A stretch of 56,926 bases of DNA from NCBI GenBank assembly GCA_029884425.1, contig JAOUHV010000013.1, positions 1 through 56,926 of the forward strand. The letters are read 5' to 3'. The stretch comes from Gammaproteobacteria bacterium (lineage in GTDB: Bacteria > Pseudomonadota > Gammaproteobacteria > S012-40). A program made the position numbers and the translations under genes. The stretch's first letter is position 1. Each line of letters starts with the position of its first letter. Shown here one piece after another: positions 1 through 56,926 of the stretch. Below the pieces are notes generated by a model. The model was given only the letters and a program-made list of their open reading frames with translations. It did not search any database and had not been told where the DNA came from.

Positions 1-1230
1 AGCATCAATAATTTGATCTGCATCACCTTCGCCATTCCACATCGCCTCAAACACAGTCTTGGCAATTTTGCCGGAGATGGTATTGTCCGCAATGCGCTTG
101 ATCATGCCACCCAGCATTTGCGCGCTGACTGGCGCATCTGGAATTTCCTTGCCTTCCTTGTTCAGGAAACCAGAGAAATCACCCATTACCCAGTTGGCAC
201 ACAGCTTGGGCTCACCACCAGCCGCCTTGATTGTTGCTTCGTAATAGTCAGCAATTTCCCGACTCGCGGTCAGCACGCCCGCATCGTAGGCACTCAAACC
301 AAACTCGCTCATGAAGCGCGCTTTCTTCTCATCTGGCAACTCGGGCAATGTTTTGCGCACAGCACTGATAAAGTCGTCATCCAGCACCAGCGGCAACAAA
401 TCTGGATCAGGGAAGTAACGATAGTCCATCGCTTCTTCTTTGGAACGCATGGAACGCGTTTCACCCTTGTCTGCATCGTACAAGCGAGTTTCTTGCACCA
501 CTTTGCCGCCGCTTTCAATCAGCGCAATCTGGCGATCCACTTCGTAGTTAATCGCCCGCTCGACGAAACGGAAAGAGTTCAGGTTTTTGATTTCTGCGCG
601 CGTACCAAATTTCTCCTGGCCTTTAGGACGCACGGACACGTTGGCATCACAACGGAACGAACCTTCCTGCATGTTGCCGTCGCACACTTCCAGATAACGC
701 ACCAGGCTATGGATTTTTTTCATGTAGGCAACAGCTTCTTTGGCGCTGCGCAAATCCGGCTCGGAAACGATTTCCAGCAGCGGCGTGCCAGCACGATTCA
801 AATCGATACCGGTCATGCCCTGAAAATCTTCGTGCAGCGATTTACCCGCATCTTCTTCCAGATGCGCGCGAGTAATGCCTACGGTTTTAACCACGCCATC
901 ATCCAGCTCAATATCAATACTACCTTTGCCCACGACAGGTAATTCAAATTGTGAGATCTGATAACCTTTGGGCAAGTCCGGGTAAAAATAATTTTTACGC
1001 GCAAACACCGAGCGACGGGTAATTTCGCAATTGTTGGCCAAACCGAATTTCACCGCCATTTTGACGGCTTCTTTGTTCAACACCGGCAATACACCCGGCA
1101 AACCCAAATCAACAGCACAGGCCTGAGTGTTCGGCATCGCGCCATAGGCGGTAGAGGCCCCAGAGAAAATCTTGCTCTTGGTCGCCAACTGGGCGTGGAT
1201 TTCTAATCCAATGACAACTTCCCATTCCAT
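1..1230 (-). CDS. gatB: Asp/Glu-tRNA(Asn/Gln) amidotransferase subunit B (C-terminus cut off)
   Basis: GatB binds misacylated Glu-tRNA(Gln) or Asp-tRNA(Asn), activates the acyl group with ATP, and amidates it with ammonia delivered from GatA. Reading the minus strand from the ATG at 1230 gives a protein starting [15 protein letters not shown], the family's typical N-terminus. It continues into FPGxxDLP-like stretches (here [16 protein letters not shown]) and the [19 protein letters not shown] motifs. The frame is open to base 1, giving about 410 codons; full-length GatB has about 475-480, so roughly the C-terminal YqeY-like tRNA-binding tail lies outside the window. It follows gatA by 33 bp, so the two are almost certainly co-transcribed. 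The family assignment is certain; only the 3' end is unknown. Confidence 0.96.
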
Positions 1231-1263
1231 ATTTTTATCAACCTCGTTTATTCGTCGCGTCAA

Positions 1264-2712
1264 TTAAGCAAACGGAGTGCGCTTGTGCCAGTCAGTTGCC
1301 TGCTGGAATTTATGCGCAACATTCAACAGTTTTGCTTCAGCGAAATAATTACCAACAATCTGCAATCCCACAGGCAATTGACCGGCAAAACCGGCAGGAA
1401 TGGACATGCCTGGCAGACCCGCCAAGTTCACCGCGATGGTGTAAATATCTTCGAGGTACATACTCACTGGGTCGCTGTTTTTCTCACCCAGTTTGAAAGC
1501 TGTACTCGGCGCAGCGGGCCCCATGATCACGTCAACTTTTTCAAAGGCTTTTTTGAAATCATCGCTGATCAAACGACGCAGTTTTTGTGCTTGCAGGTAA
1601 TATGCATCGTAGTAACCCGACGACAGCGCATAGGTTCCCACCATGATGCGGCGTTTCACCTCGTGACCAAAACCTTCGCCACGCGAACGCTTGTACAAAT
1701 CTTCCAGATCTTTGGGATTTTCGCAGCGATAACCAAAACGCACACCGTCCATGCGCGACAGGTTTGAAGAACATTCCGCTGGCGCAACCACATAGTAAAC
1801 AGGCACCGACAATTTGGAATTGGGCAGACTGATCTCGACTACTTCTGCGCCCAGTTTTTTGTATTCGGCTATTGCGGCTTCAACCACTTTTGCCACGTCA
1901 GCATTCAGGCCGGCTTCAAAATATTCTTTAGGCAAACCGATTTTCAAGCCACGCAGATCGTTATTCAGCGTTGCGGTGTAGTCAGGCACCGGCTGATCCA
2001 CACTGGTCGAATCCTTGGGATCAAACCCCGCCATTGCCCCCAGTAATAGTGCGGCATCTTCTGCGCTACGCGTCATCGGCCCTGCCTGGTCCAGGCTGGA
2101 AGCAAACGCAATCATGCCGTAACGCGAAACACGGCCATAAGTAGGTTTGATACCGGTAATTCCACACAATGATGCAGGCTGACGAATCGAGCCACCCGTG
2201 TCAGTACCGCTCGCGGCCGGCGCCAGGCCCGCAGCAACCGCCGCCGCCGAACCGCCAGAAGAGCCACCGGGTACGCGCTGTAAATCCCAGGGATTTTTTA
2301 CTGGACCATAAAAACTGGTTTCATTGGACGAGCCCATGGCAAATTCGTCCATGTTGGTTTTACCCAACATAACCATGCCGGCATCCGCCATTTTATCGAC
2401 CACAGTCGCGTTGTACGGTGCAATAAAACTGTCCAGCATCTTCGAACCACAGGCGGTGCGTACACCATTTGTGCAGAAAATGTCTTTGTGGGCGATAGGC
2501 ACACCCGTCAAAATTCCGCCTTTGCCTGAAGCTATTATTTTGTCAGCAGCACTGGCCTGCGCCAAAGCAATGTCATCACAAATGGTAACGTAGCTGTTTG
2601 TCTGGGCATTCAGCTGATGGATGCGTTGCAAGTAAGCCTGAGTCAATTCGGTACTGGAGAGCGTTTTGGCACGCAACTCCTTGGATAATTCTGCAATGGT
2701 CTTGTCGAACAT
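1264..2712 (-). CDS. gatA: Asp/Glu-tRNA(Asn/Gln) amidotransferase subunit A
   Basis: GatA is the amidase-signature subunit that hydrolyses glutamine and channels ammonia to GatB. The protein has the Lys-Ser-Ser triad context: the lysine in PIAHKDIF, the glycine/serine-rich [14 protein letters not shown] segment, and the nucleophile region [14 protein letters not shown]. About 482 residues is the normal length. I start at the ATG encoding MFDKTIAEL because homologues begin there and a GAGAG sequence lies just upstream; an in-frame ATG four codons earlier (2724) is possible. It sits between gatC and gatB in gatCAB order. The presence of gatCAB implies that this organism makes Gln-tRNA and/or Asn-tRNA by transamidation. 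Confidence 0.97.
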
Positions 2713-2822
2713 GGGAACTCTCATTTAGCCGTCAATATTTTTATACACGACGGGAACAGTTTCTGCATAATGTTGTTATACTGATGAACAGGAATAATAA
2801 CCCGTTCAAGTTTAATGTGTTA

Positions 2823-3110
2823 TCACTCGATAACTTTGGGCACCAGGTAAAGTCCGTTTTCCACGGCAGGCGCAAATTTTTGAAAGTGATCGCGTTGATC
2901 AATCTCAGTAACCTCATCGGAGCGCAAGCGCTGTACAGCATCCAGAGGATGAGCCATCGGAGCCACACCCGAGGTATCGATACTGTTCATTTGTTCAACG
3001 AGATTAAGAATATTAGAAAGGTTTTCGGCGTAAGCAGGAATGTCTTTTTCATCCAGGGACAGACGCGCAAGATGAGCGATTTTTTCGACATCAGCTTTTT
3101 CCAGAGACAT
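2823..3110 (-). CDS. gatC: Asp/Glu-tRNA(Asn/Gln) amidotransferase subunit C
   Basis: GatC is the small belt-like subunit that stabilises the GatA-GatB complex. The 95-residue protein shows the family pattern: [17 protein letters not shown] at the start, a central [16 protein letters not shown], then VAPMAHPLD and the C-terminal [13 protein letters not shown] use the ATG at 3110; an ATG four codons upstream (3122) would add MEQA, which homologues lack. It is the first gene of gatCAB and is transcribed divergently from mreB. An unusually long gap of about 110 bp separates it from gatA; it has no obvious terminator. Confidence 0.95.
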
Positions 3111-3168
3111 GGCTTGCTCCACTTTTGGGGGTTAAAAACAGGATGAGAACCTTACCACAGTTGGCTGC

Positions 3169-3197
3169 TTGCCCAAAGCCTTTCCCATTGGTAGATT
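3169..3197 (+). promoter_or_regulatory. Candidate sigma70 promoter for the mreB block
   Basis: A TTGCCC hexamer (3169-3174) and a TAGATT hexamer (3192-3197) are separated by exactly 17 bp in the divergent gatC/mreB gap, about 30 bp upstream of the mreB ATG. Each matches the consensus at four of six positions. The assignment is by eye only. Confidence 0.4.
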
Positions 3198-3214
3198 ACG
3201 CAACAATTTTATAG

Positions 3215-4273
<1,059 letters not shown>

Positions 4274-4288
4274 TCCAGGAGATCGGCC

Positions 4289-5134
4289 ATTAAACCGCTG
4301 TTCGTCTACGGCAAGGCGACCCTGCCCCGACTCCTAATGTTGGCAACATTGTCCGTTGGCCTGATGGTCGCGGATCATAAGCAACATTATCTGGATGTGG
4401 TCAGGTCGACCTTGTCGATATTCCTCTATCCCCTGGAATACGCAGTAGATCTGCCGTTCAGCGCTGGCAGTTGGGTGGGCGAAAACATGTCGTCCCGCGA
4501 AACGCTGCTGGAAAACAATGCCCTGCTAAAAACCAAAAACGAATTTCTGCAGGCTCAGATGCAGAAATACGTTTCGCTGGAACTGGAAAATCTTCGCCTG
4601 CGCGAACTGCTGGAGGCATCCAAGCGTGTTCCCGATCGTGTGCTTGCTGCCGAACTGTTTGCGCTGGATTTTGACCCCTTCAGCCACAAAGTTCTTATCA
4701 ACAAGGGTCAACGCCACGAAGTTTATCTGGGACAGCCCGTTATTGATGCCTACGGCGTCTTCGGTCAAACCGTCGCGATCACGCCGTTAACGACTTCAGT
4801 CATGCTGATTACCGACCCCAACCATGCGCTTCCCGTGCAATTCAACCGCACAGGCTTGCGCTCTATTGCCACAGGCACGGGCAGTCTGGGTTCGCTGGAT
4901 CTGCAATACATCCCTAACAACGCCGACATCCGCGAGGGCGACCTCGTTGTCACTTCCGGTTTGGGCGGAATTTATCCCAAAGGTTACCCGGTAGCCAAAA
5001 TAACCCGTTTTGAGCAAGACCCCACCCAGCCTTATGCCCGAGTTCAAGCCGAGCCATTGGCGCAACTTGATCGCAGTCGTGAAGTCCTGCTGGTGTGGAC
5101 ACAATCGTCGATCGACGAGGACGTTGCGCCATGA
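4289..5134 (+). CDS. mreC: Rod shape-determining protein MreC, apparent ATT start
   Basis: MreC is a bitopic inner-membrane protein whose periplasmic beta-domains link MreB to PBP2. The reading frame from 4289 gives about 281 residues: a short cytosolic IKPLFVYGK, a membrane segment (about residues 13-31), a coiled coil rich in LLENNALLKTKNEFL, and the MreC beta-barrel (DPNHALPVQ, NADIREGDLVVTSGLGG). Homologues begin M(I)KP(I/L)F, which aligns exactly with the ATT at 4289. An AGGAG at 4277-4281 lies seven bases upstream of it. From the mreB stop at 4271 no ATG, GTG or TTG occurs in frame until 4337, which would delete the conserved N-terminus and half the membrane anchor and has no ribosome site. 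A CTG at 4298 is the only other option. The family call is certain; the ATT start is a strong inference. Confidence 0.93.
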   Translation: MKPLFVYGKATLPRLLMLATLSVGLMVADHKQHYLDVVRSTLSIFLYPLEYAVDLPFSAGSWVGENMSSRETLLENNALLKTKNEFLQAQMQKYVSLELENLRLRELLEASKRVPDRVLAAELFALDFDPFSHKVLINKGQRHEVYLGQPVIDAYGVFGQTVAITPLTTSVMLITDPNHALPVQFNRTGLRSIATGTGSLGSLDLQYIPNNADIREGDLVVTSGLGGIYPKGYPVAKITRFEQDPTQPYARVQAEPLAQLDRSREVLLVWTQSSIDEDVAP

Positions 5135-5616
5135 TCCACCGCCAAAGCCACATCGGCATTATCACCCTGACGTTCATCGCTGCGTTCGCGTTGAGCCTGA
5201 TCCCATTACCACACTGGGCTGGCTCGTTTCGCCCGGCTTTCGTGCTGATGGTGCTTGTCTATTGGTGCATAGCGCTACCGAACTCAGTCAATATCAGCGT
5301 GGGCTGGATCGTTGGTTTCATCACTGACATCATGGTCGGCACCTTGCTGGGGCAGCACGCTCTGGCCTTTGCCATCGTCGCCTTCCTCGCCGTTAAACTG
5401 CATCAACAGATTCGCGTTTACCCTCTTTGGCAACAGGCCCTGAGCGTATTCACCCTGGTGGCACTGGCGCAACTGCTGGTGGTTTGGGTTCTTGGCATCA
5501 TTGGCCAATCGCCCAATTCCTGGCTGTACTGGATGCCCTCGTTCACCAGCGCACTCATCTGGCCTTGGACCTACATGCTTATGCGAGATCTCCAGCGCAA
5601 ATTCGGCGTAACCTGA
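5131..5616 (+). CDS. mreD: Rod shape-determining protein MreD
   Basis: MreD is the small multispanning inner-membrane partner of MreC. The protein (161 residues from the ATG at 5131) is hydrophobic throughout, with about five membrane segments, and contains the family-typical WRPAFVLMVLVYW-like stretch (here FRPAFVLMVLVYW) and GWIVGFITDIMVGTLLGQHAL. The start overlaps the mreC stop as ATGA, indicating translational coupling. An upstream in-frame start at 5095 would overlap mreC by 40 bp and is unlikely. Confidence 0.94.
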   Translation: MIHRQSHIGIITLTFIAAFALSLIPLPHWAGSFRPAFVLMVLVYWCIALPNSVNISVGWIVGFITDIMVGTLLGQHALAFAIVAFLAVKLHQQIRVYPLWQQALSVFTLVALAQLLVVWVLGIIGQSPNSWLYWMPSFTSALIWPWTYMLMRDLQRKFGVT

Positions 5617-5632
5617 GGCGATGCGATAATCC

Positions 5633-7480
5633 ATGGCCAAGGACATTTTACGCGATCATATTCAAGAAACCTCGCTGTTTTCCAACCGTATCATCACTGC
5701 CGCTGTCATTACGTTCATACTGCTGCTGGCTTTGATCGTCCGGATGGTGTACCTGCAAATCGTCAAATTCGAACACTTCAGCACCCTGTCGCAAAACAAC
5801 CGCGTTGCGCTCGTTCCCATGCCGCCCACGCGGGGCCTGATTTATGACCGCAGCGGCGTGCTGATGGCGGAAAACATTCCATCGTTCACCCTGGAAATCA
5901 CGCCCGCCCATATCGAGGACATGGACGATGTTTTGCGCCGACTTGGCAAACTGATCGAAATCACCCCACGTGATCTCGAAAAATTCCACAAGGCGCGCAG
6001 ACAAACATCACGCTTCAAACCGGTGCCACTGCGTTTCCGCCTCACCGAGGAAGAAACCGCCAAGTTTGCTTCGCGCAGCCACTTATTCCCTGGCGTGGAA
6101 ATTCAGGCACGTCTGACCCGTTATTACCCGTTTGGCCCACTGGGCGTTCAGGCCGTGGGTTACGTGGGCCGCATCAGCGAAGACGAAATGGCCACACTGG
6201 ATCAGGCCGAATACAACGGCAGCACCCACATCGGCAAAACCGGGGTTGAAAGTTTTTACGAAACCGAACTCCACGGCAAGGTGGGCTACAAGAAAGTAGA
6301 AACCAACGCCCGGGGGCGCATTTTGCGCATTTTGGAAGAAACACCACCCCAACCCGGCAATAACTTAATCCTCAATCTGGACGCGGCCACCCAACTGTCT
6401 GCCGAAAATGCCCTGGGTGCTGAGCGTGGTGCGGTTGTCGCTATCGATATCAAAACCGGCGGTGTCGTTGCCTTGGCCAGCATGCCCAATTACGACCCCA
6501 ACCTGTTCGTCAACGGTATCGATTCCAAGACCTATGCCGAGCTTAGTGGCTCACCCGACCAGCCATTATTTAACCGCGCCATCCGCGGCCGCTACCCACC
6601 AGGCTCCACCATCAAACCCATGGTTGGCCTGGCGGGCCTGGAATACGGCTTAAGCAAACCCGAACAGGCGATCGATTGCTACGGCTGGTACAGCCTCAAA
6701 AACGACGACCACCGCTATCGTGACTGGAAAAAAGAAGGCCACGGTCACACCAATCTGAATCTGGCCATCGTCGAATCGTGTGACGTGTACTTCTACGATC
6801 TGGCTCTGGATCTGGGTATAGATCGCCTGTACGAATACATGAGTCATTTTGGTCTGGGCAAACGTACCAACATTGATATTGGCGGCGAACTGCCCGGTCT
6901 GATGCCCTCGCGTGAATGGAAGCGCCGCACTAAAAATGAATCCTGGTATCCCGGCGAAACTCTGATCACCGGCATCGGCCAGGGCTTTAATTTGACCACA
7001 CCACTGCAGCTGGCCTCTGCAACCTCGCAATTGGCAGGCTATGGCACCGGCAAACGCCCCCGCCTGGCTTATGCGTTTGAGGATTACCTGACCAAGCAGC
7101 AAACCATTCTGCCAGCCAAACCACTCGACCCCATCCCGATTAACAACCGCTCCAACTGGGAAGAGGTTATCCAGGGCATGAAGGATGTCGTGCATGCAGC
7201 CCGCGGTACTGCTCGTGGCATTAGCCGCGATGTGCAATACACCATCGCTGGAAAAACGGGTACTGCCCAGGTGTTTGGTATCGCCCAGGGAGAACAATAC
7301 GTCAAAGAGGATTTGGACAAACGGCTACATGACCACGCATTGTTTATTGGCTTCGCCCCGGTCGAAGACCCTGTCATTGCCGTCGCCGTCATTGTCGAGA
7401 ACGGTGGTAGCGGTGGCAGCGTTGCCGCCCCTGTCGCCCGCCAGGTGATGGACACCTACATGCTGAGGACCCGCCCATGA
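5633..7480 (+). CDS. mrdA: Penicillin-binding protein 2, elongasome transpeptidase
   Basis: PBP2 cross-links peptidoglycan during side-wall growth, paired with RodA. The protein has 615 residues. An N-terminal membrane anchor (about 20-42) is followed by the PBP dimerisation (pedestal) domain, with RGLIYDRSGVLMAENIPSF, and the transpeptidase domain. The catalytic serine is in GSTIK at about S325 with K328. The second motif reads SCD (VESCDVYFYDLA), as is usual for PBP2, and the third is K541-T-G in AGKTGTAQ. It lies 16 bp after mreD and overlaps rodA by four bases (ATGA). All catalytic motifs are intact. Confidence 0.97.
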   Translation: MAKDILRDHIQETSLFSNRIITAAVITFILLLALIVRMVYLQIVKFEHFSTLSQNNRVALVPMPPTRGLIYDRSGVLMAENIPSFTLEITPAHIEDMDDVLRRLGKLIEITPRDLEKFHKARRQTSRFKPVPLRFRLTEEETAKFASRSHLFPGVEIQARLTRYYPFGPLGVQAVGYVGRISEDEMATLDQAEYNGSTHIGKTGVESFYETELHGKVGYKKVETNARGRILRILEETPPQPGNNLILNLDAATQLSAENALGAERGAVVAIDIKTGGVVALASMPNYDPNLFVNGIDSKTYAELSGSPDQPLFNRAIRGRYPPGSTIKPMVGLAGLEYGLSKPEQAIDCYGWYSLKNDDHRYRDWKKEGHGHTNLNLAIVESCDVYFYDLALDLGIDRLYEYMSHFGLGKRTNIDIGGELPGLMPSREWKRRTKNESWYPGETLITGIGQGFNLTTPLQLASATSQLAGYGTGKRPRLAYAFEDYLTKQQTILPAKPLDPIPINNRSNWEEVIQGMKDVVHAARGTARGISRDVQYTIAGKTGTAQVFGIAQGEQYVKEDLDKRLHDHALFIGFAPVEDPVIAVAVIVENGGSGGSVAAPVARQVMDTYMLRTRP

Positions 7481-8619
7481 AGCTCGAAGACCGCTATCGT
7501 CCCTGGATAGATCGACGCCGCAAGCGCGGCGCACTCGGTTTGGTTCGTGGCATGCACATCGACTGGCAACTGTTTGGCGGTCTGGCCGCGTTGCTATTAC
7601 TGGCATTATTTGTTCTGTACAGCGCAGGTGGAGCCAGTTTCGACACTGTCTCGGCCCAGGCAGTACGCCTGCTGCTGGCGCTGATTGTGCTGTTCGCCAT
7701 TGCGCAAATTCCCCCACATCACCTGGCGTTTTGGACCCCCTGGTTTTACGGCCTGGGCGTCATACTGTTGCTGGCGGTCATGCTGTTTGGTGATATTGGT
7801 AAAGGGGCACAGCGCTGGCTGGATCTGGGCTTTATGCGTTTTCAGCCCTCGGAAATGATGAAACTGGCGGTTCCCATGATGGTCGCCTGGTATTTGTCGA
7901 CCAAAAACATGCCACCACGCCCGCAGCACTTGCTGATTGCCTTGGCAATTATCTTCGTTCCTGCTGTACTCATTCTTGAACAGCCGGATTTGGGAACCGC
8001 CATTCTGGTGGCCAGTGCCGGCCTGTTCGTGCTGTTTTTGACGGGTCTCAGCTGGCGCCTGATCGGCGGCTTCGGCCTGATCATGGCCATCGTCGCGCCA
8101 ATCATGTGGTTTTTCATCATGCATGATTATCAGCGCCAACGGGTACTAACTTTCCTCGACCCCGAATCGGACCCGCTGGGTACCGGCTACCACATCATCC
8201 AGTCCAAAATTGCGATTGGCTCAGGTGGCGCCTACGGCAAGGGCTGGCTCAATGGCACCCAGTCACAGTTGGACTTCCTGCCGGAACGCCACACCGACTT
8301 CATTTTTGCGGTGCTCGCCGAGGAGTTTGGCCTGATCGGCGTCATCGTCCTGCTCTCTATTTATCTTTACATTGGTTCACGCGGCCTACAAATTGCGTAT
8401 CAAGCCCAGGACTCGTACACCCGTCTGTTGGCTGGCGCACTCATCCTGACATTCATGGTTTATGTTGTGGTTAACATCGGCATGGTCAGTGGCTTGCTAC
8501 CGGTAGTGGGTGTGCCATTGCCGCTGGTCAGCTACGGTGGTACGTCCGTTGTCACATTGATGGCAAGTTTTGGCATCCTGATGTCGATACAGACTCATAG
8601 GAAGCTTTTGCAGAGCTGA
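7477..8619 (+). CDS. rodA: Peptidoglycan glycosyltransferase RodA
   Basis: RodA is the SEDS-family glycosyltransferase that polymerises lipid II for side-wall growth. The 380-residue protein has about ten hydrophobic segments. SEDS signatures are visible: GAQRWLDLGFMRFQPSEMMKLA (split here as GAQRWLDLG and FQPSEMMKLA), EQPDLGTAILV, the large loop with DPLGTGYHIIQSKIAIGSGG and FLPERHTDFIFAVLAEE, and the C-terminal PLVSYGGTSVV. The ATG overlaps the mrdA stop. The extended, basic N-terminus (residues 1-25) is ordinary for gammaproteobacterial RodA. Confidence 0.97.
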   Translation: MKLEDRYRPWIDRRRKRGALGLVRGMHIDWQLFGGLAALLLLALFVLYSAGGASFDTVSAQAVRLLLALIVLFAIAQIPPHHLAFWTPWFYGLGVILLLAVMLFGDIGKGAQRWLDLGFMRFQPSEMMKLAVPMMVAWYLSTKNMPPRPQHLLIALAIIFVPAVLILEQPDLGTAILVASAGLFVLFLTGLSWRLIGGFGLIMAIVAPIMWFFIMHDYQRQRVLTFLDPESDPLGTGYHIIQSKIAIGSGGAYGKGWLNGTQSQLDFLPERHTDFIFAVLAEEFGLIGVIVLLSIYLYIGSRGLQIAYQAQDSYTRLLAGALILTFMVYVVVNIGMVSGLLPVVGVPLPLVSYGGTSVVTLMASFGILMSIQTHRKLLQS

Positions 8620-8646
8620 GACAACCCCGAATGAGGTGGAATAACC

Positions 8647-9675
8647 ATGGGCCGCACGCCAACCAAACCCGTCTGCAGCGCACTATTATGTGCGCTAACC
8701 CTTGTTTTTAGCAGTAACGCCAGCCAGGCGAGTTCTGAAGTCCAGCAACGTCCGGAAGTGCAGAAACTCATTAAAGAGTTGGTTTCTGAGCACAAATTTT
8801 CCGAGGACAAGCTGAACAGCATATTCTCCCAGGTCACGCTGCTGCCCAAGGTCATCGATTCGATGAACCGCCAGGCTGAAGCCCTGCCCTGGCATCGCTA
8901 TCGCTCCATTTTCCTCAAGAACGAACGCATCGAACAGGGTGCCCGTTACTGGCAGGAAAATGCTGCTGCCCTGCTGCGCGCTGAACAAAAATATGGCGTT
9001 CCCTCGGAAATCATTGTCGCCATCATTGGCGTCGAGAGCCGCTTTGGCGAGCACAAGGGCAGTAATCGCATCATTGATTCGCTGACCACACTGGCCATCG
9101 ACTACCCCCGCCGCGCCAGTTTTTTTACCAATGAACTCAAAGAGTTCTTGCTGCTATCCCGCGAAGAGGGCATGGACCCACTTCAAGTTAAAGGCTCGTT
9201 TGCCGGCGCCATGGGTAAGCCACAGTTTATTTCCAGCAGTTACCGCCAGTACGCCGTGGACTTTGACGGCAATGGCGTGCGCGACCTGATCAGCAGTCAC
9301 GAAGACGCCATAGGCAGCGTTGCCAACTATTTCAAACAAAACGGCTGGAAAACCGGTGAACAGGTTGCTGTCCCTGCCCAGGTCAGCGGCAACAAGTACC
9401 GCCAGCTGGTTGAAAAAGGCTACCAGCCCAACGTCGCCCTGCGCGAAGCCCGGACCATGGGCGTCAGCTGGAACAGCGCGCTGTCTGCCGATGAAAAAGG
9501 CGCGCTGATAGAGTTGCAGCAAGTTGATGGCGCCGAGCACTGGCTGGCGCTGCAAAACTTTTACGTTATCACCCGCTACAACCGCAGCCAGCACTATGCC
9601 ATGGCCGTGTTCCAGCTCTCCGACGAAATCCGCAAGCGTCACGCGCAGTTGACCTCGGCTGCCTTGGAACAGTAA
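8647..9675 (+). CDS. mltB: Membrane-associated lytic murein transglycosylase B
   Basis: MltB cleaves the MurNAc-GlcNAc bond of peptidoglycan and forms a 1,6-anhydro end. The protein has 342 residues, with a signal sequence of about 29 residues (ALLCALTLVFSSNASQA). No lipobox cysteine is visible, so this version may be soluble or periplasmic rather than lipid-anchored. Family-3 lytic transglycosylase motifs are present: the catalytic glutamate E130 in IIGVESRFG, GSFAGAMGKPQFISSSYRQYAVDFDGNG, and AIGSVANYFKQNGW. It follows rodA by 27 bp and precedes rlpA, a common gammaproteobacterial order. Confidence 0.95.
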   Translation: MGRTPTKPVCSALLCALTLVFSSNASQASSEVQQRPEVQKLIKELVSEHKFSEDKLNSIFSQVTLLPKVIDSMNRQAEALPWHRYRSIFLKNERIEQGARYWQENAAALLRAEQKYGVPSEIIVAIIGVESRFGEHKGSNRIIDSLTTLAIDYPRRASFFTNELKEFLLLSREEGMDPLQVKGSFAGAMGKPQFISSSYRQYAVDFDGNGVRDLISSHEDAIGSVANYFKQNGWKTGEQVAVPAQVSGNKYRQLVEKGYQPNVALREARTMGVSWNSALSADEKGALIELQQVDGAEHWLALQNFYVITRYNRSQHYAMAVFQLSDEIRKRHAQLTSAALEQ

Positions 9676-9686
9676 CACTATGCGTC

Positions 9687-9717
9687 AGGGGTTTGACCCA
9701 GGCAGGGTCAAACCCCT
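9687..9717. repeat. Perfect 13-bp inverted repeat between mltB and rlpA
   Basis: The arms AGGGGTTTGACCC (9687-9699) and GGGTCAAACCCCT (9705-9717) are perfectly complementary around a five-base loop. There is no T-run on either side, so it is not a canonical intrinsic terminator. It could be an mRNA-stabilising hairpin, a factor-dependent pause or a small dispersed repeat. Confidence 0.75.
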
Positions 9718-9751
9718 ACAATGAAACAAGTGACCACGACGCCCGCCTGCC

Positions 9752-10525
9752 ATGCTGAATTTATTGCACTATCTTCTTGTCCCGGTTCTGATTTTTACTC
9801 TCTCTGCCTGTAGCAGTACCTCCCGACTTGTTCAGGACGGGCCACCGAATCGGGTTGATATCGACCTCAATCGTGTCAGCGATGCCACGCCACGCGCCGA
9901 ACCCCGGGCTCGCTATGGCAATCCCGCGTCGTATCAGGTCTATGGCGTCACCTATGTACCGCTCAAAACTGCCCAGGGATACCGCGAACAGGGCTTTGCC
10001 TCGTGGTACGGCACCAAGTTCCACGGCGTCCTGACGTCCAGCCGTGAACCCTACGACATGTACGCCATGACTGCCGCTCACAAGACGCTGCCTCTACCAA
10101 CCTACGTGCGCGTCACCAATCTCAGCAACAACAAATCCGTGATTGTACGAGTCAATGATCGCGGCCCCTTCCACTCGGATCGGATTATCGATCTGTCCTA
10201 CGCCGCCGCCTACAAACTCGACATGCTCAAAAAAGGCACCGCACCGGTGCTGGTTGAAACTATCGACACTGCCGTGCAACCAATCGATGCCAAGACGGTC
10301 TATCTGCAGGTAGGTGCTTTTGATCAATTTGAAAATGCCGAACAGATGCGACAAAAATTACTGGATGCTAAAATAAGTAGCGGTATAAAAATTGCTCCTA
10401 AAAACACCAGCAATTCCCTTTATCGGGTGCAGTTAGGCCCATTCACTAATCGCGAACAAGCCATGGAGTTCCGTGCACAGCTGGCCAGGTATGGCGTAGA
10501 CAGCGCGCATGTTGTTAGCGATTAA
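9752..10525 (+). CDS. rlpA: Septal ring lytic transglycosylase RlpA, lipoprotein with SPOR domain
   Basis: RlpA cleaves peptidoglycan glycan strands lacking stem peptides and localises to septa through a SPOR domain. The 257-residue protein has a lipoprotein signal ending LSAC (C20). A double-psi beta-barrel follows at about 80-165, with GFASWYGTKFHG, AAHKTLPLPTYVRVTN and VRVNDRGPFHSDRIIDLS. The C-terminal SPOR domain (about 186-257) includes YLQVGAFDQFENAEQMRQKL and YRVQLGPFTNREQA. The glycines and the aspartate of the NDRGPF motif are intact. It lies upstream of dacA, the usual partner. Confidence 0.96.
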   Translation: MLNLLHYLLVPVLIFTLSACSSTSRLVQDGPPNRVDIDLNRVSDATPRAEPRARYGNPASYQVYGVTYVPLKTAQGYREQGFASWYGTKFHGVLTSSREPYDMYAMTAAHKTLPLPTYVRVTNLSNNKSVIVRVNDRGPFHSDRIIDLSYAAAYKLDMLKKGTAPVLVETIDTAVQPIDAKTVYLQVGAFDQFENAEQMRQKLLDAKISSGIKIAPKNTSNSLYRVQLGPFTNREQAMEFRAQLARYGVDSAHVVSD

Positions 10526-10548
10526 CAATCGTAAGTTGAATATTTGCT

Positions 10549-11697
10549 ATGAAATCATCACTCCGCCGTTTTTGTTCACAGCTAACCGCTGTTTCCATAC
10601 TTAGCCTCAGCTGGGGTATCGCCAACGCTGTGGTTGCCACCTCCCCCAAACTGGACGCCAAAGCGTACATTTTGATGGACTTCAACAGCACCAATATCAT
10701 CGCCGAACTGGACAGCAAGCGTACGGTTGAACCTGCCAGTCTGACCAAAATGATGGCTGCGTACATCGCCTTTCACGAGCTGGAGGCGGGTAAGATCCGC
10801 GCAGAAGACCAGGTCGTGATCAGCAAAAATGCCTGGAAGATGCAGGGCTCTCGGATGTTTCTCGCGCTTGACTCGTCCGTCACCGTCAACGAATTGCTGC
10901 ACGGCATGATTATTCAGTCTGGCAATGACGCCACTGTTGCCTTGGCCGAACACATCGCCGGCAGCGAAGAGTCGTTTGTGTCACTGATGAATCATTACGC
11001 CAAAAAACTGGGCATGAACAGCACTCACTACATGAATGCCACAGGCTTGCCCCACAAAGAACACTACTCCACCGCGTACGATCTGGCCCTGCTGGCACGC
11101 TCCATCATTGCCGAATTTCCGCAACACTATTCGCTGTACTCCGAAAAGGAATACACCTACAACGGCATCCGCCAGTACAACCGCAACAAGTTGCTGTGGC
11201 AGGACAAATACGTTGACGGCATCAAAACCGGCCACACCGACTCCGCCGGTTACTGCCTGGCCTCGTCCGCCAAGCGCGGCGACATGCGCCTGATTTCAGT
11301 CGTACTGGGTACCGACAGTGAAAACGCCCGCGCCACCGAGTCGCAAAAACTGCTCACCTACGGTTTCCGCTTTTTTGAATCGCACAAACTCTACTCCGCT
11401 GGCCAGGTGCTGACCAAATCACGCATCTGGAAGGGCGATGCTGACGACATCGCACTGGGACTGAGCAAAGACATGTATGTCACCATTCCCCGCGGCCAGT
11501 ACAAATCACTGAAAGCGGCCATGAGTGTCGACAAGAAAATCATCGCACCTGCCGCCAAGGGTCGCGTTTACGGCAACGTGACAATTTCCCTGGGTAATCA
11601 AAAAATTGCTGACGGCCAGCTCATTGCGCTGAAAAACGTCAACGAAGCCAGCTTTGCCTCCTCCCTGGTGGACGAAGTCTTCATGTTCTTCGAATAA
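10549..11697 (+). CDS. dacA: D-alanyl-D-alanine carboxypeptidase (PBP5/6 type)
   Basis: This enzyme removes the terminal D-Ala of peptidoglycan pentapeptides. The 382-residue protein has a signal peptide of about 27 residues and the three serine-peptidase motifs: S64-L-T-K67, S124-G-N (IIQSGNDATVAL) and K226-T-G (DGIKTGHTDSAGYCL). A C-terminal beta domain and an amphipathic end (SSLVDEVFMFFE) match the PBP5 membrane anchor. It lies 23 bp after rlpA and two bp before the aminotransferase gene, suggesting co-transcription through lipA. Confidence 0.96.
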   Translation: MKSSLRRFCSQLTAVSILSLSWGIANAVVATSPKLDAKAYILMDFNSTNIIAELDSKRTVEPASLTKMMAAYIAFHELEAGKIRAEDQVVISKNAWKMQGSRMFLALDSSVTVNELLHGMIIQSGNDATVALAEHIAGSEESFVSLMNHYAKKLGMNSTHYMNATGLPHKEHYSTAYDLALLARSIIAEFPQHYSLYSEKEYTYNGIRQYNRNKLLWQDKYVDGIKTGHTDSAGYCLASSAKRGDMRLISVVLGTDSENARATESQKLLTYGFRFFESHKLYSAGQVLTKSRIWKGDADDIALGLSKDMYVTIPRGQYKSLKAAMSVDKKIIAPAAKGRVYGNVTISLGNQKIADGQLIALKNVNEASFASSLVDEVFMFFE

Positions 11698-11699
11698 CG

Positions 11700-12551
11700 A
11701 TGAACACCGTTTATCTCAACGGGCAATTCATCGCCCGCGAACAAGCCACGGTTTCCGTTCTGGACCGTGGTTTTTTGTTGGGTGACGGCGTGTACGAAGT
11801 CATCCCGGTATACCACGGCAAGGCATTTCGCCTGGAGCAGCATTTACAGCGCCTGGAAAACAGCCTGCACGCCATTCACCTGCCGCCGCCGCTCAATGCC
11901 CGACAATGGACCGACATCGTCGGACGGTTAATCCAATTACACGGCGGCGGTGACCAAAGCCTGTATTTACAGGTCACCCGTGGCCCCGGCATGCGCGACC
12001 ACCTGTTCCCGACCCAGATCAATCCGACGGTGTTTGCCATGACCACGCGGCTGCCAGTCGCCGGCACCGCCGAACCCGAAGCGGCCAGCGCCCTGTGCCT
12101 GGCCGACAGCCGCTGGGAGCACTGCAACATCAAATCGATTTCGCTGCTGGCCAACATTCTCGCCAAGCAGCAGGCCTTCAGCCAGGGCAAATCCGAGGCA
12201 TTCCTGATCCGCGATGGCCTGCTCACCGAGGGCACGGCCAGCAATGTGTTCATGGTCAAGGATGGCGTGATCGTCACCCCGCCCAACGGCCCGCACCTGC
12301 TGCCCGGCGTCACCCGCGATCTGATTCTGGAGTTGGCGCATACCCACCAAATGCCGGCGCAGGAACGTGACATTTCGCAAGACGAACTATACCTCGCCGA
12401 CGAAATCTGGCTCACCAGCTCGGCCCGCGAAATCGTCCCGGTCACCGAACTGGACAACCGCCCGGTGGGCAACGGCCAGCCCGGCCCGGTCTGGCGGCAA
12501 ATGCTGCGACACTATCGGCAATTCAAGGCCAATTTGGCGACTCAGGCTTGA
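11700..12551 (+). CDS. dat: Class IV PLP aminotransferase, probable D-amino-acid aminotransferase
   Basis: The family interconverts D-alanine and other D-amino acids with 2-oxo acids; related members are branched-chain aminotransferase and aminodeoxychorismate lyase. The protein has 283 residues. VLDRGFLLGDGVYEVIPVY is the fold-type IV N-terminal signature, the PLP lysine is K145 in CNIKSISLLANILAKQ, and SEAFLIRDGLLTEGTASNVF and EIWLTSSAREIVPV follow. Size, motifs and the position between dacA and ybeD-lipB favour a D-alanine/D-glutamate aminotransferase, but substrate cannot be read from sequence. It starts two bp after the dacA stop. Confidence 0.85.
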   Translation: MNTVYLNGQFIAREQATVSVLDRGFLLGDGVYEVIPVYHGKAFRLEQHLQRLENSLHAIHLPPPLNARQWTDIVGRLIQLHGGGDQSLYLQVTRGPGMRDHLFPTQINPTVFAMTTRLPVAGTAEPEAASALCLADSRWEHCNIKSISLLANILAKQQAFSQGKSEAFLIRDGLLTEGTASNVFMVKDGVIVTPPNGPHLLPGVTRDLILELAHTHQMPAQERDISQDELYLADEIWLTSSAREIVPVTELDNRPVGNGQPGPVWRQMLRHYRQFKANLATQA

Positions 12552-12583
12552 AAAATGCGCCGATCGCCCCTATTCTCCCCGCC

Positions 12584-12856
12584 ATGACTGACACGACACC
12601 TGACAACCTCATAGAGTTTCCCTGCCACTTTCCCATCAAAATCATGGGACTGCATTGCAGTGAATTTGAAATCGCGGTACTGGAAATCATCCGCCGCCAC
12701 AGCCCCGACCTGGCGGAGGATGCCATTCGCAGCCGACCAAGCAAGGGCAACAAATACCTGGCGCTGACGATCACCATCGTTGCCACCAGCCGCGAGCAAC
12801 TGGACAACATCTATCGCGAACTAAGCGCTCACGAGCTCGTCACCATGGCCCTATAG
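12584..12856 (+). CDS. ybeD: YbeD-family protein (DUF493)
   Basis: A small conserved protein of about 90 residues usually found beside lipB; it has an ACT-like ferredoxin fold and no firmly established function. The sequence matches the family from LIEFPCHFPIKIMG through RPSKGNKYLALTITIVATSREQLDNIYRELSAH (shown here only as key stretches FPCHFPIKIMG and SKGNKYLALTITI). I use the ATG at 12584; a TTG at 12548 would add an unconserved leader. It precedes lipB by two bp. A regulatory role linked to lipoate or envelope genes is a guess. Confidence 0.9.
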   Translation: MTDTTPDNLIEFPCHFPIKIMGLHCSEFEIAVLEIIRRHSPDLAEDAIRSRPSKGNKYLALTITIVATSREQLDNIYRELSAHELVTMAL

Positions 12857-12858
12857 CC

Positions 12859-13494
12859 ATGACAAAACAGCTCATTCGCAAAGATCTGGGGGTATGTGAT
12901 TATTTACCCACTTATCTGCGCATGCAGCAGTTCAGCGCCCAGCGCCCCCCGGACCAAATCGACGAACTCTGGCTGCTGCAACATCCGCCGGTATTCACCC
13001 TGGGCCGCAACAGCAAACCCGAACACCTGCTCGCGCCGGGCGATATCCCGGTCGTCCCCATCGACCGGGGCGGCCAGGTCACCTACCACGGCCCCGGGCA
13101 ACTGGTCGGCTATATCCTGCTGGACGTCAAACGCAATGGCTTTGGCGTCCGCCAACTGGTCACGGCGCTGGAGCAAAGCATCGTTGCCCTGCTGGCCGAT
13201 TATCAAATCGACAGCCACGCCAAACCCGATGCCCCTGGGGTCTACGTTGGCGAGCGCAAAATCGCCGCGCTGGGACTGCGCATCAAGGGCGGCAAAAGCT
13301 ACCACGGCCTCAGCCTGAACCTGGACATGGACACCGAGCCCTTCAGCCGCATCAATCCGTGTGGTTACGCGGGCCTGCAAATCGCACAGATGCGGGAATT
13401 TCTCGACCCGATTGATGAACAACAGATAAAATCCCGTCTAACCGCCCACTTGGCGCGCATTCTGGGGTATGACGAGGTAATCGATGGACACTAA
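12859..13494 (+). CDS. lipB: Octanoyl-ACP:protein N-octanoyltransferase
   Basis: LipB transfers octanoate from acyl-carrier protein to the lipoyl lysine of target proteins, the first step of lipoate synthesis. The 211-residue protein has the motifs [18 protein letters not shown], the catalytic K134 in [12 protein letters not shown] and the catalytic C168 in INPCGYAGL. Both catalytic residues sit within one position of the E. coli numbering. It overlaps the start of lipA by 11 bp. Likely clients encoded in this window include GcvH (53073-53468). Confidence 0.97.
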
Positions 13495-14425
13495 AGGCAA
13501 CAAACAGCGCGGCGCAGACAAGGTCGCCCGCATCCCCGTCAAAATCGAACCCACCCAGCAGATGCCTCGCAAACCTGCGTGGATTCGCGTCAAAGCGCCC
13601 AAGGGTCAGGCCGTCAGCCAGCTCAAGGCCGTGTTGCGCGAACACAATCTGCACACCGTCTGCGAAGAAGCCTCCTGCCCCAATCTGGGCGAATGCTTCA
13701 GCCACGGCACCGCCACCTTTATGATCATGGGTGACATTTGCACTCGTCGCTGCCCGTTCTGCGACGTTGCCCACGGCCGCCCCAATCCGCTGGATGACAA
13801 CGAGCCGACCAATCTGGCCGGCACCATCAAGGCGATGAATCTCAAATACGTCGTCATCACTTCGGTGGATCGTGACGACCTGCGCGACGGTGGTGCCGAA
13901 CATTTCAGCCGCTGCATCCAGGCCGTGCGAGAGCAATCACCGCAAACACGCATCGAAGTGCTGGTTCCGGACTTTCGCGGCCGTCGCGAAATTGCGCTGA
14001 AAATTCTTTCGCAGTCACCGCCGGACGTGTTCAACCACAATCTGGAAACCGTGCCCCGCTTGTACAAACAGGCCCGCCCCGGTGCGGATTATCAGTATTC
14101 GCTGGAATTAATTCGTGAATTCAAACAACTCTACCCCCACATTCCCGCCAAATCTGGTTTAATGCTGGGATTGGGCGAAACGCTGGAAGAAATTCGCGAA
14201 GTGCTGCGTGACCTGCGTGCCCATCAGTGTGACTGGTTAACCCTGGGCCAATATTTGCAGCCGAGTCTACATCACCACCCGATCGACCGCTTCGTTACCC
14301 CGGACGAGTTTGACCAACTTGCCGACTACGCCAGATCCATTGGTTTTACCAATGTGGCTAGCGGCCCCATGGTACGCTCCTCCTACCACGCGGACTTACA
14401 GGCTGCAGGTGAAATTATTAAATAA
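13484..14425 (+). CDS. lipA: Lipoyl synthase
   Basis: LipA is a radical-SAM enzyme inserting two sulfur atoms into the protein-bound octanoyl chain. The 313-residue protein carries the auxiliary cluster motif [12 protein letters not shown] and the radical-SAM cluster motif CTRRCPFC (CxxxCxxC), plus the C-terminal SSYHA segment ([14 protein letters not shown]) whose serine ligates the auxiliary cluster. The start lies inside the lipB 3' end, consistent with coupling. The first 30 residues are basic and variable, as usual. Confidence 0.97.
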
Positions 14426-14448
14426 CAACAACAAAATGAGGATGTGCC

Positions 14449-15648
14449 ATGAAAGGATTTGCTGGCTCGTTACTGGTCGGTAGTTTGTTAGTGGGTAATG
14501 CAGCCTGGGCGGCCACCAACACCGCCTGCGTCGCCCCGGGACAGTGGCTTCACATCAGCGATAACAAAAAATTGACGCCCACCGACGCCATCCGCGATCT
14601 GGCGGCACAGCAGGTGGTATTACTTGGCGAAGACCACGACAATGTCCAGCATCACCGCTGGCAATTGCATACTATTGCCAAACTCCACGCCCTGCAGCCC
14701 GACATGGCCATTGGCTTTGAATCTTTCCCGCGCCGACTGCAACCCGTGCTCGATCGCTGGATTAACGGCGAACTGACCGAAAAAGAATTCCTCAAAGCCA
14801 CTGACTGGGAAAACATTTGGGCCTACGACGCCAACTACTACATGCCCATGTTCCAGTTTGCCCGCATGCACCACATTCCCATCTACGCCATGAACGTGGA
14901 TCGCAGCCTGATTCAGCGCATTGGCCAGAATGGCTGGGCCAGCATTCCCGCCGAGGAACGCGAAGGCATCAGCGACCCCGCCCCTGCGACCGAGGAATAC
15001 GTCAATTCGCTCGCTGACATTTTCAGCCAGCACATGCCGCATAACAGTGGCGAACAAAAGAAATTTAACGTCACCGACCCAGGCTTCCTGCGTTTCGTTC
15101 AAAGCCAGCAAATCTGGGATCGCGCCATGGCTGAAACTGCCCATCGCGCCGTCGGCCAGGACAAACACCGCTTGTTCGTTGGCATCGTTGGCGCCGGCCA
15201 CATCATGGGCGGTTATGGCATTCCCTACCAGCTCAAGGATCTGGGCGACCATACCTTGCGCACCCTTATGCCCTGGGACGGCGCCATCGACTGTGACCTG
15301 TTGCAACCGGGTTTGGCCGACCTTGCCTTTGGCATGACACCGCCCGACAAAGACAACGATGCCACCCAGAAAAAACACCGCCAGATGTTGGGAATTTATC
15401 TGGAGCCTTCTGAAAAAGGTATAGGCGTCACCAAGTTAGTGCCCGGCAGCCTCGCCGAAGCCATGGGCATGAAAACCGGCGACGTGATTGTGCAAGTCGC
15501 CGGCAGCCCGGTCAGCAAGGTCAATGATGTCGTTGATGTTGTAAAAAATATGCCAAGGGGCACCTGGTTGCCGATAACAGTACAGCGTGGGAATAAAACC
15601 CTTGAGCTGATTGCCAAGTTCCCCCCGCACAAACATTCTGCGGAGTAA
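14449..15648 (+). CDS. Exported ChaN-like (DUF399) protein fused to a C-terminal PDZ domain
   Basis: ChaN-family proteins are small haem-binding, iron-related lipoproteins. This one has 399 residues. Its signal peptide ends in the AWA-A type (about residue 22) without a lipobox, so it is probably periplasmic. The ChaN/DUF399 domain spans about 45-285, with VVLLGEDHDNVQHHRWQL, AIGFESFPRRLQPVLDRW, IPIYAMNVDRSLI and VGAGHIMGGYGIPYQL. A PDZ domain follows at about 305-395 (GIGVTKLVPGSLAEAMGMKTGDVIVQV). The PDZ domain suggests binding of a peptide tail or protein partner. An AATGAGGATGTG stretch gives a good ribosome site. It is followed within 8 bp by the DUF4266 gene, pointing to one operon. Function is inferred from family only. 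Confidence 0.82.
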   Translation: MKGFAGSLLVGSLLVGNAAWAATNTACVAPGQWLHISDNKKLTPTDAIRDLAAQQVVLLGEDHDNVQHHRWQLHTIAKLHALQPDMAIGFESFPRRLQPVLDRWINGELTEKEFLKATDWENIWAYDANYYMPMFQFARMHHIPIYAMNVDRSLIQRIGQNGWASIPAEEREGISDPAPATEEYVNSLADIFSQHMPHNSGEQKKFNVTDPGFLRFVQSQQIWDRAMAETAHRAVGQDKHRLFVGIVGAGHIMGGYGIPYQLKDLGDHTLRTLMPWDGAIDCDLLQPGLADLAFGMTPPDKDNDATQKKHRQMLGIYLEPSEKGIGVTKLVPGSLAEAMGMKTGDVIVQVAGSPVSKVNDVVDVVKNMPRGTWLPITVQRGNKTLELIAKFPPHKHSAE

Positions 15649-15656
15649 GTTCAACT

Positions 15657-15869
15657 TTGCGTTTCGTTTTAGTTGTATCGATTTGCCTGCTCGCTGGTGG
15701 TTGCGCCAGCGAGCCACTCAAGCCCTGGCATAGAGACATTCTGGCCCAGCCACACATGCAGTTATCCGGCGACCCCATGGCGGGCGCGCTGGACGACAAA
15801 ATCCACTTTTCCCGTGAAGCCAGTCGCGCCGTCAGCGGTGTCGCCGGTGGAGGTTGTGGATGCAACTGA
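15657..15869 (+). CDS. DUF4266 mini-lipoprotein (TTG start)
   Basis: A 70-residue lipoprotein of unknown function. It has a short hydrophobic signal ending LLAGGC, the DUF4266-type KPWHRDILAQPHMQL and SGDPMAGALDDKIHFSREAS segments, and a glycine/cysteine-rich end GGGCGCN. No ATG or GTG is available between the previous stop and the signal peptide, so TTG at 15657 is the likely start, with GGAG eleven bases upstream. It overlaps the next gene by ten bases. DUF4266 and DUF3570 genes are typically adjacent; in other genomes a thioredoxin-like protein and an ApbE flavin transferase are often nearby, but neither is seen here. Confidence 0.82.
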   Translation: MRFVLVVSICLLAGGCASEPLKPWHRDILAQPHMQLSGDPMAGALDDKIHFSREASRAVSGVAGGGCGCN

Positions 15870-17113
15870 AAAATATCAGCCTGCTGCTATCTGCCGCCAC
15901 CAGCACACTGCTGGCCCCAACAATCCAGGCCGCGGCATTAAGCAACTCCGGCATCAATGTCACCACCGCTTTTTATGCCGAGGAAAACGGCATCAGCGTT
16001 AACGAAAACATTCTTCAACTGCGCAAGGAAATCAGCGAATCTGACAGCATCAGCGTGCTGCTGCAACATGACACCATGACCGGTTCATCGCCCAGCGGAG
16101 CCATTGCCGATGGTCACCTCTACACCACCACTACGGCCTCGAACAAAACGGTACAAGTCAGCGCCAATGAAACACCGCACGTGCCGTTTGCTGACGAGCA
16201 CTACAACACCAACCTCAGCTGGGATCACAAGTTTTCTGCCAGTTTCAGCAACAACCTCAACGCCAGCTACAGCGTTGAAACCGATTATCAGTCAACCGCC
16301 GCTGGCGACATGATCAGCAAGGAATTCAACAACCGCATGACGACCATCAGCGCTGGCGCATCGCTCACCGTCGACGACGTAGTGCCATCGCATCAAATCC
16401 CTCTGGGATTAACCACCACGACAGATTTATCAGCGCGTGAATTTTCCGCAACCAAAACTACACACAAATACAGTTTGGGCATCAGTCACATTCTGGACCG
16501 ACGCAGCATTATTGCCGCCACCGTTGGTCAAGTGGTGCAGCAGGGGTACCTGACAGACCCCTACAAAATTATTTCTTACATCAGCGCCGCTACCGGCCTG
16601 CACCGCAATCTTGATCCGTACTACAACGAGCGCCGCCCTGATTCGCGAGTCGGCAACAGCCTGACGCTGCAATATCTGCATCAATTCAGCGACAACCTCA
16701 CCAGTATTAACGCCAGCTATCAGTACTACCAGGATGATTGGCAAATCAACACCCAATCGCTGGCTGTAAAATTACACATCAAACTTTCCAACGGCAGTTA
16801 CATCGAGCCGGAAGGGCGGATTTACCAACAAACCGCCGCCGATTTTTATCACTACGCGTTAGTCGATGGCCCGTCCGCCGATTACAGCAGCCGTGATATC
16901 GTCAGCAATATTGGCAATCTCGACTACGCCAGCGCCGACTATCGCCTGGGCTCCATGCAGTCCTACAGCGTCGGCGGCGCCATTGCCTGGCCACTGGGCA
17001 GCAGCGGCGAATTGAAACTCCGTGGTGTTTACCTGGAACAACAAGACATCAACGGACGCTTCGACACCCTCAGAGCATCACTATTTCAGGCCAGCATGAA
17101 ATGGGACTATTAG
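15860..17113 (+). CDS. DUF3570 protein, probable outer-membrane beta-barrel
   Basis: A 417-residue exported protein with a signal peptide (LLLSAATSTLLAPTIQAAA) and a long series of alternating hydrophobic/polar strands rich in Ser, Thr, Asn and aromatic residues. It ends SLFQASMKWDY, typical of an outer-membrane barrel closing with an aromatic residue. Family features include QHDTMTGSSPSGA, DTRREFSATKTTHKYSLGISH-like strands (here SAREFSATKTTHKYSLG) and YYNERRPDSR. The start is the ATG at 15860, six bases after GGAGG, inside the end of the DUF4266 gene. Function unknown. With the ChaN-PDZ and DUF4266 genes it probably forms a small envelope module. Confidence 0.82.
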   Translation: MQLKNISLLLSAATSTLLAPTIQAAALSNSGINVTTAFYAEENGISVNENILQLRKEISESDSISVLLQHDTMTGSSPSGAIADGHLYTTTTASNKTVQVSANETPHVPFADEHYNTNLSWDHKFSASFSNNLNASYSVETDYQSTAAGDMISKEFNNRMTTISAGASLTVDDVVPSHQIPLGLTTTTDLSAREFSATKTTHKYSLGISHILDRRSIIAATVGQVVQQGYLTDPYKIISYISAATGLHRNLDPYYNERRPDSRVGNSLTLQYLHQFSDNLTSINASYQYYQDDWQINTQSLAVKLHIKLSNGSYIEPEGRIYQQTAADFYHYALVDGPSADYSSRDIVSNIGNLDYASADYRLGSMQSYSVGGAIAWPLGSSGELKLRGVYLEQQDINGRFDTLRASLFQASMKWDY

Positions 17114-17205
17114 CCTGAATTGGCCCGCGATCACTTTATTTCCGCGCAAAAAAACTGTTTATTTCCATCGGCAATCGCCGTTAAATCCTGCGTAGCAACG
17201 GAGTT

Positions 17206-19497
17206 ATGCTATCACCCCAAAATCACTCAGAAAATTTCAATCAGCCAATGAGCATGACTAAAAAAATATTCCTGATAGCATTAATAAGCCTGCTGGCATA
17301 TGCAGGCAATTTACTCAGCTTGCCATTATTGTTTGGCGTCGATTTTCTGTTCGGCAGCATAATCACCCTCGTCGCATTGCGCTATTTTGGCATTGCTGTG
17401 GCGCTGCCCGTCGCCATCATTGCCAGCACTTATACCTACTTTCTATGGGGTCATCCCTACGCGATCATCATTTTTTCGCTGGAGATTGCCGTCGTTCATC
17501 TGCTGTGCAAAAAACGATTTTCCAGTATTGCTGCGGCCGATGGCGTGTACTGGCTGCTTATTGGTATGCCTATCGTGTTTATTTTTTACGGCAATTTGCT
17601 CAACCTGGGCAGTACCGCCACCCAGCTAATTATGTTCAAACAGGCCATCAACGGCATCATCAATGCCATTGTTGCCACGCACCTCATTCACTTAATCACC
17701 ATATTGACCCGCAGATTTAACCACCAAAACGGCGTAAAACTGGAACTGCGCGATGTGATTTTTTCCACTTTGCTGTCACTGTCTTTATTTGCAGCACTGA
17801 CCATTATCATTCACCAAAACCAGGATTCATTGGACAGCAGCACCAATAACGTACTCACGGATTTAAAACTGCAAACCCAGGCAGTATCAAAATATATCAA
17901 TCTTCACGCTGCCGATAACAATGACCCGGATCAACTTTCAAACACGTTCCGCGACGCAGCCAACATTTTTGCCGGCGACACCCAGCTTGCGCTCTTGAAT
18001 AGCAACAACGAAATTCTTGCCAGCACCACCATATTTACGGCTAGCAGCATTTTCTCAGACCAGGGCAGCACGCAAACCTATCCGTCTGGTTTACAGATCT
18101 GGTGGCCAGAGAGAAACAGCATGCCACTCATGGTCTGGTGGAAAAAAGCGCTGTATTTCTATGAATCGACGGATGCGTCTAATCAATTTCGTATTCTGGC
18201 GGCACGCCCCAGTCTGGAGGTCATGAATGAGATCCAGAGCCACCAGATAGATTCTTTGAAAATACTGGCAATCGTTGTTTTCATCGCCGCCTTTATTGCC
18301 TTTGTAATCAGTCGCGCTCTGAGTTTACAAATCATCAGCCTGGCCAACACCACCCAAAACATCATCAACAAATTGCGTGATGGTGCATCACTGACATGGC
18401 CACAAAGCTCCATTTCCGAACTGCACCAGCTTTCCAGTCAATCGCAAGAAATGTCGCAGCACGTTGCGGAATCATTCAAAGAGGTTAATCTGCAAACCGA
18501 TTCCATTTTGCAGCGTTCTATTGATGGCATTATTACTCTGGATCAACATGGCCGAATCGAAAGTTTTAATCACGCCGCCGAAGTCATGTTTGGGCAATCA
18601 CCGAAAAATATTATCGGCAAAAACATTTCGACAATCTTCCCCGATTTTTTCTCGGGTGAGAACAACCAGGCAGGACGGCGCGAACTGTCCGCGCGCCACC
18701 GCGACGGTCGCAACTTTCCTGTTGAAATTTCCACCAGCGAAATTCACCTGAAGCGCGGCATCATTTTTAGCTGCATCATTGTGGACATCAGCCAGCGCAA
18801 AGAAGCCGAGCGACTCAAGCAGGAATTCATTGCCAATGTCAGTCACGAATTACGCACGCCACTGACATCCATTAAAGGCTCCATCGGCTTGCTGGCCTCT
18901 GGTGCCATGGCAAGCCAGCCCAATGAAGCAGCAAAGCTGCTCGACATCACCAGCCGCAACGTCGAGCGCCTGTCATTGCTGATCAACGATCTGCTGGATT
19001 TTGAAAAACTGGATTCCGGCGCCATGAGTTATCGTCTAAACACAATCGACGTTTGGCCACTGTTGCAACGCGCCGCTACGGACAATTTGCCCTTCGCGCA
19101 AAACATGGCGCGCGAATTGGTCATCGAACATTCCGCCGATCTTGCTGTCGTCGCTGACGCCGACCGTTTGTTGCAAATCATCACCAACTTTATTTCCAAC
19201 GCCGTGAAGTTTTCGCCCCAGGGTTCTCGCGTGGGCCTTGGCATTGAGCAAGTGGACAATCAAGTCAAAATCTACGTCCGCGACCAAGGGCCAGGCATTT
19301 CCGACCCATTTAAGGACAGGATTTTCAGCCGCTTCTCACAGGCCGATGGTTCCGATGACCGCCCCGTCCAGAAAGGTACCGGGTTGGGACTGGCCATTTC
19401 CAAAAAACTGGCCGAAGACATGGGTGGAAGCGTTGGCTTCCACAACAATCCCGATAAAGGCGCAACGTTCTACGTCACCCTGCCGCTGGCGGCATAA
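17206..19497 (+). CDS. Membrane PAS sensor histidine kinase
   Basis: This 763-residue protein has about six hydrophobic helices in residues 14-170, one at about 185-205, a periplasmic-type domain (about 206-340) and another helix (about 346-368). A PAS domain follows (about 430-530, DGIITLDQHGRIESFNHAAEVMFG), then HisKA with H547 in NVSHELRTPL and HATPase_c (NFISNAVKFS, DQGPGIS, GTGLGLAISKKL). There is no receiver domain and no response regulator gene adjacent, so it is an orphan kinase. It follows the DUF3570 gene by 92 bp. The start at 17206 is uncertain: a GGAG lies only two bases from it, and later ATGs at 17248 or 17254 are possible. The signal sensed is unknown. Confidence 0.88.
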   Translation: MLSPQNHSENFNQPMSMTKKIFLIALISLLAYAGNLLSLPLLFGVDFLFGSIITLVALRYFGIAVALPVAIIASTYTYFLWGHPYAIIIFSLEIAVVHLLCKKRFSSIAAADGVYWLLIGMPIVFIFYGNLLNLGSTATQLIMFKQAINGIINAIVATHLIHLITILTRRFNHQNGVKLELRDVIFSTLLSLSLFAALTIIIHQNQDSLDSSTNNVLTDLKLQTQAVSKYINLHAADNNDPDQLSNTFRDAANIFAGDTQLALLNSNNEILASTTIFTASSIFSDQGSTQTYPSGLQIWWPERNSMPLMVWWKKALYFYESTDASNQFRILAARPSLEVMNEIQSHQIDSLKILAIVVFIAAFIAFVISRALSLQIISLANTTQNIINKLRDGASLTWPQSSISELHQLSSQSQEMSQHVAESFKEVNLQTDSILQRSIDGIITLDQHGRIESFNHAAEVMFGQSPKNIIGKNISTIFPDFFSGENNQAGRRELSARHRDGRNFPVEISTSEIHLKRGIIFSCIIVDISQRKEAERLKQEFIANVSHELRTPLTSIKGSIGLLASGAMASQPNEAAKLLDITSRNVERLSLLINDLLDFEKLDSGAMSYRLNTIDVWPLLQRAATDNLPFAQNMARELVIEHSADLAVVADADRLLQIITNFISNAVKFSPQGSRVGLGIEQVDNQVKIYVRDQGPGISDPFKDRIFSRFSQADGSDDRPVQKGTGLGLAISKKLAEDMGGSVGFHNNPDKGATFYVTLPLAA

Positions 19498-19507
19498 CAC
19501 CGCCAGC
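19485..19507. terminator. Hairpin between convergent histidine kinase and ubiD genes
   Basis: GCTGGCGG (19485-19492) and CCGCCAGC (19500-19507) form a perfect 8-bp stem with a 7-base loop containing the kinase stop codon. It lacks a T-run, so it is a possible bidirectional pause or termination structure rather than a canonical terminator. Confidence 0.35.
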
Positions 19508-19515
19508 GATACTCG

Positions 19516-20982
19516 TTACAGCAGATTCAGTTCCGCCCACATTGCATCAACACGCTGCTTGACCTCGTCGCTCATGGTAATGGGCACACCCCATTCGCGG
19601 GTGGTTTCGCCCGGCCATTTGTTGGTGGCATCCATACCCATTTTTGAGCCCAAACCAGAAACCGGCGAAGCAAAATCAAGATAGTCGATCGGCGTGTTTT
19701 CAATCATTGTCGTGTCCCGCGCCGGGTCCATGCGCGTGGTCATGGCCCAGATCACATCGTTCCAGTCACGCACGTTAACGTCGTCATCGCAAACAATCAC
19801 AAACTTGGTGTACATGAACTGACGCAGGAAAGACCAGACCCCCAGCATCACCCGCTTGGCGTGGCCGGGATACTGTTTCTTCATGCTCACCACCGCCATG
19901 CGGTAGGAGCAACCTTCCGGCGGCAAATAAAAATCGACGATTTCCGGAAACTGTTTTTGCAGAATCGGCACGAACACTTCGTTCAGCGCCACGCCCAGAA
20001 TCGCCGGCTCATCGGGCGGACGTCCGGTGTAGGTGGAATGATAAATCGGCTTGTCGCGATGGGTGATGCGCTCGATAGTGAACACCGGGAAATTATCCAC
20101 CTCGTTGTAGTAGCCGGTGTGATCGCCAAACGGCCCTTCCGGTGCCATTTCGTCGGGATAAATGTGACCCTCAAGCACGAACTCGGCACTGGCTGGCACC
20201 TGTAAATCAATGCCTTTGCACTTCACCACTTCGGTTTTGCTGCCGCGCAGCAGGCCGGCAAACGCATATTCCGACAAGGTATCAGGCACCGGCGTCACCG
20301 CGCCCAAAATCGTCGCCGGATCAGCGCCCAGCGCCACCGCCACCGGGAAAGGTTTGCCCGGATATTTTTGCTGCCACTCGCGAAAATCCAGCGCGCCGCC
20401 ACGATGCGCCAGCCAGCGCATGATGACTTTATTCTTGCCAATCACCTGCTGGCGATAAATGCCCAGGTTCTGCCGTTCCTTGTTCGGCCCCTTGGTGACG
20501 ACCAGCGCCCAGGTAATCAGCGGGCCAGCATCGCCCGGCCAGCAGGTCTGGATCGGCAGCTTAGACAAATCCACCGCATCGCCTTCGATCACATGATCCT
20601 GACACGGCGCACGCGATACTTCTTTGGGCGACATGTTGAGCACTTGCTTGAACACCGGCAATTTTTCCCAGGCATCTTTCAGCCCCTTGGGCGGCTCGGG
20701 TTCTTTCAGGTACGCCAGCAGTTTGCCCACTTCGCGCAACGCTTCGACACTTTCCTCACCCATGCCCATGGCGACGCGCTCGGGCGTGCCAAACAAATTG
20801 GCCAGCACCGGGATGTCATAACCCTTGGGATTTTCAAACAACACCGCCGGCCCCTTGGCGCGCAAGGTGCGGTCGCAGATTTCGGTCATTTCCAGATTGG
20901 GGTCCACGGGCAGGCTGACACGCTTTAGCTCGCCACGCGCTTCGAGGTTCGCGATAAATTCGCGCAGATCCTTGTATTTCAT
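19516..20982 (-). CDS. ubiD: 4-hydroxy-3-polyprenylbenzoate decarboxylase
   Basis: UbiD decarboxylates 3-polyprenyl-4-hydroxybenzoate in ubiquinone synthesis using prenylated FMN made by UbiX, which is not in this window. The 488-residue length is standard. Motifs include [35 protein letters not shown], the cofactor- and metal-binding [19 protein letters not shown], the [13 protein letters not shown] segment bearing the catalytic Glu region, and [20 protein letters not shown]. Transcribed toward the histidine kinase (convergent, 18-bp gap). slyX lies 46 bp upstream in the same direction. Confidence 0.96.
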
Positions 20983-21028
20983 TGATTCTCGCCGGAATGG
21001 TTTGATTTTCGGCGATTATAGCACTGCC

Positions 21029-21232
21029 TCAATAATGGGGGGGCGGCGTTTCCTGGCTCAGATCCACCACGTTCGACGGCGTCACCGCCAGCATCTGCTG
21101 CCGCAACAAACCGATCTGCATCGCCTGCTTGTCAATCTGCAACTGCTGCTCGGCAATGCGGTCATTGAGCTCCTGCAGCAGGTCCTCCTGGTAGGCCAGA
21201 CGGGTTTCCAGTTCGATGATGCGTTCTTCCAC
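21029..21232 (-). CDS. slyX: SlyX family protein
   Basis: A 67-residue coiled-coil protein of unknown biochemical role, widespread in gammaproteobacteria. It begins MEERIIELETRLAYQEDLL, has a heptad-rich middle with many Gln/Leu residues, and ends in the family-typical PPPHY. The family assignment is firm because of this ending. It may share a transcript with ubiD. Confidence 0.9.
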   Translation of the reverse strand: MEERIIELETRLAYQEDLLQELNDRIAEQQLQIDKQAMQIGLLRQQMLAVTPSNVVDLSQETPPPHY

Positions 21233-21386
21233 GGTTCGACCCTCACAAAAAACCGCATTCTAGCCCACATCCAGCACCGTATGTAAACCGACAGCTCAAG
21301 TAGGCCCACATCAAGGTCGTTAGTGGATTTGCGGCCAATAACCGCACAAGGATTATTCAAACCCATTCAAATCACAGGAGTGCATT

Positions 21387-22286
21387 ATGTTTAACTCGAC
21401 CCTACGCCTCGGCTTCATTTCACTGCTGTTGGTAACCGCCGTCAGTGGCTGTAATGACGGCGGCGGTGGCGGTGGCCCAGCCCCCGCTGTTCTCGGATTT
21501 AGCGGCACCACAACCGCCGCCGCCATCGACAGCAGCAACGCCGACACCCTTGGCCTGGCAGCCACCGAAGCGGTTAACTTCGGCATTACTTCAAACAACA
21601 ATCCGCTGGGTTCTTCAGGGCTAGTCATGAAGGCCAAGGACTCGGTTGGCTTCATTAGACAAAAAGCAGCCAGCGCCGAGACTGCTGGGCAACCCAAGCT
21701 GGCCGCCCAAACCATACCCGGCGACTGCGGCGGCTCTGCCACCATGAATGGTGATCTGACGTCGGGAAGCATCGTCTACAACAATTTCTGCATGGATATG
21801 GACTTCGGTTTTACAGGCACTCCTGACCCAATCCTTATTTCCGGTAGCATCTCCTATTTCGACGACAACGCCACTTTCCAACGCATGACCTTCACCAACG
21901 TTACCATCATCTATCAGGGTGAAACCTTCACTTTCAGCGGTGGTTTTGAATACGACTATGTCAACATGACAACCACTGAATTCAGCGACTTCCGTGGCAC
22001 TGACGGCACCGTGTACCGCGTCGAAAATGCCGACGTAATTGGCGACAACGCCACGGGATACACCGTCAACGCCCGTATCTACCATCCAACCCACGGCTAC
22101 GTCGACATCACCACCTACCCAGCCCTGAAGTTTAACTGCGCTCCAGCCTGGCAACCTTCTGAGGGCAGCATCACGGTAGCCGACAGCCTCGGTAACACGG
22201 TTGAGGTGGTGTTCAACAGCTGCACCGACGCAACCATTACCAGCACCATCGGTGGTACCGTCGTGGCCAATACTCACACCTGGTAA
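21387..22286 (+). CDS. Hypothetical lipoprotein with Gly-rich linker
   Basis: A 299-residue protein I cannot assign to a family. A lipoprotein signal ends VSGC (C22), followed by a poly-glycine linker NDGGGGGGPAP, a Thr/Ala-rich segment and a C-terminal region rich in beta-prone Thr, Tyr, Phe, Asp and Gly. Four well-spaced cysteines (in GDCGG, NFCMD, KFNCA and NSCTD) could form two disulfides. It has a clear ribosome site (CAGGAGTGCATT) before the ATG and a strong terminator 25 bp after the stop, so it is probably a single-gene transcript. Cell-surface or periplasmic location is inferred from the signal only. Confidence 0.8.
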   Translation: MFNSTLRLGFISLLLVTAVSGCNDGGGGGGPAPAVLGFSGTTTAAAIDSSNADTLGLAATEAVNFGITSNNNPLGSSGLVMKAKDSVGFIRQKAASAETAGQPKLAAQTIPGDCGGSATMNGDLTSGSIVYNNFCMDMDFGFTGTPDPILISGSISYFDDNATFQRMTFTNVTIIYQGETFTFSGGFEYDYVNMTTTEFSDFRGTDGTVYRVENADVIGDNATGYTVNARIYHPTHGYVDITTYPALKFNCAPAWQPSEGSITVADSLGNTVEVVFNSCTDATITSTIGGTVVANTHTW

Positions 22287-22310
22287 GGGCAATCCATCGC
22301 CAATATCTCA

Positions 22311-22339
22311 AAGGGCCACCATTGGTGGCCCTTTTTTTT
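22311..22339 (+). terminator. Rho-independent terminator after the hypothetical lipoprotein
   Basis: AAGGGCCACC and GGTGGCCCTT form a 10-bp stem around an ATT loop, followed directly by a run of T residues. Confidence 0.92.
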
Positions 22340-22551
22340 AGTCGCGCCAGCTTAACTTCCCCATGCAAGTCACCCAAAAACACAGCGTCCCACACAACGG
22401 CTATTATTCTTGGACTAAATTTGAAGTGTCGCAGGTTTCCCAGTAGACTAGTGGGAGATTTACCCCTTCTGGGTATCAAAGAATTATCCCGCAATCTACC
22501 TCACGGTGGTAAGCGGCTTCTTAAATCCACCTTGCTGATAAGGAGACCATC

Positions 22552-23157
22552 ATGGGCGTACTCGTAGGACGTCAAGCACCAGACTTTACTGCACCGGCAG
22601 TATTGGGCAGCGGCGAAATCGTTGATACATACAACTTTGCCAAGGCCACCAAAGGCAAATACGCAGTGGTATTTTTCTACCCACTGGATTTCACTTTCGT
22701 TTGCCCTTCCGAGCTGATCGCGTTCGATCACCGCATGGACGAGTTCAAGAAGCGCGGCGTGGAAGTGATCGGCGTGTCCATCGACTCTCACTTCACCCAC
22801 AACGCCTGGCGTAACACGCCCGTGAACAAGGGCGGTATCGGTCCAGTGAAATACACTCTGGTGGCCGATATGACTCACGCCATCTGCAAAGCCTACGACG
22901 TGGAACTGCCAGACGGTTCAGTTGCATTCCGTGGTTCGTTCCTGATCGACAAGACCGGCAAAGTGCGCCACCAAGTGGTAAACGACCTGCCACTGGGCCG
23001 TAACGTTGACGAAATGATCCGCATGGTTGACGCGCTGCAGTTCACTGAAGAACACGGCGAAGTTTGCCCAGCTGGCTGGAACAAAGGCGACAAGGGCATG
23101 ACCGCTTCACCAGACGGTGTCGCTGCTTACCTGGCCGGCAACGCCGACAAGCTGTAA
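22552..23157 (+). CDS. Typical 2-Cys peroxiredoxin (AhpC/Prx1 type)
   Basis: Reduces hydrogen peroxide, organic peroxides and peroxynitrite. The 201-residue protein has the peroxidatic C51 in YPLDFTFVCPSE and the resolving C172 in GEVCPAGW. It also has the GGIGPV motif seen in peroxide-sensitive Prx1-type enzymes, but no C-terminal YF. The ribosome site is AAGGAGACCATC before the ATG. It lies between two strong terminators, so it is monocistronic. No ahpF-like reductase is adjacent, so the electron donor is probably thioredoxin or a distant reductase. I see no clear OxyR or IscR site in the 210-bp upstream region. Confidence 0.94.
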   Translation: MGVLVGRQAPDFTAPAVLGSGEIVDTYNFAKATKGKYAVVFFYPLDFTFVCPSELIAFDHRMDEFKKRGVEVIGVSIDSHFTHNAWRNTPVNKGGIGPVKYTLVADMTHAICKAYDVELPDGSVAFRGSFLIDKTGKVRHQVVNDLPLGRNVDEMIRMVDALQFTEEHGEVCPAGWNKGDKGMTASPDGVAAYLAGNADKL

Positions 23158-23174
23158 GAAATTTTGCGATCGAT

Positions 23175-23203
23175 AAAAAACCGGAGCTTGCTCCGGTTTT
23201 TTT
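23175..23203 (+). terminator. Rho-independent terminator after the peroxiredoxin gene
   Basis: A-rich lead, CCGGAG and CTCCGG stem with a short CTTG loop, then a run of seven T residues. Confidence 0.92.
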
Positions 23204-23369
23204 GTGCCGGTGACAACCCCTCACCCAGCAACGACTAGCTACACCAATCAGCACCCGCCCTGGCATTCACGCTCAATCGATGAAACCTGCGGCATATTCT
23301 GCGATAATCCCCAACAGTGACCCTTAAACCCAGGCCGTGCCTGATAACTTTCTTGAGGAAAAACTAGCT

Positions 23370-24569
23370 GTGATCATCAAGCCCAAGACCCGTGGTTTTA
23401 TCTGCACCACCACTCATCCCACCGGCTGTGCCCTGAATGTGGCCGAACAGATCGACAAAGTGAAGGCCGGCGGCCCGGTTAAAAACGGCCCAAAAAAGGT
23501 GCTGGTGATCGGCGCCTCGACTGGCTATGGCTTGGCCTCGCGTGTGACTGCCGCGTTTGGCTCTGGCGCAGCCACCATTGGCGTGTTTCTGGAAAAGCCC
23601 GCCACCGAAACCAAACCCGGCACTGCTGGCTGGTACAACTCCGCCGCGTTTGAAAAATTCGCACACGGTGCTGGGCTGTACGCCAAGAGCGTCAACGGCG
23701 ACGCGTTCTCGCACGAAGTGCGCGCCAAAGTCATCGAAATGATCAAAGCGGATCTGGGCCAGGTGGACATGGTGGTCTATTCGCTGGCCTCCCCAGTGCG
23801 CAGATTGCCAGACAGCGGCGAACTGGTGCGCTCCGCCCTCAAACCCATCGGCGAAACCTACCGCGCCCGCGCTGTTGATACCAGCAAGGACGTGATGATC
23901 GACGCAGTGATTGAACCTGCCAGCGAAGAAGAAATCGCCAACACCGTGACCGTTATGGGCGGCGAAGACTGGGAACTGTGGATGAAAGCCCTGCTGGACG
24001 CCGGCGTGCTGGCCAAGGGCGTTAAAACCGTCTCCTACGGCTACATCGGCACTGACATCACCTGGCCGATCTACTGGCACGGTGCTCTGGGTAAAGCCAA
24101 AGAGGATATGGACCGTGCCGCTGGTGCCCTGCGTAAACTGTTAGCCCCGGTGAACGGCAGCGCCAATGTCGCGGTGCTCAAGAGCGTCGTCACCCAAGCC
24201 TCGGCGGCGATTCCGGTCATGCCGCTGTACATCGCCATCTGCTTCAAGCTGATGAAGACTCAGGGCATTCACGAAGGTTGCCTGGAGCAAATCGACCGCA
24301 TGTTCCGCACCCAGATTTACAAAGACGGCGGCGCCGACCTGGATGACAGCCAGCGCATCCGTATGGATGACTGGGAATTGCGCGAGGAGATCCAGCGTTC
24401 AGTCAAACAAATCTGGCCCCAGGTCACCTCGGAAAACATCTTCCAGCTGTCCGACTATCAGGGCTACAAAGACGAGTTCCTGAAATTGTTCGGCTTTGGT
24501 GTACAAGGCGTTGATTATGATGCGGATGTTAATCCCGTCGTCGATTTCCACCCCGTCACTGTCGAATAA
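23370..24569 (+). CDS. fabV: Trans-2-enoyl-ACP/CoA reductase FabV
   Basis: FabV is an NADH-dependent enoyl reductase, the last step of the fatty-acid elongation cycle, and an alternative to FabI that is naturally tolerant of triclosan. From the GTG at 23370 the protein has 399 residues, the normal length, and begins with the family's [16 protein letters not shown]. The nucleotide-binding loop is [15 protein letters not shown] and the active site is Y235-x8-K244 (in [13 protein letters not shown]). A GAGGA lies about ten bases before this GTG; an earlier GTG at 23337 would add 11 unconserved residues. It is flanked by terminators and hairpins and appears monocistronic. Whether FabI is also present elsewhere cannot be told. 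Confidence 0.95.
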
Positions 24570-24580
24570 GGCTGTACCCA

Positions 24581-24604
24581 GGCGGGCAAAATATATTGCC
24601 CGCC
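24581..24604 (+). terminator. Hairpin after fabV
   Basis: GGCGGGCAA and TTGCCCGCC form a perfect 9-bp stem around AATATA, 12 bp after the fabV stop. It is followed by C- and T-rich sequence rather than a pure T-run, so termination is plausible but not canonical. Confidence 0.5.
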
Positions 24605-24706
24605 GCCCCCCTTCCCCATCTTCTCTTTTCCCTCAATTTGCTTTATAAACCCGCCGATAAACGGCTCGACCGTTTAACTCTGACGCGCAGGAGCGCAACC
24701 AAACCC

Positions 24707-25741
24707 ATGTCCGAATCTGACTTGCTTGATGACCTACAAAGTCCCATCGTTGCTTCACCGTTGCCCATTCCCGCCGCCCACGAACACTATCCCATAACCG
24801 AATGCTACCTTGGCATCGGTGACCAGAAACTGATTCCACTGACCATAGACAGCAAGGCTGTTTTTGATCGCTACGTCAATTCGGCCGACAGCCTCCTTGC
24901 CGATTTCAGTTTTTCCAATAATTTCATCTGGATGACCCGCATGAGCGGCTTCTACCAGATTTTCAACGATTGCTTTTGCCTGTTCAGTCTCAACGGCGAC
25001 CACCTGACCATGCTGCTGCCGCCCATCGGCGAACCCGAAAACCAGCGTCAGGCACTGGCCCACTGTTTTGACCTGATGGATTTTTATAACCACCGCCGCC
25101 GCTGGTCCAAGGTAGAGTACGTCAGCGCGCATTTCGCCCAATTGCTGGAGGGTGATGCCCAGTGGCTGCTGGAAAAACTGCCACCTGATTACATCTACAA
25201 CACCACGGACCTGATCGAGCTGAAAGGCAATGCCTACAAGAGCAAGCGTGGCGAGATTAATCAGTTTTTGCGCCTGTTCCCCGAGCATCGCCTGGAGCCC
25301 ATGCGCGCCGATCATCACGACGGTATTCGTGATCTGCTCAACACCTGGTTGCGCGACCGCCTACAGCCATTGAGCGGAACCACATTGGCGAATTTCCTTG
25401 CCTCTGCCGAGCTGGAACGTCAGGGCATCGAACGCATGCTCGAACATTTTGACGCGCTCCATCTCAGCGGCCTGTGCCTGATCGTCAACGACAAACTGGA
25501 AGGCTTTACCTTCGGCGAGCGCATCAACGCCGACATGGCCAGCATCCTGTTCGAGAAGACCAATTTCTCCATCCCTGCTGCCGCGCAGTATTTGTTCCGC
25601 GAATTCTGTCGCAGCCTGGCGGATTGTCGCTACATCAATGCCGGCGACGATATGGGCCTGGAAAATTTACAGCGAGTGAAAATGAGCTATCGCCCGGTCA
25701 TGTTCGGCGAGCGCTATGCACTAAGACGGGTTCGGTATTAG
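24707..25741 (+). CDS. DUF2156 (phosphatidylglycerol lysyltransferase-like GNAT) protein
   Basis: The DUF2156 fold is two GNAT-like acyltransferase modules, related to the aminoacyl-tRNA-dependent lipid transferase domain of MprF, but stand-alone members have no settled function. The protein has 344 residues from the ATG at 24707. Family signatures are FSNNFIWMTRMSGFYQIF, YNTTDLIELKGNAYKSKRGEIN (key part GNAYKSKRGEINQFLR), LEGFTFGERINADMASILFEK and the C-terminal INAGDDMGLENLQRVKMSYRP. No membrane helices are seen, so it is cytosolic. An upstream TTG at 24596 would add a non-conserved leader. A strong terminator follows the stop. Confidence 0.85.
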   Translation: MSESDLLDDLQSPIVASPLPIPAAHEHYPITECYLGIGDQKLIPLTIDSKAVFDRYVNSADSLLADFSFSNNFIWMTRMSGFYQIFNDCFCLFSLNGDHLTMLLPPIGEPENQRQALAHCFDLMDFYNHRRRWSKVEYVSAHFAQLLEGDAQWLLEKLPPDYIYNTTDLIELKGNAYKSKRGEINQFLRLFPEHRLEPMRADHHDGIRDLLNTWLRDRLQPLSGTTLANFLASAELERQGIERMLEHFDALHLSGLCLIVNDKLEGFTFGERINADMASILFEKTNFSIPAAAQYLFREFCRSLADCRYINAGDDMGLENLQRVKMSYRPVMFGERYALRRVRY

Positions 25742-25744
25742 AAA

Positions 25745-25772
25745 TAAGGGGCGAAACGCCCCTTAGTTTTTT
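25745..25772 (+). terminator. Rho-independent terminator after the DUF2156 gene
   Basis: TAAGGGGCG and CGCCCCTTA form a 9-bp stem with an AAA loop, followed by GTTTTTT. It may also stop minus-strand transcription from the holin gene, which ends 12 bp away. Confidence 0.88.
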
Positions 25773-25783
25773 GCGAAGTAAAA

Positions 25784-26290
25784 TTATTTCTCAGTCGCGC
25801 GAGCCGACATTCTGTCCATAATTTCGCTTTTCTTCGCACTGCCCTGGCTGGAGCCGTAGTAGTATGCCGCCACCTGGGTGGAAATCGTGGTCAACGCTCC
25901 GAGAATGTAGATCACAATCTCTTTCACGCCACTGCTCTCCAAATGCCCCGCTGGCGCACTGATAATCCAGCCGTACATGCCAAAAGTTAAACCTACGATG
26001 CCAATAGCCATCAATGAGTGCACATTTTTCGCCAACCAGCTGGCATGCTCGCTCACCTGAATCTGGGTTTGATTTGTCCGAGCGCTCTGGGTATCCCCCA
26101 GATATGCCTCTGTTTCCTTGATGCCCAACGCACGCATTTCCATGTCGTGGTTCATTTTGGCTTTGGCCGCTTCATTTTCCAGCGCTTTACGCTCTTCATC
26201 CGAGGTGACGTTTTTGTCAATCGCAGTACCTACGGCATCCACCAAATTTGCCGCGCCCTTGCTGAATAAGTTGCTTAACAAATTTGCCAT
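25784..26290 (-). CDS. Holin of the 3TM / gene-transfer-agent type
   Basis: Holins permeabilise the inner membrane so that muramidases reach peptidoglycan. The 168-residue protein has an amphipathic start (MANLLSNLFSKGAANLVDAVG), a charged helical region with DEERKALENEAAKAKMNHDMEMRAL (key part ENEAAKAKMNHDMEM), and two clear membrane helices at about 91-111 and 122-146. Its C-terminus is basic. This architecture matches the 3TM holin family found beside GH108 muramidases. It starts one base after the muramidase stop, so the two are translated together. There are no capsid, tail, integrase or portal genes around it, so it is either a prophage remnant or a domesticated lysis/secretion pair. 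Confidence 0.82.
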   Translation of the reverse strand: MANLLSNLFSKGAANLVDAVGTAIDKNVTSDEERKALENEAAKAKMNHDMEMRALGIKETEAYLGDTQSARTNQTQIQVSEHASWLAKNVHSLMAIGIVGLTFGMYGWIISAPAGHLESSGVKEIVIYILGALTTISTQVAAYYYGSSQGSAKKSEIMDRMSARATEK

Positions 26291-26291
26291 G

Positions 26292-26825
26292 TTACACCCC
26301 CTCCAAAGAACGCTTTATCCATCCGAAGAAATACTTTCTGTTTTCATTTCGCTGTTCACATATGTGAACGTAACGCGCAATCTTGGCAACCGTGAACATC
26401 GCAATAAACTTGGCCGGGTCCATGGCGTTAATCTTTTCCACGCTCTTTGGACCAATCACGCCATCAGCGGTCGCTTCAGCCACTTGCTGCGCCAATTGCG
26501 CCGAGATTTTGGTTCCGGCATTCACTGCAAAATCAAAAATGGTTTCCGCTACATCCTGGTCAACGATTTCGTCCCCCATGACGCGGTCCCAAAAATTGAA
26601 GTGGTAAAATTTTTCGACCGCTTTTTGCAGCGGGTCATTCGCCCCCAGGCTGTTGGGAAAATTTCCCTTGTTTTTGGCCATGTCGATCATCACCCAGCCT
26701 TCCCACTTGGGGAAATAGCGACGTGATACACCACGGTATGTCTCGCCACCCAGATCATCTGGATCAAAGACATAACCGCCTTCCATTTTCAACGTATGCT
26801 CAAACGCCTTGCCAAAATCTGCCAT
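26292..26825 (-). CDS. GH108 N-acetylmuramidase (ZliS-like endolysin / secretion activator)
   Basis: GH108 enzymes cleave the peptidoglycan glycan backbone; members are phage endolysins or bacterial 'secretion activator' proteins. The 177-residue protein (ATG at 26825) has the catalytic glutamate E15 in LKMEGGYVFDPDDLGGETYRG. The PG_binding_3 domain follows, with FDFAVNAGTKISAQLAQQV and GVIGPKSVEKINAMD. There is no signal peptide, so export would depend on the adjacent holin. A GAAGGAAATCAT ribosome site precedes the ATG; an in-frame start at 26909 would add an unconserved leader. A perfect TATAAT lies about 117 bp upstream on the minus strand. Confidence 0.87.
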   Translation of the reverse strand: MADFGKAFEHTLKMEGGYVFDPDDLGGETYRGVSRRYFPKWEGWVMIDMAKNKGNFPNSLGANDPLQKAVEKFYHFNFWDRVMGDEIVDQDVAETIFDFAVNAGTKISAQLAQQVAEATADGVIGPKSVEKINAMDPAKFIAMFTVAKIARYVHICEQRNENRKYFFGWIKRSLEGV

Positions 26826-27085
26826 ATGATTTCCTTCGTTTAGCTTGTGAACTTTCCCAATGTGCCGTTGCTCTCTGCAGAAATGATCTTCACATCCTTG
26901 ATCACTCACTGACTTACACTTCGATTTGCAGCGTTGCGCACATTATAGAACTACTGTTTCACCACTAAAAAAATTTATTCAATACGCTCGTCGTCGCAAC
27001 TGGCGGCCACACATCAAAAGCTAGCCAATTTTAATTCTAGCCCATCCTCTGCGGGTTGCTGCCCGAATCGCCATCTGATAACCAT
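26826..27085 (-). promoter_or_regulatory. Upstream region of the lysis pair with a consensus TATAAT
   Basis: About 310 bp (26826-27136) carry no gene. On the minus strand a perfect TATAAT -10 box lies at 26942-26947, with only a weak T-rich -35. The untranslated leader would be about 110 bases. The stretch is visibly more AT-rich than its neighbours. No att repeat, operator palindrome or tRNA end is evident by eye. Confidence 0.4.
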
Positions 27086-27114
27086 AAAAAAAACCGCGCT
27101 GATGCGCGGCTTTT
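27086..27114 (-). terminator. Rho-independent terminator after the 95-residue gene
   Basis: On the minus strand GCCGCGC, loop ATCA, GCGCGG and then a run of eight T residues, about 22 bp after the stop at 27137. The opposite strand also carries TTTTT, so it may work in both directions. Confidence 0.88.
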
Positions 27115-27136
27115 TAGACATGGATACAAGCCGCTA

Positions 27137-27424
27137 TTACTCGGCTTTAATCCATTCCTGCAAAGCATTGATGATTTGCTCCGCCTGGTCGCGGCTGGAA
27201 ATATTGAATTTTGATTTTGTCATGTACTCGCCATTGCGTTTTTGATAGCGACGAATGGTGTACTTGTCCGGACCATACTGTTCTTTGGCGCGGTCCCAAT
27301 CCTGATAGCGGAAAATCAGTGTGGCCCAAGCGCCCTTGGTCAGCACCTTTTTATCCAGCTCCTTAACCGTGGTAATACCGTCTTCAACATATTCCACGGT
27401 GAGTTCATCAACAGTTGACGCCAT
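27137..27424 (-). CDS. Conserved hypothetical protein, 95 residues
   Basis: I do not recognise a named family. The protein begins MASTVDELTVEYVEDGITTV and has a compact, highly charged sequence with regular beta/alpha alternation: WATLIFRYQDWDRAKEQYG, KYTIRRYQKRNGEYMTKSKF and a final helix DQAEQIINALQEWIKAE. There is no signal or membrane segment. The pattern (basic beta-hairpin followed by a helix with a conserved Trp) faintly recalls small ssDNA/RNA-binding folds such as PC4, but that is a guess. A GTAAGGAGC ribosome site precedes the ATG and a strong terminator follows. It lies 20 bp after zapE, so it is probably co-transcribed with it. Confidence 0.75.
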   Translation of the reverse strand: MASTVDELTVEYVEDGITTVKELDKKVLTKGAWATLIFRYQDWDRAKEQYGPDKYTIRRYQKRNGEYMTKSKFNISSRDQAEQIINALQEWIKAE

Positions 27425-27444
27425 TTTTGCTCCTTACAATCTCA

Positions 27445-28563
27445 TTAATCATTCTGTTTGCCGTGTTTGCGCCCCAGGTATTCATGACTGCGCATTTCAA
27501 ACAAGCGGCTTTGGGTTCGTTGAAACGGGAACGCCAGGCGTCCCTCACCATACAATTCATCCGGCGCTTTTTCTGCGACCACGACCAGCTTCACGCCGTG
27601 ATCATACAGCGCATCCACCAACTGGATAAAACGCTGTGCTGCGTCGTCCCGCCCGCCCCGCATGGACGGGACCCGCCCCAGTAGCAAGGTCTGGTACTCC
27701 TGGGCAATGGCGATGTAATCCAATGATGATCGAGGTGTATCACAAAGCGCGGCAAAATCAAACCAAACGACATCACCATGACAGCCACGAACCGGAATTT
27801 GCCGACCGTTCACCGTCATCACTCCCGACGCTGGGGTCTGCTGGGTCACTTTGGCAAACTCCGCCGACAGCAGCTCATCACCTTGATCAAACCCCAGCAC
27901 ATGATAGGTTCCGTCTTTTTCCAGCAACTGCAACCGATAGTCGGTGGCGCTGTCCAGAAACACGGTTTCGGTGTGCTGCTTCAGCAGTCCGATGGCCGGC
28001 ACAAACCGGCTGCGCTGCAAGCCGTTGAGGTACAAGTCGTCCGGCGCAATGTTCGAGGTCGTCACCAACGTCACCCCTTGGGCAAACAATCCCTGCAGGA
28101 AGCCGGCAAGTATCATGGCATCGGTGATGTCCAGCACCTGAAACTCGTCCAGACACAGCACGCGAATTTGCGCCGCCACCTGTGCCGCCACCAGCGGCAT
28201 CGGGTCCGGCGTTTTGGGTAAATCCTTCAGCGCCTGATGAATGTCTTTCATAAAATGCTGAAAATGCACCCGTCGCTTTTGCGTAAACGGCAATGCGTCG
28301 AAAAATGTGTCCATCAGGTAGGTTTTACCGCGCCCGGTATCGCCCCACAGATACAGTCCACACTCCGGCGCCTTGGCCGACCGCTTTCCCATCAGCCGAC
28401 CTAACAGTCCCATCGCCTCCTGTGGCTGCAGCAAACGCTCATACAAATCCTGCAGCCGCTGCACTGCCCGCAACTGCGCCGCATCGGGCGTCAAGTCGCC
28501 CCTGGCCAGATCAGACTGGTAGCGCTGCATCGGTGACATAGGATTTTCGGTAGCGGCCAACAT
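27445..28563 (-). CDS. zapE: Cell division ATPase ZapE (AFG1 family)
   Basis: ZapE is an AAA-type ATPase that associates with the Z-ring under stress in E. coli; its mitochondrial relatives are AFG1/LACE1. The 372-residue protein has Walker A in LWGDTGRGKTYLMD, Walker B in VLCLDEFQVLDITDAM, and sensor-like TTSNIAPDDLYLNGLQRSRFVPAI. It ends with RTQSRLFEMRSHEYLGRKH, which matches the family C-terminus. A GGGGG stretch lies just before the ATG; a second ATG eight codons in is possible. Confidence 0.94.
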   Translation of the reverse strand: MLAATENPMSPMQRYQSDLARGDLTPDAAQLRAVQRLQDLYERLLQPQEAMGLLGRLMGKRSAKAPECGLYLWGDTGRGKTYLMDTFFDALPFTQKRRVHFQHFMKDIHQALKDLPKTPDPMPLVAAQVAAQIRVLCLDEFQVLDITDAMILAGFLQGLFAQGVTLVTTSNIAPDDLYLNGLQRSRFVPAIGLLKQHTETVFLDSATDYRLQLLEKDGTYHVLGFDQGDELLSAEFAKVTQQTPASGVMTVNGRQIPVRGCHGDVVWFDFAALCDTPRSSLDYIAIAQEYQTLLLGRVPSMRGGRDDAAQRFIQLVDALYDHGVKLVVVAEKAPDELYGEGRLAFPFQRTQSRLFEMRSHEYLGRKHGKQND

Positions 28564-28739
28564 GTCCCCCTAGTCGGCTGAGCGGGATTATTTCTTGAAG
28601 TGGCCGCTTTTTAGCACAGCCGGCCCGGCCACTCAAACTCGTCACCAAATACGCCCTCCTCCAAGGGTGTCGTAAACCAAGCTTTGCGGTACACTAACAC
28701 GCACAATAAAAACGATAAGCCCAGATGGAGGGAATCCTC

Positions 28740-29306
28740 ATGAGAAGCACGCTCGCCTTGCTGTTTGCGTCGCTGGTATTAACATTGGCTGGCTGCAGCA
28801 CCACCACCAAATTGATCGCCAACCACCCAGCCATCATCAATTCCGAACAAGCCAGCCACGCCAAGGTATATTTTTTACGCGAGATTCCCGAACGCAGCCG
28901 TGGCGTCGCCGACGACAATCTTCGCATCGAAATCGGCAAACAGCCGCTGCTGTCACTGGCGCAGGGTGAATACAGCCTGATTCGCCTCAAACCCGGCCAA
29001 TACGATATCGTGATTTTCTCCCGAACCAGCTTAACCACCAACCCTGCACCGGTAGAAGTCTGGCGCGCCCGGCCGTTTGATTTTGTCGCCGGTGAATCCT
29101 ATTACATCCACACCAAGGCTTTTCAGGAAGAATGGCGTGGTTTTTATTATGTACCCGAATCCATTGGCGAAACCGAAGCGAAAAGTATGGCACGGGTAAT
29201 GACCGCTGCTGGCGAGCTCACCCAGGCACAGCCACTATACATTCCACCCACACCCGCTCCCGCAAAGTCTGCGCCGAGAGATCCAATTGCGGACGTTTTG
29301 AAATAA
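28740..29306 (+). CDS. DUF2846-type lipoprotein
   Basis: A 188-residue lipoprotein: signal MRSTLALLFASLVLTLAGC, then AKVYFLREIPERSRGVADD, a beta-rich core with YSLIRLKPGQYDIVIFSR and AGESYYIHTKAF, and a Pro/Ala-rich tail. The order YFLR / LxxGxY / GxxYY fits the DUF2846 group of small lipoproteins with an Ig-like fold. GGAGG lies nine bases before the ATG at 28740. It precedes the LVIVD propeller gene by 19 bp, suggesting a two-lipoprotein operon. Function unknown. Confidence 0.78.
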   Translation: MRSTLALLFASLVLTLAGCSTTTKLIANHPAIINSEQASHAKVYFLREIPERSRGVADDNLRIEIGKQPLLSLAQGEYSLIRLKPGQYDIVIFSRTSLTTNPAPVEVWRARPFDFVAGESYYIHTKAFQEEWRGFYYVPESIGETEAKSMARVMTAAGELTQAQPLYIPPTPAPAKSAPRDPIADVLK

Positions 29307-29325
29307 CTGAAAGATGTGATTGCTC

Positions 29326-32300
29326 GTGAATAAACTGCCTGTTTTTCTCCCAGGGTCGCTACTGGCCCTGGGTCTGCTTAATGCCTGTAGTACCGCCCCC
29401 GCCGCCCGCCTCCAGGTTGAAAGCGTCGAGCCCAGCCAGGTTCTGGTGCGCCACGCTCAACAGGTCAACATCAAACTCGATCGCTGGCCTGCCGGCAGTC
29501 AACTAGCACTGCTGCCCGGCGATCCGTACATCCAGCAACGTGTCCCGGCACAAGGCAGCCAGGTCATCAGCCAATACGGCATGAGCTGGGTTAACAGCGG
29601 CACACAAATCAACGGTTATGCGGAAGGCGCACAAGGACTGGAGTTCATCAGCGAATTCCACACCGAACAGCCGATTCTGGCCATCAGCAGCCAGGAACAA
29701 CTCATCTATCTGAGCGACGCCCACCCGGCAATCACCGTGGTGGACGCCTCCGAGCCCCTTGATGTACGCAAACTTGGCGAGCTGCGTCTGTCCGCCCCGG
29801 TACAGACCCTGGCCAGCACAACCGACCATCTGTGCGCACTGCAAGGCAAAACCCTGCTGTACATTCCGCTGGAAAATGGTTTGCCACAAGCCATCCAGGC
29901 ACAAACGCCGCTTGAGCGCGCCGACGTCTCACTCAGCGCCGCCCCCGAAGGCTGTCTGGTATTGGACCCTCAACAGGGCCTGCTGGATTTTCAGCGCCAT
30001 GGTCAACAACTCAAACTGCAGGGCCAGTATCGCTCCAATGCGCAAAGCTTTCAGTTGTCCGGTCAGCAATGGCCCATCGCCGTCGCCGATGGCCGTACCG
30101 GCCTGACGCTGCTGCGCCGCGATAACCAGCAAAAACTGCAATGGGCCGGCAGCTACAACAAACTGGGCAGCATCAGCCAGGTCAGCAAGCTCAACAACCG
30201 CGTCCTGGTGGCCGATGATCGCGGCGTGTTATCGCTGTTCGACATCACCCGCCCGGAAACACCGCTGCTGCTGTCTGATTTTCGCCTGCCCGCACCGCCG
30301 CGCTCCATCGCCCTGGAGCAAGGTCTGGCCCACGTGCTTACCGACAGCGAGCTGCTGATTATCGATTTTTCTGCCGAAAGCACCCCGGCAATCAGCAACC
30401 TAGGCGTCAATCTGGGCGGCAGCCGCCGCTCGTTTATTCAGGACGACTTGCTGTACGTGGCCGACTGGTTCTCCGGCCTGCACATTTATGACATCAGCGT
30501 GCCGCATCGGCTGAGTCTGGTTTCCAGTTTCAAGACGCCGGGCTCACCCAAGGGCGTGCTGGTGCGCGACGGCATCGCCTACGTGGCCGACGATGACAAG
30601 GGCATGCAGTTCATCGACGTGAGTAACCCGCGCCATCCCAAACTGATTTCACATCTGCCGCTGGACGGCTTGGCCTACACCATGAAACTGCGCGGCGATT
30701 TGCTCTACCTGGCGGCGCATTACGGTGGCTTTCATATTCTCAACGTCGCCGACATTCGCCATCCGAAATTGGTCGGCACCGTCAACACGCCCGCCAAAGC
30801 CTGGGCCGTGGCGCTCAAGGACAACCTCGCCTACGTGGCCGACGACAACAGCGGCATTCTGATTTTTGATGTCAGTGATCCTGCCAATCCCGGTTTGAAA
30901 GGCGTGTACGATCCCAAAGGATTTGCCGAAGACATCGTCATCCGCGACAACATTGCCTACGTCGCCTTTTTTGACCAGGGCCTGCACATTCTGGATCTGC
31001 ACAACCCCTCCCAACCGCGCCTGATCAGCAAACTGGCCACCCCCGGCAATGCCCGTGGCATTGAACTGGTGGGCGATCGCCTCTACCTGGCCTCATGGGA
31101 GGCGGGCGTACACATCATCGATATCAAGAATCCTGGGCGCCCAAGCATCATCAGCCGCTACGACACCGTCGGCGCCAGCTGGGGACTTAGCGTAAAGAAT
31201 GACTCGATTTTCGTTATGGACTGGTGGGGCGGCGTGCGCAGCATCGACATCAGTGACGAAACGGCACCGATTGAAGTCGACCAGTACCAGGCAGGCGGCC
31301 AAATCCGCGCCCTGGCCCTCAAAGACAACTTTGCCTTCGCCGCCAGCGGCTCACGTGGCCTGCAGGTGTTTGACGCCACCAACGTGCTCAACCCGGTTTG
31401 GGCAACGGGGGTTGATCTGGCCGGCGATGCCCGCGACGTGGCGCTGCAAGGCGAGACGGCATTTGTCGCCGCCGGCGATGGCGGACTGGTCAGTATCGAC
31501 ATCAGCAATCCGTTCCAGAGCCACTGGATCGGCCATCTGCCACTGCAGGGCAGCGCCGACCGGATCGTGCTCGCGGGCAATACCGCCTTCGTTGCCGAAC
31601 AATCCGGCGTGCTGCGCATTATCGACATCAGTCGTCGCACACAACCACGTTTGCTGCGCAGCTTGAATCTGCAGGTACGCGATCTCTGGCTGGAGCAGCA
31701 GCATTTGTTCGTAGCTTCTGACAACGACCAAGTCGCCATTTTTGATGTCAAAAATCTGACCAATTTGACACCAAACCAAATCATCCGCGTCAATCAGCCA
31801 AAAATCGTGCGCGCCTGGGGCAAACAACTGTTCGTCGTCAGCCAAAAATTTGGCATTCAGCGTTTCAGCCGCCGCGATAACCAGTATGTCGCCGATGGCG
31901 AATTGCGCTATCAAGGCAACCTGCAGGACCTGCAACTGCGCGACAACGTGCTGTACGCCGCCATCCAGGACCAGGGTCTCCTGCGATTGGACGCCACCAG
32001 CCTGCAACTGGAAACGCTTTACCCCAGCACTCACGACCTCAGTCGCATTGCACTGACCAAGGACGCCATTTTTTTCGCCGGCGAGCCCATCATCACGTCC
32101 GCCCAGCTGCTGTCCAACATCCAGCAACAGCAGCACGGCACACAAATCACCCTGTCGCTACCCAATGATCTGCCGCTGGGCAGCTATCACTTGCTGCTGC
32201 AGCAAAACAACGGCGAACAGCAATGGCTGCACAACGCCTTCAAGGTCAGCATCCCCAAGGCCAAAAAGCAAAAGTTCACTTTAGATGATTTAAAGAACGT

Positions 32301-32340
32301 GATGAAACAACAGGAATTTAGCGGTCAGGCGCCAAAATAA
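29326..32340 (+). CDS. Giant LVIVD beta-propeller lipoprotein
   Basis: A lipoprotein of about 1004 residues (signal ending LLNAC) built almost entirely of about 42-residue repeats of the LVIVD type, such as IAYVADDDKGMQFIDVSNP, LYLAAHYGGFHILNV and AFVAAGDGGLVSIDISNP. I count at least 11 clear copies between about residues 370 and 840 and weaker ones before and after, enough for two beta-propellers. An Ig-like N-terminal region (VEPSQVLVRHAQQVNIKLDRWPA) and a C-terminal domain with LPLGSYHLLLQQNNGEQ flank them. It probably works as a cell-surface or periplasmic protein-binding scaffold. GTG at 29326 is preferred, although a TTG two codons earlier is equally possible. It follows a DUF2846 lipoprotein gene and precedes a GGDEF gene. 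Confidence 0.83.
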   Translation: MNKLPVFLPGSLLALGLLNACSTAPAARLQVESVEPSQVLVRHAQQVNIKLDRWPAGSQLALLPGDPYIQQRVPAQGSQVISQYGMSWVNSGTQINGYAEGAQGLEFISEFHTEQPILAISSQEQLIYLSDAHPAITVVDASEPLDVRKLGELRLSAPVQTLASTTDHLCALQGKTLLYIPLENGLPQAIQAQTPLERADVSLSAAPEGCLVLDPQQGLLDFQRHGQQLKLQGQYRSNAQSFQLSGQQWPIAVADGRTGLTLLRRDNQQKLQWAGSYNKLGSISQVSKLNNRVLVADDRGVLSLFDITRPETPLLLSDFRLPAPPRSIALEQGLAHVLTDSELLIIDFSAESTPAISNLGVNLGGSRRSFIQDDLLYVADWFSGLHIYDISVPHRLSLVSSFKTPGSPKGVLVRDGIAYVADDDKGMQFIDVSNPRHPKLISHLPLDGLAYTMKLRGDLLYLAAHYGGFHILNVADIRHPKLVGTVNTPAKAWAVALKDNLAYVADDNSGILIFDVSDPANPGLKGVYDPKGFAEDIVIRDNIAYVAFFDQGLHILDLHNPSQPRLISKLATPGNARGIELVGDRLYLASWEAGVHIIDIKNPGRPSIISRYDTVGASWGLSVKNDSIFVMDWWGGVRSIDISDETAPIEVDQYQAGGQIRALALKDNFAFAASGSRGLQVFDATNVLNPVWATGVDLAGDARDVALQGETAFVAAGDGGLVSIDISNPFQSHWIGHLPLQGSADRIVLAGNTAFVAEQSGVLRIIDISRRTQPRLLRSLNLQVRDLWLEQQHLFVASDNDQVAIFDVKNLTNLTPNQIIRVNQPKIVRAWGKQLFVVSQKFGIQRFSRRDNQYVADGELRYQGNLQDLQLRDNVLYAAIQDQGLLRLDATSLQLETLYPSTHDLSRIALTKDAIFFAGEPIITSAQLLSNIQQQQHGTQITLSLPNDLPLGSYHLLLQQNNGEQQWLHNAFKVSIPKAKKQKFTLDDLKNVMKQQEFSGQAPK

Positions 32341-32389
32341 CGGCACGCCATCTGCATTAGGTTAACAAACCAGCAGATGGGTGCGCCGT

Positions 32390-33595
32390 ATGACCGCTGT
32401 GAAAAAAAACTTTGGGTTCTCCGACGACTCTACCCCAGCGTTTTCCGCCGGCTTGCAAACCACCAGCAATCTTCGCGAGCTGCAGTTTGAAAACCAGCGT
32501 CTTAGCCGACAGCTCAAATCCTTCATTGCCAAAGCCCGGCAAAATGAAGAAAAGCTGCGTCGATTCCAACAACTGGAATTGCAACTGATCGAGTGCGGCT
32601 CGCTGCACCAATTGCTGCAGCTGGTGCTCAACGACTACCGCCATACCTCCAAACTGGAACAGGTCAGCATCAAACTGCATGACCCGGAATACGAATTGCG
32701 CCGCATTATCGAGACCGAGCATGCGGAACTACTAACTCACCCCGGTTTAATCTTCACTGAAGAGCAGCGCGATTTAACCGCGATTTACCGGCATAACTTT
32801 TTACCGCTGCTAGGCCCGTATCGTCGCGATCTGCACGAAGGGCTGTTCGTTCCCAGTTCAATGACGCTTCGCAGCGTCGCGATGCTGCCAATGATTCGTA
32901 ATGGCCAGATCATCGGCAGCCTGCAGCTGGGCAGCAGCAGCGAAGAACGCTTCACCTCCGGCAGCGGCACGGATTTTTTGCAGCGGCTGGCCAATATTGT
33001 TGCGGTGTGCCTGCACAACGTCGCCACCGCCGAGCGATTAAAACAGGTCGGCCTGACCGACGTGTTGACTGGCGTCAATAATCGCCGTTTTTTTGATCAG
33101 CGCCTACAGGAAGAGAGCAGCGCCGCCAGCCGTAAAAAGCACCCACTGTGCGTCCTGTTCTTTGATGTGGATCATTTCAAGCAAATCAACGACAGCTATG
33201 GTCATCATGCCGGCGACATCGTGCTAAAAGAAGTTGCCAACATCATTCGCACCCAACTGCGCACCAGTGATGTGCTGGGCCGCTATGGTGGCGAAGAGTT
33301 TTCGGCACTACTGGTCGACACCCCCCTGGAAAAAGCCGTGGAAATTGCAGAACGTGTGCGCAAGGCTATTGCCAGCACACGCTATGCGATCAAATCGCAG
33401 CAATCACTGCATGTCACCATTTCCATTGGCATCGCCGCCACGCAATGTAATGAAAATTCGCCCATGACTGCGGACAAAATAGCCGCTCAACTCCTGGCGC
33501 AGGCCGATGCCTGCCTGTACGACGCCAAGCACCAAGGGCGCAACCGCGTCATTTGTCGCCAGTTTGCCCAGGCTGCCGCTGATGTCATGGAATAA
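32390..33595 (+). CDS. Diguanylate cyclase with DUF484/GAF-like sensor
   Basis: Makes cyclic di-GMP from two GTP. The 401-residue protein starts with a short variable region, then a coiled coil (about 30-70, LRELQFENQRLSRQLKSFI) leading into a DUF484/GAF-like domain (about 75-225). The GGDEF domain at about 230-395 has the intact active site G300-G-E-E-F. An RTSD motif five residues upstream is the inhibitory I-site, implying product feedback. No membrane segment is visible, so it is cytosolic. Start at the ATG 32390, or a GTG three codons earlier. A strong bidirectional terminator follows. Confidence 0.9.
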   Translation: MTAVKKNFGFSDDSTPAFSAGLQTTSNLRELQFENQRLSRQLKSFIAKARQNEEKLRRFQQLELQLIECGSLHQLLQLVLNDYRHTSKLEQVSIKLHDPEYELRRIIETEHAELLTHPGLIFTEEQRDLTAIYRHNFLPLLGPYRRDLHEGLFVPSSMTLRSVAMLPMIRNGQIIGSLQLGSSSEERFTSGSGTDFLQRLANIVAVCLHNVATAERLKQVGLTDVLTGVNNRRFFDQRLQEESSAASRKKHPLCVLFFDVDHFKQINDSYGHHAGDIVLKEVANIIRTQLRTSDVLGRYGGEEFSALLVDTPLEKAVEIAERVRKAIASTRYAIKSQQSLHVTISIGIAATQCNENSPMTADKIAAQLLAQADACLYDAKHQGRNRVICRQFAQAAADVME

Positions 33596-33623
33596 AAAAG
33601 GGCGCTAAAAGCGCCCTTTTTTA
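33594..33623. terminator. Bidirectional rho-independent terminator
   Basis: AAAAAAGGGCGC, a TAAAA-type loop and GCGCCCTTTTTT form a stem with A- and T-runs on both sides, serving both the diguanylate cyclase gene and the convergent HU gene. Confidence 0.93.
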
Positions 33624-33650
33624 TTTACCCAAATTTCTCGGCGACTGATC

Positions 33651-34118
33651 TTATGCCACCATTCCCTTCAGGCTCTTCAGTGCCTGCACCTTAACAGCGC
33701 GGCTCTTTGGCTTGGCTTTGAACATGACTTCTTCGCCAGTGAAAGGATTAATACCCTTACGTGCTTTGCGCGCAGGCTTGTTAATTACCTTGATCTTCAG
33801 CAGACCAGGCAATTTGAACTCTTCTGCGGAATTCTTCTTAACGTGACGTTCAATAACCACAGTCAATTCGTTAAAAATAGCGACTACGTCCTTCTTGCTC
33901 ACCCCAGTCACTTCAGACAGGTGGGTAAACAAGCTAGCCTTGCTCATAACATCCTTGATGGGCGAGGTTTCAGACTTTTTCAGCGGCGCTGTAACTTTCT
34001 TCGCAGCCGTTTTTGCCACGGCGCTGGCTTTGGAGGAAGCTTTTTTCGCTACCGTCTTCTTGGCAACAACTTTCTTTGCTGCTGCTTTCTTTTTAGTGGC
34101 CTTTTTCTTGGCTGCCAT
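33651..34118 (-). CDS. HU-family DNA-binding protein with Lys/Ala-rich N-terminal tail
   Basis: A 155-residue protein in two parts. Residues 1-57 are a histone-H1-like tail of repeated KKA/KKV/AKK units. Residues 58-155 form an HU domain (SKASLFTHLSEVTGVSKKDV, the DNA-binding arm GINPFTGEEVMFKAKPKSRAVK and a final helix). Standard HU has only about 90 residues, so the tail adds strong, non-specific DNA affinity. It probably compacts the nucleoid or alters promoter topology; related tailed proteins include AlgP-like and Bordetella BpH-type histones, in different arrangements. AGGAG lies nine bases before the ATG and a good promoter lies upstream at 34163-34192. Confidence 0.88.
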   Translation of the reverse strand: MAAKKKATKKKAAAKKVVAKKTVAKKASSKASAVAKTAAKKVTAPLKKSETSPIKDVMSKASLFTHLSEVTGVSKKDVVAIFNELTVVIERHVKKNSAEEFKLPGLLKIKVINKPARKARKGINPFTGEEVMFKAKPKSRAVKVQALKSLKGMVA

Positions 34119-34162
34119 GGATATCTACTCCTAAATTAGGGCATTAAACTATTCACCGTGAA

Positions 34163-34192
34163 AATATATACCGAAATTTGAATGTTTGTTAA
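34163..34192 (-). promoter_or_regulatory. Candidate sigma70 promoter for the tailed HU gene
   Basis: On the minus strand TTAACA (34187-34192) and TATATT (34163-34168) are separated by 18 bp, each matching the consensus at five of six positions, in an AT-rich gap 45 bp upstream of the HU ATG. Confidence 0.55.
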
Positions 34193-34303
34193 GACATTTT
34201 CTCTTTTTGCGCTAATTTTTACGGTTTTACTCATCCTGCCATGTAAACGTCGCGTAAACACACAACACAGGCTAAAATGCCCGTTCCATCCGCTACAAAA
34301 AAC

Positions 34304-35044
34304 ATGCGCACAATGAAACATTTTATCTTTGTTCTGCTTTTCGCCCTTGCCGTTTCAGGCTGCACGGGAGATTCCTACACCGAGCTGCAACTGGCCGCCG
34401 CTCGTGGTCAAGCCGATCGTGTAGACGTATTGCTGGATCAGGGCGCCAACGTCGACGAAGCCAATAAATACGGCAAAACCGCATTGATGCTTGCCGCCGA
34501 AGCCGGCCACAGCGACACTATTGCGGCCCTGCTAAAACGCAACGCGCAAGCTAATCTGCAAGACATTGATGGCATGACACCCTTAATGTTTGCTGCGGCC
34601 AACGGCCATGCTGACGCCATCAAGGTACTGCTGGACAAAGGTGCCGACCCCAACGTCACCAATCGCTACGATGCCTCGGCATTAACCAACTCGGTATTTT
34701 TTGGCCACGATGATGCCACTCGCGCACTGCTGGCGGGCAAGACCAAACTTAACAAAGCTACCGTGGAGTACGCGTTTTTAATCAGCGCGGGCTTGGGACG
34801 CAATGAACTGCTCAAGCAATTACTCGATTATGGCGTAGACATCAATGCCCGTGGCAAAAACAAGCGGACCGCATTGATTGCTGCCACGCGCTTTGGCCAC
34901 GCGCACGCGGTGAAATTCCTGCTGGATAAAGGTGCTGATGTCACTGCCCGTGACGATGAAGGCAAAACAGCGCTTGAAATCGCCGAGGAAGAAGAACTCA
35001 GCGAGATCGCCACACTGATCAAGTCAGCCAAAACCAGCGGCTGA
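34304..35044 (+). CDS. Ankyrin-repeat lipoprotein
   Basis: About 246 residues with a lipoprotein signal (FIFVLLFALAVSGC) followed by six or seven ankyrin repeats. Clear copies are ELQLAAARGQADRVDVLLDQ, YGKTALMLAAEAGHSDTIAAL, DGMTPLMFAAANGHADAIKV and KRTALIAATRFGHAHAVKFL; the middle repeats are degenerate. Ankyrin repeats bind proteins, and here the lipid anchor puts them in the periplasm or at the outer membrane. The exact start is unclear (ATG at 34304 or 34313; 34277 would lengthen the signal abnormally). It ends one base before yjbQ. A second ankyrin lipoprotein lies at 36179-36712. Confidence 0.85.
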   Translation: MRTMKHFIFVLLFALAVSGCTGDSYTELQLAAARGQADRVDVLLDQGANVDEANKYGKTALMLAAEAGHSDTIAALLKRNAQANLQDIDGMTPLMFAAANGHADAIKVLLDKGADPNVTNRYDASALTNSVFFGHDDATRALLAGKTKLNKATVEYAFLISAGLGRNELLKQLLDYGVDINARGKNKRTALIAATRFGHAHAVKFLLDKGADVTARDDEGKTALEIAEEEELSEIATLIKSAKTSG

Positions 35045-35045
35045 C

Positions 35046-35453
35046 ATGATCCATACCTTACACATCAAGGTCGGCAAGCAAGGTCTGCTCAACATTACCC
35101 CGCAAATCGAAAAGCTGGTTAACGACGCTGACGTGAGCGAGGGACTGTGTACTGTTTTTGTGCGCCATACCTCCGCCAGCCTGATCATCCAGGAAAATGC
35201 GGATCCTTCGGCAAAGCACGATTTGGAACGCTGGCTGAACCGGCTGGTGGCAGAAGATGATCCGCTATACACCCACACGCTGGAAGGCTCGGACGACATG
35301 CCTGCGCATATCAAATCAGTGCTTACCCAGGTGTCACTGGGCATCCCGATAATACATGGCCAACTGGCATTGGGAACCTGGCAGGGTATTTATCTCTGGG
35401 AACATCGACACATGGCCAGCGCTCGCGAAATCGTCGTCCACGTCGGCGCATAA
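35046..35453 (+). CDS. yjbQ: YjbQ / UPF0047 family protein
   Basis: Small trimeric beta-sandwich protein; the family is annotated as secondary thiamine-phosphate synthase enzyme from a weak in vitro activity, and the real role is unsettled. The 135-residue protein has the signature VFVRHTSASLIIQENADP, the conserved histidine and acidic residues of EDDPLYTHTLEGSDDMPAHIK, and the end QGIYLWEHR. It starts one base after the ankyrin lipoprotein stop. A shared terminator follows. Confidence 0.93.
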   Translation: MIHTLHIKVGKQGLLNITPQIEKLVNDADVSEGLCTVFVRHTSASLIIQENADPSAKHDLERWLNRLVAEDDPLYTHTLEGSDDMPAHIKSVLTQVSLGIPIIHGQLALGTWQGIYLWEHRHMASAREIVVHVGA

Positions 35454-35480
35454 AAAAGCCTGCATTTGCAGGCTTTTTTC
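35452..35480. terminator. Bidirectional rho-independent terminator
   Basis: AAAAAAGCCTGC, loop ATTT and GCAGGCTTTTTT between the convergent yjbQ and cytochrome genes, with A- and T-runs on both sides. Confidence 0.93.
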
Positions 35481-35493
35481 TACCGATCGAGAG

Positions 35494-36159
35494 TTACTGC
35501 CCCCGTTGCACCGGCATAGGATTATCGCTGTTTCGCCACCACGCCGGCGGCGAACCCGAATGTGGCACGCTGTGACAACGCTCGCAAGTCCACAACGCAA
35601 ACGCAACCTTGTCATGGCAACGGCCACAATATTCGCCAGACAGAATCGCATCCATATTGATTTTATTCGCCCCTTTTTGCGGCACAAAAATCGCGGGATG
35701 ACAATTTGAGCAATCCAACCAGCGCGTGTGCGCCAAATGCGGGAAACGGACCCACGGCATCTCCGCCGTGTTCTTCAGCAGGATATCCATATCCATCACT
35801 TGCATCTCCCCATCACCAGTGCGAGTGGCGCGCGGCGCGATCAAACCCTCATCAATCGCCTTCGCCCAGTTCACCATACCACGACGATCGACCGGAAAAT
35901 CTTGCATCGCCGCCGCTGGCTCCTGCAAAGAGGAAATTTCCTGTCCTTCAGGATCGTGAATACCATCTTCCATCAAGGGCTGAAATATCGGCTTTTCTTT
36001 AAACACACGGGAATCGTCTTCGACATAGGCGCTAACATTGCCGCGTACCGTGTAGTCCGTGCCAGGCCGGCTACTCTGGCTACCACATCCCACCAACAAC
36101 ACACCAGACAGCAGCGCCAGCATCACCTGCACTCGCATGGAACACCGGGTCATTCCCAT
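35494..36159 (-). CDS. Triheme c-type cytochrome lipoprotein (c7-like domain)
   Basis: A 221-residue lipoprotein with a signal ending LLVGC (C25) and three CxxCH haem sites: C150-SNCH, C178-GRCH and C192-ERCH. Additional histidines (HLAHTRW, VPHSG) can serve as distal ligands. The haem part spans about 135-205 and fits the c7-type triheme domain; the first 100 residues contain no cysteine and are of unknown fold. It should carry electrons in the periplasm. The start is 36159 or the ATG two codons later; a G-rich ribosome site lies immediately upstream. It is followed by the YjbQ terminator and preceded by the second ankyrin lipoprotein, in the same direction with a 19-bp gap. Confidence 0.88.
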   Translation of the reverse strand: MGMTRCSMRVQVMLALLSGVLLVGCGSQSSRPGTDYTVRGNVSAYVEDDSRVFKEKPIFQPLMEDGIHDPEGQEISSLQEPAAAMQDFPVDRRGMVNWAKAIDEGLIAPRATRTGDGEMQVMDMDILLKNTAEMPWVRFPHLAHTRWLDCSNCHPAIFVPQKGANKINMDAILSGEYCGRCHDKVAFALWTCERCHSVPHSGSPPAWWRNSDNPMPVQRGQ

Positions 36160-36178
36160 CCCCCCTCATTCGTGCCAA

Positions 36179-36712
36179 CTACCAAGCCTTGGCGCCAGCA
36201 TCTTGTAATATTTGTAATATCTCGTTGTGTTCTTCAGTAATCGCAATCACCAACGGCACTCGACCATCCTCAGTCTTTGCCTGCAAGTTAGCGCCTCGCT
36301 TAACCAACAGACGCACAACCTCGGTGTGTCCTTGCAGCGTCGCCCAAAGCAATGGCGTCCAACCCGTGTCCGTCGCCAATTCTTTGTTCGCCCCCAGGTC
36401 CAGCAAGCGTTCAACCGCTGCCGCGTGCCCTTCTTTCGCTGCACGGGTCATCGCTGTCCAGCCCGCGTGATCGGTTGCATCCAAACTGGCTCCCTTGCTG
36501 GCAAGGTACTCAATCATGGCAACATCACCACTGCGGGCAGCGTACATCAGCGCCGTCCAGCCATAACGGTTGGTTTGATTAACGTCCTGACCATTGGCAA
36601 CATAGCCTTTGGCTAGTTCATTTTCACCTTTGGCGACTGCGCTCAAAAATTCAGAATTGCCGTCACAGCCCACCAGAACCACGGCGAAAACCAGCAAAAT
36701 AATTCGTTTCAT
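36179..36712 (-). CDS. Ankyrin-repeat lipoprotein (second copy type)
   Basis: A 177-residue lipoprotein (MKRIILLVFAVVLVGC) with four or five ankyrin repeats, of which YGWTALMYAARSGDVAMIEYL, AGWTAMTRAAKEGHAAAVERL and TGWTPLLWATLQGHTEVVRLL are the best. The start at 36712 gives a standard signal; an upstream ATG at 36751 would add 13 charged residues before it. It lies upstream of, and in line with, the triheme cytochrome gene (19-bp gap). The similarity in plan to the lipoprotein at 34304-35044 suggests common origin, though the copies are clearly diverged. Confidence 0.85.
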   Translation of the reverse strand: MKRIILLVFAVVLVGCDGNSEFLSAVAKGENELAKGYVANGQDVNQTNRYGWTALMYAARSGDVAMIEYLASKGASLDATDHAGWTAMTRAAKEGHAAAVERLLDLGANKELATDTGWTPLLWATLQGHTEVVRLLVKRGANLQAKTEDGRVPLVIAITEEHNEILQILQDAGAKAW

Positions 36713-36854
36713 GCCATCACTACAGAACTGAAATTGACAGGCCTCACGCACCGCTCAACGCATATTAGCGTTCGGACACGCTGGGCACAACGGGAACATT
36801 ATCACCCACACTTCCTATAATCGAGCGTGGTTTTTCATGCGGAACAATTACTAA

Positions 36855-36941
36855 GGCAAAGCCCCGGGTACGCTTTACGGACAACCATCCCCTCCCAAAG
36901 ATGCCGCCATTTGGCGCGTTGCCCCATACCCGGGGTTAGCC
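36855..36941. other. 87-bp structured intergenic element
   Basis: GGC (36855-36857), AAAG, then CCCCGGGTA (36862-36870) pair with TACCCGGGG (36927-36935), TTA and GCC (36939-36941). Inside, CGCCA-TT-TGGCG (36905-36916) forms a second hairpin. This gives a long stem with an asymmetric bulge and an internal loop region, in a 247-bp gap between two minus-strand genes. There is no T-run. The plus strand shares short words with cyclic-di-GMP-I riboswitches (GCAAAGCC, CGGGGTTA) but lacks the GNRA-capped stem, so that identity is not supported. Confidence 0.6.
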
Positions 36942-36959
36942 ATTTACCAACCGTAAAAA

Positions 36960-37910
36960 TTAGAAACCAAGATTACCTGCGGTGTCAGGTCTGTCGCCCA
37001 AGGTAATGCTGTCGATGCTGATATTGGATATTTCATGGTCGTACGCAAACGGTGAAATACCGTAAGTCATACCACGCGGATCGACGTTGCTTGTCTCTAC
37101 ACCGTACAGCATGTCCGCAACCCAAACGCTTTTGTTAATACCATGGTCGCCACTGAACACTGTCAGACCCGAACGCAACGACGCGGGTTGACCTGGTACC
37201 ACGGGAAATTCGTAGTATGCGGTAATACGGTATTCAGTCTCGTCAACCATCACTTCAACGGCGCTAGGCACATTGGGCAGGAACGACGTCATAAGGAGCT
37301 TGCTTGAGCCATTATTGTTAAAGCGCAGCACGCGCAATTCGCGGTTCGCAACAAATTCGAAGCGCAGGTAACTGGCCAAATGCCGGCGCTGGGAGTTGGC
37401 ATACAACTCAACCTTGAAGCCGCGTTCATAGTCGTATGAGTTACCGGAACTTTCTATACCTTTGACGCGGATATAGCGACTGGGCATGGAAACCTGGGTT
37501 TTGTTATCCAGAAAATGCATGCGAGGATCCAGCGTATTACGCAACGTATCGCCAGACGCCAGCGGATAGTTCCCGCCGTAGCGCCACAAACCTACAGCCT
37601 CAGGATTCGCCGTGTTACCACTCAACACCCGATTTAGCATGATACCGCCGCCACCAAAAACACCTGCTGGCAACTCAATATTCAATCGCCCATTCGCTTC
37701 AGTCACCGTAGGTTGTTCACTGGGAAATGCCGAAGACGAATATCTTTGCCAATAGTACGGGACAACCACACCAGCCGCTGAACTCGCAATGTACGGATCG
37801 CCGTTATTGAAATCATCGTGTAAAAACACTTCGGCACTGGCTGCGCTCGACACACACAGCGCAGCAGCTACGAACACAGTTTTCTTCATCCAATTTGGCA
37901 TAAAATTCAT
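36960..37910 (-). CDS. Exported protein of unknown function, lamin-G/concanavalin-like
   Basis: A 316-residue protein with a signal peptide (MKKTVFVAAALCVSSAASA) followed by about 290 residues rich in beta-prone Tyr, Asn, Ser and Gly (FLHDDFNNGDPYIASS, TEANGRLNIELPAG, YRITAYYEFPVVPGQP). The DDFNNG...NGRLNIEL pattern is common at the start of concanavalin-like jelly-roll domains. No catalytic motif is evident. The preferred start is the ATG at 37910, eight bases after GAGG; later ATGs at 37901 and 37889 are alternatives. No cysteine lipobox and no sorting motif are visible at the C-terminus (TAGNLGF). Confidence 0.72.
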   Translation of the reverse strand: MNFMPNWMKKTVFVAAALCVSSAASAEVFLHDDFNNGDPYIASSAAGVVVPYYWQRYSSSAFPSEQPTVTEANGRLNIELPAGVFGGGGIMLNRVLSGNTANPEAVGLWRYGGNYPLASGDTLRNTLDPRMHFLDNKTQVSMPSRYIRVKGIESSGNSYDYERGFKVELYANSQRRHLASYLRFEFVANRELRVLRFNNNGSSKLLMTSFLPNVPSAVEVMVDETEYRITAYYEFPVVPGQPASLRSGLTVFSGDHGINKSVWVADMLYGVETSNVDPRGMTYGISPFAYDHEISNISIDSITLGDRPDTAGNLGF

Positions 37911-38119
37911 TAAAATCATCCTCAAATCAAACCAATCCCAACGTTCCCTGTCCATATCCCGAATGATCTCAGCACGGCAGCTGCGGATAAATATGCCGCT
38001 CACAGTACTGGTTTAATCTTAGGTTTCCTTTAAGGGAATGTGCATTGACCGCGAAACCCTGCCGTCGTGGTCAAAATTTACCACAACCTCTATGGAAATG
38101 TTAACTTGGTCTAACTCGT

Positions 38120-39544
38120 TTACTGGATTTGTGCGAGAAAGCGCGAGTATCCGGCGCGAAAAATATCATTTTTGCGAGGAGAAAAGAAATCAAAATTTGA
38201 TGTTTGCCAGGAGAATTCGGGCAAACCAGCCAACAGATATGCCAAGCCGCGTGCCGTCGCCTCATGCTGATGCAGGCGATGAACCGGCAGTTGGGCAAGG
38301 TCCGCCAGGCGTTGACACAAGCCATCGGAGCGCGCCAAGCCGCCACTCAGTAACACCCGTCCGGGCGTCGATTGCCCAACCATGCCGTGCATGTTGTGGT
38401 TCAGCAAAAAAACAATACTCTCCAGCACTGCCACAAATTGCTGCGGGATCGTGGCCGCGCCCTGAAAATAACTGCGTCCTTGCGCCCGCCAGAATGGCGA
38501 ACCCAGGCCGGACACCTGATTCACAAACAACCCTGGCTCGGTGTACACCTGCAGCCAGCCTTCCAGTTGATTGCGCCAGTCTACCCCCGGATGCTGCTGC
38601 GCCAGCCAGTCGAGCGCCCTGGCAGCACCATTGACCGTCCCTTCCAGCACGCGCCAACGTTGCGCACCATCACTGTAGACCACGCTGTGCAAATGCCGCG
38701 GTGCAAACTGCGCATCGTCACACAAGCGCTGCACAAAACCGCCGGTTCCCAGATTGGCATACCAGCAATCCGACTGCGGTGCCCCCTCGGCGAACAGTGC
38801 CGCCGATTGATCACCAGTACAAACCGTCAGTGGAATCCGCCACTGGCCCAGCTGCAGATGCCCAAAGTCGAACCGACAATCCACCAATGTTGGCAGCCAC
38901 GCCCGATTTAAGCCAAACAAAGACAACAACTCATCGTCCCAGCGCTGCACCTGCACATCCATCAACAGGGTTCGCTGCGCATTGGCAGGATCAGCCAGCA
39001 GAGGCCGCTCCTCGAGCAATGCAAACAACAAATAACTCGCCAGCGGCCCCATCACTAGGTCGCCACGCTCGGCCGCCTGCGCCACCGCAGGAAGATGCTG
39101 CAAGCACCAGCTCATTTTGCTGGCACCATAGTGCGCATTGGCGAACAATCCGGTTTTTTGCCGCATCATCTCGGTCTGAGCACTCAGGGTGGCAACAAAT
39201 TCCTCGGCCCGCGTATCCTGCCAGCTAATCACTGGCGTCAATGTCTGCCCAGTGCGTCTATCCCAGCACACCATGCTTGAACGCTGCGTCGCCAATCCTG
39301 CCGCCCGCACTCGCGCCGCCGCCTCACCCAACTGCAGCAATACCTGCTCACAGGCCGCGCGCACCGAAGCCACCATCTCTGCGGGTGAATGCTCAACCTG
39401 CGAAGGTACCGGCGCATGGGTCGCGATGGCCACCTCGGCCTGCGCATAACAGTGGCCGCGAGCATCAAACACCAGCGCACGACTGGCATGGCCACCCTGA
39501 TCAATGGCAAGATAGAGTGCTTGATCATCCTTGCTCACCGCCAC
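38120..39544 (-). CDS. FGGY-family carbohydrate kinase
   Basis: Phosphorylates a sugar or polyol with ATP; the closest overall pattern is glycerol kinase/xylulokinase, but the substrate cannot be read from sequence. From the GTG at 39544 the protein has 474 residues. Motifs are the N-terminal phosphate loop YLAIDQGGHASRALVFD, ISWQDTRAEEFV, TVCTGDQSAALFAEGA, ANLGTGGFV and the C-terminal adenosine motif VLLSGGLARSDGLCQRLADL. GAGG lies eight bases before the GTG. The start faces the VOC gene with only 14 bp between the two start codons. No transporter or sugar isomerase is adjacent. Confidence 0.85.
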   Translation of the reverse strand: MAVSKDDQALYLAIDQGGHASRALVFDARGHCYAQAEVAIATHAPVPSQVEHSPAEMVASVRAACEQVLLQLGEAAARVRAAGLATQRSSMVCWDRRTGQTLTPVISWQDTRAEEFVATLSAQTEMMRQKTGLFANAHYGASKMSWCLQHLPAVAQAAERGDLVMGPLASYLLFALLEERPLLADPANAQRTLLMDVQVQRWDDELLSLFGLNRAWLPTLVDCRFDFGHLQLGQWRIPLTVCTGDQSAALFAEGAPQSDCWYANLGTGGFVQRLCDDAQFAPRHLHSVVYSDGAQRWRVLEGTVNGAARALDWLAQQHPGVDWRNQLEGWLQVYTEPGLFVNQVSGLGSPFWRAQGRSYFQGAATIPQQFVAVLESIVFLLNHNMHGMVGQSTPGRVLLSGGLARSDGLCQRLADLAQLPVHRLHQHEATARGLAYLLAGLPEFSWQTSNFDFFSPRKNDIFRAGYSRFLAQIQ

Positions 39545-39558
39545 ACTAAGAACCTCAC

Positions 39559-39936
39559 ATGATTGAATATTCTGGAATTCTACACAGCAGCTTGATCGTC
39601 GCCAGCACTGACCGGGCACTGCAGTTTTATTGCGAGGTGCTGCAACTGGAGCTTGATCCACAGCGGCCATCGCTGGGTTATCCCGGAGCCTGGCTGAACA
39701 TCGGCCCACAGCAAATTCATCTGCTGGAACTGCCCAACCCCGATCCGGTGGATGGCCGCCCCAGTCATGGCGGACGTGATCGTCACACGGCCATAGGCCT
39801 AGCCCAACTGGACACCCTGATCAGCCGCCTGGATGCCGCCGGCATCACCTACACCCTGAGCAAATCCGGTCGCCGCGCGCTGTTTTGTCGCGACCCGGAC
39901 GGTAATGCCCTGGAGTTCATCGAATTCGGCCGCTAA
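39559..39936 (+). CDS. VOC-family (glyoxalase/bleomycin-resistance fold) protein
   Basis: A 125-residue protein of the vicinal-oxygen-chelate fold: SGILHSSLIVASTDRALQFY, the strand-turn CEVLQLELDPQRP, HLLELPNPDPVDGR, and the second half GRDRHTAIGLAQLD with RALFCRDPDGNALEFIEF. Metal-binding positions (His in ILHSS, Glu in LLELP, His in DRHTA, Glu in LEFIEF) are all present, so it is probably an active metalloenzyme, but the substrate is unknown. It is divergent from the kinase and its stop overlaps the putA stop by three bases on the other strand. Confidence 0.85.
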   Translation: MIEYSGILHSSLIVASTDRALQFYCEVLQLELDPQRPSLGYPGAWLNIGPQQIHLLELPNPDPVDGRPSHGGRDRHTAIGLAQLDTLISRLDAAGITYTLSKSGRRALFCRDPDGNALEFIEFGR

Positions 39937-41336
39937 TCCATGCCGCCGAGTAACTGGGCATTGCCGCCAATCGCCGCCGTGTTATTGGTGAGCGTTTGTT
40001 CGCTGCAAAACCGGAACAAATAATTTGGCCCACCCGCCTTGGGACCAGTGCCGGACAAGCCCTCACCACCGAACGGCTGAACACCGACCACCGCGCCAAT
40101 CATGTTGCGATTCACGTAAACATTGCCTACCCGCGCGTGATTCTGGATGTAGCGAATATTTTCATCCACCCGTGAGTGAATCCCCATCGTCAGGCCATAA
40201 CCACTGGCGTTGATCTGCCGCACCAATTCCGGCAACTCGCTCGCCTCATATTCGAGAATATGCAACACCGGCCCAAAAGTTTCCTCGGTCAATTCGGACA
40301 ACTGCCGAATGCGATACACCTGCGGCGGGAAATAACTGCCGCCGGCCAATTCCGCCGGCACGGACAAGCGCGCGATCAGCTCCGCTTCGGACTCCATGCG
40401 CTGCACATGTGCCTGCAGAGTGGCCGCCGCTGCCGCATCAATTACCGGCCCCACGTCGGTGGACAACAAATTCGGCAATCCCAAGCGCAATTCCTGCATC
40501 GCGCCTTTGAGCAACTCAATCACCCGGGGGGCAATTTCCCGCTGCAGCATCAGCACCCGCAGCGCCGAACAACGCTGTCCCGCACTGTTGAACGCCGACA
40601 GCATCGCGTCGCTCACCACTTGTTCAGGCAAGGCCGAACTATCCACCAACATGGTGTTCAAGCCACCGGTTTCAGCGATAAACGGTACAATCGCCCCATC
40701 ACGCGCCGCCAGTTGTCGATTGATGTAACGCGCCGTGTCCGTCGAACCGGTAAACACCACTCCGGCCAAGGCCGAATGCGCCAGCACACTTTCACCTAAC
40801 ATTCGTCCCGGTCCCGGCACCAATCGCAATGCCGATTTGGGCACACCGGCCTGATGCAATAAATCCACGCAATACGCAGCACACAATGGGGTTTGTCGCG
40901 CAGGTTTGGCCAACACCGAATTCCCCGTCACCAGCGCGGCCATCACTTGCCCGGAAAAAATCGCCACCGGGAAATTCCACGGACTAATGCACAAAAACAT
41001 ACCGCGACCGTGATAGCGCAACTTGTTTTCTTCTCCAGTCGGCCCTGGCAGCGGATGCTCTTTGCCGAACATGGTTTCAAACTGCGTCGCGTAATAGCGT
41101 GCAAAATCGATCGCCTCACGCACTTCACTCAGCGCATCACTCAGGGTGCGGCCACCTTCGGCGACAATCAGCGCGGCCAATTGCGGCGAATGCTGCTGAT
41201 ACAAGTCCGCCGCGCGTCGCAAAATATCAGCCCGTTCGTTGGCAGGCACCATACTCCAGTGTTCATAGCCTTGCTGCAATTCATCAATCAGCGCCGAAAT
41301 TTGCGCTGCCGCCACTTCGCGGATTTCGCCAACCAC
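39933..41336 (-). CDS. putA: PutA C-terminal half: 1-pyrroline-5-carboxylate dehydrogenase (frameshift-separated)
   Basis: This part oxidises glutamate semialdehyde/P5C to glutamate with NAD. The 467 residues from the GTG at 41336 form an aldehyde dehydrogenase domain: ISPWNFPVAIFSGQVMAAL, the glycine motif VVFTGSTDTARYI, the general-base glutamate in IAETGGLNTMLVD, the catalytic cysteine in FNSAGQRCSALR, and the end YLFRFCSEQTLTNNTAA. The frame is open upstream to a TGA at 41376 and encodes the further conserved segment GEIYQSHNPATGEVV, so the domain's true start lies before 41336 and was originally continuous with the proline dehydrogenase part. See the other half at 41338-43035. Confidence 0.88.
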   Translation of the reverse strand: MVGEIREVAAAQISALIDELQQGYEHWSMVPANERADILRRAADLYQQHSPQLAALIVAEGGRTLSDALSEVREAIDFARYYATQFETMFGKEHPLPGPTGEENKLRYHGRGMFLCISPWNFPVAIFSGQVMAALVTGNSVLAKPARQTPLCAAYCVDLLHQAGVPKSALRLVPGPGRMLGESVLAHSALAGVVFTGSTDTARYINRQLAARDGAIVPFIAETGGLNTMLVDSSALPEQVVSDAMLSAFNSAGQRCSALRVLMLQREIAPRVIELLKGAMQELRLGLPNLLSTDVGPVIDAAAAATLQAHVQRMESEAELIARLSVPAELAGGSYFPPQVYRIRQLSELTEETFGPVLHILEYEASELPELVRQINASGYGLTMGIHSRVDENIRYIQNHARVGNVYVNRNMIGAVVGVQPFGGEGLSGTGPKAGGPNYLFRFCSEQTLTNNTAAIGGNAQLLGGMD

Positions 41337-41337
41337 T

Positions 41338-43035
41338 TCACCGGTTGCAGGATTGTGACTTTGATAGATTTCGCCTCAATCCGCTGTCGGGCCGATAGCC
41401 TTTTTTGCCAGGAAAATCCTTCATCGCCGCTCCCAGTTCATTTAATTCTGCTTGATTGTGCAACGCTACCCCGGCGGAATTTTCACGCTGGTCGCTGCGA
41501 TAAATATCTCTCGGCAATGCAATGCGCGGATGCCGTTTTGATGCATGCGTTTGTGCTTTCTGCAATGGATCGGCAATGATTTGTTCCACCGGCACTTGCT
41601 CATCTTCGACCCGATTCACAAACGAGGTGTTGGCACCATTTTCCAACAATCGCCGCACCAGATAAGGCAACAAGTCCTGATAACTACCCACCGGCGCGTA
41701 TACCCGACAGGCATAACCGGGCCGCGCCAAAACCTGTTCGTACAGCGCATCCCCCATACCGTGCAAACGCTGGAATTCAAAACCTGCCGAGCTGGGCATC
41801 AACTCCATGATCGCCGCCACTGTTTGCGCATTGTGCGTGGCAAACTGCGGAAAAAATAAATCAAGGTTATTCGCCAAAAACTGTGCGCAATAACGATACG
41901 CCACATCGGTATTTTCCTTGCGCGTGTACACTGGATAATCGCGCAAACCGCGCTCCTGGGCGCGTTTGATTTCCGTGTCCCAATACGCGCCTTTGACCAA
42001 ACGCACCGGAATACGCCGCCCTTGTTGCCTGGCTAATTCGGCCAGCCAACGCAACACCGCTGGCGCACGTTTCTGATAGGCTTGCACCACCAGACCAAAA
42101 CCATCCCACGCCCCCAGTTGCGCTGAAACCTGCTGATACACCGCCAGCGAAATTTCCAGACGATCCGCTTCTTCTGCATCCAGCGTAATCCACACACCGC
42201 TGTCTCGCGCCAGCTTTGCCAAGGTCAACAACCGCGGCGTCAACTCGGCCAGCACGCGTTCATGGCTAAAAAAGTCATAACGCGGATGCAATGCCGATAA
42301 TTTGATAGAAATCGATGGTCGCGCATGAGGATCACCCGTGGCGTGTTGCGCCAGTGCTTCAATCGCATCTCGATATGCCCGCGCATAACGCTCGGCATCG
42401 GCTTCAGTCAACGCTGCTTCGCCGAGCATGTCGAATGAATAACGGTATTGTGCGTACTCACCCTGCACAGAACGCTGCAGCGCATTCTCAATGCTGTCAC
42501 CCATTACAAACTGATGACCGAGCAAACGCATTGACTGCTGTATGGCCTTGCGCACAATGGATTCGCCCAGCCGGGCGACCAAACGTTTGAACAACGCCTC
42601 GCCATCAAAACCACCGCGAACAATCGTCCCGGTCAACACCAATCCCCAGGTGGATGCATTGACAAACAGCGAGTGACTTTTGCCCAGATGCCGCTGCCAA
42701 TCGGCAGACGTAATTTTGTCGCGAATTAATTTGTCTGCAGTTGCCGCGTCGGGAATCCGTAACAATGCCTCTGCCAGACACATCAGCACCACACCTTCTG
42801 GCGAGGACAATTCATATTCGTGCATGAACGCAGCAACGCCAGCATGCTTGCGCTGCGCCTGACGTACCGAGCGCACCAGATCTGTCGCACACAAATCAAT
42901 GTGCGACTGCATATGCTCACTCAGTTGCAGTTCGGCGAGCATCCGATCGACGCACACAGCTTCATCGGCAAGATAATCCGCCGACACCGCCTGATGCACC
43001 GCCTGCAATACTTCACTGCCCTTGGCAAAAAACAT
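41338..43035 (-). CDS. putA: PutA N-terminal half: proline dehydrogenase (frameshift-separated)
   Basis: This part oxidises proline to P5C with FAD. The 565 residues form a short N-terminal helical region (no clear ribbon-helix-helix, so PutA is probably not a repressor here) and the PRODH barrel, with SIKLSALHPRYDF, VWITLDAEEADRLE, RLVKGAYWDTEIKRAQERG, FATHNAQTV and FEFQRLHGMGDALYE. After RDIYRSDQRENSAGVAL the frame runs into an unrelated tail (KGYRPDSGLRRNLSK) and stops two bases before the GTG of the dehydrogenase part. Together the halves make about 1032 residues, a normal minimal PutA. A single one-base change between about 41378 and 41356 would join them. Confidence 0.9.
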   Translation of the reverse strand: MFFAKGSEVLQAVHQAVSADYLADEAVCVDRMLAELQLSEHMQSHIDLCATDLVRSVRQAQRKHAGVAAFMHEYELSSPEGVVLMCLAEALLRIPDAATADKLIRDKITSADWQRHLGKSHSLFVNASTWGLVLTGTIVRGGFDGEALFKRLVARLGESIVRKAIQQSMRLLGHQFVMGDSIENALQRSVQGEYAQYRYSFDMLGEAALTEADAERYARAYRDAIEALAQHATGDPHARPSISIKLSALHPRYDFFSHERVLAELTPRLLTLAKLARDSGVWITLDAEEADRLEISLAVYQQVSAQLGAWDGFGLVVQAYQKRAPAVLRWLAELARQQGRRIPVRLVKGAYWDTEIKRAQERGLRDYPVYTRKENTDVAYRYCAQFLANNLDLFFPQFATHNAQTVAAIMELMPSSAGFEFQRLHGMGDALYEQVLARPGYACRVYAPVGSYQDLLPYLVRRLLENGANTSFVNRVEDEQVPVEQIIADPLQKAQTHASKRHPRIALPRDIYRSDQRENSAGVALHNQAELNELGAAMKDFPGKKGYRPDSGLRRNLSKSQSCNR

Positions 43036-43092
43036 TATTCACTCCCGGTTCTGTACCACATGACATCACTCTGTATCCGTGTGGTTAAAGAA

Positions 43093-43108
43093 CGGCACGA
43101 ACCATGCC
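43093..43108 (+). promoter_or_regulatory. Candidate sigma54 (-24/-12) promoter for rocF-rocD
   Basis: CGGCACGAACCATGCC keeps the two invariant dinucleotides at the right distance: GG at 43094-43095 and GC at 43106-43107, 12 bp apart. GGCAC and TGC match the consensus TGGCAC-N5-TTGC. It is about 73 bp upstream of the arginase ATG. A TATAAA at 43117-43122 could alternatively be a sigma70 -10 box, but no good -35 is at the right distance. No enhancer-binding activator gene is nearby. Confidence 0.35.
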
Positions 43109-43180
43109 ACCTAAAGTATAAAATTAAATGCGTCGCCCACGCCGGTCGACAATGTAGCAAACCAAAAGCCGCGAAAAGCC

Positions 43181-44059
43181 ATGAAATTATCCTTGATTGG
43201 AATGGCCTCCTGCTGGGGGGCACAAGACAAGCGCTGCGATCTAGGCCCAATGCATTTGCAGCAACTTGCCATAGAACGCCAGTTACAGAGTGAAGGCATA
43301 GACGCACACTGGCAAGCCATGATTCACAGCGCCGTTCCGGCGCATGACCGCGACGACTGGCATCATGTGATCAGCACCTGCCAACAACTCGCGGACACCA
43401 CTTATCCACTGGCACAGCAAAAACAGGCGTTTTGCGTCTATGGTGGCGACCACTCCGGCGCCATCGGCACCTGGTCAGGCGTCAAAAAATCGTTAAATGC
43501 AGACTTTGGTCTCATCTGGATTGACGCGCACATGGACAGCCACACACCGCAAAGCAGTCACAGCGGCGCCATTCACGGCATGCCACTGGCCAGTCTGCTG
43601 GGACATGGCGACAACCGTACAACCCAAATGGCTGGTCCGGCACCAAAATTGCGACCAGAGCAAGTATGCGTCATCGGTGTTCGCAGTTACGAGGCCGAAG
43701 AACAACAATTATTGCAACAACTTAAGGTACGCGTTTTCACCATCGAAGAATGTTTTCAACGCGGATTGGCAGATGTGTTCAAGGAAGCGCTGAACATCGT
43801 CAATACCAAGACCTGCGGCTATGGCATTTCACTGGATCTGGACGCCATTGACCCATTACACGCACCGGGCGTTGGCTCGCCGGCAAGAGGAGGACTTCGT
43901 GCCAAAGAACTATTGCATGTGCTGCGCACCATGCGTGGCCCACAACCGCTGATCGGATTGGAAATCGCTGAATACAATCCCACCAGAGACGTTGACAACA
44001 AAACGGCGCAGTTAGCCGTTGAAATTACAAAGAGCTGTTATGCCCATATTAAAAACTGA
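43181..44059 (+). CDS. rocF: Arginase
   Basis: Hydrolyses arginine to ornithine and urea with a binuclear manganese centre. The 292-residue protein shows all metal-binding motifs: GGDHSGAIG, WIDAHMDSHTP and SLDLDAIDPLHAPGVGSPARGG, plus GLEIAEYNPTRD near the end. The 20-bp overlap with the following ornithine aminotransferase gene shows that the two are one pathway and transcript. It is divergent from putA. No arginine permease or arginine-responsive regulator is in the window. Confidence 0.93.
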   Translation: MKLSLIGMASCWGAQDKRCDLGPMHLQQLAIERQLQSEGIDAHWQAMIHSAVPAHDRDDWHHVISTCQQLADTTYPLAQQKQAFCVYGGDHSGAIGTWSGVKKSLNADFGLIWIDAHMDSHTPQSSHSGAIHGMPLASLLGHGDNRTTQMAGPAPKLRPEQVCVIGVRSYEAEEQQLLQQLKVRVFTIEECFQRGLADVFKEALNIVNTKTCGYGISLDLDAIDPLHAPGVGSPARGGLRAKELLHVLRTMRGPQPLIGLEIAEYNPTRDVDNKTAQLAVEITKSCYAHIKN

Positions 44060-45254
44060 AGATATTATCGAGCGCGAAGGTCGTTTTTGTGCCCACAACT
44101 ATCATCCATTGCCCGTGGTACTCACCCGTGGTCGTGGCATTCATGTCTGGGACGATCAAAACCGCCGCTACATCGACATGATGAGCGCCTATTCCGCCAT
44201 CAGCCTTGGGCATCAACATCCGCGCATCATCAGTGCGCTGTCCTCGCAAATGTCAAAACTCACCGTAGTGTCGCGCGCTTTTTACACCGACAAACTCGGT
44301 CCCTTTTTAGAGAAAGCCTGTCAGCTCACCGCCCAGGACAGAGCGTTGCCAATGAACACTGGCGCGGAAGCAGTGGAAACCGCCCTCAAAGCTGCTCGCA
44401 AGTGGGCCTACAAAGTCAAAGGCGTGGAAAAAGACAAAGCCGAAATCATTGCCTGCGAGGGTAATTTTCATGGTCGCACCATCGCCATTGTCGGCATGTC
44501 TTCCGAGGAACAATACAAAGACGGGTTTGGCCCATTTCCGCCCGGTTTCAAACTGGTACCCTATGGTGACGCCGCCGCACTAGAGGCCGCCATCACCCCC
44601 AACACTGCCGCGTTCATTGTCGAACCGGTGCAGGGTGAGGCTGGCATTATTGTTCCACCGCCTGGTTATCTGGCGGAATGCGCCCGTATCTGTAAAAAGC
44701 ACAACGTGCTGCTGATTGCTGATGAAATTCAAACCGGCCTGGGCCGCACCGGCAAATTCCTCGCCTGCGAACACGACAACGTCAAACCCGATGGACTGAT
44801 TCTGGGCAAGGCGCTGGGCGGCGGCATTCTGCCAGTCTCCATGTTCCTCGCCAGAGAAAATGTCATGAACGTTTTCACCCCCGGCGATCACGGCTCCACC
44901 TTTGGCGGCAATCCACTGGCCGCCGTTGTCGGCTACGAAGCACTGTGCGTGGTCACCGAAAAGCGCCTGGCCGAACACGCCGAAGCCATGGGCGAACACT
45001 TTTTGACTGAACTGCGAAAAATTGACCATCCCTGGATCAAGGAAATCCGCGGCAAGGGCCTGTTGATCGGCATGGAAATCGACCCAAATCGCGGCAATGC
45101 CCGCACATTATGTGAAGCACTGATGGCCAAAGGCCTGCTGAGCAAGGAAACCCATTCCACCGTCATTCGCTTTGCGCCGCCACTGATCATCACCCGCAAT
45201 GAGCTGGATCAGGCAATTGGTTGCGTGCGCGACGCGATGAAAGAACTCAAATAG
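44040..45254 (+). CDS. rocD: Ornithine aminotransferase
   Basis: Converts ornithine and 2-oxoglutarate to glutamate semialdehyde (P5C) and glutamate. From the ATG at 44040 the class III PLP enzyme has 404 residues: DMMSAYSAISLGHQHP, MNTGAEAVETALKAARKWAY, CEGNFHGRTIAIVGMSS, VEPVQGEAGIIVPPPGYL, the PLP aspartate in LLIADEIQTGLGRTGK, and the lysine K257 in ILGKALGGGILPVSM. The STFGGNPLA motif is intact. These residues, together with arginase next door, favour ornithine over acetylornithine. The product feeds the P5C dehydrogenase half of PutA. Confidence 0.93.
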   Translation: MPILKTEDIIEREGRFCAHNYHPLPVVLTRGRGIHVWDDQNRRYIDMMSAYSAISLGHQHPRIISALSSQMSKLTVVSRAFYTDKLGPFLEKACQLTAQDRALPMNTGAEAVETALKAARKWAYKVKGVEKDKAEIIACEGNFHGRTIAIVGMSSEEQYKDGFGPFPPGFKLVPYGDAAALEAAITPNTAAFIVEPVQGEAGIIVPPPGYLAECARICKKHNVLLIADEIQTGLGRTGKFLACEHDNVKPDGLILGKALGGGILPVSMFLARENVMNVFTPGDHGSTFGGNPLAAVVGYEALCVVTEKRLAEHAEAMGEHFLTELRKIDHPWIKEIRGKGLLIGMEIDPNRGNARTLCEALMAKGLLSKETHSTVIRFAPPLIITRNELDQAIGCVRDAMKELK

Positions 45255-45354
45255 GCTGACCAATTGCCAACTACGTGTTTTTATAGGGTTAAGTCCCCCA
45301 CACAATGTGCCGTTATTGGTGTGAATTCTAAAAGGACCGTACCGGCAACCGATT

Positions 45355-47565
45355 ATGATATTGCCCAAAACAACGACAGCCAACAACGCGAGAGGCTTTT
45401 TAATTGCCATTCTGGTGCTAGCTGGGTCGGTTCTAATTTCCTTTTATTTGATGGTATTGAATTCAACTTCACTGATCCAAAACAACTGGAATGCATTCGA
45501 TTCTGCCCGCCAAACCAAAGCAATCTATCTCATCGACCTCAACGGCGCCTTGGGTTATGACGGCCTTATTCATCATTTAAAAAATTTCATCATTCACCGC
45601 GACGAATACAGCCACGACCGTCTGCATGAAAGCCTGGGCAAGGCCCTCATTACCACCCAGCACTATCTGGAACAAAACCCCAGCGAAGAAGAGCGCATGG
45701 CCCTGGCCGACATTAACGGCGCATTGGCCAAATACGCCCAGGCGACATCTCTGCTCGAAGCGCTGCACGGCGTACAATCGGTGGGCGGTCCCCAAAAAAA
45801 TTCGTTTGGCCAGCAGCCGCCGCAAGATCTGGACACCATGATTAAAATCGATGACAGCGGACTTTCCCGAGCACTGAATTTTCTGAACAGCCGTCTGTGG
45901 ATGGCCAATATCAAACATTCCAATAACAAAGCCATTCTACTCAGTAAACTGCGTGCAGCCCTTGGCTACAACAAATTAATTCATCACTTCAGTGATTATA
46001 TTCTGCATGACGATACGCAATATGTTTCCTTGATTCGCGATGACATTGCCGAAGCACAGCGAGTACTGAGTGAATATGCCCACCTGAATCTTTCCGCCGA
46101 AGAACGCGCCGCGATCAACGATCTTAACGACATTCTCGACCAATATGATCAATCGATAACGACAATCATTGATCTGCACTTACAACACCTGACCGCAGAA
46201 CAAATTGATCAATCCATTGAGATTGATGAAAAAAAAGCCGTGAGCTCGATGATCACCCTCATGCAGGGAATGGCCAAAGATGACCAACTTCGTGCCCAAG
46301 AAATTCAGCAATCTCTCGAACACATTTCCAGCTCCACACGCACGGGTGCCGTCATCACCAGCTTTGCCGTTGTGCTGTTTTTGCTAATGAGCCTATGGTC
46401 TTACATTGACCAGCGCAAATACGACCGAAATTTGCGCTTGGCCGAGCGCAGACTCAGCGCCATTTTGGACAATACCGCCGATGCCATTATCATCAGCGAC
46501 GAGCTAGGCATAATCACAGAATTCAATCGCGCCGCCGAAAAAATGCTGGGCTACACTGCCGAAGAAATCATCGGCCAAAACCTCAGCACCATCATGCCTA
46601 AAAATCACGCCCAGCGGCATGATACATATCTGCGCCGCTATCGCGATATCGGCGTCGCCAAAGTCATTGGTATTGGTCGAGAAACCATGGCTCGTCACAA
46701 AGATGGCCACGAATTCCCTGTCATGCTGTCGGTAGGAAAATCCATCGTCAACAAAAAAACTGCATTCACTGGCATTCTTCGTGATGTCACGCTCGACCAC
46801 AACATTCGCAACGATCTGATCAAAGCCAAGGAACAGGCCGAAGAGGCCAATCGTGCCAAGTCACAATTTCTTGCTGCCATGAGTCACGAACTGCGCACTC
46901 CGCTCAACGCCATTATCGGCTTAAGTCAATTGTTGGCCACGGACTCCGAACTGAGTAAAAACACCCACGCCAATGAAGCACTCCATGACATTCACCGCAG
47001 CGGCTTGCACCTGCTGAATCTGATCAATGACGTTCTGGATTTTGCAAAAATAGAGAACAACAAACTCAATCTTGCGCTGCATAATTTTTCGCCCATTGAA
47101 TGCCTGTCCACCGCTTTGGCCATGACGCAACCACAGGCGCAACGCTTTAGCGTCACCATAGAACCGCATTTCAGCCAGGATCTACCCATGGTGTACGCCG
47201 ACATGCTCCGCGTCCGACAAATCCTGCTGAACTTTTTATCCAACGCGGTGAAATACAATGTGCCAGGCGGCACCGTTCGAATCTACGTCACCACTCACGA
47301 CAAAATGTTGCGTTTCAGTGTCAGCGATACCGGCAAAGGCATTTCCGAAAATGAACAAACCGACTTGTTCATGCCGTTCAAGCGACTGGGTGAGGAAGGC
47401 GGCAACATTGAAGGCACTGGAATCGGTCTGAGCATCTGCAAAACATTGGTAGAAAACATGGGTGGTCGAATCGGTTTCGAATCCATGTTAGGCAAGGGAT
47501 CAACGTTCTGGTTTGAAGTTCCGCTCAGTCATCAAACAGAGCACGCTAACGCAAGCGAAACTTAA
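45355..47565 (+). CDS. Membrane PAS histidine kinase with duplicated sensor module
   Basis: A 736-residue orphan kinase. One membrane helix lies at about 13-36 and another at about 338-356; between them is a large periplasmic all-helical sensor. The sensor is made of two related modules, one with LGYDGLIHHLKNFIIHRDEY and one with LGYNKLIHHFSDYILHDDTQY (about 140 residues apart). Then come a PAS domain (about 370-490), HisKA with H511 in AMSHELRTPL and HATPase_c (NFLSNAVKY, DTGKGIS, GTGIGLSICKTL). There is no receiver domain and no partner regulator nearby. No ribosome site fits well at the ATG used. The stop overlaps the convergent tonB gene by 20 bp. Confidence 0.88.
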   Translation: MILPKTTTANNARGFLIAILVLAGSVLISFYLMVLNSTSLIQNNWNAFDSARQTKAIYLIDLNGALGYDGLIHHLKNFIIHRDEYSHDRLHESLGKALITTQHYLEQNPSEEERMALADINGALAKYAQATSLLEALHGVQSVGGPQKNSFGQQPPQDLDTMIKIDDSGLSRALNFLNSRLWMANIKHSNNKAILLSKLRAALGYNKLIHHFSDYILHDDTQYVSLIRDDIAEAQRVLSEYAHLNLSAEERAAINDLNDILDQYDQSITTIIDLHLQHLTAEQIDQSIEIDEKKAVSSMITLMQGMAKDDQLRAQEIQQSLEHISSSTRTGAVITSFAVVLFLLMSLWSYIDQRKYDRNLRLAERRLSAILDNTADAIIISDELGIITEFNRAAEKMLGYTAEEIIGQNLSTIMPKNHAQRHDTYLRRYRDIGVAKVIGIGRETMARHKDGHEFPVMLSVGKSIVNKKTAFTGILRDVTLDHNIRNDLIKAKEQAEEANRAKSQFLAAMSHELRTPLNAIIGLSQLLATDSELSKNTHANEALHDIHRSGLHLLNLINDVLDFAKIENNKLNLALHNFSPIECLSTALAMTQPQAQRFSVTIEPHFSQDLPMVYADMLRVRQILLNFLSNAVKYNVPGGTVRIYVTTHDKMLRFSVSDTGKGISENEQTDLFMPFKRLGEEGGNIEGTGIGLSICKTLVENMGGRIGFESMLGKGSTFWFEVPLSHQTEHANASET

Positions 47566-48208
47566 CCGGCATATTCAGCCGCACCGGCACTTTTTGTCCA
47601 CCGATCCGTGCCGGTTCAAAATTCGATGCCTTCATCGCCGCCACCGCCGCGCGGTCAAATGCTTCACCGCCTGACTGAACAATATCAATTTTTCTCACCC
47701 GCCCCTGCTCATCAATCAACACTGATAATTTGACGGTCGCCTCACGGCCTGCCAATTTTTCTGCCCGCGGATAAGCCGGCTGTTCTCGATGTAAAAAACT
47801 GGGCATGGTGCTCAGTTGCGCCAGCGCCACAGGCACCGGCAACGCTTCCTCGCTATATGGAAGATCGGTTTGTTCAACCTCGGCCTGTGGCTGTTCCTGG
47901 ATCGGCGTGGGTTCGGGGAGCTTTTCCTGCGTCACCTGCTCGGCCAGCACTGGTTCCCGCACCACGGGTTTGGGCTGTGGCTCCACGGGTGTTTTTTTCA
48001 CTGCTGGCTTGGGCTGTGCTTTTGGCGGCGACTGCGGTGCGGCCGGTGGTTGCCAAGGGACGAAATCAATTTCTATCACCGAATTCGGCGGCACTTCGCT
48101 ACGACTGGCAAGATAGGGCAAGCTCAGCGCCAGCAGCCACAACAATGCGCTGCCCAACAGGACCGACACTGGCCAGGGATTAGTTTGCGGTCGTAGCACT
48201 AGCTGCAT
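47546..48208 (-). CDS. tonB: Energy transducer TonB
   Basis: TonB couples the ExbB-ExbD proton motor to outer-membrane receptors. The 220-residue protein has one N-terminal membrane helix (about 14-33), a long Pro/Lys/Glu-rich periplasmic spacer (KAQPKPAVKKTPVEPQPKP) and a C-terminal TonB domain (about 145-220) with FLHREQPAYPRAEK, EATVKLSVLIDEQGRVRKIDIV and VPVRLNMPVKFRLR. The start at 48208 lies within the exbD end (29-bp overlap); an ATG three codons earlier is also possible. It is the last gene of receptor-exbB-exbD-tonB. Confidence 0.92.
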   Translation of the reverse strand: MQLVLRPQTNPWPVSVLLGSALLWLLALSLPYLASRSEVPPNSVIEIDFVPWQPPAAPQSPPKAQPKPAVKKTPVEPQPKPVVREPVLAEQVTQEKLPEPTPIQEQPQAEVEQTDLPYSEEALPVPVALAQLSTMPSFLHREQPAYPRAEKLAGREATVKLSVLIDEQGRVRKIDIVQSGGEAFDRAAVAAMKASNFEPARIGGQKVPVRLNMPVKFRLR

Positions 48209-48620
48209 TGGTGGCAATGCCTACCTGTTTGGCACCGGCCAGTTTGCATGCGTCCAACACGCTTACAAAAACTTCGGTGGAAGCGGCTTTATCGATTTGC
48301 ACCAACACTGCGGTATCCGGCGCAGCCGCCAATTGTTCGGTCACGATGCGACGAATGTCAGCAACATTGATGATGCTGCCCTTGAATTCCACTTCGCCGT
48401 TGGCGGCAACAAAGAACGTCATTTTTTTCATCGCCAATTGTTCTGCCGCCTGCGATTCGGGCGGCGTGATCACCAGTCCGCGATTTTCCGGAAACACCGT
48501 GGTCACCATGAAAAAAATCAGCAACAGAAATACCACGTCAATCAGCGGTGCCATGGAAATTTCCGGATTACCCGCCTGCAGTTCCGGTGCGCGAAACAGA
48601 TTTTTGTGTGAGTCCTGCAT
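48180..48620 (-). CDS. exbD: Biopolymer transport protein ExbD
   Basis: The single-span subunit of the proton channel that drives TonB. The 146-residue protein has the membrane helix MAPLIDVVFLLLIFFMVTTVF, whose aspartate (LIDV) is the proton-binding residue, and a periplasmic domain with ENRGLVITPPES, VQIDKAASTEVFVSVLDACKLAG. The ATG overlaps the exbB stop by one base. Confidence 0.95.
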   Translation of the reverse strand: MQDSHKNLFRAPELQAGNPEISMAPLIDVVFLLLIFFMVTTVFPENRGLVITPPESQAAEQLAMKKMTFFVAANGEVEFKGSIINVADIRRIVTEQLAAAPDTAVLVQIDKAASTEVFVSVLDACKLAGAKQVGIATNAASATTAN

Positions 48621-49219
48621 CAGTCCAGTCTCGATTCGTAACGAATGTACACCGCGTGCATGCTTTGTTCTGTGACGCTGATAATGGAGCGCAATTCACG
48701 CACCAGCAAATGGTGAAAAAAGATCACCGGAATGGCGATAATCAAACCACTGGCGGTGGTCAGTAGCGCCTGTGAAATACCATCGGCCATTTGTTGCGGA
48801 TCACCGGTGCCGTGCAGAGCAATAACATGAAACACTTCGATCATCCCCATCACCGTGCCCAGCAACCCCAACATTGGCAACAGCGATCCTAGCACCGCAA
48901 TGGTCGGCAAACTGCCTTCCATGCGCGGCATCAATTCGCTCAACTGGATGCTCATATGCTCGGCCAGATCCTGACGCTTTTTGATTTGCGACCAATCCAG
49001 CGCCGCCACAATCTGTGCAATCGGACTGTGACCTTTGGGCAGAGTGTCGTCTTTGGTTCCCTGCAATTCGCGTTGCGCCTGCGCCGCACTCTTGCGCCAG
49101 GCAATGACACGCAGTGTTCGTTCGCACAACAGAATAAACGCAACCCAGGCGACCACAAAAATCACCCACATCACCGGGCCGCCCTGGTCCATTAACTCCA
49201 TGAAACCCACACCGTTCAT
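48620..49219 (-). CDS. exbB: Biopolymer transport protein ExbB (MotA/TolQ/ExbB family)
   Basis: Pentameric channel subunit of the TonB motor. The 199-residue protein has three membrane helices (about 13-33, 105-130 and 150-172) with the family motifs LPTIAVLGSLLPMLGLLGTVMGMIEVF and ISQALLTTASGLIIAIPVIFFHHLL (key parts LGLLGTVMGM and LLTTASGLIIAIP). It starts three bases after the receptor stop, so the operon is tightly coupled. The ATG six codons downstream (MELMD) is an alternative start. Confidence 0.95.
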   Translation of the reverse strand: MNGVGFMELMDQGGPVMWVIFVVAWVAFILLCERTLRVIAWRKSAAQAQRELQGTKDDTLPKGHSPIAQIVAALDWSQIKKRQDLAEHMSIQLSELMPRMEGSLPTIAVLGSLLPMLGLLGTVMGMIEVFHVIALHGTGDPQQMADGISQALLTTASGLIIAIPVIFFHHLLVRELRSIISVTEQSMHAVYIRYESRLD

Positions 49220-49222
49220 GCT

Positions 49223-51532
49223 TTAAAACTCCGCCTCAATACCAAACGTTGGAAACAACGGCGCCCCCGTCTGTTCGATAGGATCATTGACCCGTTCCCA
49301 TTCACTGCCGTAATCATACCCCGTCACATTGGCGCGATTGAGCACATTTAAAATGTCCACATAGAAATTCATTTTCCAGGTGTTGTAGAGGAACGCTCGG
49401 TCCAGCCTCATGTCCAGCTGCCAGTAATCAGGCAAGCGCGCTGCGTTTTTCTTGCTCGGATAAATCGGCACGGTGCGACCGTTGCCATCGGTGGTAGTGC
49501 CCAGCACTGGATCATAGGGCTGGCCGGTGTGATACTGGAAGCGGAAACCCAGATCCCACTTTTTCCAATCACCACTCAAGCCCTGACTCCACATCGCCGT
49601 CAGCGTGTGCGGTTGATCGCCACTGAATTTGCGCAGCACACCATCCGCACCAGCACGACGCGCTTCCAGATACGAATACGCCAGCCAGCCGGTGCGACGA
49701 TTTTGCAAATCGCGCTTGATCAGCACATCCACACCTCGTGCGTAGCCGTACCCCAAATTCTGATAATTATCTGGTGGCAGTTTGCCGTTCACAAAAGTCA
49801 CCAGCTTATCCATCGGCTTGTCGAACAATTCCAGTTGCAGCGTCCACACTGAACTGGGTTTATGCTTGATACCGACGATGCGATGTTCCGCTTCTTCGTA
49901 GCCCAATCGTGGATTTCCTGCACCACTGGCAAACTCATTGCCCTGCGGCACCTGCACATATTGCCCCCAGGAACCAAGCAACCAGGTATTTTCAATCACT
50001 TCGTATTCGGCATTGATGCGCGGCAACACTCGCTCAAACGCCATTCCGCCGGTGATGCGCACATAACTGTATTTTCCACCGACGGTGGTCACCAGTTTGT
50101 CGTTCCAGTGATAACGATATTTGATGTACGGCGCCACGATGCCAGCACGGAATACACTGTCGAGCCCGTACACATCGCGCGAGCCGAAATCGATTTGACC
50201 AATGTCTTCCTCGCCCGGCTGGCGGACAATATTGGCGCTCACCGGCGTGCGTGAATACCAGCCGGCACCACCCACACTCAGCAGATTTTTGCCCTGCGCA
50301 ATGCGAACTTCAGGCTGAACAAACAGCGCGTCTTCGGAAATTTTCAGGTAATAGGGCTTGCCGTTGACATCGGTGCCTATGTGAAAACTGTTTTCTGTAC
50401 TGAGTATGGTCACCGGCATCACGTGGTTGACGTTTTCACTCCAGCGCCGCTCCCAATTGAAGTTAGCGCTCTTAAATCCGGCACGAACACCAATCTCGCC
50501 GGCAGATTGCGGATCAATCAGTTTGTTGCGATTATTCAGCACTTTGATTTCATCCGATGCGTAGAAATAGCGCAGCGTCAGTTTGTCCTGCTCGGTGCGG
50601 TATTCCCATCCTGCCTGCAGATCTTCAAACACCGGCACCTGGATTATTTTTACCTGCAAATCGTCGGGCCTGTCATCGTCCTTGATCAAGCTGCTCAGAT
50701 CATCCGGGGTAAACACCGCATCGATATAGGAACGTCGTGCACCGATGAAAAAACCGTGGCGACTGCCTGCTTCACCGATCGGGCCTTCCAGCAAAAACGA
50801 CGAAAGATACGTGCCCACACTGTATTTTTGATGCAGCCGATCACGTTCGGGCGAACGCAGCTTCACATCCAGCATACCGCCCAGCACATCGGGATATTCC
50901 ACCTGAAAACCGCCCAGAAAGGCGTTGAAGTCCTGCAGCAGCTCCGGCTGTAAAGTCGAGTAGAGCCCGCCCATGTGATAGAGGTAAGCGATGGGTGTGC
51001 GATCCACCCACACCAGACTTTCACCACGGTCACTGCCGCGAATATAAAACCCCGCCCCACTCTCACCGCCGCCCGGCGATGTCGGCACCACCACTCCCGG
51101 CAGCGACGCAACCACCGCCACCGGATCACCGCCGGTTCCCGGCGCACGTTTCAGCTCTTGCGCGCTAAGTGCCACCTTTGAGCTTTTCTGCTGCACCCGT
51201 TCCTCGACCACCACCAGCGCCTCGCCTTCCACCGCCAGTGGTTCGAGGTAGACCGTCAGGCTGGTATTGCCCGCCGCCAGCGGTTGCTGCCAGGTTTCAT
51301 AGCCCACGGCCAGCACCTTGACCTGCTCAGACGCGCTGGCGGCGGCAAATCGGGCCCGGCCGCGTTCGTCCGTGGTTTCTGACTCACCGCCGTTGATCAA
51401 CAGCACGCTGGCATCGGCAATGGGATCACCGCTACCTTTTTGCAGCACCGTCACCGCCAACTCCGCCGCCGACGCCACACCGACCACCATCAACAGAAAA
51501 AATACCTTGAACACCAGAGCGATAGCTTTCAT
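49223..51532 (-). CDS. TonB-dependent outer-membrane receptor with N-terminal carboxypeptidase-like domain
   Basis: A 769-residue outer-membrane transporter. A signal peptide (FKVFFLLMVVGVASA) precedes a carboxypeptidase-regulatory-like beta domain (about 24-105, ELAVTVLQKGSGDPIADAS...AVGYETW). The plug domain (about 110-240) has FYIRGSDRGESLVWVDRTPI and QPELLQDFNAFLGGFQVEYPD, and the 22-strand barrel ends with FPTFGIEAEF (terminal Phe). The substrate cannot be deduced; with its own exbB-exbD-tonB it forms a self-contained import unit. The start is the ATG at 51532; 51562 would extend the signal. A strong promoter with an overlapping palindrome lies at 51596-51634. Confidence 0.9.
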   Translation of the reverse strand: MKAIALVFKVFFLLMVVGVASAAELAVTVLQKGSGDPIADASVLLINGGESETTDERGRARFAAASASEQVKVLAVGYETWQQPLAAGNTSLTVYLEPLAVEGEALVVVEERVQQKSSKVALSAQELKRAPGTGGDPVAVVASLPGVVVPTSPGGGESGAGFYIRGSDRGESLVWVDRTPIAYLYHMGGLYSTLQPELLQDFNAFLGGFQVEYPDVLGGMLDVKLRSPERDRLHQKYSVGTYLSSFLLEGPIGEAGSRHGFFIGARRSYIDAVFTPDDLSSLIKDDDRPDDLQVKIIQVPVFEDLQAGWEYRTEQDKLTLRYFYASDEIKVLNNRNKLIDPQSAGEIGVRAGFKSANFNWERRWSENVNHVMPVTILSTENSFHIGTDVNGKPYYLKISEDALFVQPEVRIAQGKNLLSVGGAGWYSRTPVSANIVRQPGEEDIGQIDFGSRDVYGLDSVFRAGIVAPYIKYRYHWNDKLVTTVGGKYSYVRITGGMAFERVLPRINAEYEVIENTWLLGSWGQYVQVPQGNEFASGAGNPRLGYEEAEHRIVGIKHKPSSVWTLQLELFDKPMDKLVTFVNGKLPPDNYQNLGYGYARGVDVLIKRDLQNRRTGWLAYSYLEARRAGADGVLRKFSGDQPHTLTAMWSQGLSGDWKKWDLGFRFQYHTGQPYDPVLGTTTDGNGRTVPIYPSKKNAARLPDYWQLDMRLDRAFLYNTWKMNFYVDILNVLNRANVTGYDYGSEWERVNDPIEQTGAPLFPTFGIEAEF

Positions 51533-51595
51533 CAGATCCATCCAGATACCTTGCGCGACCAACGAACAGAGTCTACACCTCTGCAGCGAAAAGCC

Positions 51596-51624
51596 ATGCT
51601 AGCAAACACAAGTCGCATATGCAA
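51596..51624 (-). promoter_or_regulatory. Candidate sigma70 promoter for the TonB receptor operon
   Basis: On the minus strand TTGCAT (51619-51624) and TAGCAT (51596-51601) are separated by exactly 17 bp, about 65 bp upstream of the receptor ATG. The hexamers match the consensus at four positions each. Confidence 0.5.
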
Positions 51625-51634
51625 ACTATTGCAT
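51619..51634. promoter_or_regulatory. Operator-like palindrome over the receptor -35 box
   Basis: ATGCAA-ACTA-TTGCAT is a perfect 6-4-6 inverted repeat that contains the receptor -35 hexamer and extends ten bases upstream of it. Such a position fits a metal- or substrate-responsive repressor. It does not match the Fur box or the usual Zur site by eye. Confidence 0.45.
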
Positions 51635-51684
51635 AACGATATTCCCTTGGCCTTCCCGCCATTTTCCAACCAAATCAACCACTC

Positions 51685-51713
51685 TTTTCATCCTTATTGT
51701 TTACCGGTATGAT
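51685..51713 (+). promoter_or_regulatory. Candidate sigma70 promoter for the gcv operon
   Basis: TTTTCA (51685-51690), a 17-bp spacer and TATGAT (51708-51713) lie immediately upstream of the glycine riboswitch, placing the expected start of transcription near 51720. Confidence 0.5.
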
Positions 51714-51734
51714 CGGTCGTTCAACATCAGCCCC

Positions 51735-51912
51735 CCTGGGAGAGTCCCTTTGATGGGACGCCGAAGGCGCAACCGGCCCGGAATCGCTCAGGCAACAGGA
51801 CCGGGGGACGGCAGTTGACTCTGGAGAGCGATAGCCATCAAACCGACAGGCTATCCACCGAAGGGGAGGACGGTTCCCACCGTCTAAACTCTCAGGTTTC
51901 GTGGACAGAGGG
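51735..51912 (+). ncRNA. Tandem glycine riboswitch
   Basis: Two glycine aptamers in series upstream of gcvT. Aptamer 1 (about 51735-51820) has GGGAGAGT, GACGCCGAAGGCGCAACCGG-type core (here GCCGAAGGCGCAACC) and CTCAGGCAACAGGACCGG. The short linker around 51821-51826 leads into aptamer 2 (about 51822-51912), with GGAGAGC, a stem GATAGCC/GGCTATC, CACCGAAGGGG and AAACTCTCAGGTTTCGTGGACAGAGG. The conserved CCGAAGG and CTCAGG-N-GGAC elements are present twice. It is expected to turn on expression when glycine is high, through the ribosome site about 45 bases downstream. No clear terminator is seen between it and gcvT, suggesting translational control. Confidence 0.94.
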
Positions 51913-51958
51913 GCCCACAGCTGTGCAATCCGTCTTCTAACTTTGGAAAGGATGAAAC

Positions 51959-53044
51959 GTGGGCAATCGTACCCCTTTATTTGAAAATCACCTGGCCGCC
52001 GGCGGCAAAATCGTCGACTTTTCTGGCTGGGACATGCCCATTCACTACGGCTCACAAATCGAAGAGCACCATCAGGTGCGCAACGACGCCGGCATGTTCG
52101 ACGTATCCCATATGACCGTGGTCGACATGAAGGGCGAACGCGTTCGTGCCTTCCTGCAACACCTGCTGGCCAATGATGTTGGTCGGCTCAAAGATCCCGG
52201 CAAGGCACTCTACTCCTGCATGCTGCGCGAAGACGGCGGCGTCATCGACGATCTGATCACCTACTTCATGAGCGAAAACTGGTTCCGCACCGTGGTCAAC
52301 GCCGCCACCCGCGACAAAGACATCGCCTGGATCAAGCAGCAAGCGACCGCCTTCGGCGTCAGCATTAGCGTGCGCGACGACCTGGCGATGATCGCCGTAC
52401 AAGGCCCCAATGCCCGCGCCAAGGCAATGCAACTGATGGGCACTGAAACCCAAGCTGCAGCGGCCAATCTGGGCGTGTTTTTCGCTGTCGAAGCCGGCGA
52501 CATGTTCATCGCCCGCACCGGTTACACCGGCGAGGACGGTTTTGAAATCATGCTGCCAGCGGACAAAGCCAGCGCATTCTGGGATCGCCTGCTGCAACAA
52601 GGTGTCAAACCTTGCGGCTTGGGCGCGCGCGACACCTTGCGCCTGGAAGCTGGCATGAACCTGTACGGCACTGACATGGACGAAACCACTTCACCACTGG
52701 AATCCGGCCTGGGCTGGACCATTGCCTGGGAACCGGCTGAGCGCAACTTCATTGGCCGCAGCGCGCTGGAAGCCCAACGCGGCAAATCCGAATTCAAACT
52801 GGTGGGACTGGTGCTGGAAGAGCGCGGCGTACTGCGCGGCCACATGAAAGTCTCCAGCGAACATGGCACCGGCGAAATCACCAGCGGCAGCTTCTCGCCC
52901 ACGTTAGGCGTGGCCATCGCCCTGGCGCGCATTCCCAAAGGTGCCGAGCAGCGCGTCCATGTGGATATTCGCGGCAAGCAAGTGCCCGCCAAAATTGTTA
53001 AACCCTGCTTTGTCCGCAATGGCAAAGCGCAAATCGAACTGTAA
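51959..53044 (+). CDS. gcvT: Glycine cleavage system T protein (aminomethyltransferase)
   Basis: Transfers the methylene group from the aminomethyl-lipoyl arm of GcvH to tetrahydrofolate, releasing ammonia. The 361-residue protein has [56 protein letters not shown] (folate-binding Asp region), [19 protein letters not shown] and PVRGGHMKV-type barrel motifs. The start is a GTG at 51959 with AAGGA nine bases upstream; homologues begin at the same place. First gene after the glycine riboswitch. Confidence 0.96.
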
Positions 53045-53072
53045 ACGACATTATTCTCAAGAGGACAAATTC

Positions 53073-53468
53073 ATGAACGACGTTCCAGCCGGTTTCAAAT
53101 ACACCCAGTCCCACGAATGGGTCAGCGTTAGCGATGACGGCATTGTCACCGTTGGCATCACCGACCACGCCCAACAGCTGCTGGGCGATCTGGTGTACGT
53201 GGAAATTCCCGAAGAAGGCACCATCGTCAAAGCTGGCGAACCCTGCGCTGTGGTCGAATCCGTGAAGGCCGCTTCCGACGTTTACGCGCCCGTGTCTGGC
53301 GAAGTGGTTGCCCGTAACAGCGCGCTGGAAGACGCTCCCGAACAGGTCAACCAGGACGCGTTTGGCGAAGGCTGGATTTTCCGCATCAAAATGTCCAACC
53401 CCGGCGAACTGAAAAAGCTGCTGGACGCGGACACCTACGCTGATTTGGCCGCATCCGAATCCCACTAA
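53073..53468 (+). CDS. gcvH: Glycine cleavage system H protein
   Basis: Carries the aminomethyl group on a lipoyl-lysine between P, T and L proteins. The 131-residue protein has [35 protein letters not shown] and the lipoyl site K65 in [20 protein letters not shown] start at the ATG at 53073, with AAGAGGA upstream; in-frame upstream starts would extend into gcvT. It lies 28 bp after gcvT. Needs the lipB/lipA products encoded at 12859-14425. Confidence 0.96.
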
Positions 53469-53485
53469 TTCGCCAGAGTACCGCC

Positions 53486-54838
53486 ATGCCGTTTATTCCT
53501 CACACCCAAGATGATGTCAACGCCATGCTGGCCGCCATTGGCGTGTCCAGCATTGATGATTTGTTTGATGAAATTCCCGCTGAACTGCGCACCGGTCGCC
53601 TGGACGCCATTGCGCCCGGCCTGAACGAAATGCAGATCAACCGCCTGATGCAGCAACGCGCTGCCCAGGACGGGGTCAATCTGTGCTTCGCCGGCGGCGG
53701 TGCCTACGATCATCACATTCCGGCAGCGGTGTGGGAAATTGCCACCCGTGGCGAGTTTTATTCTGCCTACACGCCCTATCAGGCCGAAGCCAGCCAGGGC
53801 ACTCTGCAGTTGATTTACGAATACCAGACCATGATGGCCAGCCTCACCGGCATGGACGTGTCCAATGCCTCGCTGTACGACGGCGGCTCGGCCCTGGCCG
53901 AAGCAGTGCTGATGGCGGTACGCGCCAATCGTAAATCCAAGAGCAAGCGCATCCTGATGCCACGCACCGTACACCCGACCTATCGCAAGGCGGCGCACAC
54001 CACGGTGAAAAATCAGGGCATCTCCCTGGAAGAACTGGACTACGACACCGCCAACGGCGTGCTCGATCCCGCGTCACTGCCGGCCAATCCCGGCGATTTC
54101 GCCGCGCTGGTGATTCCACAACCCAACTACTTCGGCAACCTCGAAGAAGTCGACGCCCTGACCAACTGGGCACACAGCCACAACGCGCTGGTGATCGCCG
54201 TGGTCAATCCGCTGAGTCTGGCGCTGCTGCGCGCACCCGGCCAGTGGGGCGACAAAGGTGCCGACATCGCCGTCGGTGACGGTCAGCCACTGGGCATTCC
54301 GTTGTCCTCCGGCGGCCCCTACTACGGCTTCATCACCTGCAAGGAAGAACAGGTTCGCCAAATGCCCGGCCGTATCGTCGGTCGCACCGTTGACCTGGAT
54401 GGCCGCCAGGGTTTCACCCTGACCCTGCAGGCGCGCGAGCAGCACATCCGCCGCTCCAAGGCGACGTCCAACATCTGCACCAACCAGGGTCTGATGGTGA
54501 CTGCGTCCACCATCCACATGAGTATCATGGGTCCGCACGGTTTACAGCAGGCCGCCGCCGCTTCGGTCAACAACACCGCAGCGCTGAAAGCCAAACTGAC
54601 CAAGGCCGGTTTCGCCACCCAGTTCGGCGGTCACCAGTTCCACGAAATCGTCGTCAAACTGGCCAGGCCCGCCGCGCAAGTCATCGACAAGCTGGCAGAC
54701 CAGGACATCGTCGCCGGCATTGATTTGTCGATCGACTACCCGGAGCTGGGTAACACCCTGCTGGTGTGCGCCACCGAAACCAAATCCGAGGCTGACCTGG
54801 ACACACTGGTTCAGGCCCTGTCGCAGTTGAGCAAATAA
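53486..54838 (+). CDS. gcvPA: Glycine dehydrogenase (decarboxylating), subunit 1
   Basis: The N-terminal half of P protein as a separate chain. The 450-residue protein begins [19 protein letters not shown] and has [28 protein letters not shown] (key stretch [16 protein letters not shown]), [33 protein letters not shown] (here [12 protein letters not shown]) and [19 protein letters not shown]. It lacks the PLP lysine, which is in subunit 2. Separated from gcvPB by 10 bp. Two-chain P protein is less common in gammaproteobacteria than the fused form. Confidence 0.95.
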
Positions 54839-54848
54839 GGAATTCGCC

Positions 54849-56309
54849 ATGCTGATTTTTGAAGAATCCCAAAGTGGCCGCATCAATCCCGCCCAGCAAG
54901 GTGGCAAAAAAGTCGAAGCCAAGGGCTTGCCCGCCTCGTTGCTGCGCCAGGACAAACCCAAGCTGCCCGAAGTGTCGGAAATGCAGGCGGTGCGTCACTA
55001 CACCCGTTTGTCGCAGAAAAATTTCTCCATCGACACCCATTTCTATCCGCTGGGCTCGTGCACCATGAAGTACAACCCGCGCGCCTGTAACAAACTGGCG
55101 ATGCTGCCCGGCTTTTTATCGCGTCATCCCAAGGCACCGGCCAAACTGAGCCAGGGGTTCCTGTCCTGCATGTTTGACTTGCAGGAAATCCTCAAAGAAG
55201 TCACCGGCATGAAGGGCGTATCGCTGGCACCGATGGCCGGCGCCCACGGCGAATTTGCCGGCATGGCGATGATCCGCGCCTATCACGATGCGCGCAACGA
55301 CACCGCCCGCACTGAAGTGCTGGTGCCCGATGCCGCGCACGGCACCAACCCGGCCACGGCAGTGATGTGCGGCTACACGGTGAAGGAAATTCCCACCGAC
55401 GAAAACGGTGACGTTGACATCGAGGCACTCAAAGCCGCCGTCGGCCCGCAAACCGCCGGCCTGATGCTGACCAACCCGTCCACCCTGGGCGTGTTCGAGC
55501 GCAAGATCAAGGAAATCGCCGGCATCGTCCACGAAGCCGGTGGCCTGCTGTACTACGACGGCGCCAACCTCAACGCCATACTGGGCAAGGTTCGCCCCGG
55601 CGACATGGGCTTTGACGTGATCCACATGAATCTGCACAAAACCTTCTCCACCCCACACGGTGGCGGCGGCCCCGGTGCCGGCCCGGTGGGCGTCAACTCG
55701 CGCCTGCTGCCCTACCTGCCGATTCCAGTGGTGGGCAAGGACGGCGACCAGTATCGTCTGTTTGAAGAAAACGACATCCCCGCCAGCATGGGTCGCATGT
55801 CGGCGTTCATGGGCAATGCCGGCATTCTGCTGCGCGCCTACGTCTACGCCAAAATGCTCGGCCGCGAAGGCATGCACCGCGTTGCCGAATTCGCCACGCT
55901 CAACGCCAACTACCTGATGGCCGAGCTGCGCAAGGCCGGATTCGACATGGCGTTCGACAACCGTCGCGCCACCCACGAGTTCATCGTCACCCTGAAAAGG
56001 CAGTCCAAGGAACTGGGCGTCAACACCATGGATTTTGCCAAGCGCCTGCTGGACATGGGCATGCACGCACCGACGACTTACTTCCCGCTGCTGGTGCCCG
56101 AGTGTCTGCTGATCGAGCCCACCGAAACCGAATCCAAGGACGTGCTGGATATTTTCGTTGAAGCCATGATCCTGATTCAGCGCGAAGCCGAAACCGATCC
56201 GCAACTGGTGAAAGGCGCGCCGCACACCATGCCGGTGCGTCGTCTGGACGAAGTCCGCGCCGCCAAACAGTTGGATCTGGTGTGGCGCGGCGAAGGTGAA
56301 ACTGCCTGA
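54849..56309 (+). CDS. gcvPB: Glycine dehydrogenase (decarboxylating), subunit 2
   Basis: The C-terminal half of P protein, which carries PLP and decarboxylates glycine. The 486-residue protein has [104 protein letters not shown] (key part [19 protein letters not shown] lysine K264) and [13 protein letters not shown]-like ending ([26 protein letters not shown]). Normal length. It overlaps dgkA by one base. Confidence 0.95.
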
Positions 56310-56671
56310 TGGCCAATCAACAACACAAAGGCTTTCAGCGGCTGATCAACGCCACCGGTTATTCCTGGAAAGGCTTCAAGGCGGCCTACGCCAACGAAGA
56401 AGCCTTCCGCCAGGAATTCTGGCTCACCGTCATCGGCATTCCGCTGGCCATCTGGCTGGCGGAATCCGGCATCGAACTGGCGCTGATGATAGGCGCGCTG
56501 ATGCTGATCCTGATCACCGAACTGCTCAACTCCGGCATCGAAGCCGTGGTCGACCGCATCGGCCCCGAACACCACGAACTCTCCGGCCGCGCCAAGGACA
56601 TTGGCTCGGCGGCAGTGTTTGTGTCGTTGGTGAATGCAGGTGTGGTGTGGGCTGCAGTGTTGTGGTTCTGA
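56309..56671 (+). CDS. dgkA: Diacylglycerol kinase (DgkA)
   Basis: Small trimeric integral-membrane kinase that recycles diacylglycerol to phosphatidic acid. The 120-residue protein has three membrane helices and the signature ELLNSGIEAVVDRIGPEHHELSGRAKDIGSAAVF (key part NSGIEAVVDRIG, HELSGRAKDIGSAA), with the catalytic Glu/Asn/Lys residues intact. Its ATG overlaps the gcvPB stop as TGATG, so it is translationally coupled to the gcv operon, a neighbour with no obvious functional link. Confidence 0.95.
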   Translation: MANQQHKGFQRLINATGYSWKGFKAAYANEEAFRQEFWLTVIGIPLAIWLAESGIELALMIGALMLILITELLNSGIEAVVDRIGPEHHELSGRAKDIGSAAVFVSLVNAGVVWAAVLWF

Positions 56672-56712
56672 ACTCTCTGCCATAACCGTAGGGTGCGCCG
56701 TGTGTACAGACC

Positions 56713-56753
56713 GGGGACATAGGTAACACCCTGTTCGGAGACATGGGTTACAC
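56713..56753. repeat. Direct repeats at the IS end (transposase-binding type)
   Basis: GGGGACATAGGTAACAC (56713-56729) and GGAGACATGGGTTACAC (56737-56753) match at 14 of 17 positions and lie 24 bp apart, just outside the transposase stop codon. Confidence 0.8.
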
Positions 56754-56755
56754 TT

Positions 56756-56926
56756 TTATTTTCGCAAATCTAGTACACCTACTTTTTGATGTCGATAAGA
56801 GACGGCCAATATGCCGTCTACATTCGTTGGACGAATGGCAATCCGTCTTCCCGCAAACGCCTCACTGACCTTATAACCTTTTCCGCGGAGGCTGATTTGT
56901 CCATTTGGATTGACATGCCGAACCTC
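56756..56926 (-). CDS. Transposase C-terminus (IS481-like, partial)
   Basis: The last 56 residues of a minus-strand protein, beginning in frame at the window edge: VRHVNPNGQISLRGKGYKVS, AGRRIAIRPTNVDGILAVSY and ending RHQKVGVLDLRK. The order (V-R-x-V-x-x-x-G-x-I-x-x-x-G, then a small beta-domain) is the C-terminal domain of DDE integrase-core transposases of the IS481 type. The catalytic DDE core is outside the window, so activity cannot be judged. Confidence 0.75.
   Translation of the reverse strand, partial: EVRHVNPNGQISLRGKGYKVSEAFAGRRIAIRPTNVDGILAVSYRHQKVGVLDLRK

Follow-up and report, generated by a model that had tools for sequence, protein, structure and literature searches.

A conserved non-AUG start codon is predicted for the cell-shape gene mreC in much of Gammaproteobacteria

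We find that the cell-shape gene mreC probably begins on ATT in the window studied here (the whole stretch of 56,926 nt, contig JAOUHV010000013.1 of a Gammaproteobacteria bacterium), and that about two thirds of the sampled gammaproteobacterial families, that of P. aeruginosa among them, start mreC on ATT, ATC, ATA or GTT. We consider it highly probable that mreC is read by fMet-tRNA from a near-cognate codon behind a strong Shine-Dalgarno sequence, that the weak pairing, penalised by initiation factor IF3, keeps MreC low relative to MreB, and that this codon class is old. The features of the mreB-mreC-mreD locus in the window are as follows.

3227..4273, + strand: mreB, with an ATG start and a TAA stop at 4271-4273 (open reading frame and sequence).
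4277..4281, + strand: Shine-Dalgarno AGGAG of mreC, 7 nt 5' of the start codon (sequence).
4289..4291, + strand: predicted mreC start codon ATT (aligned-codon comparison; conservation begins at this codon).
4289..5134, + strand: mreC coding sequence, 281 residues and the stop (PF04085, TIGR00219).
4337..4339, + strand: ATG, the first canonical in-frame codon of mreC, rejected as the start as it costs 16 codons of conserved N-terminus.
5131..5616, + strand: mreD, whose ATG start overlaps the mreC stop (ATGA; sequence).

Read from 4274, the mreC frame gives SRRSA-IKPLFVYGKATLPRL (codons S R R S A I K P L F V Y G K...). The conserved (I)KPLF segment opens at ATT 4289-4291, and the N-terminus of the protein would be fM-KPLFVYGK. 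The initial annotation had stated that the frame holds no ATG, GTG or TTG between the mreB stop and 4337, and that the ATT at 4289, 7 nt past AGGAG, opens IKPLFVYGK. Direct reading of the sequence confirms the second statement and bears out the first to the base (none from 4274 to 4336). The frame matches PF04085 (E 3.8e-41, profile search) and scores 185.1 bits against TIGR00219, above the curated cut-off of 92.75; with its place in the mreB-mreC-mreD operon, this identifies the gene as mreC. An Rfam search of 2900-5700, around the mreB/mreC junction, matched no known RNA element.

A comparison of this codon in related genomes had been proposed with the initial annotation. MreC loci were drawn from relatives of the window, a class-wide sample and named contigs, and the codon aligned with the ATT was read in each. 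Among 168 distinct alignable loci, 156 carry a non-canonical codon (65 ATA, 49 ATT, 37 ATC and 5 GTT) and 12 a canonical one (11 ATG, 1 GTG). Because Methylococcales and metagenome-assembled genomes weigh heavily in the locus sample, the result is best quoted by family: the class sample covers 87 families, of which 55 show non-canonical codons throughout, 30 canonical codons throughout and 2 both. Up to 36 of these assignments are tentative, having been made manually, for the most part in divergent lineages that lack the KPLF motif, and ten loci were left uncalled. All 11 callable genomes of the window's own family are non-canonical (9 ATT, 2 ATC). Such agreement goes far beyond what chance would give. 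The ATT start had been put forward as a rarity; for mreC in Gammaproteobacteria, a non-canonical start is the commoner state.

Relatives differ in the third base of the codon, which can be A, C or T. On the MreC tree, well-supported branches show at least 5 changes of codon state and the best tree has 15, compared to about 36 with shuffled labels, gains and losses not being told apart. This indicates a clustered, old trait that has switched repeatedly, and the codon class itself appears to be old in Gammaproteobacteria. Alphaproteobacterial-type MreC frames, judged by eye only, are missing the KPLF motif, and in most of them a canonical codon stands close to where the start is expected; on these grounds we set aside the idea that the trait reaches beyond Gammaproteobacteria. 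A natural GTT start would be unusual. The five GTT loci (L033, L042, L043, L044, L179) have the codon behind GGAGG and fall in a single supported clade; one comes from a Halioglobus assembly, three from Gammaproteobacteria/Chromatiales assemblies and one from a further family.

The neighbouring genes behave differently. At the same loci, mreB starts on ATG in 122 of 123 cases (TTG in the other), exactly at the aligned codon in 108 of 123, and the mreD start is canonical in 127 of 127; these controls are somewhat lenient, since the closest canonical codon was accepted up to 5 codons away for mreB and up to about 10 for mreD. Between the mreB stop and the mreC codon lie 15 nt in the window and a median of 90 nt in relatives (range 6-1794). 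With such a median, close translational coupling of mreC to mreB cannot hold throughout, and we rejected it as a general explanation; in the window itself it is possible.

Non-canonical codons and strong ribosome binding sites go together. Median Shine-Dalgarno pairing is -8.2 kcal/mol for non-AUG mreC and -3.8 kcal/mol for canonical mreC, compared to -5.4 for mreB and -2.7 for background. The difference between non-AUG and canonical mreC is significant by loci (P 3.5e-9) and by families (P 2.7e-7), and a tree-corrected test goes in the same direction on 5 supported pairs, too few for significance. A weak Shine-Dalgarno sequence with ATG and a strong one with a non-AUG codon would fit a shared low initiation rate. 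The strong sequence may simply be required for a poor codon to work; nevertheless, such a need would not explain the weak sites of ATG-type mreC. The weak codon is also not indispensable, given ATG in E. coli and in about a third of families.

The same trade-off bears on whether the codon is under selection at all. Translation could start at ATT or ATC with the codon nearly neutral, a strong Shine-Dalgarno sequence having freed its third base, with neither selection for low output nor control by IF3. The variable third base and the strong sites of the non-AUG genes are what such drift would give. Drift should, however, often yield and keep ATG, which is absent from whole groups (about 60 Methylococcales and all 11 genomes of the window's family); it is never seen in mreB or mreD of the same operon, and it sits poorly with the weak Shine-Dalgarno sequences of ATG-type mreC. 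We therefore regard a neutral codon as unlikely.

A second possibility is that translation begins at ATG 4337, or at the next canonical codon in relatives, and that the IKPLF segment is untranslated. This is the choice of gene callers, and the P. aeruginosa record is annotated from a codon 16 downstream. Yet the segment (IKPLF...GPS...R) is conserved as protein in 52 families and is included in E. coli MreC; a start at 4337 would cost 16 codons of it, as the initial annotation had noted. The position of the downstream canonical codon is variable, and in relatives this codon shows no peak of Shine-Dalgarno spacing. With the conserved N-terminus lost and the peak missing, we rejected ATG 4337; a start there is very improbable.

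The main rival to initiation at the ATT is that the codon encodes an internal isoleucine and that translation starts further upstream. ATA, ATT and ATC all encode isoleucine, and a conserved isoleucine would likewise never show ATG. Moreover, 27 of the 156 non-canonical loci have an upstream in-frame canonical codon, a few of them just 2-4 codons away. In 128 of the 156, however, no canonical codon follows the upstream in-frame stop before the aligned codon is reached. The stop often lies 1-5 codons upstream, which contradicts an internal position in those loci, and in 16 of the 156 a single codon separates the two. Shine-Dalgarno spacing suits a start at the aligned codon: among the 137 non-AUG loci with a match of at least 4 bases, 125 have an aligned spacing of 5-9 nt. 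ATA is also over-used relative to isoleucine usage in the same genes, making up 47 of 62 codons in Methylococcales where 9.9 would be expected (a figure inflated by relatedness) and 18 of 89 outside this order where 7.7 would be expected (p about 2e-4).

Conservation likewise jumps at the codon, where I, K, L and F reach 3.5-4.3 bits with one locus per family, the I partly through the alignment procedure. The codons 5' of it lack conservation as protein, only the Shine-Dalgarno sequence and a C at -2 being conserved, and other lineages have ATG in the very same position, such as E. coli (MKPIF) and Thiomargarita. Upstream stops, ATA excess, Shine-Dalgarno spacing and the conservation boundary led us to reject the internal isoleucine, to which we give hardly any weight. 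A sequencing or assembly error at 4289-4291, conceivable in one draft assembly, can be dismissed on relatives, as all independent genomes of the same family have ATT or ATC there, and we put its probability close to nil.

Initiation at the ATT, as proposed in the initial annotation, is thus strongly supported by a conserved codon class, a fixed Shine-Dalgarno spacing, in-frame stops just upstream and ATG exactly at this position in some homologues. As a separate observation, the C at -2 (4287-4288 in the window) occurs in 43 of 57 non-AUG mreC families compared to 6 of 28 for canonical mreC and 16 of 37 for mreB, counts made without tree correction.

Among named genomes, P. aeruginosa has TAG GAG CGG ATC ATC AAA CCG CTA TTC at this position, with an in-frame TAG three codons before ATC 219 and the next canonical codon about 15-16 codons downstream. 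The GenBank record (CP123788.1) annotates mreC from GTG 267, 16 codons past ATC 219. On this sequence we read the gene as starting on ATC 219 and its annotation as 16 codons late, although the exact start may be the neighbouring ATC at 216, one codon earlier. The record itself (L300, 219-269 at the mreC start) is 1131 bp long and filed as a plasmid; as it holds only the end of mreB and mreC, it looks like a chromosomal fragment. Two more genomes with a Pseudomonas-like MreC have ATC, and E. coli, Aeromonas caviae and Thiomargarita have ATG.

How could such a codon act? Near-cognate starts pair imperfectly with the initiator tRNA and are penalised by IF3, with infC and Streptomyces sigR as worked examples (PMC5472188). 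By analogy, initiator fMet-tRNA would read the near-cognate mreC codon (ATT in the window; ATT, ATC, ATA or rarely GTT in relatives), on which the strong Shine-Dalgarno sequence would position initiation. IF3 would penalise the weak codon-anticodon match, and MreC would be made at a low rate compared with MreB, its operon partner. The third base would drift among A, C and T, and ATG lineages would mostly carry a weak Shine-Dalgarno sequence instead. Because the IF3 penalty is known at near-cognate starts and infC of the window genome appears to use ATC, we assume slow initiation of mreC, with fMet, at the ATT; control by IF3 would follow from known biochemistry.

The low MreC output suggested in the initial annotation finds indirect support, both in the weak Shine-Dalgarno sequences of ATG-type mreC and in the harm of excess MreC, which makes E. 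coli cells shorter and wider (PMC7793260). About 180 MreC copies per E. coli cell are cited in the same study (PMC7793260).

Conserved AUH-start genes are already a known kind, and mreC would be a new addition, of unusually wide distribution, to the small class of infC, pcnB and sigR. Like genes of this type, it has a predicted start other than ATG, GTG, TTG or CTG with a well-placed Shine-Dalgarno sequence and no usable canonical in-frame start nearby, and its non-canonical codon is conserved among homologues.

The closest parallel is infC, which has a conserved near-cognate AUH start (AUU/AUC) behind a good Shine-Dalgarno sequence. It differs in regulating itself via IF3; mreC acts in cell shape and is not known to be linked to IF3. 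At the infC start, most relatives have ATC, ATT or ATA, the codon class known for IF3 autoregulation. In the window genome, infC (L281, contig C14, 36400-38600) appears to start on ATC after GGAGG (GGAGGAATAACTC ATC GCT), and the organism thus seems to use the same codon class at the best-known IF3-controlled gene.

E. coli pcnB has an AUU start, thought to hold down a protein harmful in excess; mreC is comparable in its near-cognate start and in the presumed low level of a protein harmful in excess, but the pcnB product is an RNA polyadenylation enzyme. In the window genome, pcnB (L286, contig C16, near 27626-28003) may start on ATC (AAAGAGGAAACACA ATC CGC GTG), with a GTG two codons on, and several family members also have no obvious canonical start there.

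Streptomyces sigR, mis-annotated in its turn, has a GTC start behind a strong ribosome binding site; the weakness of this start fixes the ratio to a partner protein encoded in the same operon, and the start is repressed by IF3 (PMC5472188). Its expression goes down with more IF3 and up in IF3 fidelity mutants (PMC5472188). Both are genes of regulatory weight with a conserved non-canonical start, a strong Shine-Dalgarno sequence and a mis-annotated N-terminus; sigR uses GTC in one genus, as established by experiment, while the mreC case (AUH, with GTT in five loci) extends across a class and comes from sequence comparison. Finally, E. coli mreC is the same gene with its start codon at the same position (MKPIF), but combines ATG with a poor Shine-Dalgarno sequence (-3.0 kcal/mol), where mreC of the window pairs a near-cognate codon with a good site.

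To our knowledge, bacteria have only a very small number of established natural near-cognate starts, and none of these lies in a cell-shape gene. We found no statement of a non-canonical mreC start in open-access full text, the scope of our search.

Conservation of the non-AUG start suggests that weak translation of mreC has long been maintained and that its first residues are mis-annotated. With infC and sigR as precedents, we infer that cell shape might sense translation capacity through the level of IF3. A stronger version is possible but doubtful: mreC may be genuinely IF3-controlled in most gammaproteobacterial families, including the subgroup with GTT starts (Halioglobus, Chromatiales and one more family). 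The dose of MreC, the MreC/MreB ratio and the activation of wall elongation would then follow initiation-factor balance, so that the condition of the translation apparatus would bear on wall growth and cell width. If the start holds across much of the class, database entries would lack the first ~16 MreC residues, the P. aeruginosa record being an example, and studies of MreC topology and structure may rest on a truncated protein. The gene would also offer a natural set for studying how a weak start codon fixes subunit ratios in an operon, and whether the level of IF3 reaches cell shape.
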